A DNA stretch of 64,000 nucleotides from Gemmobacter nectariphilus (GTDB lineage Bacteria; Pseudomonadota; Alphaproteobacteria; Rhodobacterales; Rhodobacteraceae), in NCBI GenBank assembly GCA_020721445.1, contig DYMU01000007.1:1-64000 (forward strand). The letters are read 5' to 3'. The position numbers and the translations under genes were made by a program. Below are positions 1-64,000 of this stretch, in pieces (the first letter of the stretch is position 1; every line of letters starts with the position of its first letter). The notes below the pieces were generated by a model. It did not search any database, was not told where the DNA came from, and was given only the letters and a program-made list of their open reading frames with translations.

Positions 1-1
1 G

Positions 2-487
2 TCCAAGACCCATGATGCGGTGTCACGGGCCAAGACCGAGCTGTGGCACCGCATCCTGACCCACTACCTGCCGCTCTACTTCCCGGAGGCGGACCGGTTC
101 CACCGCAGCTCGCGCACCGACTGGTTCCTGGCCTTCCTCGAGATGTTCCTTTCTCCGCACATGATCAGCGCTATGACCAAGGCGGAGTTCACCAAGGCTG
201 CATGGGAGGTGGTCGGGCGCAAGGTCGAGAAGTCTCTCTTGTTGTCAGACATTTACGAGACGGCGAAGACTTCCGCCGGGCTCCCCGTGTCGCCGGACTC
301 GGACGCCATCCGCATGTTCCGCCTGATAGAAAGCGCCAAGCTCAACGGCCTCGATCCGCAGACCTACATCTCCGACAACCTGGCCCGAATCCACGATCAC
401 ATCGCACCCCGCCTCGCCGAACTGCTCCCGTGGAACCGGAAACCGTTGCCTGCTGGTGCGGAAAACAGGATCGCCGCCTTATACTGA
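2..487 (+). pseudogene. Hybrid transposase remnant: IS110-like segment joined in frame to an IS66-like C-terminal segment
   Basis: Residues up to about ...GLPVSPDSDAIRMFRL (nt ~325) read like an IS110 transposase (TELWHRILTHYLPLYFPEADRFHRSSRTDWFLAFLE). The remainder, IESAKLNGLDPQTYISDNLARI..LAELLPWN, reads like the IS66 C-terminal domain. Frame is open at the window edge. Confidence 0.7.
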
Positions 488-965
488 CAGTTCTTGCTGA
501 CGTCGTAAACGACGTCCGTAACGACCTCAGTTAGCACAACAGACATTCCGTGACCGTATGCAAGGCGGTGCCAACCGGGCGGTTACGGTCATGAAGCCGC
601 GGTAAGCGCGCCTTTTTCTGGAAAAATGCGCTGTCACAAACCAGGCTTGCGCCCTGACAAAGCCGCGCAGCCAGACCAGCGAGGCCCCGCCGATGCCCCT
701 GCCAATAAGCCGACGACACCCCAGCGGATGGTGCTGACGATAAGATCGACGGCTGGATGCATGAAAATGGGCGACAGGCACTGTCAGAAAAAATAACTTG
801 AGGCGGTTGGTGCTGCTGGTTATCGTTTAGGATATAGAAGTTTTTTGCCTTTGGTTATTTCCAGAACAGCCGCGACATCATCTGCCTGACAGAGATGACG
901 CGGCGTTTTCAAACGCCAAGGCGACCAACGGCAGGTCGATTACTTTAAGGGCGTTCAACCCATTC

Positions 966-3900
966 ATGCGCAACGATATCCCGTTTGAAAGGCGCGTAGC
1001 TGCAAGTTCGAATCAAATCCGCTATGTAAAGGCGGAAATGGCCGGTACCGGGACTTACATGATCCCAATGGGCCACCTTGTCCGATCTCGCTTGGATCCG
1101 GACAGGCTACGGGCGGCTGCGACGGCCCTGGTCCTTCGGCACGACGCGCTGCGAACGCGCTTCGAGGTCGCCGACGGCGCGATTTTTGCGCTGGTCTCGT
1201 CAACGCCTCATTTTCGGTTTCATGTACATTTGCTGACTGACCCAAGTCTGGAAGCGTTCCGCAAATGGGCGCTTCCGCTGATCTTTGATCATGTCGATCC
1301 GTGCGACGCCGGCTCGCTTGTCAGGATATTGGTGGCCGACCTCGGGGATTGTTGGCGTTTTACAATTGCCGCACATCACGCAATCACTGACGGCTTTTCC
1401 CGTGGCGTGATGAACCGGGAACTCTTGAAAATCTATGCTGGAGAAGAGCTTCCGCCACCGCGATCATATTACGAATTCGCCTCGGCGCCCAAGGCGATAC
1501 TTACACCCGAAGTCGAGGAATTCGTCGCGTCCCTTCCAAACCCGGCCAGAATAGTCGGAGACAGTATCGGACGCGAAGGACCGAACGATGCAGGGCAAAT
1601 AGCTGAACTTGAGTTTGCAGGGCTTGCAGCGTCCTTGCGATTGCTGGGAAAATCAACCGGCGTTTCCAAGTTTGGCATACTTGCGGCCGTTTATGCGCTT
1701 GGCGTCAGGGGATATTGTGGCGAAGCCGGCGTCTCCAGCTTTTTCCAGTCCGAGGGACGGGCCGCGCTTGGCGCTTCAAACTCGGTTGTTGGCCCATTTT
1801 CCCACACATTGCCCCTTGATCTGACGGTAGACCCGGACCAGACCTTTGCCTCGTTGGCCGCCGGTCTTTCAGAGCGCACAAAAAAGGCAGTTGCGCTGGA
1901 AAATGAACCGCTGCTGGATCAGGTTCTGGCACACGGCAAGGCACCAAGCCTCTCGATCAACATGTTTCCGCCAGCCAGCCGGGTCAGGGCCGGAACCCTC
2001 GACATTGGCCCAAGGGAGTTTCTTGATCGGCGCACAGAGTTCGATTTGAACCTGGTCTGGTCGGAAGACGAAAACGTCATGACCGCGCGCGCCTTTTTTG
2101 ATCGGGCACAGCTTACTGCGGAACGTGCGCATCTCTTTCTGAAGTTTCAGGGCAAGATCCTTGATGCTGCAATGCGTGACCCGCAGTTGAGGTGCCATGA
2201 GATTCTGGAGATTGCCCGCCAAGGGGACGAAGTCGTTCTTCCACAGACCTGTGTTGATCCGGCGCCCACTGGACGACTGCACGATCGGTTTTTCGAGACG
2301 GTCGCGCAGTCGCCAGACATGATTGCCGTGATCACCACGAAAGAGCGGATCACTTATCACGACCTTGCACAGCGCGTTCGGCAGGTCGTGGCAGCCCTTC
2401 GACGGGCGGGGGTCGGTGAAGGTGATCGCGTCGCGATCCTGGCCCAGCGTGACCCCGCTCTCGCTGTTGCCATGCTTGGCGTGTCCGCCAGCGGGGCCTC
2501 TTTTGCCGTGATCGACGCGACCTATCCGGTCGAACGGATCCGATGGATGATCAAGCGACTGGGCGGCCGTTTCCTGATTGAGGCCGGCGCGTCGCTGCCC
2601 GAAGACATTCGAGGTGAAATCACCGTTGTTGCGCCTGACAGCGGGCAGATGCCTGACGGCGCAATCGAAAGCGGCCCGGCACGATCGGAAGCCTGTCACA
2701 TGTTCACCTCTGGCACGACAGGTCAGCCGAAGCTTATCACGCACCCGGACACTACGTTGCAGCGATTTGTGGTGTGGCAGGCCAACATGCTGGACCTGCC
2801 CCAGCGCATCTGCACCGTCATGATGGCTGGTCTGGGGCATGATCCCACACTGCGCGACGTTTTCTTGCCGCTTTCGCACGGCGGAAGGATCGCGATACCC
2901 ACACCTTGCGAGATGGCACAGCCCAAGGCGTTGCGCGCCTTGCTGTTGCGGGCCGAATGCAACGTGGTGCGGTTCAGCCCCACTACCGCCCGACTTCTGA
3001 CGGCGGGAATGGAGAAACCCGAGGGTCTTGGAACATTGCGGGCGATCTTTTGGGGCGGCGAGAGACTTCCGCATTCCGAGGTGCGCAGATGGCAGGGGCT
3101 TACCCCAGCGGCGCGGCAGTTCAACATTTTCGGCACCACGGAAACCCCGCAGGCCTTTCTTTACTATGAAATCGAGCCGTCGGCGAACTGGTCACGGAGT
3201 ATTCCCCTTGGACGCCCCTTGCCGTGGACCGGGGTTCGTCTGGTCGATGATCAGGGCGCGTCGATCGGCAGCGGCGAAGTCGGCGAGATCGTGGCCGAAC
3301 TTGCCGATCCCGTCGCGGGCGTTCAAACGAAGGTCGCACTTGTTGGAACGAAATCTGCTTGTCAGCATTTCACGGGCGATTTGGGTTATCATATGCCTGA
3401 CGGGCAGATCTATTTCGTCGGACGTCGTGATGGCCAGGTGAAAATCAACGGGTTCCGCGTCGAACTTGGCGAGATCGAGGCAACGGCCGAAGCGGTGCAG
3501 GGGGCCGATCGCGCCTATGCGGTGATTTCCGAGGACAGGTTGCTGCTCTTTGTCGAGGCAAGGATGGGCGGGGTCACCGAGCGAAGCCTGAGGGTCGTCC
3601 TTGCCAGAACGCTGCCGGGTTATATGGTGCCTGCACAGATCGTCGTGATCGACAGGTTTCCAAGCAGGCCAAACGGAAAGGTTGACGGGCCAGCGCTACT
3701 GGCCCTGCTACAGTCGCGGGCTGCCATCACAGTGGCCGCTGCCGCCGCACAGCTTCTGGGGCCGGCGGAACAGCTTCTCGCCGAGATATTTTCCAAGCGC
3801 ACGGGTCGCAGCGGGGTTGGCCCGGACGACACACTGGAGGATCTTGGCGCAGACAGCCTGACGACGATCGAGGTCAGGCTTGAGCTGGAAAAAAGCGGTT

Positions 3901-5036
3901 TCGATCTGCCGGATGACTGGCAATTCATGGCGATCTCTGAACTGGCCGGGTTTCGAAAGCCACAAGACAGACCTGTGCGACTGTGGGACCGGCTGCGCGC
4001 GTCCAGCCGCATGGAGATCTTCATCCTCATCCGGGCGCTGGCGATTGTGGCAGTGGTGTTTTTTCATAGCGGATACGGCTGGACCGGAGGGGCCTCGATC
4101 ACGCTTTTTGTTCTGGCAGGGTTTTCTTTTGCGCAACTGCAACTTGTGGCTATCGCGCAGGATGATCACTCGGGGCGGGTGTGGGCTCTGATTGGCCGCC
4201 TGTTTGTGCCGCTTGTGCCGATGACACTTCTCTATCTGGGGATCAACGAATATCGGGGCTTGGAGACCCATCCCGCGTCATTGTTTCTTTACCGCAATCT
4301 TGTCGCTGTGACCGATGCGGTGGTCGTGGGAAAGACGGTTTCTGATATCGGCATGTCATGGCTTTGGTTCCTGCACGTCTATATTCAGGTTTTCGTCTTG
4401 ATCGGGCTGCTGCTAAGTTTCCCGGCCCCGCGTCGGCAATTGCGAACTGACGCTTGGCGCGCCATCATGGCCTTTTTCATCATGGTGGAAGCTGTGGGTC
4501 TGTTGGCGGTGGTCCTGTTTGCCGAAGGGCCACGCGACATGGTTGAAGCCGCGCGGCTGCTTCACCAGTCGCCTGTAGCAATCTTGCCATTCCTTGTGAT
4601 CGGCGCGATCGTCGCTTTGGGCAAAACGAAAAAACGGCGGATCATCAGTCTCGGTACAGCGCTGCTTCATTTTGCGCTTGTCTACGTTCTTTATGCGGAT
4701 CATCGCGAAGTCTGGTGGATCTTTGCGCTCGCCGCCTGCGCGTTTTTCCCACATGTGACATTGCCGGTCGCTGTGGCGCGGCCCGTGATCACCGTCTCGG
4801 CCTACTCGCTGATGATCTATCTGGCACATCCTTTGGCCTACCTTGTATTCTATAAATACTTTGGCGGAGACGGGCTGATTGGCGTTGTCGGCGTGTTCTT
4901 TCAAATCGGCACAGGGATATGCTTGGGCATCGTCGCAAGGCACGTTCTTGGTGTGATCGGGGTCAATCGTCTGTCGAGCCTGCCAGTGACGTTCTTTCCA
5001 TCCCGAAGCCCGGTCCCGTCACTGAAAGAAGGGTGA
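966..5036 (+). CDS. Single-module NRPS-like protein (condensation-adenylation-PCP) fused to a C-terminal acyltransferase-3-like membrane domain
   Basis: C-domain HHAITDG; A-domain MFTSGTTGQPK, TGDLGY, GRRDGQVKINGFRVELGEIEA, NGKVDG; PCP LEDLGADSLTTIE; then a multi-TM region beginning RMEIFILIRALAIVAVVFFHSG and ending LSLMIYLAHPLAYLVFY-like, typical of AT3 proteins. Confidence 0.88.
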   Translation: MRNDIPFERRVAASSNQIRYVKAEMAGTGTYMIPMGHLVRSRLDPDRLRAAATALVLRHDALRTRFEVADGAIFALVSSTPHFRFHVHLLTDPSLEAFRKWALPLIFDHVDPCDAGSLVRILVADLGDCWRFTIAAHHAITDGFSRGVMNRELLKIYAGEELPPPRSYYEFASAPKAILTPEVEEFVASLPNPARIVGDSIGREGPNDAGQIAELEFAGLAASLRLLGKSTGVSKFGILAAVYALGVRGYCGEAGVSSFFQSEGRAALGASNSVVGPFSHTLPLDLTVDPDQTFASLAAGLSERTKKAVALENEPLLDQVLAHGKAPSLSINMFPPASRVRAGTLDIGPREFLDRRTEFDLNLVWSEDENVMTARAFFDRAQLTAERAHLFLKFQGKILDAAMRDPQLRCHEILEIARQGDEVVLPQTCVDPAPTGRLHDRFFETVAQSPDMIAVITTKERITYHDLAQRVRQVVAALRRAGVGEGDRVAILAQRDPALAVAMLGVSASGASFAVIDATYPVERIRWMIKRLGGRFLIEAGASLPEDIRGEITVVAPDSGQMPDGAIESGPARSEACHMFTSGTTGQPKLITHPDTTLQRFVVWQANMLDLPQRICTVMMAGLGHDPTLRDVFLPLSHGGRIAIPTPCEMAQPKALRALLLRAECNVVRFSPTTARLLTAGMEKPEGLGTLRAIFWGGERLPHSEVRRWQGLTPAARQFNIFGTTETPQAFLYYEIEPSANWSRSIPLGRPLPWTGVRLVDDQGASIGSGEVGEIVAELADPVAGVQTKVALVGTKSACQHFTGDLGYHMPDGQIYFVGRRDGQVKINGFRVELGEIEATAEAVQGADRAYAVISEDRLLLFVEARMGGVTERSLRVVLARTLPGYMVPAQIVVIDRFPSRPNGKVDGPALLALLQSRAAITVAAAAAQLLGPAEQLLAEIFSKRTGRSGVGPDDTLEDLGADSLTTIEVRLELEKSGFDLPDDWQFMAISELAGFRKPQDRPVRLWDRLRASSRMEIFILIRALAIVAVVFFHSGYGWTGGASITLFVLAGFSFAQLQLVAIAQDDHSGRVWALIGRLFVPLVPMTLLYLGINEYRGLETHPASLFLYRNLVAVTDAVVVGKTVSDIGMSWLWFLHVYIQVFVLIGLLLSFPAPRRQLRTDAWRAIMAFFIMVEAVGLLAVVLFAEGPRDMVEAARLLHQSPVAILPFLVIGAIVALGKTKKRRIISLGTALLHFALVYVLYADHREVWWIFALAACAFFPHVTLPVAVARPVITVSAYSLMIYLAHPLAYLVFYKYFGGDGLIGVVGVFFQIGTGICLGIVARHVLGVIGVNRLSSLPVTFFPSRSPVPSLKEG

Positions 5037-5256
5037 AAGACAAGCCATTCTGGTTGAAAGTCCGTGTCTTTGACCGCCGGGGTCAGGTGCCTGTCTGGTT
5101 TCATCGCCAGACCAGGAAGGTGGCGGCGCGGGCGACAGGGGCGGGTTTCAGGCCGGACATGGTGCCATCAGGCTGGACCGGGACAAAAGAACCGGCGGGT
5201 ATCCCGGCCCGACCTGTCCCGCCGTCGCGGAACAGGCGAAGGCATGGATCACATGT

Positions 5257-6276
5257 CTATTGCGCCAGCAATTCTTTCAGCTTGGCGTCGATGAAGCGCA
5301 CGTCATCAGGGTTGGTACCCGGCCCGCCGGCGAAATGGCCCCAGATTGACGGCACCGGCACAAAGTCGACATTCGGCATGTGCGCCACTTCGAACTTGCT
5401 GTCGGCCGGCGGGAAATACAGATCCGTCTCGCCCGGCATGACAAAGGCCTTGGCGGTGATCGCGGCCAAGGCTTTCTTGAAGTCGCCGCCGTAGATGTCG
5501 TTGTCGCTGATGTCGCCGTGTTGCCAGGTCCAGGCCATCGTGATCAGGTTGTTTGCGTCCTTGGGCAGGAAGAACCCTTCCCAGAAGGCAACCAGAAAAT
5601 CCTCGAGCGATGAAAAGCCAAGGGTCTTGAGGTCAAGTTCGGCACGGTAGAAATCCTGCGAAAAGCCCCAGCCTGCATAGACCCGCGCCATGGCGCGCAG
5701 GCCCTTTTCGGGTTTGGATGTGTACCAGCCCTCGGCCCAGGCGCTGTCGGCGCGCAAAGCGGCCTGCACGCCTTCGAGAAAGACAAAGTTGTGGCGCGAA
5801 CATTTCGCCGATCCGCAGAACGGTGCGATCCGTTCCACCATGTCGGGAAACAGCGCGCCCCAATGAAAGGTCTGCAACGCCCCCATCGACCAGCCGGTGA
5901 CCAGCGCCAGCTTTTCGATGCCGAACACCTCGGTCACCAGCCGGTGTTGTGCCATCACGTTGTCATAGGCGGTGACCTTTGGGAAACGCGCGGCGTTGTA
6001 GGGTTCGGGCGTGTTGCTGGGCGACGAGGACAGGCCGTTGCCGAACATGTTGGGAATGATGATGAAATACTTGTCAGGGTCCAGCGCCATGCCCGGCCCG
6101 ATCAGCCATTCGTTTTCATAGTGCTGGCCTGAATACCACGTCGGATAGACGATGGCGTTCGACTTGTCGGCGTTAAGGGTGCCAAAGGTCTTGTAGGCCA
6201 GCTTGGCGTCGCGCAGCGTGGCCCCGCGTTGAAAGCGCATGTCGCCCAGGTCGAAAATCTGGTAATCGGTGGTCAT
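5257..6276 (-). CDS. Alpha/beta hydrolase, homoserine O-acetyltransferase-like fold family
   Basis: MTTDYQIFDLGDMRFQRGATLRDAKLAYKTFGTLN...; nucleophile elbow TGWSMGALQTFHW. Start placed at MTTDYQ rather than the longer ORF. Confidence 0.8.
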   Translation of the reverse strand: MTTDYQIFDLGDMRFQRGATLRDAKLAYKTFGTLNADKSNAIVYPTWYSGQHYENEWLIGPGMALDPDKYFIIIPNMFGNGLSSSPSNTPEPYNAARFPKVTAYDNVMAQHRLVTEVFGIEKLALVTGWSMGALQTFHWGALFPDMVERIAPFCGSAKCSRHNFVFLEGVQAALRADSAWAEGWYTSKPEKGLRAMARVYAGWGFSQDFYRAELDLKTLGFSSLEDFLVAFWEGFFLPKDANNLITMAWTWQHGDISDNDIYGGDFKKALAAITAKAFVMPGETDLYFPPADSKFEVAHMPNVDFVPVPSIWGHFAGGPGTNPDDVRFIDAKLKELLAQ

Positions 6277-6344
6277 TTCCGGTTCCTTTTGTGCTGTGTG
6301 AATGGGCAGACCGGCACCGGCCGCTCTGCCCCAATTGATCCGGA

Positions 6345-7673
6345 TCAGGCCGCGCGCTCGCTGGTCTTGGCGGCATAGGCAGCAATCGCCGCATAGGCGA
6401 CGCCTGCCGCGATGGCCCCGCAAATTGCGGTCGAAAACTGGGGCGCGTAGGTTTCGACCAGAAAGGCGCAGGCAGAACCGACGGCCCAGGCTGCAAAGGC
6501 CGTTCCGCGCCAATCGGATGTAACCTGCGCGTTGCGGCGCAGAAGGTATTGATCCACCAGGATGATGGCACCGATCGGCGGAACAAGGATGCCCAGCAGC
6601 GACAGCCAGGCGATAAAGAACGCCCAGACGTTCGAAGCTGCAATCACGATGCCGATGGCGCCCAGTACCACGGCCGCCAGCCGCATGTGTGAATTGACGA
6701 TCCGAGACCACCCCGTTGCGGCGTTGTACAGGCAATGAGCGCATACCGAGCTAAGGTTGCAATACAAAAACAGGAACGCCAGCACGCTAAGCAATCCGAT
6801 CTGTTTTGAATTGGCGTAGCCGAACATGTTGTCGGTGCCAAAGGGGTTGGCGTCCGGCACGGCAAGGGCTGCGGTCATGATCCCGCCCACCAGCATGGCG
6901 AACATGTTGGCAAAGGGAAATGCGCTGAAGGTGGCGACAAGCGAGCTGCGGCTGTCTTGCGCCCAGCGGTTGAAGTCGGCTGTCACAGTGCCTGCGTCGA
7001 TGAACAGCGCGATGACCACGGTCAGCCCGACACCCATCGACATCGACGCGATGCCGTTGTTGCCGGGATAGGCGTAGATCGCGGCCCAGCTGGTGGTGCT
7101 GGCGGAATCCGCGACAACCCAAAGGCCCAGCACCACAAAGAAGGGGACCGAGATCAGGCCGATGAAGTGCAGGCCGCGCACACCGATAACCGTGATGCCG
7201 ATATACAGCACACCGGCGATCACCGTCATCAGGGTGTAATTCAGGTCATAGGCGCTGCTGATCAGCGCCCCCGTGATGCCGGTCTGCACCGCATACCAGC
7301 CCAGCAGAAGCGTCGAAAGCAGCCCCGAGGCCAGAATATAACCCTTGCGCCCGAACACGATGCTGGCGATCAGGGCAAAGTTCATGCCCGATCGGGTGCC
7401 CAGAAGGCCAAGCGAGCCAACGTAGACCAGCATGATCAGGTTTCCGATGATCATTGCCGTCAAGGCCGCGCTGAACCCCATGCCAAGCACAAGGATCGAC
7501 CCGGTCATGGCCCCGGTGATGATCATGGGAAAGCCCATCCAGATCATCGAAACGGAAAACATGCTGCGCCGGGCTGACATCGGCACGGGTCGGTGTTCGT
7601 ATTCGTCGCCCAAGGCGTGGTCGAGCGCCGACTCGGCAGGCGGCGCGTCATCAAAACGATCTGTTCGTGTCAT
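6345..7673 (-). CDS. NCS1-family (cytosine/purine-type) permease
   Basis: 442 aa, about 12 hydrophobic segments, NCS1-like N-terminus (RPVPMSARRSMFSVSMIWMGFPMIITGAMTGSILVLGMGF). Confidence 0.8.
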   Translation of the reverse strand: MTRTDRFDDAPPAESALDHALGDEYEHRPVPMSARRSMFSVSMIWMGFPMIITGAMTGSILVLGMGFSAALTAMIIGNLIMLVYVGSLGLLGTRSGMNFALIASIVFGRKGYILASGLLSTLLLGWYAVQTGITGALISSAYDLNYTLMTVIAGVLYIGITVIGVRGLHFIGLISVPFFVVLGLWVVADSASTTSWAAIYAYPGNNGIASMSMGVGLTVVIALFIDAGTVTADFNRWAQDSRSSLVATFSAFPFANMFAMLVGGIMTAALAVPDANPFGTDNMFGYANSKQIGLLSVLAFLFLYCNLSSVCAHCLYNAATGWSRIVNSHMRLAAVVLGAIGIVIAASNVWAFFIAWLSLLGILVPPIGAIILVDQYLLRRNAQVTSDWRGTAFAAWAVGSACAFLVETYAPQFSTAICGAIAAGVAYAAIAAYAAKTSERAA

Positions 7674-7768
7674 GGGTCACCCGTGATGTGAAAGGAATGA
7701 GGAAGATGGAGAGGAGGGGGGAGGGTCCAGCCGACAGGCGGCGCGGCGATGTGCATCGCCACGACCCG

Positions 7769-7818
7769 AAAAAGAAAAACCCCCCGACACGGCGCAATCA
7801 TTGCGTCGAACCGAGGGG
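7769..7818 (-). terminator. Terminator-like hairpin with U-tract inside the 5' leader of the NCS1 permease operon (possible attenuator)
   Basis: Minus strand CCCCTCGGTTCGACGCAATGATTGCGCCGTGTCGGGGGGTTTTTCTTTTT; about 100 nt upstream of the permease start, with no minus-strand gene upstream for it to terminate. Confidence 0.55.
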
Positions 7819-8245
7819 CATCAATGCCTTGTAGGACAAAGCCTCGCCATTGAAGCTTTTGCATCGTTAGCGTGACGTAGAGGTAACCAAAAATCAACGA
7901 AATTTTCACGATTTAAACTCACCGGGCGAACCCCGGGAAATCGGGACAAATTCAACATCTTAAGCGGCGCTGGCCGCAGATCGCATGACGCAATGGTCGT
8001 TGAACGCCGGGGGCGTGTCGGTTTGCGAACCTTCCATGCGGTTGCGGGGCCTTGGATTTGATTCGCGGCGCACACTGGTTTGCTGTGGGCCAGCAGACTT
8101 CGCGGTGCATTGCATCTTGGTGAATATTTCACCCAACCGCATGAAAATGAACCATATTTAGAACTTGATTTGTGGGCGCACATGCCGCACCGTTAAAGGA
8201 CGGGCTCGATCAGCACTGACCTGAACCCGATCAAAAAGGCAACGA

Positions 8246-8298
8246 AGCCCCTGGAAACCGTGTCACCGCTGACACGATTTCCGGGGGCTTTTTCGTTT
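8246..8298 (+). promoter_or_regulatory. Leader terminator/antiterminator hairpin upstream of the amide transporter operon, candidate ANTAR (AmiR) target
   Basis: AGCCCCTGGAAACCGTGTCA-CCGC-TGACACGATTTCCGGGGGCT followed by TTTTCGTTTT: about 20-bp stem with one mismatch and one wobble. The apical part can be read as GTGTC-ACCGCT-GACAC, a hexaloop with A1 and G4. Confidence 0.7.
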
Positions 8299-8348
8299 TG
8301 TCGCGTTGTCGCTGAACAGATCCAGAAAATGATCTCAACCAACATGGA

Positions 8349-9602
8349 GTGACCCGAATGAGACGTCGCAGTTTTATGAAAGGCCTTGGCGCAACCGGCG
8401 GCCTTGCAATGACCAGCGGGCTTGCTGCACCGGCGCTGTTGTCTGGTGCAGGCCGGGCCTATGCCCAGGGTGGTGAATTGAATGTGGGCCTGCTGTTTTC
8501 GCTGACCGGTGCTGTTGCAGTGGTGGAACGCACGCTGCACGATGCCGCCCTGATGGCGATCGAAGAGATCAATGCCGCTGGCGGCGTTGCGGGCATGCAG
8601 CTCAAGACCTTCATCGAAGATCCGGCTTCCGACCCCGCCACCTATGCCGACCGCGCACGCCGTCTGGTGATCCGCGACAACTGCGTCAGCGTCTTTGGCT
8701 CTTACACCTCGGCCAGCCGCCAGGCGGTGCTGCCGGTGGTGGAACAGCGCAACAACCTGTACTGGTATCCGACGCTGTATGAGGGGCGCGAATGTTCGCG
8801 CAACGTGATGTATGGCGGCGCCGTGCCGAACCAGCAACAGCAGGATTTCGTGCCGTGGCTGACCGAAAACTTTGGCAAGCGCTTCTTCCTGATCGGCAAC
8901 AACTACGTCTATCCGCGCGAGGAAAACAACGTCTGCAAGATGCTTCTGGCCGGTCTGGGCGGCGAGGCGGTGCACGAAGAATATGTGCCGCTGGGTCATT
9001 CCGATTTCAGTTCGGTGATCAACCGCATCCGCACCGAACAACCCGATGTGGTGTTCTGCACGCTGGTGGGTGATTCCGACGTGGCCTTTGCGCGCCAGTA
9101 TCATGCGGCAGGCTTTGATCCGGAAAAGATGCCCTGCGCCAGCCTGACCCGGTCCGAAGTGGAAGTGCAGGCCATCGGTGGCGAGGCGGCCGTTGGTCAC
9201 TTCTCGTCGGCGCCATATTTCATGGGCTATCAGTCGCCCGAAAACGAAAAGTTCGTGCAGGCCTATCTTAGCCGCTATGGCGCCGATCAGGTCACGCACT
9301 TCGTGTCTGAAGCGGCCTATTTCCAAGTCTACCAGTTCAAGGCCGCGGTCGAAAAGCTGGACCCGGCAAACATCACCCCGGCCGCCATTCGCGATGCGGC
9401 CGTTGGTCTGACCACGATGGCACCGCAGGGCGAAGTGTTGATCGACGCCAACCTGCACACCCATCTGTGGCCAAAGATCGCCCGCTGGAAATCTGACGGT
9501 CAGGCCGAAATCCTGGTGCAGTCCGAAGCCCGCGTCGCGCCCGATCCGTACTGGGCCTATGAAGGTGAAACCTGCACCGGCGAAGGTCTGGTGCGCGGCT
9601 GA
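8349..9602 (+). CDS. Urea/short-chain amide ABC transporter substrate-binding protein with Tat-type signal
   Basis: MRRRSFMKGLGATGGLAM twin-arginine-like signal; body typical of UrtA/FmdD/AmiC family (LFSLTGAVAVVERTLHDAALMAIEEINAAGGVAG). Confidence 0.88.
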   Translation: MTRMRRRSFMKGLGATGGLAMTSGLAAPALLSGAGRAYAQGGELNVGLLFSLTGAVAVVERTLHDAALMAIEEINAAGGVAGMQLKTFIEDPASDPATYADRARRLVIRDNCVSVFGSYTSASRQAVLPVVEQRNNLYWYPTLYEGRECSRNVMYGGAVPNQQQQDFVPWLTENFGKRFFLIGNNYVYPREENNVCKMLLAGLGGEAVHEEYVPLGHSDFSSVINRIRTEQPDVVFCTLVGDSDVAFARQYHAAGFDPEKMPCASLTRSEVEVQAIGGEAAVGHFSSAPYFMGYQSPENEKFVQAYLSRYGADQVTHFVSEAAYFQVYQFKAAVEKLDPANITPAAIRDAAVGLTTMAPQGEVLIDANLHTHLWPKIARWKSDGQAEILVQSEARVAPDPYWAYEGETCTGEGLVRG

Positions 9603-9723
9603 CCGCGCATCGGTTGACCCTACCCTGAGGCTCCCCGATCTGGGCGCGTCTGCACGGCCCCCGTGGGCCAGACGCTGACTGTGCAGCGCGCCCCGTTTTC
9701 GGCAATCAAACAGGACATAGCGA

Positions 9724-10593
9724 ATGGATGCGTTACTGAATCAGGCGTTTGCCGGGCTGAGCATGGCCTCGATCCTGCTGATCGTGGGCCTTGGCCTTGC
9801 CATCATCTACGGGTCGATGGGGGTGATCAATCTGGCGCATGGCGAGTTTGTCATGTTGGGCGCCTATGTGGCCTGGGCGATGCAAACCTTTCTGGGGTTC
9901 AGCATTCTGACCAGTCTGCCGCTGATATTTGTGGTGATTGCCTTCGTTGGCTGGCTGGTGGAACGCGGGGTGGTGCACCGACTGTATCGGCGGCCTCTGG
10001 ATACCATCCTGGCCACCTGGGGCATCGGGATCGTGCTGCAACAACTGGTGCGCATGTTCATCGGGCCAGAGTCGCGATTTGTGGCGACGCCATCGCTGCT
10101 TGAGGGAAACACGGTGATCGGTGCGGTGGTGATGTCGAATTACCGCCTGTTCGTGATCGTGTTTGCGCTGGCCGTGCTGGCGGCGACCTGGGCCTTGATG
10201 ACGCGGACCGAGTTTGGAACCCGGCTGCGCGCCGTCATCCAGAACCGCGAAATCTCGGAATGTTACGGGATCCGGGCCGAAAAGGTTTATGCGATGACCT
10301 TTGCCTATGGGGCGGGGCTGGCCGGGGTGGCGGGTGCGCTTTTGACGCCCCTGGTCAGCACCACACCGTCGATGGGCACCTATCTGGTCGTCGATGCCTT
10401 CCTGGTGGTGATCATCGGCGGCGTGGGCAGCCTGATCGGCACCGCCGTGGCGGCGGCTGCGGTGGGCGAGGCGACGGCGCTGTTTTCCATGCTGATGAAC
10501 GACACGCTGGGCCGCATTGCCGTGCTGCTGGCGATCATCCTTCTGATCCGGTTCCGGCCCAATGGCCTGTTTCCGCAAACCATCCGGCGTTGA
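9724..10593 (+). CDS. UrtB/LivH-type ABC transporter permease
   Basis: Branched-chain/urea permease motifs (GLGLAIIYGSMGVINLAHGEFVMLGAY). Confidence 0.88.
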   Translation: MDALLNQAFAGLSMASILLIVGLGLAIIYGSMGVINLAHGEFVMLGAYVAWAMQTFLGFSILTSLPLIFVVIAFVGWLVERGVVHRLYRRPLDTILATWGIGIVLQQLVRMFIGPESRFVATPSLLEGNTVIGAVVMSNYRLFVIVFALAVLAATWALMTRTEFGTRLRAVIQNREISECYGIRAEKVYAMTFAYGAGLAGVAGALLTPLVSTTPSMGTYLVVDAFLVVIIGGVGSLIGTAVAAAAVGEATALFSMLMNDTLGRIAVLLAIILLIRFRPNGLFPQTIRR

Positions 10594-10603
10594 GGTCGAA
10601 AAG

Positions 10604-11689
10604 ATGAACCGCACCAATAAATACGATTTCCTGGGCTACATCGCCTTTGCCGTGATCATCCTTCTGGGCGTGCCGTTTCTTTTGGGGTTCGACGGGTTCG
10701 AGCTGAACACCTTTGCCCGCTACCTTGCGCTGGCAATGGTGGCGATGGCACTGGCGCTGTCGTGGGGCACGGCGGGGCTGCTGAACCTGGGGCAGGCGGC
10801 GACCTTTGGCATCGGGTCTTATGTGATGGCGATGCATCTGAAGCTGGCGGCCTCAACGAACAACCCCGGCGGCATGCCAGATTTCATGGGCTGGACCAAT
10901 GTCGAAAGCCTGCCCTGGTTCTGGCAACCGTTTCATTCGCTGACCGTCACGCTGCTGGCGGGGCTTTTGCTGCCGGCGGCGGTGGCGGGGCTGATGGCCG
11001 CCTTCATGTTCCGCGGTCGGATCACCGGGGTGTTCGTGGCGATCATCACGCTGGCCTTCATGGTGGCGCTGCAACTGGTGTTCATCGAAGAACAGCGGTT
11101 TACAGGTGGACAAAACGGCCTGACCGGGCTGGCCCCGCTGTCCCTGCCGGGATGGACGGTCGATACCTACAGCCTGTCCTTTTATTATCTGGTGGCGGGG
11201 TGTCTGATTGTGGCGCTGCTGCTGGGCATGCTGGTGGTGCGCAGCAAGGTTGGGCTGGTGCTGCGTGCGATCCGCGAGGATGCAAGCCGCGTGCGATATT
11301 TTGGCTATGACGTTGCCTCGTACGAGACGTTCGTGTTCTGCCTGTCGGCGGCGATCGCGGGTTGGGCGGGGATGCTGTATACGCTGGTCCTCGAATTTGC
11401 CTCGCCCACCTACATGAGCGTGTCGTTCAGTCTGGCCATCGTGATCTGGTGCGCGGTCGGCGGGCGCGAGTCGCTGGTCTGGGCCGCCGTCGGGGCCATC
11501 CTGGTGAACCTGGCCGAAGGCCGCCTGTCGGACGTGTTCGTGGAAGGCTGGCTGCTGATCCTGGGACTTGTCTTCATCCTCTTCGTGATCTTTCTGCCGC
11601 GCGGTCTGTATGGCCTGGCGCTGGCCATGGTGGACCGGCTGCGCGGCGCGCCCCGCACCGATGCCACCCTGCCGGTAAAGGAGGGTTGA
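10604..11689 (+). CDS. UrtC/LivM-type ABC transporter permease
   Basis: LALSWGTAGLLNLGQAATFGIGSY; C-terminal VFILFVIFLPRGLYGL. Start set at MNRTNKYDFLGY. Confidence 0.87.
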   Translation: MNRTNKYDFLGYIAFAVIILLGVPFLLGFDGFELNTFARYLALAMVAMALALSWGTAGLLNLGQAATFGIGSYVMAMHLKLAASTNNPGGMPDFMGWTNVESLPWFWQPFHSLTVTLLAGLLLPAAVAGLMAAFMFRGRITGVFVAIITLAFMVALQLVFIEEQRFTGGQNGLTGLAPLSLPGWTVDTYSLSFYYLVAGCLIVALLLGMLVVRSKVGLVLRAIREDASRVRYFGYDVASYETFVFCLSAAIAGWAGMLYTLVLEFASPTYMSVSFSLAIVIWCAVGGRESLVWAAVGAILVNLAEGRLSDVFVEGWLLILGLVFILFVIFLPRGLYGLALAMVDRLRGAPRTDATLPVKEG

Positions 11690-11692
11690 GCC

Positions 11693-12421
11693 ATGACCGT
11701 GCTGGATATCCAGAACCTGACCGTGCAGTTCGGCGGCCTGAAGGCTGTCAACGGGCTGAACCTGCAAGTGAAAATGGGCGAGCTGCGCTGTCTTTTGGGC
11801 CCGAATGGGGCGGGCAAATCCACAACTCTTGACCTGATCTGCGGCAAGACCCGTGCGACATCCGGCAAGATCATGTTCGATGGCACCGACATCACCGAAC
11901 TGGCCGAATACCGCCGTGCCCGCTGTGGCATCGGACGCAAGTTTCAGGTGCCGTCGGTTTTCAAGGAACTGACAGTCATAGAGAATATCGAAATCGCCCG
12001 GTCGCGTCGTCCCGGTCTTTGGGCTGCACTTTCCACGTTTCGCACGCCGATCCGCGGGCGGGTCAAGGACGTGCTGGACCGGGTTTCGCTAGTCGAGCAC
12101 ATCGACACAAAGGCAGGCAACCTGTCGCATGGCCAGACCCAGTGGCTGGAGATCGCGATGCTGCTGGCGCAAGACAGCAAGCTGATCTTGATGGATGAAC
12201 CGACCGCCGGGATGACCATTCAGGAAACCCTGAAAACCGCCGAGATCTTCAACAGTCTGCGCGGCGAGCACACGATCATCGTGGTCGAACACGACATGCA
12301 ATTTGTCCGCCAGGTCGCACAGCGCGTCACGGTGATGAACCAGGGCAGCGTTCTGGCCGATGGCTCTATCGCTGAAATCGAGGCCGACGCCCGCGTCAAG
12401 GCCGTTTACCTGGGCCATTAG
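11693..12421 (+). CDS. UrtD/LivG-type ABC transporter ATPase
   Basis: Walker A GPNGAGKST, signature LSHGQ, Walker B LILMDEP. Confidence 0.9.
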   Translation: MTVLDIQNLTVQFGGLKAVNGLNLQVKMGELRCLLGPNGAGKSTTLDLICGKTRATSGKIMFDGTDITELAEYRRARCGIGRKFQVPSVFKELTVIENIEIARSRRPGLWAALSTFRTPIRGRVKDVLDRVSLVEHIDTKAGNLSHGQTQWLEIAMLLAQDSKLILMDEPTAGMTIQETLKTAEIFNSLRGEHTIIVVEHDMQFVRQVAQRVTVMNQGSVLADGSIAEIEADARVKAVYLGH

Positions 12422-12427
12422 GAGTTC

Positions 12428-13126
12428 ATGATGCTGGAGGCAACCAACCTGTATTCCTATTACGGCAAAAGCCCGGTGCTGCAAGATATCGGCTTTCGCG
12501 TGGAAAAGGGGCAGATCCTGACCGTTCTGGGCCGCAATGGGGTGGGCAAGACCACCTTGATGCGAACCTTCATGGGGCTGACCGACCGGATGACCGGGCG
12601 GCTGGTGTTCAACGGAACCGACATCAGCACGATGCGGACCAGCGACCGTGCCATGCTGGGGATCGGCTATATCCCGCAGGGGCGCGAGGTTATTCCGCGC
12701 TTTACCGTGCGCGAGAATATCCTGATGGGGTGCTATGCCCGCCCCGATGGCAAGCGCGAGTTGCCCCAGTTCGTGTTCGAATTGTTTCCGATCCTTAAGG
12801 AATTCATCGATCGGCGCGGTGGCGATCTGTCGGGCGGCCAGCAGCAGCAACTTGCGTTTGCGCGGGCGCTGGCGATGGACCCAAAGCTGTTGATCCTGGA
12901 CGAGCCGACCGAAGGCATCCAGCCCAACATCGTGGCCCAGATCCACGACGTGATCATCCGGCTGAACCGCGAGATGGGCATAACCATCGTGGTGGTCGAA
13001 CAGAACGTGCCCTTTGCCCGCCGCGTGTCTGACCGGTTTCTGGTGATTGACAAGGGACGCGTCGCGCTGACCGGGGCCGGGGCCGACCTGACCGATGAAG
13101 TTGCCGAAGGCCACCTGACATTCTGA
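12428..13126 (+). CDS. UrtE/LivF-type ABC transporter ATPase
   Basis: Walker [34 protein letters not shown]. Confidence 0.9.
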
Positions 13127-13178
13127 CCTTTCCACCCGTCCGCCCAAGGCGGCGATCTTTCACCCAAAGGAGACGAAC

Positions 13179-14222
13179 ATGAGACATGGAGACATTTCCA
13201 GCAGCCCGACAACCGTGGGCGTCGCTGTCGTGAACTACAAGATGCCGCGCCTGCATACAAAGGCCGAAGTACTTGAAAATGCACAGAAAATAGCCGATAT
13301 GGTGGTGGGGATGAAACAGGGCCTGCCGGGAATGGATCTGGTGATCTTTCCCGAATACAGCACCCAGGGCATCATGTATGACAACAAGGAGATGTTCGAT
13401 ACCGCCGCCGTGATCCCGGGCGACGAGACCGAAATCTTTGCCCGCGCCTGCCGCAAGGCCAACACCTGGGGCGTGTTTTCCATCACCGGCGAACGGCACG
13501 AGGAACACCCGCGCAAGAACCCCTACAACACCCTGATCCTGATGAACAACAAGGGCGAGATCGTCCAGAAGTATCGCAAGATCATTCCGTGGTGCCCGAT
13601 CGAAGGCTGGTGCCCGGGCGGCGAGACCTATGTCTCGGAAGGGCCAAAGGGGCTGAAGGTCAGCCTGATCATCTGCGACGACGGCAACTATCCCGAAATC
13701 TGGCGCGACTGCGCGATGAAGGGGGCCGAACTGATCGTGCGTTGCCAAGGCTATATGTATCCGGCCAAGGATCAGCAGGTGATCATGGCCAAGGCAATGG
13801 CCTGGGCCAACAACACCTATGTTGCGGTGGCGAACGCGACCGGGTTTGATGGTGTTTACAGCTATTTCGGCCATTCCGCGATCATCGGCTTTGACGGGCG
13901 CACCTTGGGCGAATGTGGCGAAGAGGAAATGGGCATCCAGTATGCGCAGCTTTCCATTCCGGAAATCCGCGATGCCCGCGCCAATGACCAGTCGCAAAAC
14001 CACCTCTTCAAGCTGTTGCACCGTGGCTATACGGGCGTGCATGCGTCGGGTGACGGCGATCTGGGCGTGGCTGATTGCCCGTTCGAGTTTTATCGCAACT
14101 GGGTCAACGACGCCCAGAAAACCCGCGAACAGGTTGAGGCGATCACCCGCACCACGGTGGGTGTGGCCTCTTGTCCGGTCGGCAATCTGCCCACCGGTGC
14201 CAAGGAAAAAGAAGCCGAATGA
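13179..14222 (+). CDS. amiE: Aliphatic amidase (nitrilase superfamily)
   Basis: [61 protein letters not shown]... closely resembles Pseudomonas AmiE from memory; E-K-C residues in [22 protein letters not shown]. Confidence 0.95.
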
Positions 14223-14282
14223 CCAAAGGCCGCATCCGGGGCGGCGGCCCTGGATGCGGCACCCCAGAAACAAGGTGACTTG

Positions 14283-15455
14283 ATGCCGTTTTTGAATGAC
14301 ATGCTCGAACAGACCGACCGGCAGAGGCGTCAGCAAAAGGCGCTGGAGGCTGAGAACCTGAGCCCGGATGATGTACTGGGCGCGCATATGTCGGCGCGCG
14401 GCATCGACAGCCGCTTCGGGTTCGACATCGACGTGATCGAGCGGCATCTGCGAAGCGAGATCGTCGGGCAGGACGCGGCGGTGGACAGCGTGATTGACAT
14501 GCTGCGGATTGTGCGCGCCGACATCGCCGACCCGCGCCGCCCGCTTTACACCAGCCTTCTGCTGGGCCCGACGGGTGTGGGCAAGACAGAACTGGTCCGC
14601 ATGCTGGCGCGCGCGCTGCATGGTGATGCAGATGCAATGTGTCGGGTGGATATGAACACCCTGTCGCAGGAACATTACGCCGCCGCCATCACCGGCGCGC
14701 CGCCCGGCTATGTCGGGTCAAAGGAAGGGCGCACCATCCTGGATCAGGAAAAGATCGAGGGCAGTCTGGGCCGCCCCGGCATCGTTTTGTTTGATGAATT
14801 GGAAAAGGCCAGCCCCGAGGTTGTGTTGGCGCTGTTGAACATCTTTGACAACGGAATCTTGACCGTGGCCTCGGGTGAGCGGACCTATTCGTTCCGCAAT
14901 GCCATCATCTTCATGACATCGAATCTGGGCGCAGAACGCCTGCGGCGCGAGGCCGAAGCCGCCACACGCCCGCTGCGGCGGATGTTTCCGATCACCGCCG
15001 CCACGCGCAAAAGTCGGCTGACCGGTATTGCGCAGGCTGCTCTGCTCTCGCGCTTTCCGCCCGAGTTCGTCAACCGGATCGACCATGTCGAGGTGTTCAA
15101 CTGGATAGAGCCACATGTTGTGCAGGCGCTGATCGGACTTGAGGTGGAAAAGCTGAACCGGCGCATCCTCAAGCACAATTGCCGGATCACGCTGGCACCC
15201 GACATGGCCGAATTGGTGGCGCGCGATGGGTTTGACCGGCAGTTCGGCGCCCGGTCTCTGCGCCGTTCAGTGCGCAAGCATGTGGAGATTCCGTTTGCGC
15301 ATTTCTTGCTGACCGATTTCGCACAGACCGGTTTATCCCGGGAAGGGACGCGGGAAAATCAGCTTGTGGCAGGAATGCGAACCTTTACTGTCGCAGTTGC
15401 ATCGGGAGGAGCACGCATCACGGAAGACAGGGATGCCGAAAAGGACACGCCATGA
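14283..15455 (+). CDS. AmiB-like AAA ATPase (ClpB-type chaperone family)
   Basis: LLGPTGVGKTELVRMLA, LFDELEKASPEV, GFDRQFGARSLRRSVRKHVEIPFAHFLL; position directly after amiE as in ami operons. Confidence 0.85.
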   Translation: MPFLNDMLEQTDRQRRQQKALEAENLSPDDVLGAHMSARGIDSRFGFDIDVIERHLRSEIVGQDAAVDSVIDMLRIVRADIADPRRPLYTSLLLGPTGVGKTELVRMLARALHGDADAMCRVDMNTLSQEHYAAAITGAPPGYVGSKEGRTILDQEKIEGSLGRPGIVLFDELEKASPEVVLALLNIFDNGILTVASGERTYSFRNAIIFMTSNLGAERLRREAEAATRPLRRMFPITAATRKSRLTGIAQAALLSRFPPEFVNRIDHVEVFNWIEPHVVQALIGLEVEKLNRRILKHNCRITLAPDMAELVARDGFDRQFGARSLRRSVRKHVEIPFAHFLLTDFAQTGLSREGTRENQLVAGMRTFTVAVASGGARITEDRDAEKDTP

Positions 15456-16663
15456 CACGACCCACCACTGACAGCGTCTGGCGAATCGGAATCCTGTTTT
15501 CCTCGACCGGAACCACGTCTGTGATCGAAAAATCGCAGCGCAATGGGGTGCTTCTGGCGATTGACGAGATCAACGCGGCCGGCGGGGTGAATGGCAGGGT
15601 GATCGAACCCGTCTCTTATGACCCCGGGTCGGTGCCAAAGGAATACGGGCGGTTGGCCGAACGGCTGATTGCCGAGGATCAGGTCAGCGTCATCATCGGC
15701 TGTTACATGTCGTCGGCGCGCAAACAGGTGCTGCCGGTGATCGAACGGCGCAATGCCCTGTTCTTTTATCCGACGCTGTATGAGGGGTTCGAGTATTCGC
15801 CCAACGTGATCTATGGCGGGGCCACGCCGAACCAGAACTCGGTGCCGCTGGCGCTCTATCTGATGGAAAACTACGGCAAGAACTTTTACTTCGTCGGGTC
15901 GGATTACATCTATCCGCGCGAATCCAACCGGGTAATGCGCAATATCGTGCGTCAGGGTGGCGGCGCCGTGGTGGGTGAACGCTATCTGCCGATCGACGCA
16001 GGTGCGGATGACATTCAGGTCGTGCTGGATGAAATAGCGGCAAAACAGCCAGATGTGATCTTTTCCACCGTGGTGGGCGAAGGCACGGTGAAACTGTATC
16101 GCGCCTATCATGCGGCGGGCAATGATGCGCGACGGGTGCCGATTGCCAGCCTGACCACGAACGAGGCCGAGATCCTGGAAATCGGCCCCGAGGCGGCCGC
16201 CGGGCACATCACCGCCGCCCCCTATTTCCGCACCATCCGATCCGTCGAAAATGACCGGTTTCTGGCCAGTTATACCCGTCTTTTCGGGTCCAGCAGCGCC
16301 GTCACCAGTTGCTGCGAAGCCGCGTATTTCCAGACCCATATGTTTGCGCTTGCGCTTGGGCGGACCAACTCGCTTGATACCGGGCAGTTGCGCGAAACCT
16401 TGCTTGGGGCGACATTCGAGGCACCGCAGGGCGTGGTCAAGATCGACCCTGACAACAACCATACCTATCTGCAATCGCGCATCGCCAAGGTGAACGACGT
16501 CGGCGAATTCATTGTCGAGCGCGAACTGATCCGGCCGATCAAGCCGGACCCTTATCTGGTCAACCCTGATCTGAATGATCGCAATTTCAAACTTATGGTC
16601 ACAGCCACGTCCGATTACCCGCAAGCGCCCGCGTCACCTCTGGCTGGGCGCAGACCGGGATGA
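15452..16663 (+). CDS. amiC: AmiC-like cytoplasmic amide sensor / regulator
   Basis: No signal peptide; periplasmic-binding fold related to the transporter binding protein at 8349 (FFYPTLYEGFEYSPNVIYGGATPNQ vs YWYPTLYEGRECSRNVMYGGAVPNQ); directly precedes the ANTAR regulator. Confidence 0.85.
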   Translation: MTRPTTDSVWRIGILFSSTGTTSVIEKSQRNGVLLAIDEINAAGGVNGRVIEPVSYDPGSVPKEYGRLAERLIAEDQVSVIIGCYMSSARKQVLPVIERRNALFFYPTLYEGFEYSPNVIYGGATPNQNSVPLALYLMENYGKNFYFVGSDYIYPRESNRVMRNIVRQGGGAVVGERYLPIDAGADDIQVVLDEIAAKQPDVIFSTVVGEGTVKLYRAYHAAGNDARRVPIASLTTNEAEILEIGPEAAAGHITAAPYFRTIRSVENDRFLASYTRLFGSSSAVTSCCEAAYFQTHMFALALGRTNSLDTGQLRETLLGATFEAPQGVVKIDPDNNHTYLQSRIAKVNDVGEFIVERELIRPIKPDPYLVNPDLNDRNFKLMVTATSDYPQAPASPLAGRRPG

Positions 16664-16692
16664 CAGGCGCCGAAGCTGCGGGGTGATCTGCC

Positions 16693-17298
16693 ATGACAGA
16701 CTTGATCAACGATCTGCGCAGTCTGAATGTGCTGGTTCTTCACCGTCGTGATGCCGACTGTGATGATCTGGTGCAGCAGATCAGCCGGATCGGATGCAAT
16801 GTCGAGACGGTCTGGCCACTTCCCGAGACACTGCCGACCAATGTCGATGTGGTGTTTGTCGAGATCAAGGAATCGGTTCCGCCGGGCATGCAGAGGCTGT
16901 TTCAGGATGGGGCGATGACCCGCCCGACGCTGATCGGCATCATCGGATACGAAAACCCGTCCGTGCTGTTGGGTCTGCTGGATCTGAACGTCCAGACGGT
17001 ACTGAGCAAACCCTTGCGCGCCTTCGGGGTGATGAGCAGCATTCTGATGGCCCGGCGGATCTGGCGGCAACGCCGCGAGGATCTGACGAACCTTGAAAAG
17101 CTGCGCCTCAAGCTGGAAAACATCCAGATCGTGACCGAGGCAAAGTTCATCCTGATGCGGCACCACGGCATCAACGAAAGCGAGGCATACAAGGTCATTC
17201 GCACCCATGCGATGTCGCGCCGGACATCGACCAGAGAAATCGCCAATGCGATCATCAATGCAGATGGGCTGTTGAACAATTTTCAGCTCAAGAAATGA
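16693..17298 (+). CDS. amiR: AmiR-like ANTAR-domain transcription antiterminator
   Basis: Pseudo-receiver N-terminus, coiled coil and C-terminal ANTAR signature (LKLENIQIVTEAKFILMRHHGINESEAYKVIRTHAMSRRTSTREIANAII). Confidence 0.88.
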   Translation: MTDLINDLRSLNVLVLHRRDADCDDLVQQISRIGCNVETVWPLPETLPTNVDVVFVEIKESVPPGMQRLFQDGAMTRPTLIGIIGYENPSVLLGLLDLNVQTVLSKPLRAFGVMSSILMARRIWRQRREDLTNLEKLRLKLENIQIVTEAKFILMRHHGINESEAYKVIRTHAMSRRTSTREIANAIINADGLLNNFQLKK

Positions 17299-17763
17299 AG
17301 AATGGCGCGGTGGTCGATGCCGGCAAAGGTCATTTCGACCGGGCCGCCCATTCTGCGCGGGCGTCCTTGATCGACAGGAACAGTCGCCCCGGATCGTCAG
17401 TGCCGATTTCGGCAAACCACAGGGCCATCTAGAACGCGTGGCGACCGTCAAAGGGCGCGTCCTTCAACACATCCATAACAACCGCGTCGGTGAAGGCCCT
17501 CAGCGACGACCACTTCGAGACCCACCCCGACGAGATACTGAACTGCGGTTCACAAGGGTGACACAGACGTGCTGTTCGGCGTCGGGGCCGATCAGGTGCT
17601 GGAGACGTTTCAGGACGCCGCCGACCGGGCAGTGGAATTGCCGTACGCCGCCGCCGCAGAAGCGCGAACCGAGTTCACCGAGATCGCAGCCAAGGGTCGG
17701 GGGCCAAGGGTCGGGTGACGGGGTGATGTCAGTCAGCCACAAGGAAACGAAAGGACGGAGGCC

Positions 17764-18134
17764 ATGAACCAACCTGCCGGCAAGACCGCCATCGTGACCG
17801 GGGGCGCCATCTGCATCGGCCACGCCTGTGTGCAGCGCATGGCCGAGGACGGCGCGCAGGTAGCGACCTTCGACGTGCTGGAGGCCGAGGGGAAGGCCTT
17901 GGCCGTGAACCCGATCCACCGGGCAGGGATATGGACGCCGATGGTGGAAAACCACCTGCCCGCCACCGCCCCGATCTGGAGGCAGCAAAGGCCGGAGCCG
18001 GGCGCGCCCATCCCATCGGCACCATGGGAGAGAACGATGACATCGCCGGGGCGGTGGGGTGGCTGGCCTCGGATGCGGCCAAATTCGTGACCGGTATCGA
18101 GATCGTCATCGAAGGTGGCTATACTGCGCGATGA
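17764..18134 (+). pseudogene. Short-chain dehydrogenase/reductase remnant (internal deletion plus frame change)
   Basis: N-terminal KTAIVTGGAICIGHACVQRMAEDGAQVATFDV then, in a different frame, the C-terminal SDR end [32 protein letters not shown]; the catalytic middle is missing. Confidence 0.75.
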
Positions 18135-20737
18135 TGATCCTGATCAACCCACACGCCACCCCCGCCGCCGACTGCCTTGCCGATCTTGGTACAAGGCCCG
18201 ATGGCCTCACCGCCGCCGAGGCCAGACGGCGGCTGGCCAAACATGGGCCAAACCGCCTGCCGGAAGTGCGGGCGCGCGGGCCGGTGGTCCGCTTCCTGCG
18301 GCAGTTCCACAATGTGCTGATCTATGTGCTGATCGGGGCGGCGGTGGTGACGGGTGCCCTACAGCACTGGGTCGATACCGGCGTGATCCTGGCCGTGGTG
18401 CTGGCGAACGCAATCATCGGCTTCATCCAAGAGGGCAAGGCCGAGGCGGCGATGGCGGCGATCCGGGGGATGCTTGCGCCGAAGGCCGCCGTGTTGCGCG
18501 GCGGGAACCGGGTGACGCTGGACGGGGCCGATCTTGTGCCCGGCGACATCGTGCTGCTGGAGGCGGGCGACAAGGTGCCGGCCGACCTGCGGGTGCTGGA
18601 GGCGCGCGGGCTGGCCGCGCAAGAGGCGATCCTGACCGGCGAGTCAGTGCCGGTACAAAAGGGCCAGACCCCGGTCGCCACCGATGCCGCCCTTGGCGAC
18701 CGCCGATCAATGCTCTGGTCGGGCACGCTGGTCACCCAAGGCACAGCGCGCGGGCTGGTGGTGGCGACGGGCACGGGCACCGAGATCGGGCGCATCGGCG
18801 GGCTTCTGGCGGGGGTGGAACAGTTGACCACCCCGCTGGTCGCACAGATCGACCATTTCGCGCGCTGGCTGTCGTTCCTGATCGTGCTGGTGGCGGCTTT
18901 GCTGTTGGCTTGGGCCTACTTTGTGGGCCACATGCCGTTTGCCGATCTTTTCATGGCTGTGGTCGGCGTCGCCGTGGCCGCGATCCCCGAGGGACTGCCC
19001 GCGGTGATGACGATCACGCTGGCCATCGGCGTGCAGGCGATGGCGCGGCGCAATGCCATCGTCCGCCGTCTGCCGGCAATCGAGGCGATCGGCTCGGTCT
19101 CGGTCATCTGCACCGACAAGACCGGCACCTTGACCCGCAACGAAATGGTGGTGGCCGCCGCCGAGACAGCGGAAGGCACCTTCGCCATCAATGGCGAGGG
19201 GTATGCGCCAGAAGGCGCCATCTTCCCGGCTGGTGACCTCGCACGGCTCGCCCGGGCGGCGGCGCTGTGCAATGATGCCGCCATTCAAAGCAAGGACGGG
19301 GTCTGGACGGTCGAAGGCGACCCGATGGAAGGGGCACTTCTGGCCTTTGCGGGAAAGGTCGGCGGCGATCCCGGCCAGCGGCGGCTGGACGCCATCCCTT
19401 TTGACAGCCGCCAAAGTTTCATGGCTGTGCTGACCGAGGGGCCGCAGGGACGCGTGACCCATGTGAAGGGGGCGCCGGAAAGCGTGCTGCGGATGTGCGG
19501 CGGCATCGACATGCATCATTGGCAAGGCCGGGCCGAGGCGCTGGCGCTGCGCGGTCTGCGCGTGCTGGCGCTGGCCGAACGACCCGAGACGGGCGACCGG
19601 ATCGACGCAGCCTCGCTTGACGGCGGGCTGACCTTGCTTGGCCTCGTCGGCCTGATCGACCCGCCGCGCCCCGAGGCGATTGCTGCCGTGGCCGAATGCC
19701 GGGCGGCAGGCATTCGCGTGAAGATGATCACGGGCGACCATGCCGGAACCGCCGCCGCCATCGCACGTCAGATCGGGCTGGAAAACCCCGACCACGTGCT
19801 GACCGGCCATGACCTTGACAAGCTGGACGACGCGCAACTTGCGCTGGAGGTGGTCGGCACCAACGTCTTTGCCCGGACCAGTCCTGAACACAAGCTGCGC
19901 CTCGTGACAGCGTTGCAGTCACAGGGTCTGTCGGTGGCGATGACCGGCGACGGGGTAAACGACGCGCCTGCCCTGAAGCGGGCCGATGCGGGCATCGCGA
20001 TGGGCCTGAAGGGCTCGGAGGCCGCCAAGGAAGCCGCCAGCCTTGTTCTTGCGGACGACAATTTTGCCACCATTGTTGCCGCAGTCCGCCAAGGGCGGAC
20101 CGTCTACGACAACCTCCAAAAGGTGATCAGCTTCGAGTTGCCCACCAACGCCGGCGAGTCCATTGTCATCGTGTTGGCCCTGCTGCTGGGCCTTGCCCTG
20201 CCGGTGACAGCGGTCCAGATTTTGTGGATCAACCTGATTACCGGCATCACGCTTTCCATTGCGCTGGCCTTCGAGCCTACCGAGGCAGCGACAATGGCCC
20301 GCCCGCCGAGGCACCGGGATGCGCCAATTCTTTCCGGAGAACTGGTCTGGCATGTGATCCTGGTGTCGCTGCTGTTTCTCGCAGCGGTCTTCGGCATCTT
20401 CACCTATGCCATCGACAAGGGCTACCCGCTGGCGCTGGCACAGACCATGGCGATGAACACAATTGTGGTGCTGGAGATTTTCCACCTCTTCTTCATCCGC
20501 AACATCCACGGCACCTCGCTGACCTGGGCCGCCGTGCGCGGGACCCGGGTGGTCTGGACCGTGGTTGCCATCATCACCGGCGCGCAGTTTGCTGTCACAT
20601 ACCTTGCGCCTTTGCAGGCCGTGCTGGGAACTGCTCCGGTCCCGGCATTCGACGGCTTGTTGATCGTCGGCATCGGTGCGACCTTCTTTGCACTGATCGA
20701 AATCGAGAAGCAGATCAGATTGGGGTTGAGATCATGA
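18131..20737 (+). CDS. Cation-transporting P-type ATPase (Ca2+/Na+/H+-like P2/P3)
   Basis: [37 protein letters not shown]; start [21 protein letters not shown]. Confidence 0.92.
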
Positions 20738-22539
20738 CAAGACCACCAAGAAGCAAGCCGCCTCCCGCACCCATTCTTGCCGCTGCCGAACCATTGGCGC
20801 AGTTGCCCGCCATCGTGCCACCTCTGCCACAAGACCACCCGCACAACACCCTTGACCGGGCGGCACACGGCACCTTGGCAAAGCTAAGCGGCGGGGTGTC
20901 GCCGCATGCCTTCATTGAGGCCTGGAGCGACTGGGCGCAGCATCTGGTGCGCTCGCCCGGCCGCCAGATAGAACTGGCCGAGCATATGCAGCACAACCTT
21001 CTGAAGGTCATCGCGCTTGCCACCAACCCGGGCAGTGAGCCGCCTTTTGCGCCAAAGCCCTATGACAGGCGCTTTGCCCATTCAGGCTGGCAGACCTTTC
21101 CGTTCCAGCTTTGGCAACAGGGGTTTCTGGCCGCGCAGGACTGGTGGGACCATGCCACCGAACCGATGCGTGGCTTGCGGCCCGAGGATGCCGAGCGCAC
21201 CCGATTTCTGGCGCGCCAGACGCTGGACGTGCTGTCGCCATCGAACCAGCCACTTCTTAATCCCGAGATCATCGCCGAGACGCTGAAATCCGGCGGCCGC
21301 AACCTGACCGAAGGTGCTGCACATTTCGCGCAGAACGCGATCAAGACCCTGACGAACCGGCATGATCCGCCCCCCGAAGGCTACCGGATCGGAACCGATC
21401 TGGCCTGCACGCCGGGGCAGGTGGTCTTTCGCAACGATCTGATGGAACTGATCCAGTACACGCCGCAGACGCCGCAGGTTCACGCGCGGCCGATCCTGAT
21501 CGTTCCGGCCTGGATCATGAAATACTACGTCCTCGACCTCTCGCCCGAAAACTCGATGGTGCGCTACCTTGTCGAGCAGGGCTTTACCGTCTTCATGATC
21601 TCGTGGATCAACCCAAGGGCCGAGCATCGCCACCTGTCGCTGGAGGATTACCGCAAACACGGCGTCCTTGCGGCGCTGGACGCAGTGACAAAGATCGTGC
21701 CCGACGCCGGGGTTCATGCCGTCGGCTATTGCCTTGGGGGCACGATCCTGGCGATCGCCGCGGCGACCATGGCGCGCGACCGCGATGACCGGCTGGCCTC
21801 TGTCACGCTGATGGCCGCTCAGGTCGATTTCGCCGAAGCGGGCGAGCTGCTGCTGTTTCTCGACGAAAGCCAGATCGCATTCCTTGAAGACCTGATGTGG
21901 GCACAGGGATACCTCGACCGCCCCCAGATGGCCCGCGCCTTTGCCGCCATCCGGTCCGAAGACCTGATCTGGACCCGCGCCGTCCATCGCTACTTCCTGG
22001 GGCGCGAGGACGTGCCGACCGACATCGGTGTCTGGCTTTCGGACACAACACGGATGCCGGCGCGGATGCATTCGCAATATCTGCGTGCACTGTTTCTGGA
22101 AAACCGGCTGACGGCGGGGCGCTTTGCGGTCGAGGGCAAGGTCATCGCACTCAAGGACCTGTCGGTGCCGCTTTTCGTCGTGGCGACCGAGACTGACCAC
22201 ATCGCGCCTTGGCGGTCGGTCTACAAGACCCAGCTGTTCACCGACTGTGACCTTACCTTCGTGCTTACGAAGGGCGGGCACAACACTGGCATCCTCAGCG
22301 AGCCGGGGCACAAGGGCCGGCACTACCGCATTTTGCACCGCCCCGCCGGGGCGCTCTACCTCGGACCCGACGGCTGGCTGGCCCAAGCTTCGCCGAAGGT
22401 CGGGTCGTGGTGGCCGGCCTGGTCGGACTGGCTGGCGACACGGGGGGGCGGCCTTGCGGCGCCGCCGACCTTGGGCGCCCCGCGCCGCGGGTTTCCACAG
22501 CTGGGCGCCGCGCCCGGCACTTATGTTCTGCAAGATTGA
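20734..22539 (+). CDS. phaC: Poly(3-hydroxyalkanoate) synthase, PhaC family
   Basis: WIMKYYVLDLSPENSMVRYLVEQGFTVFMISW, lipase-like box GYCLGGT; ATGA overlap with the ATPase stop. Confidence 0.9.
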   Translation: MTRPPRSKPPPAPILAAAEPLAQLPAIVPPLPQDHPHNTLDRAAHGTLAKLSGGVSPHAFIEAWSDWAQHLVRSPGRQIELAEHMQHNLLKVIALATNPGSEPPFAPKPYDRRFAHSGWQTFPFQLWQQGFLAAQDWWDHATEPMRGLRPEDAERTRFLARQTLDVLSPSNQPLLNPEIIAETLKSGGRNLTEGAAHFAQNAIKTLTNRHDPPPEGYRIGTDLACTPGQVVFRNDLMELIQYTPQTPQVHARPILIVPAWIMKYYVLDLSPENSMVRYLVEQGFTVFMISWINPRAEHRHLSLEDYRKHGVLAALDAVTKIVPDAGVHAVGYCLGGTILAIAAATMARDRDDRLASVTLMAAQVDFAEAGELLLFLDESQIAFLEDLMWAQGYLDRPQMARAFAAIRSEDLIWTRAVHRYFLGREDVPTDIGVWLSDTTRMPARMHSQYLRALFLENRLTAGRFAVEGKVIALKDLSVPLFVVATETDHIAPWRSVYKTQLFTDCDLTFVLTKGGHNTGILSEPGHKGRHYRILHRPAGALYLGPDGWLAQASPKVGSWWPAWSDWLATRGGGLAAPPTLGAPRRGFPQLGAAPGTYVLQD

Positions 22540-22629
22540 AGCCACACCCTCGTCTTGGTCATTCATCAGGAATATTCTGGCCCTTGAAGATGGCCGCTTG
22601 GCCAGCAACGGCCGTGTCAGCTGACGCTG

Positions 22630-22985
22630 CGGCGCAGCGAAAAGCCCGCGCAGCGGGTCGGCTATGGTGCCGGGCGTCGCCCAGTCCGCCTGTTCGGCCA
22701 CGCGGCGTTCGGTCAGGCTGTGGACCTTGCCTTCCAGCGTGGCGGTGCCATGGGGCACCTTGACCCGGATGTTTTGCAGGTCGAGTTCGGCCTGCAGCTT
22801 GAGCGCCTTCATGAGTCGGTCCCGGATATCGGCGGGGCTGGCCTTGGGCGCGATCAGGATCGCATTCGTGACACCCTTTACCCCGGCCATGTCCCGAATT
22901 GCGCGTGCGGCAGCGTCGGGTTGGTAATTCCACTCTGCCGTGCCGGAGAACGACGCCGCCTTGCCGATGCAAAGCTGACCCGGCC
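22630..22985 (-). pseudogene. BON-domain protein fragment
   Basis: Minus-strand GTAEWNYQPDAAARAIRDMAGVKGVTNAILIAPKASPADIRDRLMKALKLQAELDLQNIRVKVPHGTATLEGKVHSLTERRVAEQADWATPG reads as one and a half BON repeats; no clear start, truncated on both sides. Confidence 0.65.
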
Positions 22986-23028
22986 CGGCGGCAACGCGCC
23001 ATGGCGCTGTCGCCAGAACGGGTTGCGG

Positions 23029-24135
23029 TCAAAGCCGCTGTCCGGTCTTGGCATCGAACAGCTTGGCCCGGTCCATTTCGACCTCGAACCGAAAGGTCGA
23101 ACCACCCGGTCGCGCGTCTTTGGGTCGGACCCGGGCGATCAGGTCCTGCCCGCCAATCTCGAAGACGATCATGGTGTCGGGGCCGGTCGGCTCATCCACC
23201 ACGACGGGGCGTTCAAAGACAAAGCGGTCGGGGCCGGGAAGTTCAGTGCCTGCGGCAAAAATCGTCTCTGGGCGCAGGCCAAGGACGACAGCGCGGCCTT
23301 CGGACCCGGCCACGCGCCCCGCGATCCGGTTGGGCAGTGGAAAGCGGATCTGGGTTGCCCCTTCACCGCAAAGAACCGCCATGCCGCCGTCACGGACCAA
23401 GTATCCCCCCAGCATGTTCATCGGCGGCGAGCCCATGAACCCTGCCACGAACAGATCGACCGGGTCTTCATAGACCGTCGCCGGATCTGCAAACTGGCGG
23501 ATCTGTCCTTCGTCCATCACCGCGATGCGCGAGGCCAGCGTCATCGCTTCGATCTGGTCGTGGGTGACATAAACCACCGTCTTGCCAAGGCGCCGGTGCA
23601 GTTTCTTGATCTCGGTTCGCATCTCGATCCGCAGCTTGGCGTCAAGGTTCGACAGCGGTTCATCGAACAGGAAAACCTCAGGTTTTCTGACCAGCGCACG
23701 ACCCATCGCGACCCGCTGTCGCTGGCCGCCCGAAAGTTGGCCGGGCTTGCGGTCGAGAAGGTGGTCGATCTGTAAAAGCCCCGCGAATTCTGCCAGCGCC
23801 GCCGCCTGCGCCGCCTTCGGCACGCGGCGCGTTTCCATCCCGAAGGTGATGTTGTCGCGCACGGTCTTGGTCGGGTACAGCGCGTAGGACTGAATGACCA
23901 TCGCGATATCGCGGTCGCGCGGCGGGATGTCGTTGACGCGGCGGTCGCCGATCCTGATCTCGCCGGTGCTGATCGTCTCCAGCCCCGCGATCAGGTTTAG
24001 AAGCGTGGACTTGCCGCAGCCTGACGGGCCGACCAGGACAACGAACTCACCCTCTGTGATTTCAAGATCGATGCCCTTGATCTCCTCGGTCGCCCCGAAG
24101 TTCTTGCGCACCCCTTTCAGCGTGATCCCGGCCAT
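23029..24135 (-). CDS. Sugar ABC transporter ATP-binding protein (UgpC/MsmK type)
   Basis: [46 protein letters not shown]-terminal TOBE-like region. Confidence 0.9.
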
Positions 24136-24138
24136 CCG

Positions 24139-25026
24139 TTATCCCTTCACCGCACCGGCAGAAAGACCGCGCACGAACCAGGCACCGGCCACCACATAGA
24201 CGGCAAGTGTCGGCAAGGCCGCGATGATGGCGGCAGCCATGTCGACGTTGTATTCCTTTACACCAGTCGAGGTGTTGACGACGTTGTTCAACGCCACCGT
24301 CACCGGGTTGCTTTCGCCCACGGTGAAGGCGATGCCAAACAGGAAGTCGTTCCAGATCTGGGTGAACTGCCAGATCACGGTCACCACGATTGCCGGGATC
24401 GACATCGGCAGGACGATGCGGAAGAAGATGCCAAAGAACCCCGCGCCGTCAATCTGCGCCGCCTGCACGATGCCGTTGGAAACGCCGATGAAGAAGTTGC
24501 GAAAGAAAAGAGTGGTGAAGGCGAGACCATAGATTGTGTGCACGAAAACGAGACCGGGGATCGTGCCCGCCAGCCCCAATTCGCCAAGCGTCCGGGCCAT
24601 GGGCAACAGGATCACCTGAAACGGGATGAAGGCGCCAAACAGCATCAGCGCAAAGATCGTGTCAGCGCCGCGAACGCGCCACTTGGTCAGGGCATAGCCG
24701 TTCAGCGCGCCAAGGAAGGTCGAGATCAGGACCGCTGGCACCACCATCAGCACCGAGTTGACGAAATAGGGCTGAAGCCCATTGCAGCGCACGCCGACGC
24801 AGGCCGAACGCCACGCCTTGGCCCAAGCTTCGGTGTTGATCGCACGGGGTGGTGCCAGAAGCGTGCCCTCGCGGATTTCGGCCAGCGATTTCAGCGAGGT
24901 GGAGACCATCACGAACAGCGGCACAAGGTAATAGACACAAAACAGGCCCAGCACGGCAAACAGCAGCACCCGCTGAAGGGTTCGCGCCCAGCCCTTCGGT
25001 CTGACGATGCCCGATACCTGCTTCAT
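24139..25026 (-). CDS. Sugar ABC transporter permease (MalG type)
   Basis: EAA-like loop (FFRNFFIGVSNGIVQAAQIDGAGFFGIFFRIVLPMS). Confidence 0.88.
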   Translation of the reverse strand: MKQVSGIVRPKGWARTLQRVLLFAVLGLFCVYYLVPLFVMVSTSLKSLAEIREGTLLAPPRAINTEAWAKAWRSACVGVRCNGLQPYFVNSVLMVVPAVLISTFLGALNGYALTKWRVRGADTIFALMLFGAFIPFQVILLPMARTLGELGLAGTIPGLVFVHTIYGLAFTTLFFRNFFIGVSNGIVQAAQIDGAGFFGIFFRIVLPMSIPAIVVTVIWQFTQIWNDFLFGIAFTVGESNPVTVALNNVVNTSTGVKEYNVDMAAAIIAALPTLAVYVVAGAWFVRGLSAGAVKG

Positions 25027-25901
25027 GTCCGTCGAAGCTCGGAATAGAGATAGGGCACGATGATCGCGATCACGGTCATCAACATCATCACCGCACTGGC
25101 GGCGGCAAGGCCCAGTTCGCTGCGTTGAAAGGCAAAGGAATACATGAATGTGGCCGGCATGTCGGTGGCATAGCCGGGCCCACCCCCGGTCAGCGCCACC
25201 ACCAGATCGAAGCTTTTGATCGCAAGGTGGCTGAGGATGATCACCACCGACATCAGCACCGGCCGCATCATCGGCAGCACGATCCGCATGTAGGTGCGCA
25301 AGGGGCTTGCACCGTCGATCGCGGCGGCCTTCAGCAGCTCATCATCCACCGACCGCAGCCCGGCCAGAAACAGCGCCATCGCGTAGCCTGAGGATTGCCA
25401 GACCCCGGCGATGACCACGGTATAGATCGCATAGTCGGGGTTCACCAACCAATCGAAGCGGAAGCCCTCAAGGCCCGCCTGATGCATCACCCGCTCGATC
25501 CCGAGGCCGGGGTTCAGGATCCATTTCCACACCGTGCCCGTGACCACGAACGACAGCGCCATCGGGTAAAGGTAGATCGTGCGGATTACGCCTTCTATGC
25601 GGATGCGCTGGTCCAGAAGGATGGCCAACAGCATGCCGATCATCAGGCATAAAACCACGAACAGCAGCCAGAAGATCACCAGATTGGACAGCGCCACGTG
25701 CCAGCGCGGGGTGCTCCACAGCCGTTCATATTGCAGCAGTCCGGCAAGATCATAGTTCGGCAACACGCGTGAACGGGTGAACGAAATCCAGACGGTCCAG
25801 AGAATGAAGCCGTAGACGAAGATCAGGCTCGCGGCGAACAGCGGCGAAACCACGATCAGCGGCAGTCGCTTTTCCAGCGCGCGTCCGAACCTGCTGCCCA
25901 T
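25023..25901 (-). CDS. Sugar ABC transporter permease (MalF type)
   Basis: EAA loop (LLKAAAIDGASPLRTYMRIVLPMMRPV). Start uncertain: MGSRFGRALEKR (25901) or upstream MMAMSRG (25964). Confidence 0.85.
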   Translation of the reverse strand: MGSRFGRALEKRLPLIVVSPLFAASLIFVYGFILWTVWISFTRSRVLPNYDLAGLLQYERLWSTPRWHVALSNLVIFWLLFVVLCLMIGMLLAILLDQRIRIEGVIRTIYLYPMALSFVVTGTVWKWILNPGLGIERVMHQAGLEGFRFDWLVNPDYAIYTVVIAGVWQSSGYAMALFLAGLRSVDDELLKAAAIDGASPLRTYMRIVLPMMRPVLMSVVIILSHLAIKSFDLVVALTGGGPGYATDMPATFMYSFAFQRSELGLAAASAVMMLMTVIAIIVPYLYSELRRT

Positions 25902-25960
25902 GCCGCCTTCCCCCCGCCCGTGAAGCCCCGGGGCCGCTGGACGGCCCCGGGACATGGCCA

Positions 25961-27214
25961 TCACATCGCCCGCGCGATTGCGTCGGCCAGTGCAGTCGTT
26001 GCGTCCTGAGACGACATGTCGGAGTTGAAGAAGTTGGTCACCACGTCCAGAATCTCGCCGCGGACCGATCGCGAGATGGCCATCTCGTGCGCCACCGAGG
26101 GGACAAGCGCACCCACCTGTGCCGCCTTCAAAAGATCCTCATGCGACCGCTTGGCGCAATCGTCAAAGTCATCCAGCGGCACGTCGGTCCGTGCCGGGAT
26201 CGACCCCTTGGCCAGATTGAAGGTTTTCTGGAATGCTGGCGACATGATCAGGCTGGCCAGCACCTGCTGGCCTTTCAGGTTTTCATCCCCTGCGACCTTG
26301 AAGAAGGTGAAGCTGTCCGAATTCAGCACAAAACCGTCGCCCGGTGTGGGAATGCAGTAGAAGTCCTTGCCCGGCACCAGACCTGCAGCAAGGAATTCAC
26401 CCTTGGCCCAGTCGCCCATGATCTGAAAACCCGCCTCGCCCCGGATCACCATGGCCGTGGCAAGGTTCCAGTCGCGCCCGGAAAAGCCGTCATCAACAAA
26501 CCCCCGCAGGACACGAAGCTGATCAAAGGCGGCGACCATGGTTTCCGAGGCCCGCGCCTCAGGGTCAAGGTCAACCAGCGCCTTGCGGTAAAAGTCAGCC
26601 CCGCCGACACCCAGCACCACATCCTCGAAAATCGTTGCATCCTGCCAAGGCTGACCACCGTGGGCCAGTGCCACCAGACCTGCCGCCTCAAGCTTTTCGG
26701 CTGCGGCGTTGAACGCCTCCCATGTGGTCGGCATTTCGGTGATGCCAGCCTTTTCAAGCGCCACAGGGCTGGCCCAGATCCAGTCCACCCGGTGAATGTT
26801 CACCGGTGCCGCGACGTAATTGCCGTCGTACTTCATGATCTCGGCCAAGACGGGCGGCAGAACGCCATCCCAATTTTCAGCCGCAGCCACGGCCTGCACG
26901 TCATTCAGCGCCCCCTCGGTCGCCCATTCCTGAATGCCGGGGCCTTTCAGCTGAACGGCGGTCGGCGGATTGCCTGCCACCACACGCGCCCGCAGCGCTG
27001 TCATCGCGGCGTCGCCGCCGCCCCCGGCAATCGGGGAGTCAATCCAAGTGCCCCCCTGCGCCTCGAAAGCGCTCTTCATCTCTCCCACAGCCTTGGCCTC
27101 GCCGCCAGAGGTTCACCAGTGCAGGACTTCGACAGTGCCCTCGGCCAAAGCGCCGCCTGCGCAGACACTGCCGAACAACGCAGCAACCACGCTCAGTCTA
27201 TGAAACCTTGTCAT
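25961..27214 (-). pseudogene. Sugar ABC transporter substrate-binding protein interrupted by an in-frame TGA
   Basis: From CAT at 27212-27214: MTRFHRLSVVAALFGSVCAGGALAEGTVEVLHW*TSGGEAKAVGEMKSAFEAQGG...; TGA on the minus strand at 27113-27115, where this family normally has a second Trp (HWWTSGGE). Remainder intact to 25961. Confidence 0.85.
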
Positions 27215-27363
27215 TGCTCTCTCCCTTCAAAGCCGCCGCACGGCCCGCGCGTTTTCCCCGAACCATCGTCGGGTCGGAAAATGGTGGCAGCCGTCCGCGC
27301 GGTCTGGTCGCGACTCTCTCGCCTTTCGCAAGTTGACCTAACTCCTGGTGCCTTCAGGTCGCA

Positions 27364-27377
27364 TTGACGACCGTCAA
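27364..27377. promoter_or_regulatory. FNR/Dnr-like palindrome TTGACGACCGTCAA
   Basis: Perfect TTGAC-N4-GTCAA about 150 bp upstream of the sugar transporter operon start. Confidence 0.6.
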
Positions 27378-27665
27378 CGGCCTGCGGCACGGCACAGCCC
27401 TGCAAAAAGCGCAGGATGTGCTTGTGGATGATCTGGCCACGGAAATCCCCGCGCTTTGCGTGTCCGAGCCGCAGCGGACCCGCAGCAGTGCGGTCATCCG
27501 CGCAAGGCTGTGGGCCATCGCGCCGCGGTCAAGGGCCGCATGGTGATGCGGCTTGGCGGCTGGCGGTGTTGGCGCTGGAGAGGCAATCACGGCCGGAAGG
27601 TGCCGCACGCTTTCCGACACAGAAGACGGCGAACGCTGACGGGGGCGAACGGGCGGGTCTTCAGG

Positions 27666-29483
27666 TCATGCGGCGGTTGCCGCCTGCGGTCTGAGCGGCG
27701 GAAATTCTGCCGGGGTGATCGTCTCGCGCTCCATCAGCAGCTTTGCCCCGGCGGCCAGATCGGCGTGGCAGGCTTTCAGCAGCGTGATCGCCCGTTCAAA
27801 TGCCGTGTTCAAAAGACCGCGCACGGCAAGATCGACCTCGCGCGCCGTGGCTTCGGAATGGTCGCGCGGGGTAAAGCTGACATGGTCCTCGCCAAGATAG
27901 CCGCCGCGGTCCTGTTCCAGAACCGCCTGACCAAGCGTCTCATGCATGCCGAAGCGGGTGACGATCTGGCGGGCGATGTCGGTCGCGCGGACCAGATCGT
28001 CAGCGGCCCCGGTCGACACCTCGGCAAACCGGATCTGTTCCGCCGCGCGCCCGGCCATCAGCATGACCATGCGGTTTTCCAGTTCCGTCCGGGTGATCAG
28101 GAAACGGTCCTCGGTTGGCCGGGTCAGGGTATAGCCAAGCGCCCCGATGGTCCGTGGAATGATCGACACCTTGTACACCGGATCGGCACCCGGCAACCGT
28201 GCCGCCGCCAGCGCATGCCCCATTTCGTGCCACGCGACGGTCTCGCGCTCGCGCGGGTTCAGCAGCCGTCCCTTGCGTTCCATCCCTGCCACCACCCGTT
28301 CCAGCGCCGATGTGATGTCGGTCATGCCCACCGCCTTGGCGCCGCGTCTTGTGGCATGGATCGTGGCTTCGTTCACCAGATTTGCCAGTTCTGCGCCGGT
28401 GAAACCCGGGGTCAGACCGGCCGCCGCATCGACATCGAGGGCGGGATCGACCTTCACCTTGCGCAGATGGACGCGCAGGATCGCCGCGCGGCCAGTCTTG
28501 TCGGGGCGGTCCACCACGACTTGCCGGTCGAAACGCCCCGCCCGCATCAGCGCCGGGTCAAGGATTTCGGGCCGGTTGGTCGCGGCCAGCAGCACGATCC
28601 CTTCGCGCGGGTCAAAGCCGTCGAGCTCGGCCAGAAGCTGGTTCAGCGTCTGCTCCTTTTCATCATGCCCACCACCAAAGCCGCCAATGCCCCGGCGGCG
28701 GCCAAGCGCATCCAGTTCGTCGATGAAGATGATACAGGGCGCGGCCTTGCGGGCCTGATCAAACAGATCGCGCACGCGGGCCGCGCCGACGCCCACGAAC
28801 ATCTCGACAAACTCGCTGCCCGAGATCGAGAAGAACGGCACCCCAGCCTCGCCCGCTATGGCGCGGGCAAACAGCGTCTTGCCGGTGCCGGGTGGGCCGG
28901 TCAGCAGGATGCCTTTCGGGATATGCGCGCCAAGACGGCCGAACTTCTTCGGCTCTTTCAGGAAATCGACGATCTCCTTCAGCTCGGCCTTGGCTTCCTC
29001 GACCCCCGCCACGTCTTCGAAGGTGACGCCGGTGTCCCGCTCGACATAGACCTTGGCGCGCGACTTGCCGACGCTCATCATCCCACCCAGACCCTGCTTG
29101 TCGATGGCACCGCGCAGGAAAAAACTCCACAGCGCGAAGATCAGGATCATTGGCACCACCCAAGACAGGATGGCGGCAAGGAAGGTGTTCTGCACCGTGC
29201 CGTCGAATTCCGTGCCCGCCTGTTCCAGCCGGGCGGTCAGGTCCGGTGGCACGATGTTGGTGATGAAATGCGTGTTGCCGTCGACCGGATCACGGTAGCG
29301 GCCCTCGATCTCTTCGGCCCGCACTGTGACCGACGCGATCTTGCCCGCTTCAAGGTGTTCAAGGAACGTGCTGTAGGGAATGCGTTCAGTGACCGAGGCC
29401 TGCGACAGCCAGGATTGCACCAGAAGCAGGCCGAAAAAGGCCGCAACGAAGTACCACACGTGAATCTGCTGTTTGTTGTCCAT
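27666..29483 (-). CDS. ftsH: ATP-dependent zinc metalloprotease FtsH
   Basis: AAA Walker [12 protein letters not shown], zinc motif HEMGH, N-terminal TM segments. Confidence 0.93.
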
Positions 29484-29513
29484 CTAAGCGTCCTGCTAAA
29501 GTGCGGCGCAGTT

Positions 29514-29774
29514 TCAGGCTCGGTTTCCGGCGGCCAACATCTCGGCAAGATAGGTGACGGCTTTCGCCGGAGTGGCAAGCCGAGGGTAATCGGTCTCTGG
29601 AATCGGCAGACCGAAACGCTTGTGCAGCGCACTGACGAGGTTCAGGAAATCCATCGAGTCAAGGCCGAGGTCAGTCTGCATGTGATCGTCGTCGCCAATG
29701 GTCGCGGCGTCAAGGTCCGGCGCGACAGCGGTCAGATCGGTGATGAAGGCGGCGCGAAGGTCGGTCGGGGTCAT
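29514..29774 (-). CDS. Acyl carrier protein
   Basis: 86 aa, phosphopantetheine site DLGLDSMDFLNLVSAL. Confidence 0.88.
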   Translation of the reverse strand: MTPTDLRAAFITDLTAVAPDLDAATIGDDDHMQTDLGLDSMDFLNLVSALHKRFGLPIPETDYPRLATPAKAVTYLAEMLAAGNRA

Positions 29775-30967
29775 GGGATTGCGGGCTCCTGCAAGAGACG
29801 GTCAATTTCGGACAGAAACATCGCGCCGCGGCGGCCGTCGCTGACCCGGTGATCGGCGGCAAGGCTGACGGTCACCGCAAGGCGCGGCTGAACGGTGCCG
29901 ACATGGACCATGGGTTTCAGACGCGGCGCGCCAAAGCCGACCAGCGCCACCTGCGGCGGGTAGATTACCCCGATCAGGGCATCCACGCCGGTTTCGCCAA
30001 GCGAGGAGATCGTGATCGTGCCTTGCGTGATCTCGCTGTTGCGCAAGCGCCCGGCCCGGGTGCGGGCGACGATGTCGCGCATGGCCTGCATGATGGCGTC
30101 GGGGTCCATTACCTGCGCCTCCAGGATCGCCGGCGCGATCAGCCCGCCGCCCCGCATCGCAATGGCAAGCCCGCAATGGATGACTGCGGAGGGGGTATAG
30201 GGATGAGCCTCATGGCGGCCATTCAGTTCGGGCACTTTGGCCAGTGCCTTCACGGTGGCGTGGACAAGAAGCGCACCCATCAGCAGCCGTTGGTCCGGCG
30301 TGCGACCGGCGTTAAGGGCGGCAAGCCGGTCTTGCGCCGACTGTAGATCAATCTCATGCGTCAGGTAATAATGCGGAATCTCTCGCTTGGCACGGGTCAT
30401 GGCGGCGGCAATGGCGCGGCGCATCTCGGCCATGTCCAGGCCGGGCTTGCCCTTCGGGCCGCCTTGCGCGACAGGCGTCGGTGCGGTCGAGACATGGCGC
30501 TCGACATCGGACAGAAGGATCGCGCCACCCGGACCCGAACCCGCAACCGCCCTAAGCCCGATCCCCAGCTCGACCGCGCGCGCCCGTGCGGCGGGCGAGG
30601 CAAGGACGGTGTCACCGATGGCCGCGGGTGCCGGAACGGCGGGCGGCGGAACGGGGGGTGGCGGCGCGGCAATGCAGGGCGCTGCAACAGCAGGCGCGGC
30701 TTGCACCGCGGGCGCGCTGACCCCCACATCCTCTGCCGCACCCAACCGTGCCAGCGGCGCGCCAACAGGCAGCGTCTGGCCCGGTTCGGCCAGCAACGCG
30801 CCAATCTCGCCCGCCTCGAAGATCTCGATCTCGATCGCGCCCTTCTGGGTCTCGACGACCGCGACGATATCGCCCTTGGCCACCTTGTCGCCGGGCCCTA
30901 CCAGCCATTCGACCAGCTTGCCTTCCTCCATGTCCGCGCCAAGCGACGGCATTGTGAAGACGCTCAT
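29771..30967 (-). CDS. Dihydrolipoamide acyltransferase (E2) of a 2-oxoacid dehydrogenase
   Basis: Lipoyl site [17 protein letters not shown]3/E1-binding segment, C-terminal catalytic [17 protein letters not shown]. Confidence 0.9.
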
Positions 30968-32955
30968 GGCCTCACCCCCGGCAGGGCCTTCACGGCAGCG
31001 ATGATATCGGCGACCTGCGGCAAGGCGGCGGTTTCAAGGTGCTTCGGATAAGGCACCGGTACCTCGGCGGAACAGACCCGGGCCACCGGCGCGTCCAGAT
31101 GCCAGAAGCAGGCCTCTTGCACCCGCGCGGCAATCTCGGCCGACAGCGATCCGGTGCGCCAGCCCTCGTCCACCACCACAGCGCGATGGGTGCGCGAAAC
31201 CGATGCCATGATCGTCGCGTCATCCAAGGGGCGCAGCGAGCGAAGGTCGATCACCTCGGCCTCGATCCCGTCCTTTGCCAGTGCCTCGGCGGCCTCCAGT
31301 GCCTTCCACAGCGAGTAGGACCATGCGATCAGCGTCACGTCGCGCCCGGCCCGTCGGATCATCGCGCGGTCGATGTCCACCGCGCCTGCGTTCCCGGCGA
31401 TCTTGCCAGTCATGTTGTAAAGCATGACATGTTCCAGAATGATCACCGGGTCGGGGTCGGCCAGCGCGGTCGCCAACATGCCCCGCGCGTCTTCCAGCGT
31501 GGCGGGGGCAACGACGCGCAGGCCGGGGATGTGGGCAAAGAACGCCTCCAGAGAATGAGAGTGCTGCGCCGCCAGTTGCCGCCCCGCCCCGGTCGCCATG
31601 CGGATCACCAGCGGCACGCCGAACTGTCCTGCGGACATATGCCGGATCGTGGCGGCGGTGTTCAAAATCTGGTCCAGCGCCAGAAGCGAAAAGTTGACGG
31701 TCATGATCTCGACGATCGGGCGCATTCCCACCAGCGCCGCACCGATTCCGGCCCCGGTGAAGGCGGATTCGGACAGCGGCGTGTCGCGGATGCGGTCGGG
31801 GCCGAACTCTTTCAAAAGCCCCATCGAGACCGCATAACAGCCACCATAGGCGCCGATATCCTCGCCCATAATGAACACGCGATCATCGCGCAGTAGCGCT
31901 TCGGTGATCGCGGCGCGGCAGCAGTCGCGATAGGTGCTGTCCGACAAAGTGTCGGGCGGCAAGGCTTCGGGCGCGGCGGGCCGGGTCTCGGCGACCACAT
32001 GGCGCAACAGGTCCGACGTCTGCTCCCACGGGGCCTGTTCGCTTGCGGCGACGGCGTTGCGAAGCTGCGCTTCGACCTCGGCTTCAATGGCGTCAACCTC
32101 GGCCTTATGCATCAGGTTGTTGGCCAGAAGCCAGCCTTGAAACCGGGTGATGGGCGAGCGTTTGCGCCATTCCGCGACCTCGGCCTTGTCGCGATACTTC
32201 TCGGCGTCGAACATCGAATGCGGCCGGGTGCGATAGGTTCGGCATTCCAGAAACCGGGGGCCGCCGCCCGTACGGATTTCCTCAACCAGACGGTGCGCGG
32301 CGGCTTCGACCGCGACCACATCGTTTCCATCAACGCTTTCGGCAGGCATGCCGTAGCTGGCGGCGCGAGGCACGAAATCGGTGTTGGCCTGCACGCGCGC
32401 AACTGCCGAACCCATAGCATAAAGATTGTTTTCCAGCACAAAGAGCACCGGCAGTTTCCAAAGTGCGGCTAGGTTCATCGCTTCGTGAAATTCACCTTCC
32501 GCCAGCGCGCCATCGCCGAAAAAGCAGGCCGTCACCCGGTCTTTACCCTGCATCTTGTCGCCAAGGCCAAGGCCCACCGCCAGCGGCAGGCCACCCCCCA
32601 CAATGGCGTTGCCGCCGTAAAGATTGGTCTCGGCGTCAAACAGATGCATCGACCCGCCACGCCCGCCCGCGCAGCCGGTGGCCTTGCCGTACATCTCGGC
32701 CAGCGCCGATTCCATGCTCATGCCGCGGGCCAGCGCATGGCCATGCTCGCGGTAGGTCGAAACCACACGGTCGCGCTGCTCCAGCGCCGCCGAAACGCCA
32801 ACGGCCACCGCCTCTTCGCCATCGTAAAGATGCAGGAAACCGCGGATCTTTTCCTGCGTATAAAGCTCGAAGCATTTTTCCTCAAATCTGCGGATGCGGA
32901 TCATGCCACGCAACAGGTCGCTGACATGGGCGTGGCTCAGCTTCACCTTGCTCAT
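30964..32955 (-). CDS. 2-oxoacid dehydrogenase E1, alpha and beta subunits fused in one polypeptide
   Basis: N-terminal E1 alpha ([62 protein letters not shown]) followed by E1 beta ([47 protein letters not shown]). Confidence 0.9.
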
Positions 32956-34676
32956 CGTCCATCCCCTTCCAGTGTGGACAGATCGCCTTCGGGCAGCCCA
33001 AGCTCACGGGCGCGCAAAAGCCGCCGCATGATCTTGCCGGACCGTGTGCGGGGCAGGCTGTCACGAAAGACGATCTCGCGGGGCGAAACGGCGGGGCCGA
33101 GGCGCTTTCTGGCATGGCCGCGCAATTCGCGTTCCAGCGCCTCGCCCGCCGTGAACCCGGCCTTGAGGGTGACGAAGGCCTTGACCACCTCGCCCGCCGT
33201 TTCATCCGGGATGCCGATCACGGCGGCCTCGGCAACCGCAGGGTGCTCAATCAGCGCGCTTTCCACCTCGAACGGGCCGATTAGATGGCCAGAGGACTTG
33301 ATCAGATCATCGGCACGACCGACAAACCAGAAATACCCATCACTGTCGCGCATCGCGAGATCGCCCGTCAGATACCAGCCGCCGACAAAGCATTTGGCGT
33401 AGCGCTCGGGCTGGCCCAGATAGGCCCGCATCATCGAGGGCCAGCCGGGGCGAAGCGCCAGTTCGCCGATCTGTCCGGCGGCGGCTTCCTTCACCGTTCC
33501 GTCCTCGCGGGTCACAATGCCAGCCTCGACACCGGGCAAAGTCTTGCCCATGGCACCCGGTTTGATGTCCATGTCGGCGGTATTGGCGATCATGATGCCG
33601 CCGGTTTCGGACTGCCACCAGTTGTCATGGAACGGCAGGCCAAAGACCGATTGCCCCCAGATCACGCATTCGGCGTTCAAGGGTTCGCCCACCGATGCCA
33701 GAAACCGCAAAGCCGAGAAATCGTGCCCCTTGGTCGCCTCGTTCCCTGCCCGCATCATCATCCGGATCGCGGTTGGAGCGGTGTACCAGACCTGCACCTT
33801 TTCTCGCTCAAGGATGGAATACCAGCGTTCCAGGTCGAAGTCGGCCTCGTCGACCACCATGGTCACCCGGTTGCACAAGGGCGAGATGACGCCATAGCTC
33901 ATTCCCGTGACCCAGCCGGGATCGGCGGTGCACCAGTAGATGTCGCCGGGCCGCAGGTCGAGTGCCAGACGCCCGGTTTCGGCGTGGGCAACCACCGCCT
34001 CATGCACATGCACGACGCCTTTTGGCAGCCCGGTGGTGCCAGAGGTGAAATGCAACAGCGCCATGTCCTCGGGCATTGTCCTTACGGTGTCAAAACGCGG
34101 GGCCGCCGCCGCCATCGCAGGACCAAGGGCGACGCAGCCGTCAGGGGCCGCATCGCCAATGATCAGGACAAGCCTTAGCGCGGGCATTTGCGCCCGCCAC
34201 TCGGCAACCTTGCGGCGATAATTCGCTTCGGTGGTGACAAGAACGCTGGCCCCGCCGATCTCCATCCGGGCGCGGACGGGTTCGGGGCCGAACGCGGCGA
34301 AGAGCGGGCTGACAACGACGCCTGCCTTCATGGCACCCAGCGTGGCCACGTAAAGCGCGGGTACCCGGCCCGAAAGAAGGTACAGCCGCTCTCCTGCATC
34401 GATGCCATGTGCGCGCAGCACATTTGCAAACCGTGCAGCATCGGCGGCCAATTCGGCGTAGCTCAACACCTGCCGCTCGCCTTCCCGGCCCAGCCAGATC
34501 AGCGCTGCTTGTGACCCATGACCCGCTGCAACATGCCGGTCCACGGCCTCATGCGCGATGTTCAGCCCGCCATCGGGCAAGCCTTTCAGCCGCGCCCGGG
34601 CTGCGTCCCAGCCGGTGGCAAGCGAAAGGGTGTCAGAGTGTGCAACTGGTTTCCGTATCACTGCGTGAGTCATCAT
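32952..34676 (-). CDS. Acetyl-CoA synthetase-like acyl-AMP ligase
   Basis: [68 protein letters not shown]. Confidence 0.9.
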
Positions 34677-34783
34677 TCCCCCAAGGCAACAAGTCCTACG
34701 CCGTTGCGCGAGAATCGACGTGCCTTCACAGGCAGCGACTCGGCAGACACCAAGCAGTGTTGGCAGTCGGACGGTGCCTGTCG

Positions 34784-34797
34784 TTGACGCAGGTCAT
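34784..34797. promoter_or_regulatory. FNR/Dnr-like site TTGACGCAGGTCAT
   Basis: One mismatch from TTGAC-N4-GTCAA; between the divergent acyl-CoA synthetase operon and the small lipoprotein gene. Confidence 0.5.
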
Positions 34798-34926
34798 GCC
34801 TGGTCAATTGCGCCTGCAGGGGTCTGGCCCGCTCTGTCACTTGATGGCCGTCAATGAAAGGCGGGCAATTCTGCGGGACGATTCAAGTGGTCGGGTCGAC
34901 CTTTTCAGCGAGCGGGGAGCAGTGAA

Positions 34927-35082
34927 ATGAAACAACTTTTGCAGATTGCGCTTGCCATGATCGTGCTTGGCATCTCCGGTTGTGCCGATGACAAGTATCC
35001 GGTCAGTGGCGAGACCTGCTCTCCGGGTGATCCGGTCCAGACGCTTGGTGGCCAAGACTGTTCGGTGGCACCGACCCTTTGA
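34927..35082 (+). CDS. Small lipoprotein (51 aa), absent from the supplied ORF track
   Basis: MKQLLQIALAMIVLGISGCADDKYPVSGETCSPGDPVQTLGGQDCSVAPTL*; hydrophobic signal plus lipobox-like LGISGC; GAGCGGGGAG purine-rich region upstream. Confidence 0.65.
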   Translation: MKQLLQIALAMIVLGISGCADDKYPVSGETCSPGDPVQTLGGQDCSVAPTL

Positions 35083-35351
35083 CGTCGCAAGGCGGGGGGC
35101 GGGCCTTTGCCAGCCATCCTGCGGGAAGTGTGCCGTTCATTTCCAGAAAATGACTTCAGGTTCCGTCGTAGCGGATCGGTGCGACGGACGAACGGGCCGC
35201 TTCTCCTTTCGCCCGCGATCATTGGCCGGGCTTCGCGCGGGCCCGGTTCTTAAGTCGCTGGACCGATAAGATCGCACCGCACAGCCTTTGGATGCCAAAG
35301 CCCGACCGTTGCCGGAAGCGCGCCCGTGTTGATCTTGCCCACGACATTGTC

Positions 35352-35365
35352 TTGACAGGGATCAA
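35352..35365. promoter_or_regulatory. FNR/Dnr-like site TTGACAGGGATCAA
   Basis: Near-perfect palindrome ending 66 bp before the ATG at 35432. Confidence 0.55.
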
Positions 35366-35431
35366 TGCGGCTTCTGACAGACCTGCCGTAAATTCAAGAC
35401 GTGGAAAATCGGCTGGGAGCACGTAACCCGG

Positions 35432-35902
35432 ATGAAAAGTGATCAATCAAAAACATGGGCTGTGGCCTTGAACGGTGCGCGCTGTCGCATCCTGCGCGGG
35501 GTGTCCCGCAGGGGTGAGGGCGTGCCTGCGGAACTGGTCCTGCGATCTGAATCGCGCAACCTGCGCGACATCATGTCGGACAAGCCAGGGCGGTCATTCG
35601 CGTCGGCCGGGGGCGGTCGGCGCTCGGCGATGGAATATGCCAGCGATCCTCTGGCCGAAGACCAGCGGGAATTCATCCGCCAGATCATCGCCCTGCTGGA
35701 AAGCCACCGACGCGCAGGCGATTTTGACAAGCTGGCCATCTTCGCGGAGCATGACATGCTGGGTCAATTGCGTCAGATGCTGCCTCAGACACTGGCTGAT
35801 CTTGTGATCCACGAGGTGCCGAAGAACCTTCTGCATCTTTCGGCACAAGAGTTGGCAGAGGCGGTTTCAAGCGGGTTGCCGGATGGCCCCAACATTTCCT
35901 GA
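35432..35902 (+). CDS. Host-attachment-protein family (Host_attach/baeRF-like)
   Basis: TWAVALNGARCRILRG..., LAIFAEHDMLGQLRQMLPQTLADLVIHEVPKNLLHLSAQELAEAV. Confidence 0.78.
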   Translation: MKSDQSKTWAVALNGARCRILRGVSRRGEGVPAELVLRSESRNLRDIMSDKPGRSFASAGGGRRSAMEYASDPLAEDQREFIRQIIALLESHRRAGDFDKLAIFAEHDMLGQLRQMLPQTLADLVIHEVPKNLLHLSAQELAEAVSSGLPDGPNIS

Positions 35903-36557
35903 CCGACGGGCGGCGGGGCGCGTGCTGGCGCGCGCGCTTATGCATCTTGCCGGGCCCGATACCGTCGTTCTGGGTCTGCCACGGGGTGGACTGCCGGTTG
36001 CCGACGAAGTGGCACGGGGTCTGAAAGCTGCTCTGGACATCGTTCTTGTGCGCAAGATCGGTATGCCGGGAAACCCGGAATTGGCCTTGGGGGCCATCGC
36101 GGGGCCAGAGGGCAAGACCCAGGTCCTCAACTCTGAATTGGCAAGCCTTTATGGTATTGATGCCGCCACGGTCGAGGCACAGGCCGCGCCGGAACGTGCG
36201 GAACTGCTGCGCCGCCGCAAGCTTTGGGGCGCGCGGTTGCAGCCGGGGGCACTGAAAGGCAAGGTGGTGATCCTTGTCGATGACGGCATCGCCACAGGGG
36301 CCACCATGCGGGCGGCTATTGCGGCGGTCCGGGCCGATCATCCCCTTCGCGTTGTGGTCGCCACTCCGGTCGCCGCCCCCGAGACACTTGACCAGATATC
36401 GCGGCTTGCCGACGACGTGGTCTGCCTGTCCGCGCCAACCGATTTTTCTGCGGTAGGCCGGCATTACGCCAGCTTTCCCCAACTCGGCGACGAGGACGTG
36501 CGCGCCATCCTTGCCGCAGCAGGGTCAGCACCCGCGCCAACCGGGCAGGTGTCCTGA
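35883..36557 (+). CDS. Phosphoribosyltransferase family protein
   Basis: DTVVLGLPRGGLPVADEVARGL, VVILVDDGIATGATMRAAI (PRPP motif). Confidence 0.88.
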   Translation: MAPTFPDRRAAGRVLARALMHLAGPDTVVLGLPRGGLPVADEVARGLKAALDIVLVRKIGMPGNPELALGAIAGPEGKTQVLNSELASLYGIDAATVEAQAAPERAELLRRRKLWGARLQPGALKGKVVILVDDGIATGATMRAAIAAVRADHPLRVVVATPVAAPETLDQISRLADDVVCLSAPTDFSAVGRHYASFPQLGDEDVRAILAAAGSAPAPTGQVS

Positions 36558-36756
36558 CGGGCGCATGGCTTCGGTCAGACCGTTCTGCGCCCGTGCAGGC
36601 CATTTCTTTGGGGTGCGCAGAGAGGGATCTCGCAGATGATCCAGCGCCAGCAGCGCCCGCGTGATCAGGCGGAACATGGCATAGGTCGCCTGAAGCTGGT
36701 CCGAGGGGGGCGCGAAACCTGCATCAGTCAGTGCCCGCATCAGGCAATCGCCAAGA

Positions 36757-37677
36757 TCAGGCCAACCTAGCCTGCGCCAGCCGTTGCTGCGGATGCGCAT
36801 AAAGGTAGTCACGGGTGATCGGCACGGCATCCGGCCTGCGGCACAACTGGAATTGGAACACATCTTGCGGGCCATGTCGGAAGGTCTGCTCGCAGGCTGC
36901 CAGATAATAGCGCCACATGCGGACGAACCGCGCGTCCTTCAGGGTGGCTGCCACCTCCGCCTTGGCGCTGAAGCGGTCGAACCAGCAGCGCAGTGTCATG
37001 GCATAGTGCAGGCGGAGGCACTCGATGTCCCCGATCCGCAGACCAGTATCCTGAATCACTTCGGACACTTCGGACAGCGACGGCACATAGCCGCCGGGGA
37101 AGATGTACTTCGCAATCCAGGGATTTGTCGCACGTGGCGGTGCGGTGCGCCCGATGGTGTGGATCAGCGCTACGCCATCCTCGGCCAGACGGTCGCGGAC
37201 GACGTTGAAGAAGGTGCCGAAGTTCGGAGCGCCCACATGTTCGAACATGCCGACCGACACGATCCGGTCGAACTGCCCGCCCATGGCCCGGTAGTCCATC
37301 AGCTCGAATGACACCCGGTCCGCCAGACCTGCCGCTTTCGCGCGGTCGCGGGCGACGGCCAGTTGTTCTTGCGACAGGGTAATGCCGGTCACCTGTTCTC
37401 CATGTTCGCGGGCCAGCGTCAGGGCAAGCCCACCCCAGCCGCAACCGATCTCAAGGACGCGCATTCCCGTAGCAATCAACAGCTTGCGGGCGATATGGGC
37501 CTTCTTTGCGACCTGCGCCATATCAAGCGAAACGCCCTCCTCGGCGAAATAGGCGCAGGAATACTGCCGGTCGGCATCCAGAAAAAGATCATAGATCGCG
37601 GGCGTCAGATCGTAATGATGTGCCACGTTGCGGCGGGCCCCGGCTTCGCGGTTCGATTGGTCCGTGCGTCGCCGGAT
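36757..37677 (-). pseudogene. Cyclopropane-fatty-acyl-phospholipid synthase, 5' end lost at the IS21 junction
   Basis: ARRNVAHHYDLTPAIYDLFLDADRQYSCAYF, LEIGCGWGGLALTLA; the N-terminal portion expected upstream of this motif is replaced by IS21 sequence at ~37678. Confidence 0.75.
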
Positions 37678-37802
37678 TGTCAACCGGCACGCAAAACTGA
37701 CCCCTTATCGGCGCGCAAAATTGACCCCTTGAGGCTGTTGAGATCAGGGCCTGAGCCGACGGAACTGATCACAGAGTGGAGGCGGGTCAGGCCCTGATCG
37801 GG

Positions 37803-38558
37803 TCAGGCGCGGTGCTTGAAGCGCCAGGACTCGTTGCCGGTTTCGACGATCTCGCAATGGTGGGTCAGGCGGTCGAGAAGCGCTGTAGTCATCTTTGCGT
37901 CGCCGAACACGGTCGGCCATTCGCCGAAGGCGAGGTTGGTGGTGACGATGATGGAGGTGCGTTCGTAGAGACGGCTGATGAGGTGGAAGAGCAGCTGTCC
38001 GCCGGATTGCGCGAAGGGCAGATAGCCGAGTTCATCGAGGATGACGAAGTCGAGGCGGGTCATGTAATCGGCCAGCCGTCCCTGTTTGCCGCCGCGGGTC
38101 TCGGTCTCCAGCCGGTTCACCAGATCGACGACGTTGTAGAAGCGGCCACGGGTGCCATTGCGGATGAGCGCACGGGCAATGGCGATGGCGAGATGGGTCT
38201 TGCCGGTGCCAGTGCCGCCGATGAGGACGACATTGCGCTGGTCTGCGACGAAGCTGCCGGTGGCCAGTTCCCGAACCAGCCCCTCATTGATCGGCGTGCC
38301 GGTGAAGTCGAACGCATCGATGTCCTTGGCCAGCGGCAGTTTGGCGACGGTCATCTGGTAGCGGATCGATCTGGCCTGCTTCTCCGCGATCTCGGATTGC
38401 AGCAGGTCACCGACGATGCGGGGCGGTTCGTGCTGGCGTTTGATGCCGCTGGCCATGACCTCGTCATAGGCGCTGCGCATCCCGTAGAGCTTGAGGCTGC
38501 CCATCAGGTCTAAGATTTGGGTGCGTTCCATGTCGGCTGGTCCTCCTGAGGCTGTCAT
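37803..38558 (-). CDS. istB: IS21-like ATPase helper IstB
   Basis: [47 protein letters not shown]. Confidence 0.92.
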
Positions 38559-40032
38559 AGCGAGCGCAATCGGCCACGGGTTCGTGGGTCAGGCGCAGCG
38601 CGGTGGGGGTGAGTAGAAGTGGCGGCGGGGTTGGGTCACGTCGTCGGGCAAGGATGTTGATGACGACCGGCGCGGAATGGACACCCTGATCCAGCGCCTC
38701 GCGGCAGGCCGCCTCAACGGCTTGCAACCCATCATCGCGAACACAGGTCAGGATCTGCACCATCTGCCGGTCGCCATCATCGCTGCCGCGCAACTTGCGC
38801 CGGATCGCAGCCATGGCGGGTGGGAGCACCCAGTCCTTGAACGGAGCGCCGTTGCGCAGCGCGCCGGGTTTGCGTGCCAGAACAGGCACATAGTGCCACG
38901 GATCATAGACCGTTTGGCCCCGACCAAAGACGCGGGCATGTTCGCCGACCACCACGCCATCCTGCCGAAGAACAATCCGGTCGGCATAGGCATGCACATC
39001 GACAGGCCGACCGACCGCCGTGGCCATGACGGAATACTTGTTGTTGTCGAACCGGACCGTGCAGGTCTTCGATACCGAGGCGGGCACGCTGTGGAAGCCG
39101 TCGAAGGGGCCGACATAGGGCACGAGATGCGGCCGTTCCGCCTCGAACATCTCCCAGATCGTCTTGTCGGTCTGTTCGGGATGGCGGTGCGCCTTGGCAT
39201 AGGCCACGCATTTGTCCATTAGCCAGGCGTTCAGCTCTTCCAGGCTTTTGACCCGCAGCCGCGGTGTGAAGAACCGCTCCCGCACCAGCCCGACCTGGTT
39301 CTCAACCTGTCCCTTCTCCCAGCCCGAGGCTGGAGTGCAGGCCACCGGCTGCACCAGATAGTGGCTGCACATCTGCAGGAAACGGCGGTTGTAGTGCCGC
39401 TCCTTGCCGGTGAACACCGCCTCGACCGCCGTCTTCATGTTATCGTAGATCCCGCGCGTGCAGGCGCCCCGGAAGAAGGCGAAGGCCCGGTCATGGGCAT
39501 CAAAAACCATCTCCTGGCTCTCGCGCATATAGGCCCGGACGAACATCATCCGGCTGTGGCAAAGCCGGACATGGGCCACCTTCACGGTGACCGTCACGCC
39601 CGACATCAGGATGACCTCGTGGCTCCAGTCGAACTGATAGGCTTCGCCCGGCGCATAGTAGAGCGGCACATAGGCCTCGGCCGTCGCCGCCCCGCGGTTC
39701 TGCGACCAGGCTTTGGCAAATCGGCGCACAGCATCATAGCCGCCCTCGTAGCCCAGCCCGCGCAGTTCCTCGAAGATCCGGATCAGCGTCAGCCGCTCCC
39801 GTGAAGGCTTGCCAGCGTTGGCCGACAGGAACTGTTCCAACTGCCCCTGCCACGGCCCGATCCGCGGCAACGGCTGGTTGGTTCGTTCATAACTGAAGTC
39901 CGTTTCGTTCGACCGCACGATCTTGCGCACCGTATTGCGCGACAGATGCAGTTCCCGAGAGATCTTCTTCATCGACCAGCCTTCGACATGGAAGGCCAGA
40001 CGAACCTGCGAAATCGTGTCCACCCGCTTCAA
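38464..40032 (-). CDS. istA: IS21-family transposase IstA
   Basis: N-terminal HTH, DDE core ([10 protein letters not shown]-like, [29 protein letters not shown]). Confidence 0.92.
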
Positions 40033-40150
40033 CTCCCCCTCCGTTCGCTGCCCTGCAACGAACGGTCTGACAGAACTCCAGGGGGGTCAAAATTCCACGC
40101 CGATTACCCCGCCAAAGGGGTCAAAATTGCATGCTTAAACACACTGCGGA

Positions 40151-40906
40151 ATGCCATGTGGCAAGGCAATGGTCTATGGTGATGCAAGTCATCGCGAAGA
40201 GCGGTCCCCGGACAGTGAAGTGCTGTCGGGCGGCGCAAAAAGCCACGATGTCTGGTTCATCAGATCGGGCATACTGCGCCTGCAACGTCATGCCTACGAT
40301 GGTCGCCGCCAGATCCTGTCGCTGTTCTTTCCCGGCGAGATCGTCGGCTTTGACGGCGAGTTCCGCGAGGGCGTAGCCGTCGAGGCCGCAACACAAAGCG
40401 GTCTGTGCCGAATTGATCGCCGCTGGTTCAACAGGATGGTGGATCAAAACGACAATCTGCGGGCCGAGCTTTTGCGCCAGAAACAGAATCAGCTTGACAG
40501 GTTACATTGGCTGACTTGGTCGCTTGGCGCGCTTGCACCAGAAGAGCGGCTTTGCGCCTTTCTCGCGCTGTCCAGCCAGTTCATGCCCTATCAGCCACTT
40601 CCCGACGGCACCGGGGTTCTGTCGATGCATCTGCCAAGAAGGGACATCGCCGATCTTCTGGGCACCACCGTGGAATCGATCAGCAGGATCGTTCACAAGC
40701 TGGCCGATACCGGGATCATCGAGATCAGGGATCCGGCGCATTTCCGGTTTCTGGATCTGCCCAAGCTGATCGCATTGGGAAAGATCGACGGGCATTTCGA
40801 CAGAATGGCCGTCGGCCTTGCCAGACGACGCGGACAGCTGGAACGCCTGATCGCAGGGGGGCCAAGAAGTCTGTCTGCTGCTGCGGCCGGTGGCCGGACA
40901 CGTTGA
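40151..40906 (+). CDS. Crp/Fnr-family transcriptional regulator, probably N-terminally truncated at the IS21 edge
   Basis: FIRSGILRLQRHAYDGRRQILSLFFPGEIVGF and C-terminal HTH LPRRDIADLLGTTVESISRIVHKLADTGIIEI; begins about 10 bp from the IS end and lacks the expected N-terminal segment. Confidence 0.75.
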   Translation: MPCGKAMVYGDASHREERSPDSEVLSGGAKSHDVWFIRSGILRLQRHAYDGRRQILSLFFPGEIVGFDGEFREGVAVEAATQSGLCRIDRRWFNRMVDQNDNLRAELLRQKQNQLDRLHWLTWSLGALAPEERLCAFLALSSQFMPYQPLPDGTGVLSMHLPRRDIADLLGTTVESISRIVHKLADTGIIEIRDPAHFRFLDLPKLIALGKIDGHFDRMAVGLARRRGQLERLIAGGPRSLSAAAAGGRTR

Positions 40907-40916
40907 CGGCGGTCAA
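40903..40916. promoter_or_regulatory. FNR/Dnr-like palindrome TTGACGGCGGTCAA
   Basis: Perfect TTGAC-N4-GTCAA overlapping the regulator stop codon, 66 bp before the hsp20 ATG. Confidence 0.65.
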
Positions 40917-40981
40917 TGATCCGCTGGCGCGCGTTGATAACCTTCGCCCATCCGTAACCTGCCTAGAGGAGGAACTGGGAT

Positions 40982-41515
40982 ATGACCGCGAAGAAGACCG
41001 CAATTGAAGTAAAGCGCGAGCCCGCGCGCGAGGTTGTGGCTTCGGCGCAGGACTGGGAACCGATCCGGTCGTTGCGCCAGCAGATCGACCGTCTGTTTGC
41101 CGATTTCGACTGGCCCGACCTTGGCCGTTCCTGGCCGCACAGGGCCGCCATGTTGCCCCAGACATGGCCTGACTTCGGCGCCGCCGTGCCGCCGGTGGAC
41201 CTTGTCGAGCGCAATGGCGGATACGAGCTGCAAGCCGAATTGCCCGGCCTGACCGAGAACCAGATCGAGGTGAAGCTGGCCAATGGCATCCTCTCGATCA
41301 AGGGCGAGAAATCGTCCGAACGCATCGAGGATGAAGGTGACTATCACCTGCGCGAACGCAGCTTCGGCGCGTTCCAGCGCTCTTTCCGGGTGCCGGCGAA
41401 CGTCGATGCAGACAAGATCGAGGCAAAGTTCGACAAGGGCGTGCTGAAGGTCAGCCTGCCCAAGACCGCCGGCGCAATTCAGGAAGAGCGCAAGATCGAC
41501 GTCAAAGCTGCCTAG
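40982..41515 (+). CDS. Hsp20/alpha-crystallin small heat shock protein
   Basis: YELQAELPGLTENQIEVKLANGILSIKGEKSSE...FQRSFRVPANVDADKIEAKFDKGVLKVSLPK. Confidence 0.93.
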   Translation: MTAKKTAIEVKREPAREVVASAQDWEPIRSLRQQIDRLFADFDWPDLGRSWPHRAAMLPQTWPDFGAAVPPVDLVERNGGYELQAELPGLTENQIEVKLANGILSIKGEKSSERIEDEGDYHLRERSFGAFQRSFRVPANVDADKIEAKFDKGVLKVSLPKTAGAIQEERKIDVKAA

Positions 41516-43082
41516 GCAAGTCTGTCCCGTCCCCAACAGAGCCTAGGACGCTTTCAAGGGCCACGCGCGCTGTGGCCCTTGTTTTTTGTCTGGTGCCCGC
41601 GGCATCGAGGGTCGTCCAGTGCGGTGGAGGCACAGTGGCACCCGCCAAGTCGCGCTGGGCGCGCACCACTTTCGCATCCGCATCGGACGCATCCCCCTGA
41701 CGCGCTGTCACCCGTTCCAGCAGAACCCTCTCCGGCGCGGTCAGCCAAAGGCCATGGAAGGCAACGCCCGCGCGCGAGGCAAGCTCCCGGGCGGCGAGGC
41801 GATGGCTCTCATCCAGAAACGTGCCATCGAGGACGACACTTTTGCCCGCACCCAGCAGCGTCGCGGCCCGGGCAAACATCCGGTCATAGATCGCGCCGCG
41901 CGCGGTGGGCGCGTAATCCACACGGCTTGCGGCACTTTTGCGTTCGGTGTCGGTGCGCAGATGCACTGCCCCCGGACAGGGGCCGATCTCTGGCGCCAGA
42001 TCACGCGACAGAACCGTCTTGCCGGTGCCCGACATCCCGCCCACCGCGATCAGCGCCGCCGTTGTCGCGTCCAGATATGCGACGGCCTGCCGAAGATAAA
42101 GCCGTGCGTCTTCGGCCGAGGCACCGACCCGGCCTGTCGCCTCGTCCGTCTGCAACAGCACCATTGCCCGAATGGCGGCGCGCACGGACATGAACAAGGG
42201 CAACGCGGCAAGCCCTGCATCCTCGGGCCCCATCTGCCCGCCCCCCGTTGCGGCCAGAAGATACGAAGTCATCGCAATGTTGGCCTGCCGCCCAAGCCCG
42301 CGATGGCACAGATCCATCAGAAGGAACGCCAGATCGTACAGCACGTCGCAGGTGGCAAGCCGCTCGTCGAACTCCAGCGCGTCAAACAGCACCGGTTGCC
42401 CGTCGATCAGCAACAGATTGCGCAGGTGCAGGTCGCCATGCACCCGCCTGACGTGGCCCAGCGCCGCGCGGTCCTGCAAGGTGGCCGCCAGGATAGACAA
42501 TTGGTGCCGCGACCGATCCAGAAAGGCCCCCACCAGCCCGTCACCGACCAAGGGGGCCAGCGGGGTCAGCACGCGCCCCAACTCGTCAAGAATGTCACGG
42601 ATCAGATCATCACCCCGGTCTTGCAGCACCGGGCAGCCGGCATGAAACCGCTGCACCGCCTGACCCAGCACCTCGGCCACAGGATCGGTCAGCCGACCAC
42701 TGGCCGCGACCGCTGTCATTTCGCACTCGGCGGCAAAGCGATGCATCCGCAAGACCCATTCCACCGGTGGCCCGTTGCCGTTGAACTCCAGCCCCCCATC
42801 TGCACTCCGCGTCACCGGCACGACATCACGATAGATGATCGGGGCGGCTTGGCTGTTCAGCGCCAACTCTCGCTTCAGCAGGGCGCGCCGCAGGTCCGGC
42901 GTGGACTGGTCCAGATAGTCATAGCGGACTGCCCGCTTCATCTTCAGTGCCACGTCGCGGCCCAGAAACACATGCGCACAATGGGTCTGGACATGATCAA
43001 CAGGGCCACCGCCCAAGAACGCCCCTCCGGTCGTCAGAAAGCGGATCACTGCCGTCTGATCTGGATCTGTCATTCCATTCAT
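41502..43082 (-). CDS. Bifunctional aminoglycoside phosphotransferase-like / AAA kinase (gluconokinase-like) protein
   Basis: Kinase-like HGDLHLRNLLLIDGQPVLFDALEFDE then P-loop GGMSGTGKTVLSRDLA. Confidence 0.85.
   Translation of the reverse strand: MNGMTDPDQTAVIRFLTTGGAFLGGGPVDHVQTHCAHVFLGRDVALKMKRAVRYDYLDQSTPDLRRALLKRELALNSQAAPIIYRDVVPVTRSADGGLEFNGNGPPVEWVLRMHRFAAECEMTAVAASGRLTDPVAEVLGQAVQRFHAGCPVLQDRGDDLIRDILDELGRVLTPLAPLVGDGLVGAFLDRSRHQLSILAATLQDRAALGHVRRVHGDLHLRNLLLIDGQPVLFDALEFDERLATCDVLYDLAFLLMDLCHRGLGRQANIAMTSYLLAATGGGQMGPEDAGLAALPLFMSVRAAIRAMVLLQTDEATGRVGASAEDARLYLRQAVAYLDATTAALIAVGGMSGTGKTVLSRDLAPEIGPCPGAVHLRTDTERKSAASRVDYAPTARGAIYDRMFARAATLLGAGKSVVLDGTFLDESHRLAARELASRAGVAFHGLWLTAPERVLLERVTARQGDASDADAKVVRAQRDLAGATVPPPHWTTLDAAGTRQKTRATARVALESVLGSVGDGTDLPRQL
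41556..41588 (+). terminator. Intrinsic terminator downstream of hsp20, located inside the convergent kinase ORF
   Basis: AAGGGCCAC-GCGCGCT-GTGGCCCTT-GTTTTTTG. Confidence 0.8.
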
Positions 43083-43211
43083 CTTCGCCTAACAACCCCA
43101 CCTTCGCTGAAATACCCACTCTTCCATCATGCGCGCCTGCTTTGCGTTGATGATGGTCAAACGGATCATCCGACGCATCAGATCAATCGCCTGCCGCTTA
43201 GGTGCTGCCTT

Positions 43212-45608
43212 CTAGACCCGCACCAAGGGCGTCTCTGCGGCGGCGACATGGCGTTTCACCGCAACGAAGCTGTCCGGGGTGACCGAGATCGAATCGATCC
43301 CGGCCTTGACCAGCAGGCGGGCAAAGGCGGGGTCGTTCGACGGGGCCTGCCCGCAAAGGCCGACCTTGGCCCCGGCCTTGTGGGCGCGGGCAATCAGGCT
43401 TTCGATCATCCACAGGACAGCGGGATCGGATTCGTCGAAAAGATCGGCCAGATCCTCGGCGTCGCGGTCGATGCCAAGGGTCAGCTGGGTCAGGTCGTTC
43501 GACCCGATGGAAAAGCCGTCAAAGCGGCTGGCGAAATCCTCGGCCAGGATCACATTCGCAGGTATCTCGCCCATGACATAGACCTGCAACCCGTCCTTGC
43601 CACGTTTCAGCCCGTGCTTGGCCATGGTGGCCAGCACAAGGTCGGCCTCTTTCGGGCTGCGGCAGAACGGGATCATCACGACCACATTGTCAAAACCCAT
43701 CTCGTTGCGCAGCCGGCAGATCGCCCTGCATTCCAGCGCAAAGCCCGCCTCGTAGCGCGGCGAGTAATAGCGCGAGGCGCCGCGAAAGCCGATCATCGGG
43801 TTTTCCTCATGCGGCTCGAACTCGCGCCCGCCCAAAAGCTCGGCATATTCGTTGGTCTTGAAATCGCTCATCCGCACGATCACCGGGCGCGGATAGGCGA
43901 CCGCAGCTATCTGCGACAGGCCGCGCGCCAGACCATCGACGAAATACGCGGTCTTGTCGGCAAAGCCCCGGGTCAGTTCGGCAATCTCGGCCTTGGCCGC
44001 CTGATCCTTCAGGCTGTCGAAGTGGACCAGCGCCATCGGATGAACCTTCAGCGCGTTGTTGACCACGAACTCCATCCGGGCAAGGCCGACGCCGTCAAAC
44101 GGCAGCCGCCACCAGCGGAACGCGGCCGAGGGGTTGGCAAGGTTGAGCATGATCTTGGTGCGCGTCTGCGGCAGGTCGTCCAGCCGCAGAACCTCGCTGG
44201 TGAATTCGGCGATACCTTCATGGATCACGCCTTCATCGCCCCCCACGCAAGAGACGGTCACCTCTTGTTCGTCATGCAGGACATGCGTGGCGTTGCCGGT
44301 GCCGACGATGGCTGGCAGGCCCAGTTCGCGGCTGACAATGGCGGCGTGGCTGGTGCGGCCGCCATGGTCGGTCACGATGGCCGAGGCGCGCTTCATGATC
44401 GGCACCCAGTCGGGGTCGGTGGTGCCCGTCACCAGAATAGAGCCGTCGACGAACTGGTCGATCTGATGCGCGGATTCGATGATGCTGACCCGGCCGGTGG
44501 CGACCGCCGAGCCGACGCTAAGGCCTTTCAGCAGCACTTTCCCGGCCTTCTGGACGCTGTAGGACTTGATCGCCCCGGTATCGGCGCGCGATTGCACGGT
44601 TTCGGGCCGGGCCTGAACAATGAACAACTCGCCCGTATCGCCGTCGCGCGCCCATTCCATGTCCATCGGCAGGCCATAGTGCGCCTCGATGGTCACGGCC
44701 ATGCGGGCAAGGTCAAGGATTTCGGCGTCCGACAGGACAAAGGCCGCGCGTTCGGCCTTGGAGGTGGGGACGTTCTTTGTCTCGCCACTGGCGCTGCCAG
44801 CATAGATCATCTTGATCTGTTTCGAGCCGAGCGATTTCTTGACGATGGGGGTCAGGGATGTCTTGGCAAGGAAGGGCTTGTAGACTTCGTATTCGTCGGG
44901 GTTGACCGCGCCCTGCACGACGTTTTCGCCCAGCCCCCAAGCCGCCGTGATCAGCGCAACCTTGTCAAAGCCGCTTTCAGTGTCGATGGAAAACATCACG
45001 CCCGCACCACCGGTATCGGACCGCACCATGCGCTGCACGCCAATCGACAAGGCGACCTTGGAATGACCAAACCCCTGCAACTGGCGGTAGGTGATGGCCC
45101 GGTCGGTGAACAGCGACGCATAGCAGCGCCGACACGCCGCGAGGACCGCCTTTTCGCCGCGCACGTTCAGGTAGGTTTCCTGTTGGCCGGCAAAACTGGC
45201 ATCCGGAAGATCCTCGGCGGTGGCCGATGACCGGACAGCGACCGGCAGCTCACTCATCCCGGCCCTGCGCGACAACTCGCGGTAGGCGCCAAGGATGTCG
45301 GCCTCGATGTCCTTCGGCCAATCGCCGTGCAGGATCATTGCGCGCACCTGCGCGCCGGCATCGTGCAGCGTGATTTTATGATCTTGCCACTGCGCGATCA
45401 CATCGTCGATCCGTGCCTCAAGGTGATTGGCGGTCAGGTAGGCGCGGTAGGCATCGGCGGTGGTCGCAAATCCACCGGGAACCTTGATGCCCTTCTTGCC
45501 CAATTGCCGGACCATCTCTCCCAGCGAGCTGTTCTTGCCCCCAACCAAGGCAACATCGCCGCGCGACAGATCTTCGAACCACAGGACGTTGACAGGTTTC
45601 TTCGGCAT
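43212..45608 (-). CDS. ppsA: Phosphoenolpyruvate synthase
   Basis: MPKKPVNVLWFEDLSRGDVALVGGKNSSLGEM; phospho-His TDHGGRTSHAAIVSRELGLPAIVGTG; C-terminal GLCGQAPSNDPAFARLLVKAGIDSISVTPDSF. Confidence 0.95.
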   Translation of the reverse strand: MPKKPVNVLWFEDLSRGDVALVGGKNSSLGEMVRQLGKKGIKVPGGFATTADAYRAYLTANHLEARIDDVIAQWQDHKITLHDAGAQVRAMILHGDWPKDIEADILGAYRELSRRAGMSELPVAVRSSATAEDLPDASFAGQQETYLNVRGEKAVLAACRRCYASLFTDRAITYRQLQGFGHSKVALSIGVQRMVRSDTGGAGVMFSIDTESGFDKVALITAAWGLGENVVQGAVNPDEYEVYKPFLAKTSLTPIVKKSLGSKQIKMIYAGSASGETKNVPTSKAERAAFVLSDAEILDLARMAVTIEAHYGLPMDMEWARDGDTGELFIVQARPETVQSRADTGAIKSYSVQKAGKVLLKGLSVGSAVATGRVSIIESAHQIDQFVDGSILVTGTTDPDWVPIMKRASAIVTDHGGRTSHAAIVSRELGLPAIVGTGNATHVLHDEQEVTVSCVGGDEGVIHEGIAEFTSEVLRLDDLPQTRTKIMLNLANPSAAFRWWRLPFDGVGLARMEFVVNNALKVHPMALVHFDSLKDQAAKAEIAELTRGFADKTAYFVDGLARGLSQIAAVAYPRPVIVRMSDFKTNEYAELLGGREFEPHEENPMIGFRGASRYYSPRYEAGFALECRAICRLRNEMGFDNVVVMIPFCRSPKEADLVLATMAKHGLKRGKDGLQVYVMGEIPANVILAEDFASRFDGFSIGSNDLTQLTLGIDRDAEDLADLFDESDPAVLWMIESLIARAHKAGAKVGLCGQAPSNDPAFARLLVKAGIDSISVTPDSFVAVKRHVAAAETPLVRV

Positions 45609-45672
45609 CGCGCTCTCCTTCCGGGCGGGAACACTGCACGCAAAAGCATGCGCCTTCTTTTCGGACCCGGTC

Positions 45673-45686
45673 TTGACCGGCATCAA
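45673..45686. promoter_or_regulatory. FNR/Dnr-like site TTGACCGGCATCAA
   Basis: Near-perfect palindrome 64 bp upstream of the ppsA start (minus strand). Confidence 0.55.
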
Positions 45687-45733
45687 GGCGATCAGGGAAA
45701 TCCCGTGGTCTCATCGAAAATCAGCAAAAAGAC

Positions 45734-45889
45734 ATGGAGGCCAAGATAGCCAAGACGGACATCCTGCATCTTATGCAACGGGTCAAGGCTGCCTTGGCGC
45801 TGGATGACGCGATGCTGGCCGAGGCGGCGGGTGCCGTGCGGCGGGTGTTTCCGTCGATACCCGATCATGCAGAAGGTGGCGCCCAGTAA
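45734..45889 (+). CDS. Small hypothetical protein (51 aa), divergent from ppsA
   Basis: MEAKIAKTDILHLMQRVKAALALDDAMLAEAAGAVRRVFPSIPDHAEGGAQ*; ORF only, shares the ppsA upstream region and its FNR-like site. Confidence 0.4.
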   Translation: MEAKIAKTDILHLMQRVKAALALDDAMLAEAAGAVRRVFPSIPDHAEGGAQ

Positions 45890-45912
45890 AATGTGCCGTT
45901 CTTGTTTCTTGC

Positions 45913-45934
45913 GTTATCCCCCCTAGGGGCTTAC
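45913..45934. promoter_or_regulatory. G/C-tract palindrome, candidate CsoR/RcnR-type operator
   Basis: GTTATCCCCCCTAGGGGCTTAC with perfect CCCCTAGGGG core, immediately upstream of the repressor gene; resembles known RcnR/CsoR operator style. Confidence 0.6.
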
Positions 45935-45943
45935 GGCTTGGAT

Positions 45944-46201
45944 ATGACAGAACCTCATGCACATGCAAGCCACCCTGCCATTGCCACCCGGCTGAAACGT
46001 GCCGAGGGGCACTTGCGCCGTGTGATCGGAATGATCGAGGAGGGGCGGCCTTGCCTTGACCTTGCCACGCAACTGCATGCCGTCGAGCGTGCGGTGGCCG
46101 AGGCGAAGCGGGTGCTGATCCACGACCATATCGACCATTGTGTGACCACAGGAGGTGCGCACGATCTGGCCGAGATCAAATCCCTGACAAAGCTGCTTTA
46201 G
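45944..46201 (+). CDS. CsoR/RcnR-family metal- or formaldehyde-sensing repressor
   Basis: ATRLKRAEGHLRRVIGMIEEGRPCLDLATQLHAVERAVAEAKRVLIHDHIDHCV. Confidence 0.88.
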   Translation: MTEPHAHASHPAIATRLKRAEGHLRRVIGMIEEGRPCLDLATQLHAVERAVAEAKRVLIHDHIDHCVTTGGAHDLAEIKSLTKLL

Positions 46202-47509
46202 ATGCTGGGAACCCTGCGCAATCCGACCTTTCGCCACCTGTTCGCCGCGCAGATCGTGGCACTGGTCGGCACCGGGCTTGCCACCGTCGCGCTGGGGCTG
46301 CTGGCCTGGCAACTGGCAGGTGACAACGCAGGTGCGGTGCTGGGCACGGCGCTGGCCATCAAGATGGTGGCCTATGTCACGCTGGCCCCGGTGGCGGCGG
46401 CAATTGCCGAACGCCTGCCACGTCGGGGCTTTCTGGTGGCGCTGGACCTGATCCGCGCAGGCGTGATCGCCTGCCTGCCCTTCGTCGATCAGGTCTGGCA
46501 GATCTATGTGCTGATCTTTTTCCTTCAGGCGGCCTCGGCGGGTTTTACCCCGGCGTTTCAGGCGGTCATCCCCGATGTGCTGAAGGACGAGGGCGACTAT
46601 ACCAACGCCCTGTCGCTGCTGCGGCTGGCCGAGGATCTGGAGCAACTCGCCTCGCCCATGATCGCGGCGCTGCTGTTGACCGTGGTCAGCTTTCCGGTGC
46701 TGTTTGCAGGCACGGTGGTGGGGTTTGTCGCATCCGCCCTGCTGGTGGTGACAGCGCATCTGCCAGATCGGGTGCGTGCCGATAACAGCCATTTCCGGGC
46801 CGACGTGACCAAAGGGGTTCGCATCTACACCCGCACCCCCCGCCTGCGCGGGTTGATGGTGATGGAGGCTGCGGTCGCCGCCGCCGGGGCGATGGTCTAT
46901 GTCAACACGGTGGTTCTTGTGCAGGCACGGCTGGGTCTGGGTGAACAGGCCGTCGCACTGGCCTTTGCCGGTTTTGGCGCGGGGTCGATGCTGGCGGCGT
47001 TTATGCTGCCGCGCATCCTTGACCGGTTGGAGGATCGCCCGGTGATGATCGGCGGCGCGGCGCTGATGGTGGCGGGCGTGGCGCTGGTGCCGCTGGTGGG
47101 CAGCCTTGCCGCGCTGATTGCCCTTTGGGCCATCATCGGCTTTGGTTTTTCGCTGACGCAAACCCCCATTGGGCGGATCATCAACCGATCCGCGCGCGAA
47201 GCCGACCGGGGTGCCGTCTTTGCCGCGCAATTTGCGCTGTCGCACGCCTGTTGGCTGGTGACCTATCCGCTGGCAGGCTGGATCGGCGCCGGGGCGGGGC
47301 TAGGCGTCGCCGCACTTGTCCTTGCCGGGATCGGCGCGCTTGGGCTTGTGGCCGTGCTGCGCATCTGGCCTGCACAGGATGCCAGCGAACTGGCCCATGA
47401 TCACCCCGACCTGCCACCTGACCACCCGCATCTGGCCGAACACGGGCCCCATCACGCCCATAGCTTCGTGATCGACGACCTGCACCGCCGCTGGCCGCGC
47501 GCGGCCTGA
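46202..47509 (+). CDS. MFS exporter with His-rich C-terminal tail, probable nickel/cobalt efflux (NreB-like)
   Basis: MFS-type hydrophobic segments; tail AHDHPDLPPDHPHLAEHGPHHAHSFVIDD; starts on the base after the repressor stop. Confidence 0.75.
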   Translation: MLGTLRNPTFRHLFAAQIVALVGTGLATVALGLLAWQLAGDNAGAVLGTALAIKMVAYVTLAPVAAAIAERLPRRGFLVALDLIRAGVIACLPFVDQVWQIYVLIFFLQAASAGFTPAFQAVIPDVLKDEGDYTNALSLLRLAEDLEQLASPMIAALLLTVVSFPVLFAGTVVGFVASALLVVTAHLPDRVRADNSHFRADVTKGVRIYTRTPRLRGLMVMEAAVAAAGAMVYVNTVVLVQARLGLGEQAVALAFAGFGAGSMLAAFMLPRILDRLEDRPVMIGGAALMVAGVALVPLVGSLAALIALWAIIGFGFSLTQTPIGRIINRSAREADRGAVFAAQFALSHACWLVTYPLAGWIGAGAGLGVAALVLAGIGALGLVAVLRIWPAQDASELAHDHPDLPPDHPHLAEHGPHHAHSFVIDDLHRRWPRAA

Positions 47510-47515
47510 TCCGCC

Positions 47516-47941
47516 CTATTTGCCGAAATCGGCCATGGTGATCCCGCCGTGGCCGTTCTTGTCCAGCTTGGCAAACCAGCGGTCAGCCCCGGACAGGAAC
47601 TCGGCCTCGGACACGCGCCCGTCACTGTCTTGATCGCTGGCGGCCAGACCCATGGCATCGGCCACCTTTTGCATCTGGGCGCGTTCCGGGCCTTGATAGG
47701 CGTCGACATCATTCTGGCGGGCCTCGTCGAACATCACATACTCGGTCGCGTCGATGAACCCATCGTCGTTGGCGTCAAAGGTGACAAAGACGCTGCTGCG
47801 CATTTCGCGCAGTTCTTCGACGGTTGCGGTGCCATTGCCGTTCAGATCCCAGTTGGCAAGAAACTGATCCCCCGGCGTTGTCTGGGCGAACAGGGCGGTG
47901 GCAGACAGAAGAAGTGCGGCTGTGGTCACACGCAGGATCAT
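47516..47941 (-). CDS. Secreted EF-hand domain protein
   Basis: Signal peptide MILRVTTAALLLSATALFAQ; DLNGNGTATVEEL, DANDDGFIDATEY, DQDSDGRVSEAEF, DKNGHGGITMADF. Confidence 0.85.
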   Translation of the reverse strand: MILRVTTAALLLSATALFAQTTPGDQFLANWDLNGNGTATVEELREMRSSVFVTFDANDDGFIDATEYVMFDEARQNDVDAYQGPERAQMQKVADAMGLAASDQDSDGRVSEAEFLSGADRWFAKLDKNGHGGITMADFGK

Positions 47942-48058
47942 GGGAAGTATTCCTTTTCAGAAGGGGCTGTGCCCGTTGGAGAGGGAGCGCCGCCTGTCGG
48001 TGCAAAGAACCGAAGTCCGTAGGCATTGAGCAGGCGACGCAAGGGGCGACAGTCGATG

Positions 48059-48565
48059 TCAGTGTGCCGGACGGATCATCCGCGCCAATACGTTGTTTTT
48101 CAGCACGATCTTGTGGAAGGGCACGGCCAGCACGTGCAGCGCGACCAAGGCCAGCAGAACCACCTTCAGCACATTGTGCACCTGCGCCGCAGCGGTGACA
48201 TCGCCGAACCAGGCCAGTGATCCCGATACCGACATCAGCGCCAGCACGGCATAGAACGCCCAATGCGCGAAATGGCTGAGGGTCTTCAGCGGGGCAGGCT
48301 CATTCTCGGGCTGCAGCGGCACGCCGCGCTTCAGGCGCAGCACCAGGCGCCACAGGACGAAGGCAAGGATCAGCGCGCCACCGGCCACATGGGCAAGGAT
48401 CAGCGGATCAAAAGCGAAGTCTTGCCCGGCGCGAATGGCCTCCCATGCGCCCGAGATCGAGTCCTTGAAGATATATTGCCCGGCAACAAGGGCGGCGACG
48501 GCCCAGTGCAGGCCGATTTGAGTGCGTGAGTAACCGGTTGGATGTGTCATGGTTTTGTCCATCAA
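48059..48565 (-). CDS. Cytochrome b561 family protein
   Basis: YSRTQIGLHWAVAALVAGQYIF, HVAGGALILAFVLWRLVLRLKRG, four TM segments with His residues. Start may be MTHPTG at 48550. Confidence 0.85.
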   Translation of the reverse strand: MMDKTMTHPTGYSRTQIGLHWAVAALVAGQYIFKDSISGAWEAIRAGQDFAFDPLILAHVAGGALILAFVLWRLVLRLKRGVPLQPENEPAPLKTLSHFAHWAFYAVLALMSVSGSLAWFGDVTAAAQVHNVLKVVLLALVALHVLAVPFHKIVLKNNVLARMIRPAH

Positions 48566-48607
48566 TGTGTCTGGCGGACGCAGGTCACGCCCGCCAGTGA
48601 GGCTTGA

Positions 48608-49125
48608 TTACGGCTGGACCGGTTGGGTCACGGGGATATCGGTCAGCCGACCCATCCGCGCCATCATCTTGACCGGGAAGGTCATCTGCTCGGCGCTGAT
48701 TACGTTGTCGCCGTCATCGTCCAGCATGGCGAAGGGCCGCGCCGCCATCGACTTGGTCACTTCGGCAAACAGCGCGCCAAACTCGGCTTCCGACAGGGTG
48801 CCGGATTTGTCGGCGTCATGGGCGGTCAGCAGCGCGGTGACACCCGCCTCGGCTTCGGCGGCGGTGACCCTGCCATCCTTGTCGGCGTCAAAGGATTGCA
48901 ACACCGGGTTGTCGGCCAGACCCGCCATGCCCATCGGTCCGCCATGCCCATCGGTCCGCCATGCCGCATATCAGCACGCCCCATGTCATTGTGCCCCATC
49001 ATTGGGCCCGGCCCCCAGCCGCCCATGCCCCAGGGTCCACCCCCCGCGATGGCCGGAATGGAAGCCGCGCCAATCACCGCCACGGCGGCGACAGCACCAA
49101 GCGTCAGGATCGTTTTGCGTTTCAT
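48608..49125 (-). pseudogene. Secreted EF-hand protein frameshifted by a 17-bp tandem duplication
   Basis: N-terminal frame MKRKTILTLGAVAAVAVIGAAS...MRHGGPMGMAD and C-terminal frame MGMAGLADNPVLQSFDADKDGRVTAAEAEAG... meet at the duplication. Confidence 0.8.
48924..48957. repeat. Tandem duplication, 17-bp unit x 2
   Basis: GCCATGCCCATCGGTCC GCCATGCCCATCGGTCC followed by partial GCCATGCC. Confidence 0.95.
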
Positions 49126-49295
49126 GATCTTACCTCATCAGGTTTGTTTCGATGAGGCCAAGATGGCGGGGCTTTGTCGCCCGTTCATGCCAGACCGGGG
49201 CCTGAATTGTATCGGTCTGTCGCAAGGACCGGCTTTGCGACACAGCGATACGCAAATCCTGCGCCTTTTTTTCAGGCCGGGGCTTTGAAGGGCAG

Positions 49296-50003
49296 ATGAC
49301 AGACACAGCCCCCCATATCCTTGTGGTCGATGACCACCGCGACATCCGTGACGCCGTCACGCGCTATCTGGAAAAGAACGGCATGCGGGCCACGCCTGCG
49401 CGCGACACGGTTGAAATGGACGCGGCCCTGAAGGCCGGGCGGTTCGATCTGATCGTGCTGGATGTGATGATGCCGGGCGAGGACGGCCTGTCTGCCGCAG
49501 AGGGGCCACCGATCCTGATGCTCAGTGCGCTGGCCGAAGAAACCGACCGCATCGTGGGGCTTGAAATCGGGGCCGATGATTATCTGGTCAAGCCGTTCAA
49601 CCCGCGTGAACTTCTGGCCCGGATCAAGGCGATCCTGCGCCGGGCCGACCGGCCCGAACCGATGGCGGGCAGTCTTGGTGGCCGCAAGCTGGGGTTTGCC
49701 GGTTGGGTGCTGGACACCGACACCCGCGCGCTGACCCATGAAGAAGGGCGCCAGGCGCTGCTGACCACAGCAGAGTTCAAGCTGCTGACGGCGTTTCTGG
49801 AACGCCCGCGCTTTGTTCTGTCGCGCGATCAGCTGCTGGACATCACCAGAGGACGGACGGCCGAGGTCTTTGACCGCACCATCGACAATCAGGTCAGCCG
49901 GTTGCGCCGCAAGATCGAAACCGATGCCACCCAGCCAAAGATCATCGCAACCATTCGGGCGGGGGGCTACAGCCTTGCCGCCGATGTGTGGGCGATAGGC
50001 TGA
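49296..50003 (+). CDS. OmpR-family response regulator
   Basis: ILVVDDHRDIRDAVTRYL, LIVLDVMMPGEDGL, ADDYLVKPFNPRELLARI, winged-helix C-terminus. Confidence 0.92.
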   Translation: MTDTAPHILVVDDHRDIRDAVTRYLEKNGMRATPARDTVEMDAALKAGRFDLIVLDVMMPGEDGLSAAEGPPILMLSALAEETDRIVGLEIGADDYLVKPFNPRELLARIKAILRRADRPEPMAGSLGGRKLGFAGWVLDTDTRALTHEEGRQALLTTAEFKLLTAFLERPRFVLSRDQLLDITRGRTAEVFDRTIDNQVSRLRRKIETDATQPKIIATIRAGGYSLAADVWAIG

Positions 50004-51379
50004 TGCGACTGGCACCGCGCAGCTTGACCGGGCAGTTGGGGCTGCTGATCCTTGCCGCCTTCGTTGCGGCCCAGATCATCAGCCTTTGGCTGTTTGCCGA
50101 CGAACGCGGGCGCACCTTGCAACATGCCTTGCGGCGCGAAACCGTGCAGCGCAGCGCCGCTGTGGTTCTGGCGCTTGAAGCCGCGCCAGCGATAGGGCGT
50201 GCCGACATTCTGGCGGTAGCGCAATCCGATCATGCTGACTTTGCTTTGGCATCGCAGCCGCTGGTCGCAAGCAGCGATCCGGTGCCATCGCAAACCGGTG
50301 CCCTTGTTGAAAGCCTGCTGCCCGCCCCGCGCGACCTGCGCATCGCGGAAATCGGCATTTCCCAAAGTGATGGCCGCCCGATGACCCCGCCGCCGCCCTT
50401 GGTCTGGGTGCGCGACCGGATGCTTGCCGCGGGGATAGCGCCCCTTGAATTGCGCCTGTCCATCGCCCTTGACGATGGCACCTGGCTGAACGTCACCGCG
50501 CGCAACGACAGGCCGGATGCCCGGCTGCCGCCAGCCATCCTTGGCACCATCCTCTTGTCGCTTGCCCTGATCATGGCCGCGCTTTGGTTTGGCCTGCGCC
50601 GGATCATCGGCCCGTTGCAGCGGCTGTCTGCGGCGGCCGAGGATTTCGGGATTGATGGCGTGGCCCCGCCGATGCCCACAGGTGGCCCGTCCGAGGTGCA
50701 GGCCTTGTCGGACGCCCTGACCCGGATGCAGGCGCGACTGTCGGGCATGATTGCCGACCGCACGCGGATGCTGGCGGCCCTTGGCCACGACCTGCGCTCG
50801 CCGATCACGGCATTGCGGCTGCGCGCCGAGATGGTGGACGACGACGAGACGCGCGAGCGCATGGTCGCCTCGCTGGACGAGATGCGTGACATGGTCGAGG
50901 CGACACTGGCCTATGCGCGCGGGGTTTCGGTCGATCAACCCGCCGAGGCAACCGACCTGGCGGCCCTGTTGACCGAATTGGTGGCCGAACTTGGCGAGAC
51001 CGGCCCGGCCATCGCAGTCATGCCGATGGACCCGCTAAGCCTTGCCCTACGCCGCACGCCGATCCGCCGGGCGCTGCGCAACCTGCTGGAAAACGCCCAA
51101 CGCTACGGCAAAAGCGTTCAAGTCAGCCTGCATCAGACACCAAAGACCATCGAAATCCGCATCGACGACCATGGCCCCGATATCCCGGAGGCCGACCTTG
51201 ACCGCGTGTTCGATCCGTTCACGCGGCTTGAAACGTCTCGTTCCCGCGATACTGGCGGCATAGGCCTTGGCCTGCCGATTGCCCGCGCCATTTTGCGCGC
51301 CCACGGCGGTGATGTACGGCTGATCAACCGGTCCGAAGGCGGGCTAAGGGCCATCGTGTGCCTGCCCAGACAGGGCTGA
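50003..51379 (+). CDS. Sensor histidine kinase
   Basis: HAMP-like region, H-box ALGHDLRSPITALRLRAE, N-box NLLENAQRYG, GIGLGLPIARAI. Confidence 0.92.
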   Translation: MRLAPRSLTGQLGLLILAAFVAAQIISLWLFADERGRTLQHALRRETVQRSAAVVLALEAAPAIGRADILAVAQSDHADFALASQPLVASSDPVPSQTGALVESLLPAPRDLRIAEIGISQSDGRPMTPPPPLVWVRDRMLAAGIAPLELRLSIALDDGTWLNVTARNDRPDARLPPAILGTILLSLALIMAALWFGLRRIIGPLQRLSAAAEDFGIDGVAPPMPTGGPSEVQALSDALTRMQARLSGMIADRTRMLAALGHDLRSPITALRLRAEMVDDDETRERMVASLDEMRDMVEATLAYARGVSVDQPAEATDLAALLTELVAELGETGPAIAVMPMDPLSLALRRTPIRRALRNLLENAQRYGKSVQVSLHQTPKTIEIRIDDHGPDIPEADLDRVFDPFTRLETSRSRDTGGIGLGLPIARAILRAHGGDVRLINRSEGGLRAIVCLPRQG

Positions 51380-51867
51380 CGCCAGCCGAAGAAAGCCCAT
51401 CGCTGCAACCGGGGTTGCGGTGTCAGTGGATCAGACGTGCTGGCAAAAGGGATCGTCTGCTGTGGGTTCGTTCAGAATATGATCGGTTTTTCTGATATCG
51501 AACATGAGACACGCAAATTCAGCGGCACGCCCGTGCGTGATCACGCAGGACAACGTCTTCGCTTAGCACCCGGACGATGACGGCACCGTCCAGCAACGCC
51601 TCGACCACCCGCACGCCTCTGTCGGATCAATGGCCCCCTCCGCGCCGTCTCGGCCGTGGTTTGGACTGGCCGTTCGCCGCCATCGCGGTGTTCCATCGCC
51701 AGCCGCACCGCGCGCTCGCGGAACGCAGGTGATCACGGCTTTGCGGTCTTCTTCTTTTGTGCAGGTTCCCTATCGGGCAATTCTCCGAGAGTTTTGCCCT
51801 CGGGCAAATCCCGGGCGGTTCAGTGTTCCCACAGCGCTTCTGTGTCATGGCGCGTCTGGGGCGGCGC

Positions 51868-53658
51868 TTACCGTGTCCAGCTTTGTGCCACCAGATGCCC
51901 GCCACCGATGTCTTGCAAGACAACAGGCGCAGGACCAGATCCTGCGGGGTAGAGCGGGCTTGGAATATCGCCTGACAGCCGAACGCCCGGCGGGCGGATA
52001 TGGGCCGGGTCCGGCACCGGAACCGCCTCGATCAGGCGTTGGGTGTAGGGATGCTGCGGGTTGCTGAACACCTGTGCGCGGCTGCCCATTTCGACGATCT
52101 GGCCAAGATACATGACCGCCACACGATCTGAAATGTTGTCGACCACGGCCATGTCGTGGCTGATGAACAAGTAGGCCAGCCCCAGCTCCTGCTGCAATTC
52201 GCGCAACAGGTTCAGCACGCGGGCCTGAACGCTGACATCCAGCGCCGACACGCTTTCATCGGCGATGATCAGGTCGGGCTTCAAGGCAAGGGCACGGGCA
52301 ATGCAGATCCGTTGACGCTGACCGCCCGAAAACTCGTGCGGGTAGCGATCCAGCTGATCGTTCGACAGTCCGACGCGCCGCATCAGATCGGCCGCGGCAT
52401 TGCGCCGGTCATCCGGGGTGCCGATGTCATGGATCAGCAAGGGTTCGGCGATCAGGTCGCCAGCGGTCTTGCGCGGGTTCAGCGCCGCCATCGGGTCTTG
52501 AAACACCATCTGCACCCGGCGACGGACCGCCTTCATCTGATCGCGGTTCAGGCCCGACAGGGTTTGCCCCGCCAGCGTTATGCTGCCCTGATGCGGCACC
52601 AGCCCCACCATGGCCTTGGCAATGGTTGATTTTCCGCAGCCCGACTCGCCCACCAGCGCGAATGTCTCGCCACGGCGAATGTCAAAGCTGACCTTCTCGA
52701 CCGCATGAACCTGCTGCACGGTGCGGCCAAACAGACCGCCCTTCAGCGGGAAACGCACGATCACATCTTGCAGCCGGGCCACCGGCGGGGCGGTGGTGGG
52801 TTCAGGGCGTTCGATGCGCTGGCCCATGCGCGGAACGGCGGCCAAGAGGTCGCGGGTGTAGGCTTTCGCCGGGGCCTTGAACAGGCTGCCGACCGGGGCC
52901 TGTTCGACCATCGCGCCGGATTTCATGACGATCACGCGATCGGCCATTTCGGCGACAACACCCATGTCATGCGTGATCAGGATGATGGCGGTGCCCAGAT
53001 CGCGCTGCAAATCGCGCAAAAGGTCCAGAACTTCGCGCTGCACCGTCACGTCCAGCGCTGTGGTCGGCTCATCGGCGATCAGCACCTCGGGGCGCAGGGC
53101 CAGGGCCATGGCAATCATCACGCGCTGCCGCATGCCGCCAGACAATTCGTGCGGATATTGCGCCATCCGCCGCTTCGGATGCGACAGCCTGACCGATGTC
53201 AGGGCCGCAAGCGCCGCAGTCTGCGCCGCGCTGGGGCTGACGTCCTGATGCGCGCAGATTGCCTCGATCAACTGGGTGCCGATGGTCAGAACCGGGTTCA
53301 GGCTGGACATCGGTTCCTGAAAGATCATCGCGATGCGATCGCCACGGATCCGGCGCATTTGCGCTTCGGGAAGGGCGGTCAGGTCGGTTGCACCAAGGCG
53401 GATGCGACCGGCGGTCGCCCGGACGGCCGGAAACGGCAAAAGCCCCATGATGGCCAGCGAGGTCAGCGATTTGCCCGACCCGCTTTCCCCCGCGATCGCC
53501 AGGGTTTCGCCCCGGTTCACATGGAACGACAGATCCCGCACAAGCGGGCGCAAACCGTGTTCGGTCCGCACGGAAACCGTCAGCCCTTCGACCGACAGGA
53601 CAGGCAGCGCGTCCGGGGCCGCGACAGCCCCGGACAATGGTGCAGCGGCCACGGTCAT
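51868..53658 (-). CDS. Peptide/nickel-type ABC transporter, fused DppD-DppF ATPases
   Basis: Two ABC modules: GESGSGKSL...LSGGMRQRVMIAMALALRPEVLIADEPTTALD and GESGCGKST...FSGGQRQRICIARALALKPDLIIADESVSALD. Confidence 0.92.
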   Translation of the reverse strand: MTVAAAPLSGAVAAPDALPVLSVEGLTVSVRTEHGLRPLVRDLSFHVNRGETLAIAGESGSGKSLTSLAIMGLLPFPAVRATAGRIRLGATDLTALPEAQMRRIRGDRIAMIFQEPMSSLNPVLTIGTQLIEAICAHQDVSPSAAQTAALAALTSVRLSHPKRRMAQYPHELSGGMRQRVMIAMALALRPEVLIADEPTTALDVTVQREVLDLLRDLQRDLGTAIILITHDMGVVAEMADRVIVMKSGAMVEQAPVGSLFKAPAKAYTRDLLAAVPRMGQRIERPEPTTAPPVARLQDVIVRFPLKGGLFGRTVQQVHAVEKVSFDIRRGETFALVGESGCGKSTIAKAMVGLVPHQGSITLAGQTLSGLNRDQMKAVRRRVQMVFQDPMAALNPRKTAGDLIAEPLLIHDIGTPDDRRNAAADLMRRVGLSNDQLDRYPHEFSGGQRQRICIARALALKPDLIIADESVSALDVSVQARVLNLLRELQQELGLAYLFISHDMAVVDNISDRVAVMYLGQIVEMGSRAQVFSNPQHPYTQRLIEAVPVPDPAHIRPPGVRLSGDIPSPLYPAGSGPAPVVLQDIGGGHLVAQSWTR

Positions 53659-54614
53659 TCGAACACGCAGCGCGGGAAGTAAAAGCTGACCACCCAGTTC
53701 GGCATGTCGACGATCTCGGAAATCCGCAGATCGCCACAGGTGGACACCAGCATATAGGCATCGACCGCCGCCATGCCGCGCTGCGCACAGAGCAGATCCA
53801 CCATTCCCGCCACCGCATCGCGGCTGGCGGTCATCAGGTCGGGTCCGATGCCGGTGGTTACCTCATAGCCCTTGGCGTCCAGATGGCGTGTTACCGGGCC
53901 CGGCGTGGTGAAGCGCGGGGTTTTCAGGTTGGCACCCTTCACCAGATCCAGCGTCAGCACCACATCCATCGGCGATTCGATGGCAGTGCCGCAAACCTCG
54001 CCATCGCCTTGCGCAGCGTGGGTATCGCCCACGCTGAACAGGGCACCTTCCACCTCGACCGGAAGGTAAAGTGTCACCCCGGCATTCAGATCGCGGATAT
54101 CAAGGTTGCCGCCAACCCGGCGGGGCGGCACCACGGAATGCAGCCCGCTTTCGGCCTGCGCATTGCCGATGGTTCCGGCAAACGGCTTCAGCGGCACCCG
54201 GCCTTCGCGGCCGAACAGCGCCGGGTCCATCGACGTGGTGTCGTAGGTCCAGACATGCAGCGCCGGGTCTGGAAACTGGTCGGCAAGCAAGCCAAAGCCG
54301 GGGATGTTCGCGGTCCAGCCAAAGCCGCGGCCATTGAAAGGCCGTGGGGCAAAGCTGTCGATGGTGATCTTGATCGCATCGCCGGGCATTGCCCCTTCGA
54401 CATAGATCGGCCCCGACACCGGGTTGATCTTGCCAAAGTCAAGCGTGGCAACATCGGCCACCGTGGACGACGGGCCAAGCTGGCCCGCCGAGGAATCATG
54501 ACAGTGAAACAGGATCGTTGATCCGGGTTCGGCGCGCAGCGCCGGGGGCAGGGAATTGTCCCACCCGAAATGATGCTGCGCGCCGTGGATCGTGTAGTTG
54601 CAGGCTTTGCACAT
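53655..54614 (-). CDS. Acetamidase/formamidase family protein
   Basis: FHCHDSSAGQ, NPVSGPIYVEGAMPGDAIKITI, SVGDTHAAQGDGEVCGTAIE. Confidence 0.9.
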   Translation of the reverse strand: MCKACNYTIHGAQHHFGWDNSLPPALRAEPGSTILFHCHDSSAGQLGPSSTVADVATLDFGKINPVSGPIYVEGAMPGDAIKITIDSFAPRPFNGRGFGWTANIPGFGLLADQFPDPALHVWTYDTTSMDPALFGREGRVPLKPFAGTIGNAQAESGLHSVVPPRRVGGNLDIRDLNAGVTLYLPVEVEGALFSVGDTHAAQGDGEVCGTAIESPMDVVLTLDLVKGANLKTPRFTTPGPVTRHLDAKGYEVTTGIGPDLMTASRDAVAGMVDLLCAQRGMAAVDAYMLVSTCGDLRISEIVDMPNWVVSFYFPRCVFE

Positions 54615-54615
54615 G

Positions 54616-56226
54616 TTACTTCACATAAACATAGTCATAGTTGACCGGGATCGACACGGGATCGACGTAAAGCGCATCATCGCCGCCCATGCGTTCGGAC
54701 TTCATCGTGTAACGCTCTTCGTTGAAAACCGGCACCCAAGGGGCCTGTTCCATCACGCCGGTGTAAACCTCGGACCACAGCGCCAGACGGTCTGCGGCAC
54801 GGGCGGGGTCTGACAGGCTGTCGGCGGCGGTTGCCTTGGCATCCAGGGCCGCATCGCAGAACTTGGACCAGTTCCAGCCGCCTTCGCCCGCGCCGGCACA
54901 GCCAAGGATCGGGCCGTAGAAGTTGGACGGATCGGGGAAGTCCGCGATCCATGCCATGCCGCCCGACCAGATCATCGGCGCATTTCCGGCACCACCGGCC
55001 TCGATCACGTTGGCTTGCGCCAGCGACTGGATATTGGCCTTGACCCCGATGGCCGCCAGATCCTGCTGGATGGCCTGAGCAATGCGCGGGTTCGGATCGG
55101 TGTTCATGACATACAGATCGGTTTCAAACCCGTCGGCAAGCCCGGCTTGCGCCAACAGCGCCTTGGCACCGTCAATGTCATAGGCATAGCCCGCGTAACC
55201 TTCGGTATAGCCGGGCATTGTCGGAGGCAGCGGTTGTGTGGCCGGAACCGCACGCCCGTTGATGATCTGGGTGATGCGATCCTTGTTAATGGCCATATTC
55301 ACGGCCTTGCGCACCTCCAGCTTGTCGAACGGGGCTTGCGTCACGTTCAGCGTGATATAGCCGGTGTGCAGTTGTCCACCCTGCACCACGCGGGCGGCCT
55401 GCGCCGGGTCTGCCATCACTTCCATGAACTTGGCCGGGGGAATGCCGTCGCCGGGCACATCGACTTCGCCGTTTTGCAACCGCAACAGGGCGACGACAGG
55501 CTCTTGCCCGACCTCGAACACGACCTGAACCAGATAGGGCACGCCGGCACGCCAGTAATCGGCGTTCTTTTCGAACACCAACCGCTGACCAAGCGTCCAG
55601 TCTGCCAGCTTGAAGGCCCCGGTTCCCACCGGCATCTTGCCGAAGTCTGCGCCCGCCGCATCCACCGCTTCTTTCGGCACGACCGAAGCGAAGTTCAGCG
55701 CCATGACATGCAGGAAGGTTGCATCCGGCCGGGAAAGGGTGATCCTGACCGTCAGGGGATCAACCACTTCAACCCCCGAAAGCCCACCGGCCCCCGCGGC
55801 ATCAAACCCGGCGATGGCGGCAAAGAACCCCGCACCGGGTGACTGGGTTTCGGGGTTGGTGACGCGGTCCAGCGAGTATTTCACATCGTCCGCCGTCATC
55901 GCGCGGCCGTTGTGGAACTTGACCCCGGCGCGCAGCTTGAAGGTGTAGACCAGACCATCGGGCGAGATGTCATACGACTCGGCCAGACCGGGGCGCAGTT
56001 CGGTGGTGCCCGGCACGTAGTCCATCATCCCGTCAAACAGCGATTTGATCATCGACCAGTTCTGCCAGTCATAGCCGATCGCAGGGTCCAGCGTGGCCAC
56101 GTCATCCTTGTAGGTGACAGTGATCGACCCGCCGGCCTTGGCGTTCGGGTCGGGCGTGTAATCCTGCGCCATGGCGGGCAGCGCCAGCGTCAGCACAAGG
56201 GCGGTAGAGGCAAGCCATTTTGTCAT
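54616..56226 (-). CDS. Peptide-type ABC transporter substrate-binding protein
   Basis: Signal peptide MTKWLASTALVLTLALPAMAQ; SBP family 5 body (VYTFKLRAGVKFHNGRAMTADDVKYSLDRV). Confidence 0.9.
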   Translation of the reverse strand: MTKWLASTALVLTLALPAMAQDYTPDPNAKAGGSITVTYKDDVATLDPAIGYDWQNWSMIKSLFDGMMDYVPGTTELRPGLAESYDISPDGLVYTFKLRAGVKFHNGRAMTADDVKYSLDRVTNPETQSPGAGFFAAIAGFDAAGAGGLSGVEVVDPLTVRITLSRPDATFLHVMALNFASVVPKEAVDAAGADFGKMPVGTGAFKLADWTLGQRLVFEKNADYWRAGVPYLVQVVFEVGQEPVVALLRLQNGEVDVPGDGIPPAKFMEVMADPAQAARVVQGGQLHTGYITLNVTQAPFDKLEVRKAVNMAINKDRITQIINGRAVPATQPLPPTMPGYTEGYAGYAYDIDGAKALLAQAGLADGFETDLYVMNTDPNPRIAQAIQQDLAAIGVKANIQSLAQANVIEAGGAGNAPMIWSGGMAWIADFPDPSNFYGPILGCAGAGEGGWNWSKFCDAALDAKATAADSLSDPARAADRLALWSEVYTGVMEQAPWVPVFNEERYTMKSERMGGDDALYVDPVSIPVNYDYVYVK

Positions 56227-56264
56227 TGTGTCTCTCTCCTGTTGCGGGTGGTTTGTTGCCCGGA

Positions 56265-57185
56265 TCAGCGAAGGCGGATCCGAGGGTCGATGAAAGGGGC
56301 GATAAGATCGGCAAGCAGATTGCCGATGACGATTGCAAGGGCAGAAACCAGCGTCACCCCCATGATGATGGGAATGTCGACGCGCTGGATCGCCTGCCAT
56401 GCCAGTTGCCCGATGCCGGGCCAGCCAAAGACGCTTTCCACGACGACGATGCCGCCCATGAAGATGCCGATGTCGATGCCGATCATGGCGATGATCGGCA
56501 AGACGGCATTGGGCAGGGCATGGCGCAGAACAACGCGCGCGCGGCCAAGGCCCTTGGCGCGGGCGGTGCGGATATAGTCGGCGCGCAGAACCTCGATCAT
56601 TGAAGACCGCATCATGCGCGAATACCACCCCGACCCAAGGATCCCCAGCGTCAGCGCCGGCAGCACCAGATGCGCCGCCGTGCCATAGCCGCCAATGGGA
56701 AACCACCCCAGCTTGACCGCAAAGACATACAGCATCAGCAGGCTGACCACGAATTGCGGCGCCGAGACGGTGACGAAAGACATCATCATCAGCACCTGAT
56801 CGCCCAGACGGCCCCGCATCAGGGCGGCGGCGATGCCCATGCTCAGCCCCAGCACCAGTTCAGCCGAGATCCCGGCCATCATCAGCAACAAGGTGGCCGG
56901 AAGCCGCGACAGGATCAGATCCACCACCTCGGTCTTTTGCAGATAGCTGCGCCCCAGATCGCCTTGAACCAGCGCCAGCAGATACCGGCCGTATTGCACG
57001 ACAAAGGGCTGATCCAACCCAAGCTGCTGGCGGATGTTTTCCACTGTCTGCGCGGTGGCGGCCCGTCCGGCAATCTGGCGCACCGGATCGGCGGGCAGGA
57101 CATAAAGCAGCACGAAGGTAATGAAACTGACGCCCAGCAGGATCAGCGCGGATTGCATCAGGCGGCGAAACAGGAAAGCGGCCAT
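56265..57185 (-). CDS. DppB-type ABC transporter permease
   Basis: MAAFLFRRLMQSALILLGVSFITFVLLYVLPADPVRQIAG; MRSSMIEVLRADYIRTARAKGLGRARVVLRHALPNA. Confidence 0.92.
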   Translation of the reverse strand: MAAFLFRRLMQSALILLGVSFITFVLLYVLPADPVRQIAGRAATAQTVENIRQQLGLDQPFVVQYGRYLLALVQGDLGRSYLQKTEVVDLILSRLPATLLLMMAGISAELVLGLSMGIAAALMRGRLGDQVLMMMSFVTVSAPQFVVSLLMLYVFAVKLGWFPIGGYGTAAHLVLPALTLGILGSGWYSRMMRSSMIEVLRADYIRTARAKGLGRARVVLRHALPNAVLPIIAMIGIDIGIFMGGIVVVESVFGWPGIGQLAWQAIQRVDIPIIMGVTLVSALAIVIGNLLADLIAPFIDPRIRLR

Positions 57186-57186
57186 G

Positions 57187-58071
57187 TCAGTCGCGCCCCC
57201 GCTGCGTCGGGTCCAGCACATCGCGCAGCGCATCGCCCACCAGATTGAACGCCAAAGCCAGCAGGATGATCGCCGCCCCCGGCAGGAACACCAGCCAAGG
57301 TGCCGCCTGAAAATAGGTCTGGTTCTCGAAAATGATGTTGCCCCAACTGGGGGTGGGCGGCTGCACCCCGACGCCAAGAAAGGACAGCGTCGCCTCCAGC
57401 AGCACGGTCGTCGAGATCCCCAAGGTGCCCCAGACGATGATCGTGGGCACCAGATGCGGCAGGATGTGGTGAAACAGGATGCGCCCGGTGCCAGCCCCCA
57501 GCGTGCGTTCGGCGGCAATGAAATCGCGTTCCACCAGCGATGTGGTTTCGGTGTAGATCACCCGCGCTGCCTGCACCCAGTTTACCAGCGCAATCACAAG
57601 GGCGACAATCCACAGCGATGGCTTGAAGATCGCGGCAAGGCAGATGGCCAGCAGCAGGGCGGGAAACGCCATCATCAGATCGGTAAAGCGCATCAGCACC
57701 GCCCCGATCCAGCCTCGGAAAAACCCGGCCGTCAGGCCAACCAGCGTGCCGATGGTCAAGGCCAGACTGTTGGCCACCACCCCGATCACCAGCGAGGTCT
57801 GCGCGCCATAAAGGATCCGGCTGAACAGGTCGCGGCCCAAAAGATCGGTCCCCAGAATGAACCGCGCATCCGGTGGCAGGGGCGCGCCTTCCAGCGTCAG
57901 CCCGTCAAAATGCTGTTCTTGCGGCGCAAAGGGCGCGATCCATGGCGCGAACACCGCCCCCGCCACCACGACCGCGATCAGCGCAAGCCCGAACAGCGCC
58001 AGCTTGCGCTGCATCAGCCGTCGCAACGCCGATTTCGGGCGGGGGTTGAGGTCAGCCGTCGTGTCTGCCAT
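57187..58071 (-). CDS. DppC-type ABC transporter permease
   Basis: LGTDLLGRDLFSRILYGAQTSLVIGV; AERTLGAGTGRILFHHILPHLVPTI. Confidence 0.92.
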   Translation of the reverse strand: MADTTADLNPRPKSALRRLMQRKLALFGLALIAVVVAGAVFAPWIAPFAPQEQHFDGLTLEGAPLPPDARFILGTDLLGRDLFSRILYGAQTSLVIGVVANSLALTIGTLVGLTAGFFRGWIGAVLMRFTDLMMAFPALLLAICLAAIFKPSLWIVALVIALVNWVQAARVIYTETTSLVERDFIAAERTLGAGTGRILFHHILPHLVPTIIVWGTLGISTTVLLEATLSFLGVGVQPPTPSWGNIIFENQTYFQAAPWLVFLPGAAIILLALAFNLVGDALRDVLDPTQRGRD

Positions 58072-58672
58072 CGCGTGCCTTTCGTCCTGACGGATTGGTG
58101 TCATCGCGGCTGGCGACGATACGCGCCGCGGCATCCTCAAAGCTGATCCGCCAAGCCATCGCCATCTGGCGCAGTTGGGCATAGGCGTCTTCTTCGGTCT
58201 TGCCGCGCGCCGCCAGCAGGGTTACCGCGCGCACCACGGTCTGGCGTCCGTCAAGCCGGCGCTTCAGATCGGCAATTTCGGCAAACAATGCCCTTTGCGT
58301 GTCAAACGCATCGCGCGCAATCAGCAGGGCGGAATAGGCCCCGTTGTCGCCCACGGGTTTCAGAAGTTGCGCATGCGCCCCGGCGCGCAACGACCATTCG
58401 ATCCGTCCCGGCGCTTCTGACCCGATCAGGGCAACCATGGGCATGGGGGGCTGGCCCTCGGACCAGGGGAACATCCCGTCATGGCCCATATCGGCATCGA
58501 AGAACACATAGTCGGCCCCGATCGCCTGTGGCCCGAGTTCTGGCCAGGCTTCGGTGACTTGCAGACCAATGGCCATCAATTGCCGGGTCAGGGCATGGAC
58601 GATGGGGTGGGGGCGATGCAGGATCATGGCCTGCGCGCCGCCAAGGTCGGGAATGCGGATTGGTCGCCTCAT
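58052..58672 (-). CDS. AmiR-like ANTAR-domain antiterminator (second copy)
   Basis: C-terminal ANTAR signature (ADLKRRLDGRQTVVRAVTLLAARGKTEEDAYAQLRQMAMAWRISFEDAAARIV). Confidence 0.85.
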   Translation of the reverse strand: MRRPIRIPDLGGAQAMILHRPHPIVHALTRQLMAIGLQVTEAWPELGPQAIGADYVFFDADMGHDGMFPWSEGQPPMPMVALIGSEAPGRIEWSLRAGAHAQLLKPVGDNGAYSALLIARDAFDTQRALFAEIADLKRRLDGRQTVVRAVTLLAARGKTEEDAYAQLRQMAMAWRISFEDAAARIVASRDDTNPSGRKARDGRHDG

Positions 58673-59760
58673 GACACCACCCGCAAATGCGCGACGCCAC
58701 AGGTCTGCGGCGTCCGGGTCAGATAGGGATCGCCCGCAACGCCATTGCGTTGATGTATCACCCGGAACATCCCGCTTTCCACCCGCGCGATGATCGCGGG
58801 CAGCACGGTGTGATGCGTCTTGGGGTCGATGATCCCGCCCGGCATCCGATCGTCAGACAAAAGCTGTGACAACCCAAGGTCTTCGGCGCCGGGCCGCCCG
58901 GCCAACAGCCGGGCCAGTTCGCGCACCGCGGTAAAGGCCGCCGCCTCGTGTGACGATCCAAAACCCGCCCCACCCGGCCAGCCTGTGACACCCCGGAAAT
59001 ACGGACCAGCCGCGACCAGACCTTCGGCGGCAGCGCCAATCGCGGGAAGTTCACATTCGGTCAGGTTGCACGACAGCACCGGGCAATTCCACGGCTGGAA
59101 ACGGCTGTCATCCTGACCAAGTTGGCGATAGGCCGCCAGAAACTCATAGGACGACGGGCCGATCAGGGAATTCAGGATGAAATTCGGCTTGGCCAGCCGG
59201 ATCTCGTCGATCATCCGGCCCACATCGCGCGACCCGATCGGCAGATAGCGTTCGCCCGCGATGTCGCCGCCGGCCTGCATGATCCGTTCGCGGGCCAGAC
59301 GGTTCAGCTCCCACCCCCAGATGTAATTCGACCCGGTCAGATAGGCCCGGCGGCCATGGCTTGGCAGCACCCAATCCAGCAAGGGCAGCAAGTGCTGGTT
59401 AGGGCAGGCATGGGTATAGACGACATGGTCAGACGCCTCGAACCCCTCGTAAGGCACGGCATACCATAGCGTCCCCCCATGCCGTTCCAGCGTCGGGATC
59501 ACCTCTTTGCGGCTTGAGGATGTGACGCAGCCGATCACATGGCGGGCTGAGGTATCACGCAGGATTTCTTCGCACAGCGGGCCATACAAATCGACATTGC
59601 CGCCCGGATCACGTTCGACAGGCACAAAGGACAGATCAAGGTCCGGGTCGGCATTCAATTGCGCGATGGCGGCCAAGGCACCTGACCGGCATGCCTCGGA
59701 GATCAGGGAATAACTGCCTGATCGCGAATAGAGCAGACCGATTTCGATACGCCGCTTCAT
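58669..59760 (-). CDS. AmiC-like cytoplasmic ligand sensor (second copy)
   Basis: MKRRIEIGLLYSRSGSYSLISEACRSGALAAIAQLN...; WYAVPYEGFEASDHVVYTHACPNQ parallels AmiC [23 protein letters not shown]; no signal peptide; overlaps the ANTAR gene. Confidence 0.85.
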   Translation of the reverse strand: MKRRIEIGLLYSRSGSYSLISEACRSGALAAIAQLNADPDLDLSFVPVERDPGGNVDLYGPLCEEILRDTSARHVIGCVTSSSRKEVIPTLERHGGTLWYAVPYEGFEASDHVVYTHACPNQHLLPLLDWVLPSHGRRAYLTGSNYIWGWELNRLARERIMQAGGDIAGERYLPIGSRDVGRMIDEIRLAKPNFILNSLIGPSSYEFLAAYRQLGQDDSRFQPWNCPVLSCNLTECELPAIGAAAEGLVAAGPYFRGVTGWPGGAGFGSSHEAAAFTAVRELARLLAGRPGAEDLGLSQLLSDDRMPGGIIDPKTHHTVLPAIIARVESGMFRVIHQRNGVAGDPYLTRTPQTCGVAHLRVVS

Positions 59761-59782
59761 AGATCCGGACCCCATTGAACCA

Positions 59783-59828
59783 AAACACCCCGAAGCAGTG
59801 TCCGCAGACCTGCATTCGGGGCGTGTTT
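59783..59828 (-). promoter_or_regulatory. Long hairpin just upstream of the second amiC-like gene, candidate leader attenuator
   Basis: Minus strand AAACACGCCCCGAATGCAG-GTCTGCGGACA-CTGCTTCGGGGTGTTT followed by TGG; stem with small bulges, about 22 nt from the start codon. Confidence 0.5.
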
Positions 59829-60120
59829 GCCGCGTTTTTTGATTTTCCAGAGCCTGATTGTTACTTTGATTTTCGACCAGATCAAAGTGCCATTCATCCG
59901 TTTGCCAGCGCATCGGCCCGGAATCCCCCGGCTTTCGATGCAGATGCCTGTTTTTTGGACGATCCTGTTCGATCCAGACCGCCTCTGGTGCCGGTTTTTG
60001 CATCCGCCCAAGCTTACGGTGATCCAGGTTGCGGCGCGGACGAAGCGGCGCATAGCAGCAATATCGGTATCCGTGCGTCGTCAGGAAGGTATGCTATGAT
60101 GCAGGCTTGATGGACAGGAG

Positions 60121-60519
60121 ATGCCGATGGCTGCGCTTCCCTTTGACAGTGACCGAGTCGAGGACCTCGTGCTGCGGTTTAACGCGGTGATGGCCAAGGA
60201 GGGGACCGTTACGCCCGACCTTGGCGGCAATGCGTCCGATGACGAGGTGGCGGTGACCTTGCAGGAAACCGAGGGTGATCTGAGTCGCGACGAGATCACC
60301 CAAGAGATTGAGAGCATGAATGACGAGCAGAAGGATGCGCTGGTCGCGTTGTTCTGGATCGGTCGCGGCGATGCAGAGCCGCAGGAATGGGAAGCCACCA
60401 AAGCGCTCGCCCGGCAACAACACGAAGGGCTGGTCAGCCGCTATCTGCTGGGCAAGCCGATGGTGGGTGAATACCTGACCGAAGGTTTGCAGAAGATGCT
60501 GGAGTACGGCGTCGACTGA
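60121..60519 (+). CDS. DUF3775-like protein
   Basis: DEQKDALVALFWIGRGDAEPQEWEATKALARQQHEGLVSRYLLGKPMVGEYLTEGL. Confidence 0.75.
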   Translation: MPMAALPFDSDRVEDLVLRFNAVMAKEGTVTPDLGGNASDDEVAVTLQETEGDLSRDEITQEIESMNDEQKDALVALFWIGRGDAEPQEWEATKALARQQHEGLVSRYLLGKPMVGEYLTEGLQKMLEYGVD

Positions 60520-60848
60520 CCGGACCACCTGCCCGATCCCTTGCGCAGCTTGGCGACAGGCGGCGGCGCCTGGGTCGTGCCTGCCCCGACCGGCGCCATG
60601 ATGGCCGCCATTTCGCCGTTCGCACGTGCCGCAATCGCGCCGATCCTGACGCCTGCGTTCAGCCGGATCAAAGCCCGGCTGGGGCTTGGGCGGCGCATGG
60701 AAAGCAGGCCCGCCGACAGGCCGGTTTTGCCAAGACGGTTTCTGTGCGTTTTCGTCGACTTGATTAACCGATATGCGATATATCAGATTTACGATGGTCG
60801 CCCCCCGGCAGGTTGGAAAGGTGGGCTGCTTCACAGGAAGGATTGAAG

Positions 60849-61703
60849 ATGCTCGCAAAGATTCTGGTCCCCGTGCGCGGCGATGGCATGGGCAAGACGG
60901 TCATCGCCCATGCGGCGGTTCTGGCGCATCGGCACAAGGCGCATATTATCGTCGCCCACTGTCGCCTGAACCCACAAGACATGATGCCCCACGGAATTCC
61001 GCTTCCGGCCTTTGCGCGCCAAACGATTCTGTCGCAGGCGGCACAACTGGCCGATCAGGAAGAGACGGCCCTGCGCGCGTCCCTTCACGTTTTTGCGGCC
61101 GATCTTGACCTTGTCGAGACCGACAAACCCGATGGCACCCATGCGACGGTTGAATTCATCGAGGAATTCGGCACCATGGCGGATGTGATCAAGCACAACG
61201 GGCGGCTGGCCGACCTGGTCGTGGTGGCCAAGCCGAACCGTGATCGCAACCTTGGCACCAATTCGCTGAAGTCGGGACTTTTCCAGACCGGGCGGCCGAT
61301 CCTGATGTGCCCCCCCCGAGCCGAGGTCGCAGGCGATTTTGCAGCACATCTGGCCGTCGCCTGGAACGGGTCACTTGAGGCGGCACGAACCGTCGCGCTG
61401 ACGCTGGATCTGGTGGCAGCGGCGGAAAAGGTGACGATACTGGCCGTGGGGCGCGGACAGCCACATGGGGCGTCGCCCGAAGAACTGCTTGACTACTATC
61501 GGCTGCGCGGGATCAGTGCCGAGATTTGCCGCTTTGAGGCCCGCACCCCCGGTCTGGCACTGCTGAAGAAAACCAAGGAAATCGGGGCAGGTGTTCTGGT
61601 TATGGGGGCTTATGGGCAAAGCCACGAGCGCGAGACACTTTTTGGCGGCAACACGCAGACCGTCGTGGACAAGGCCGATGTCCTTGTCGTGATGGCACAT
61701 TAA
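60849..61703 (+). CDS. Universal stress protein (tandem UspA-like domain)
   Basis: MLAKILVPVRGDGMGKTVIAHAAVLAHRHKAHIIVAHC; C-terminal VLVMGAYGQSHERETLFGGNTQTVVDKADVLVVMAH. Confidence 0.88.
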   Translation: MLAKILVPVRGDGMGKTVIAHAAVLAHRHKAHIIVAHCRLNPQDMMPHGIPLPAFARQTILSQAAQLADQEETALRASLHVFAADLDLVETDKPDGTHATVEFIEEFGTMADVIKHNGRLADLVVVAKPNRDRNLGTNSLKSGLFQTGRPILMCPPRAEVAGDFAAHLAVAWNGSLEAARTVALTLDLVAAAEKVTILAVGRGQPHGASPEELLDYYRLRGISAEICRFEARTPGLALLKKTKEIGAGVLVMGAYGQSHERETLFGGNTQTVVDKADVLVVMAH

Positions 61704-61824
61704 AAGATGTTTCCTGCACGCAACAAAAGATTGCCGGAAAAGAAAAATTGCTAATATAGTGTCGCACAGAGAGGTTCTGTCCACGCAGACGGTGCCCCGG
61801 TTCCACCACGGAGGAGAAAGTCTT

Positions 61825-62796
61825 ATGTTGATCACCAAGCGCGCATTCTTGACCTTGTCCTGCGCGGCCATCGCCGCGACCAACCCGGGCCTTGCCCTGG
61901 CACAGGAATGGCAACCCCGGCGTCCGATTGATTTTGTCATCATGGCAGGCCCCGGTGGCGGTGCCGACCAGATCGCCCGGTTCATCCAGTCGGTCGCAGA
62001 GAAAATGGATCTGTCACGGCGGCCCCTCGTGCCCAACAACAAGGGTGGCGGTTCGGGTGCCGAGGCACTGCTGCATGTCAGTGCTGCCAGCGATCCTGAC
62101 CACACCATCCTTGTGACGCTGAACTCTTTCTTCACCACGCCGCTGCGGCAAGACAATCTGGGGATCGACATCCAGACCTTCACGCCCATTGCGATGATGG
62201 GGGTCGATCCGTTCGTGCTGTGGGTTCATGCCAAGTCCGGCATCACGACCGTGGACCAGTTCGTGGAAAAGGCCCGCGCGATGAACGGCGAATTTGTCAT
62301 GGGCGGAACCGGGACGGGACAGGAAGACAGCATCGTGATCGCGTTTCTGTCCGGCGCCTATGATCTGAAGATCAAATACATTCCTTATGACGGCGGTGGG
62401 GCAGTGGCCCGCGATCTGGCCGGTCAGCAGGTGATGGCGACCGTGAACAACCCGGCCGAGGCCAAGGGGTTCTACGAGGCGGGCGACTTCGTTCCGCTGC
62501 TGGCCTTTTCGGATGAACGCCTTATGGCCTTTCCCGATGTGCCGACGATCCGCGAGTTGGGGCACGACTTTTCCTACTACAACCAGCGCGCCGTGGTCGG
62601 TGCGCCGGGCATGTCGGAAGAGGCCGCAGAATACTATCGTTCGGTCTTTACCAAGATCTACGAAAGCGAAGATTGGCAGGGCTACCTTGCCTCGGAAAGC
62701 CTGTCACCGCTGTGGATGAACGCCGACGAGCAGCGTGCCTATTGGGCGAAAGAAGTCGAAAGCCATCGCGCGCTGCTGGCCGCGCTGGACAGCTGA
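61825..62796 (+). CDS. Tripartite tricarboxylate transporter substrate-binding protein (TctC/Bug)
   Basis: Signal peptide, RPIDFVIMAGPGGGADQIARFI, GGTGTGQEDSIVIAFLSGAYDLKIKYIPYDGGGAVARDL. Confidence 0.9.
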   Translation: MLITKRAFLTLSCAAIAATNPGLALAQEWQPRRPIDFVIMAGPGGGADQIARFIQSVAEKMDLSRRPLVPNNKGGGSGAEALLHVSAASDPDHTILVTLNSFFTTPLRQDNLGIDIQTFTPIAMMGVDPFVLWVHAKSGITTVDQFVEKARAMNGEFVMGGTGTGQEDSIVIAFLSGAYDLKIKYIPYDGGGAVARDLAGQQVMATVNNPAEAKGFYEAGDFVPLLAFSDERLMAFPDVPTIRELGHDFSYYNQRAVVGAPGMSEEAAEYYRSVFTKIYESEDWQGYLASESLSPLWMNADEQRAYWAKEVESHRALLAALDS

Positions 62797-62834
62797 CCCG
62801 CCGATGATCCGGATCTGAACGGCAGGGGACTTCA

Positions 62835-63338
62835 ATGCGCTACGGCGAAATCGTGACTGCGGGCGTCCTGGCGCTCTTCTCGATCTATCTCATGTGGAAG
62901 AGCGCCGACCTGCCGATCGGCTATATCGAGGGCAAGGGTCCGGGGGGCGGTGCCTGGCCGTTCTGGCTTTCGGCAATCATGCTGCTCTCTTGTATCGCCG
63001 TCATGATCAAATGGGTGCGTGGGACAAGCCCGCTGTCGCAGTCTGACGAACCGTTTCTGGATGGTCATGGCTGGCGGATGCTGGGGCTGGTCGGCGGCGG
63101 GCTGGTCGGCTTTGTGGCGCTGATAGCGGTCATTTCGATGTATGGCGCGATCGCTGTCTTCCTGCTGTATTACCTAAGGTTTCTGGGTCGGCATTCCTGG
63201 GCGTTAAGCATCGGGCTGTCGATTGCCACGCCGATCCTGTTTTTCTTCTTCTTTGAAGGGGCGATGCGGATCACCATGCCAACCGGCCTGCCGTTCACGG
63301 ACCCGGTGTTCGATTTTCTTTACGAAATCATCTACTAG
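62835..63338 (+). CDS. Tripartite tricarboxylate transporter small membrane subunit (TctB)
   Basis: Four TM segments, position between TctC and TctA. Confidence 0.82.
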   Translation: MRYGEIVTAGVLALFSIYLMWKSADLPIGYIEGKGPGGGAWPFWLSAIMLLSCIAVMIKWVRGTSPLSQSDEPFLDGHGWRMLGLVGGGLVGFVALIAVISMYGAIAVFLLYYLRFLGRHSWALSIGLSIATPILFFFFFEGAMRITMPTGLPFTDPVFDFLYEIIY

Positions 63339-63350
63339 GCGGTGTCTGCG

Positions 63351-64000
63351 ATGGAAATACTCTCGCTTCTTGGCAGCGGCATGTTGCTTGCCGTGCAACC
63401 TCTGAACCTGCTGTTGATCCTGTTGGGCGTTACGGTGGGCCTTTTCATCGGGGCAATGCCGGGGCTGGGGTCGGTCAACGGGGTCGCGATCCTGTTGCCG
63501 ATCACCTTTCTGGTTCCGCCCACAGGGGCGATCATCTTTCTGGCGGCGATCTATTACGGCGCCATGTATGGTGGGGCGATCTCGTCGATCACGCTTGGCA
63601 TTCCGGGGGCGTCGACGGCGGTCGCCACGACGTTTGACGGCAGGCCCCTTGCTCGGCAGGGCCGGGCCAGCCTTGCGCTGGTGACGGCGGCCTTGGCATC
63701 TTTCGTAGGGGGCAGCGTGGCCAACGTCATCTTCACGCTGTTCGCGCCGGTTCTGGCCAGTGTCGCACTGTCGTTCGGGCCGCCCGAAATCTTTGCCCTG
63801 ATGTTGCTGGCTTTTGCCACCTTTGTGGGTCTGGGCGGCGATGACATTGCCAAGACGATCTTTTCCATCTGTTTCGGGCTGGTTCTGGGGGCTGTCGGAT
63901 TCGATCAGATCTCGGGCGCACCGCGCCTTGTGCTGTTCGACATCACCGGATTTTTGCAGGGCATCGGCTTTCTGGTGCTTGCCATCGGCGTCTATGGCAT
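63351..64000 (+). CDS. Tripartite tricarboxylate transporter large membrane subunit (TctA), truncated by the window end
   Basis: ILLGVTVGLFIGAMPGLGSVNGVAILLPITFLVPPTGAIIFLAAIYYGAMYGGAISSITLGIPG; open frame to base 64000. Confidence 0.92.
   Translation, partial: MEILSLLGSGMLLAVQPLNLLLILLGVTVGLFIGAMPGLGSVNGVAILLPITFLVPPTGAIIFLAAIYYGAMYGGAISSITLGIPGASTAVATTFDGRPLARQGRASLALVTAALASFVGGSVANVIFTLFAPVLASVALSFGPPEIFALMLLAFATFVGLGGDDIAKTIFSICFGLVLGAVGFDQISGAPRLVLFDITGFLQGIGFLVLAIGVYG

Follow-up and report, generated by a model that had tools for sequence, protein, structure and literature searches.

The window analysed here is a 64,000-nt stretch of DNA, near the start of which lies a single ORF (positions 966–5036, plus strand) with an ATG start, encoding a protein of 1356 aa. 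Pfam searches revealed four domains, each exceeding its cut-off: (i) a condensation (C) domain (residues 11–413; positions 996–2204; PF00668, E = 9e-25) with HHAITDG at residues 137–143, (ii) an NRPS-type adenylation (A) domain (residues 442–905; positions 2289–3680; PF00501), (iii) an ACP-like carrier domain (PCP; residues 937–989; positions 3774–3932; PF00550, E = 1e-6) with the motif LGADSL containing Ser964, and (iv) an acyltransferase-3 (AT3) membrane domain (residues 1021–1321; positions 4026–4928; PF01757, E = 2e-11) in which R1023-x10-H1034 is present. The AMP-binding match spans residues 442–776 (E = 2e-54) and the AMP-binding_C match (PF13193; residues 836–905) scores under its Pfam cut-off; a motif scan placed TSGTTG at residue 581 and NGKVD at residue 903. 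The active-site motifs of all four domains are intact.

Hydropathy analysis of the AT3 part predicted nine TM segments from residue 1018 and a probable tenth at about 1275–1296. AlphaFold modelling of the PCP-AT3 part (two-sequence input) gave a mean pLDDT of 46, with the carrier part alone usable. No thioesterase, reductase or terminal C domain was detected by Pfam at the end of the protein, whose C-terminal domain, described in an earlier note as an AT3-like multi-TM end following C, A and PCP, does score as AT3 (44.0 bits, cut-off 31). The order of domains given in that note is borne out by the Pfam cut-offs, the motifs and the orthologues, in which the layout is kept.

The C-A-PCP-AT3 gene is the only NRPS gene in the 3.07-Mb Rhodobacteraceae genome and was found in one of 16 genomes of the genus. 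Its GC3 is 0.65, compared to a window median of 0.77. An ORF at positions 20–487 (plus strand), at the contig end, encodes the C-terminal element of an IS66 transposase (PF13817), an insertion-sequence remnant; since the window begins at base 1 of the contig, the upstream context of the gene is missing. As previously noted, neither a PPTase nor a second NRPS was seen inside the window, and a scan for MbtH-like motifs found none. The correction required is that a stand-alone carrier protein does occur in the window (positions 29514–29774, minus strand), where it forms a cassette with an adjoining AMP-ligase, fused E1 and E2 (positions 29771–34676, minus strand). This AMP-ligase/E1/E2/ACP cassette (29.5–34.7 kb) was considered as an acyl donor and rejected, as no link to the NRPS was found; a search with an 88-residue query of approximate sequence (89% match to the window protein) identified a close homologue of the fused E1 in G681, a genome of the same genus, but none in the orthologue genomes G093 and G218.

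Three more C-A-PCP-AT3 genes were identified, in Albibacillus kandeliae (57% identity), G218 (41–42%) and Pseudorhodobacter turbinis (27–28%, frameshifted). The full layout is retained in the two intact orthologues, and one MAG keeps merely a 63-residue relic of the gene. The four C-A-PCP-AT3 loci have no common neighbour; the Albibacillus copy overlaps an ApbA-like gene, for which the host genome of the 1356-aa protein yielded no more than a weak match over 62 residues. A phage collection yielded just generic NRPS or AMP-binding similarity, with query coverage of at most 57% among the matches listed. The C-A-PCP-AT3 protein is rare and has spread horizontally among bacteria.

Within the C domain, the HHA..DG core and nearby positions are invariant across all four relatives, including the most divergent one. 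The domain subtype was assessed through PDB matches, of which the closest was TycC and not a lipo-initiation C domain, a point that counts against the reading proposed below. The A domain matches NRPS A domains and those of the orthologues at 118–624 bits. Its specificity residues, read from an alignment (K905 was taken from the NGKVD motif), are D626, P627, R630, R669, I694, W696, I721, Q729, A730 and K905, giving the code DPRRIWIQAK, in which D626 occupies position 235 (amino-acid-type Asp). Code extraction on other loci yielded recognisable Gly-, Ser- and beta-Ala-like codes. The codes of the C-A-PCP-AT3 group (DPRRIWIQAK, DPRRIWVQAK, DPRHVWLQAK and DMRHISFQAK) have D-R-AK in common, and two contain H at position 278. 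The reference code of the Lys2 (aminoadipate) A domain is close to DPRHFVMRAK, and TIGR03443 was among the top NCBIfam matches, yet under its cut-off. The amino acid selected is possibly acidic or one with a second carboxylate. The best PDB matches of the carrier part were fatty-acid ACPs. AcpS was the sole PPTase detected in the host genome and both orthologue genomes, and no Sfp-type PPTase was found in any of the three.

Phylogenetic analysis grouped the AT3 domain with other carrier-fed AT3s in a 31-member clade (30 fused, 1 split; support 100/98), separate from the sampled stand-alone AT3s. The remaining members are mostly A-PCP-AT3 proteins of about 830–950 aa with an acid-ligase-type A head, which occur in Alphaproteobacteria, Mycolicibacterium and Rhodococcus (the genera include Sinorhizobium, Rhizobium, Leisingera and Paracoccus) and are annotated solely as "AMP-binding protein". 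The split pair, at locus L083, is encoded by two overlapping genes within a glycosyltransferase locus, one for an A protein that includes the carrier motif GGDSL and the other for the AT3, an arrangement that supports a carrier-to-AT3 partnership. What is new here is the assignment, based on this tree, of the AT3 to a well-supported clade of carrier-fused AT3s, which indicates that the carrier-AT3 fusion is old and clade-wide.

Comparison of AT3 motifs revealed that [R/K]x10H is kept in 36/36 fused members. DxxR (TMH1) was found in none of these 36 proteins, compared to 15 of the 19 stand-alone AT3s from related genomes. RxxR is likewise missing at the aligned TMH3 position in all 36, and is present in 12/19 (strict pattern) or 16/21 (loose pattern) stand-alone AT3s; the one off-position match to the pattern (RTGRI in L053) lies about 8 residues upstream of the aligned site. 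The AT3 of the 1356-aa protein conforms to this picture, retaining Y1285 and missing both DxxR and the TMH3 RxxR. In a profile alignment the second Arg of RxxR is matched by R1078 of this AT3, a position at which both intact orthologues have Lys; with R1078 and R1023 retained, some CoA-like phosphate contact may persist. The split L083 AT3 retains the sequence RFAR, which suggests that carrier use need not accompany loss of RxxR. Modelling of OafB indicated that Arg74 (of RxxR) and Arg14 touch the 3′-phosphate of CoA (PMC9833829). This phosphate is absent from carrier-borne phosphopantetheine, and loss of the motif therefore fits a carrier replacing CoA.

With other AT3/TmAT proteins (OafB, OatA, Oac) the C-terminal domain shares PF01757, about 10 TM segments, R-x10-H in TMH1 and S-x3-Y in TMH9; unlike these, the 1356-aa protein lacks DxxR and the TMH3 RxxR, and a carrier and NRPS module are fused N-terminally. 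The AT3 fusions named in the literature consulted involve SGNH, alanine/serine racemase and NRF. The A-PCP-AT3 proteins have the same carrier-AT3 unit and belong to the same AT3 clade, but contain no C domain and have a distant, acid-ligase-like A head (35–78 bits). Ordinary C-A-PCP modules (linear gramicidin, tyrocidine, EntF) show the same domain order and core motifs; here, however, there is no thioesterase/reductase and no partner NRPS, the carrier is ACP-like, AcpS is the only PPTase detected and the protein ends in AT3. In the DltA-DltC-DltB (D-alanylation) and AlmE/AlmF/AlmG (Vibrio lipid A glycylation) systems, an ACP-like carrier is charged by an adenylate-forming enzyme and gives up its group to a membrane acyltransferase; the 1356-aa protein has domains of these three kinds, and a similar hand-over is proposed for it. 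The differences are that one polypeptide is used, with AT3 instead of MBOAT (DltB) or LPLAT (AlmG), that a C domain is added and that the A-domain code is different. In epsilon-poly-L-lysine synthetase (Pls), too, the A and carrier domains are joined to transmembrane segments, but Pls carries tandem C-like domains among these segments, whereas in the present protein the TM part is AT3 and the single C domain is N-terminal. A search of open-access papers turned up none that describes a fusion of the NRPS-AT3 or A-PCP-AT3 type, in agreement with the earlier note, which recognised no characterised system of such a layout; a review of aminolipids does not mention NRPSs.

Judged from sequence comparisons, there is an even chance that the protein is a one-module synthetase and transferase, self-contained and anchored in the membrane, that uses a carrier arm in place of CoA. 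AcpS would place phosphopantetheine on Ser964, and the A domain would adenylate an amino acid that possibly bears a second carboxylate and load it onto the carrier. The C domain, which is preceded by no carrier in the polypeptide and has no second NRPS to partner it in the genome, would then probably acylate the amine with acyl-ACP or acyl-CoA as donor, generating N-acyl-aminoacyl-S-PCP. Finally, the carrier arm, instead of CoA, would enter the AT3 pore from the cytoplasm, and the acyl group would move close by His1034 onto an acceptor, a membrane, surface or exported molecule that offers a hydroxyl or amine. We hold with slightly less assurance the evolutionary proposal that the AT3 clade swapped CoA for a fused carrier and dropped the CoA-binding RxxR, the C-A-PCP-AT3 branch making an NRPS-loaded N-acyl-aminoacyl group in the cytoplasm and transferring it across the membrane onto an acceptor on the other side. 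The earlier suggestion of a hand-over from the carrier to the AT3 gains support from the carrier-fused clade and from the loss of RxxR with Rx10H kept; as to the lipid, glycan or small molecule named as acceptor, no conserved neighbour indicates any.

Four other readings were considered. The A domain and PCP could load a free amino acid that the AT3 esterifies to a surface or lipid acceptor, with the C domain serving for docking or being vestigial. The A-PCP-AT3 relatives manage without a C domain, and Dlt/Alm systems move bare aminoacyl groups (PMC3783018), but the invariance of the HHxxxDG core and its surroundings in four relatives argues for a working C domain, and we regard this reading as unlikely. 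Somewhat less probable again is that the AT3 acts as an exporter or hydrolytic release domain, with water or a small alcohol as acceptor and a secreted N-acyl amino acid as product. This would suit an orphan gene without a thioesterase or reductase domain and without glycan or lipid neighbours common to the four hosts, as release would need this gene alone; against it, Rx10H has been preserved, which is the pattern of true acyltransferases, and the targets of known AT3s are carbohydrates or other acceptors (PMC9558356).

It is improbable that the AT3 is a conventional acetyl-CoA-dependent enzyme, merely tethered, which performs CoA-derived acylation of the NRPS product or another acceptor while the carrier-bound product exits otherwise. 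PF01757 scores above its cut-off, and R1023 and the Arg aligned to the second RxxR Arg are retained, but DxxR and RxxR, typical of ordinary AT3s, are absent in all 36 carrier-fused members, and the fusion is ancient and clade-wide. The low GC3, the presence in a single genome of the genus, the IS66 remnant upstream, the frameshifted P. turbinis copy and the MAG relic would all be expected of a mobile gene that is drifting or decaying and has no stable function in the host. This seems very improbable, however, given an intact frame of 1356 codons with every active-site motif and two further intact copies (57% and 41% identity), which imply long-term selection.

If the proposal of a carrier-fed AT3 is correct, the protein would represent a new ending of an NRPS chain, in which transmembrane acyl transfer replaces a thioesterase or reductase. 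It would also add, after MBOAT (DltB) and LPLAT (AlmG), a third membrane-acyltransferase route by which carrier-bound acyl groups reach the cell surface. A natural clade without RxxR would also provide a direct test of the role of this motif in AT3 enzymes, as CoA should be dispensable there. Since A-PCP-AT3 relatives are present in many genera, labelled just as AMP-binding proteins, the surface or metabolite modifications that they carry out may have been overlooked.

The gene under study (window 966-5036, + strand) is a single open frame encoding a protein of 1356 aa, termed P0001. A Pfam domain search identified, in this order, Condensation (C), AMP-binding (A), PP-binding (carrier, PCP) and Acyl_transf_3 (AT3) domains, each match exceeding its curated cut-off. 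The signatures HHAITDG (residue 137), TSGTTG (residue 581), NGKVD (residue 903) and the carrier motif GADSL (Ser964) are intact, as is R1023-x10-H1034, which opens the membrane part. Hydropathy analysis of that part indicated nine TM segments past residue 1018 and a probable tenth. The open frame, Pfam matches, signatures and hydropathy together confirm the proposal of the earlier note that a C-A-PCP module ends in an AT3-type membrane domain. In its C, A and carrier domains P0001 is an NRPS module, but the Pfam search detected no release domain of known type. An AlphaFold prediction of carrier-AT3 from two sequences gave a pLDDT of 46, and of this model only the carrier is credible.

Contig C20 belongs to a Rhodobacteraceae-type genome of 3.07 Mb; its first base is also that of the window, and an IS66 C-terminal element (20-487) lies at this contig end, 5′ of the NRPS gene; therefore, the true upstream context of the gene has been lost. 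The GC3 of the gene (0.65; 0.59 in the C-domain part) is lower than the window median (0.77), and the gene occurs in one of 16 genomes of the genus. Other matches to P0001 in the host genome are AMP-ligase-like only. This genome encodes three further carrier proteins. A single PPTase was detected in it, with the size of an AcpS; a search with one Pfam family revealed none of the Sfp type. Both genomes with intact orthologues likewise contain one PPTase each, and since a second was detected in a genome of the same family (G032), the search is able to find additional ones. A motif-based scan covering the window detected no MbtH-like sequence. A cassette at 29514-34676 (− strand) encodes an AMP-ligase, a fused E1, a lipoyl E2 and a stand-alone carrier protein; one further genome of the genus has a close homologue of the fused E1.

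Full-length copies are present in Albibacillus kandeliae (loci L035/L037; 57% identity) and genome G218 (L038; 41-42%). The copy on Pseudorhodobacter turbinis plasmid unnamed1 (28% identity) is frameshifted, the break lying between locus positions 10044 and 10089. MAG Clear-D3 retains only 63 residues of the C-domain N-terminus as a relic (L036:10001-10177), adjoined by a response regulator gene. No neighbours are common to the C-A-PCP-AT3 loci. In Albibacillus, a 354-aa ApbA/dehydrogenase-like gene (L037:6830-7894) overlaps the 3′ end of the C-A-PCP-AT3 gene by 4 bases; in the window genome, its match is weak and partial. We found no description of this layout in the open-access literature that the search covered.

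The distribution of carrier-AT3 proteins was examined with a carrier + AT3 profile (A2) in samples totaling 1439 genomes. Among 296 Rhodobacteraceae genomes (one per genus), 13 encode them; apart from the three C-A-PCP-AT3 genes, these are A-PCP-AT3 proteins of ~830-950 aa and one split version. The remaining class and phylum samples contained a few more. A search of plasmid proteins added Sinorhizobium, Rhizobium, Leisingera, Paracoccus, Shinella, Phyllobacterium, Mycolicibacterium and Rhodococcus, mostly annotated as "AMP-binding protein". Maximum-likelihood analysis placed 31 carrier-fed AT3s (30 fused, one split) in a single group (support 100/98), outside which fall 19 stand-alone AT3s from related genomes. 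The tree is compatible, though not firmly, with one origin of the four C-A-PCP-AT3 members within this clade (61/89). The P0001 A domain scores 118-624 bits against NRPS A domains and its own orthologues, but only 35-78 bits against A-PCP-AT3 heads, which resemble acid ligases (YSYGLSxxxSHL, MYGQTEA). Thus, loading heads of two kinds seem to have been joined to a carrier-AT3 unit.

Fe(3+) ABC transporter genes adjoin A-PCP-AT3 genes co-directionally in four actinobacterial plasmids (Mycolicibacterium chubuense, L126; M. rufum, L130; M. crocinum, L131; Rhodococcus gordoniae, L132) and divergently in Pararhizobium (L128), which makes an iron link possible for this shorter family. On a Rhizobium sp. 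Kim5 plasmid (L127:6546-14181) the genes after A-PCP-AT3 encode an AAA ATPase, a YcaO-like and a TfuA-like protein, an arrangement resembling RiPP-type clusters. On two Leisingera plasmids (L124, L135) a convergent PLP-dependent aminotransferase gene overlaps the A-PCP-AT3 gene by a few bases. The natural split (L083:5616-8271, genome G236), in which the gene for an A protein with a terminal GGDSL carrier motif overlaps a separate AT3 gene, lies in a locus that also holds glycosyltransferases and a sulfotransferase.

The TmAT paper (PMC12423673) extended the motif set by DxxR and TMH9-Tyr and describes conservation of the first RxxR Arg across most of the superfamily. Pfam, topology and Rx10H mark the membrane domain of P0001 as an AT3, but two motifs of CoA-using AT3s, DxxR and RxxR, are missing from it. 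All 36 carrier-fused sequences keep [R/K]x10H; none has DxxR, or RxxR at the aligned position, the sole pattern match being RTGRI in the Albibacillus protein, ~8 residues upstream. In a small control set of stand-alone AT3s from related genomes (n=19-21), DxxR occurs in 15/19 and RxxR in 12/19 (strict) or 16/21 (loose). Two caveats apply to the motif loss: P0001 R1078 (Lys in both intact orthologues) aligns to the second RxxR Arg in a profile alignment, and the split AT3 of L083, the partner of the A protein with the GGDSL carrier motif, keeps RFAR. Since the 36 sequences include near-copies, they do not represent 36 independent losses; a single loss at the clade base would explain all the absences.

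The ten-position A code obtained by alignment (Lys905 of NGKVD as the tenth position) is DPRRIWIQAK in P0001, and DPRRIWVQAK, DPRHVWLQAK and DMRHISFQAK in its relatives; identical extraction at other loci gave codes resembling textbook Gly, Ser and beta-Ala. The closest published code we take to be DPRHFVMRAK, that of Lys2 (L-aminoadipate), an enzyme whose substrate is activated at the distal carboxylate. Because this string had no match in the open-access literature searched, the likeness is a lead only, and a substrate that is acidic or has a second carboxylate is a tentative guess.

P0001 would work like the Dlt and Alm systems, which combine adenylation, a carrier and a membrane transferase (PMC3783018), but without the DltB-type MBOAT of the former or the AlmG-type LPLAT of the latter. 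The parts are evident from the sequence, and the order of events may be as follows: AcpS would convert the carrier to its holo form, the A domain would load an amino acid, and the C domain, whose invariant active site across the relatives suggests that it is functional, would attach an acyl group supplied in trans. The AT3 would then take the thioester off the carrier arm and pass the group to a putative acceptor at or beyond the membrane. The clade-wide fusion, motif loss and split operon argue that the carrier arm stands in for CoA as the AT3 donor.
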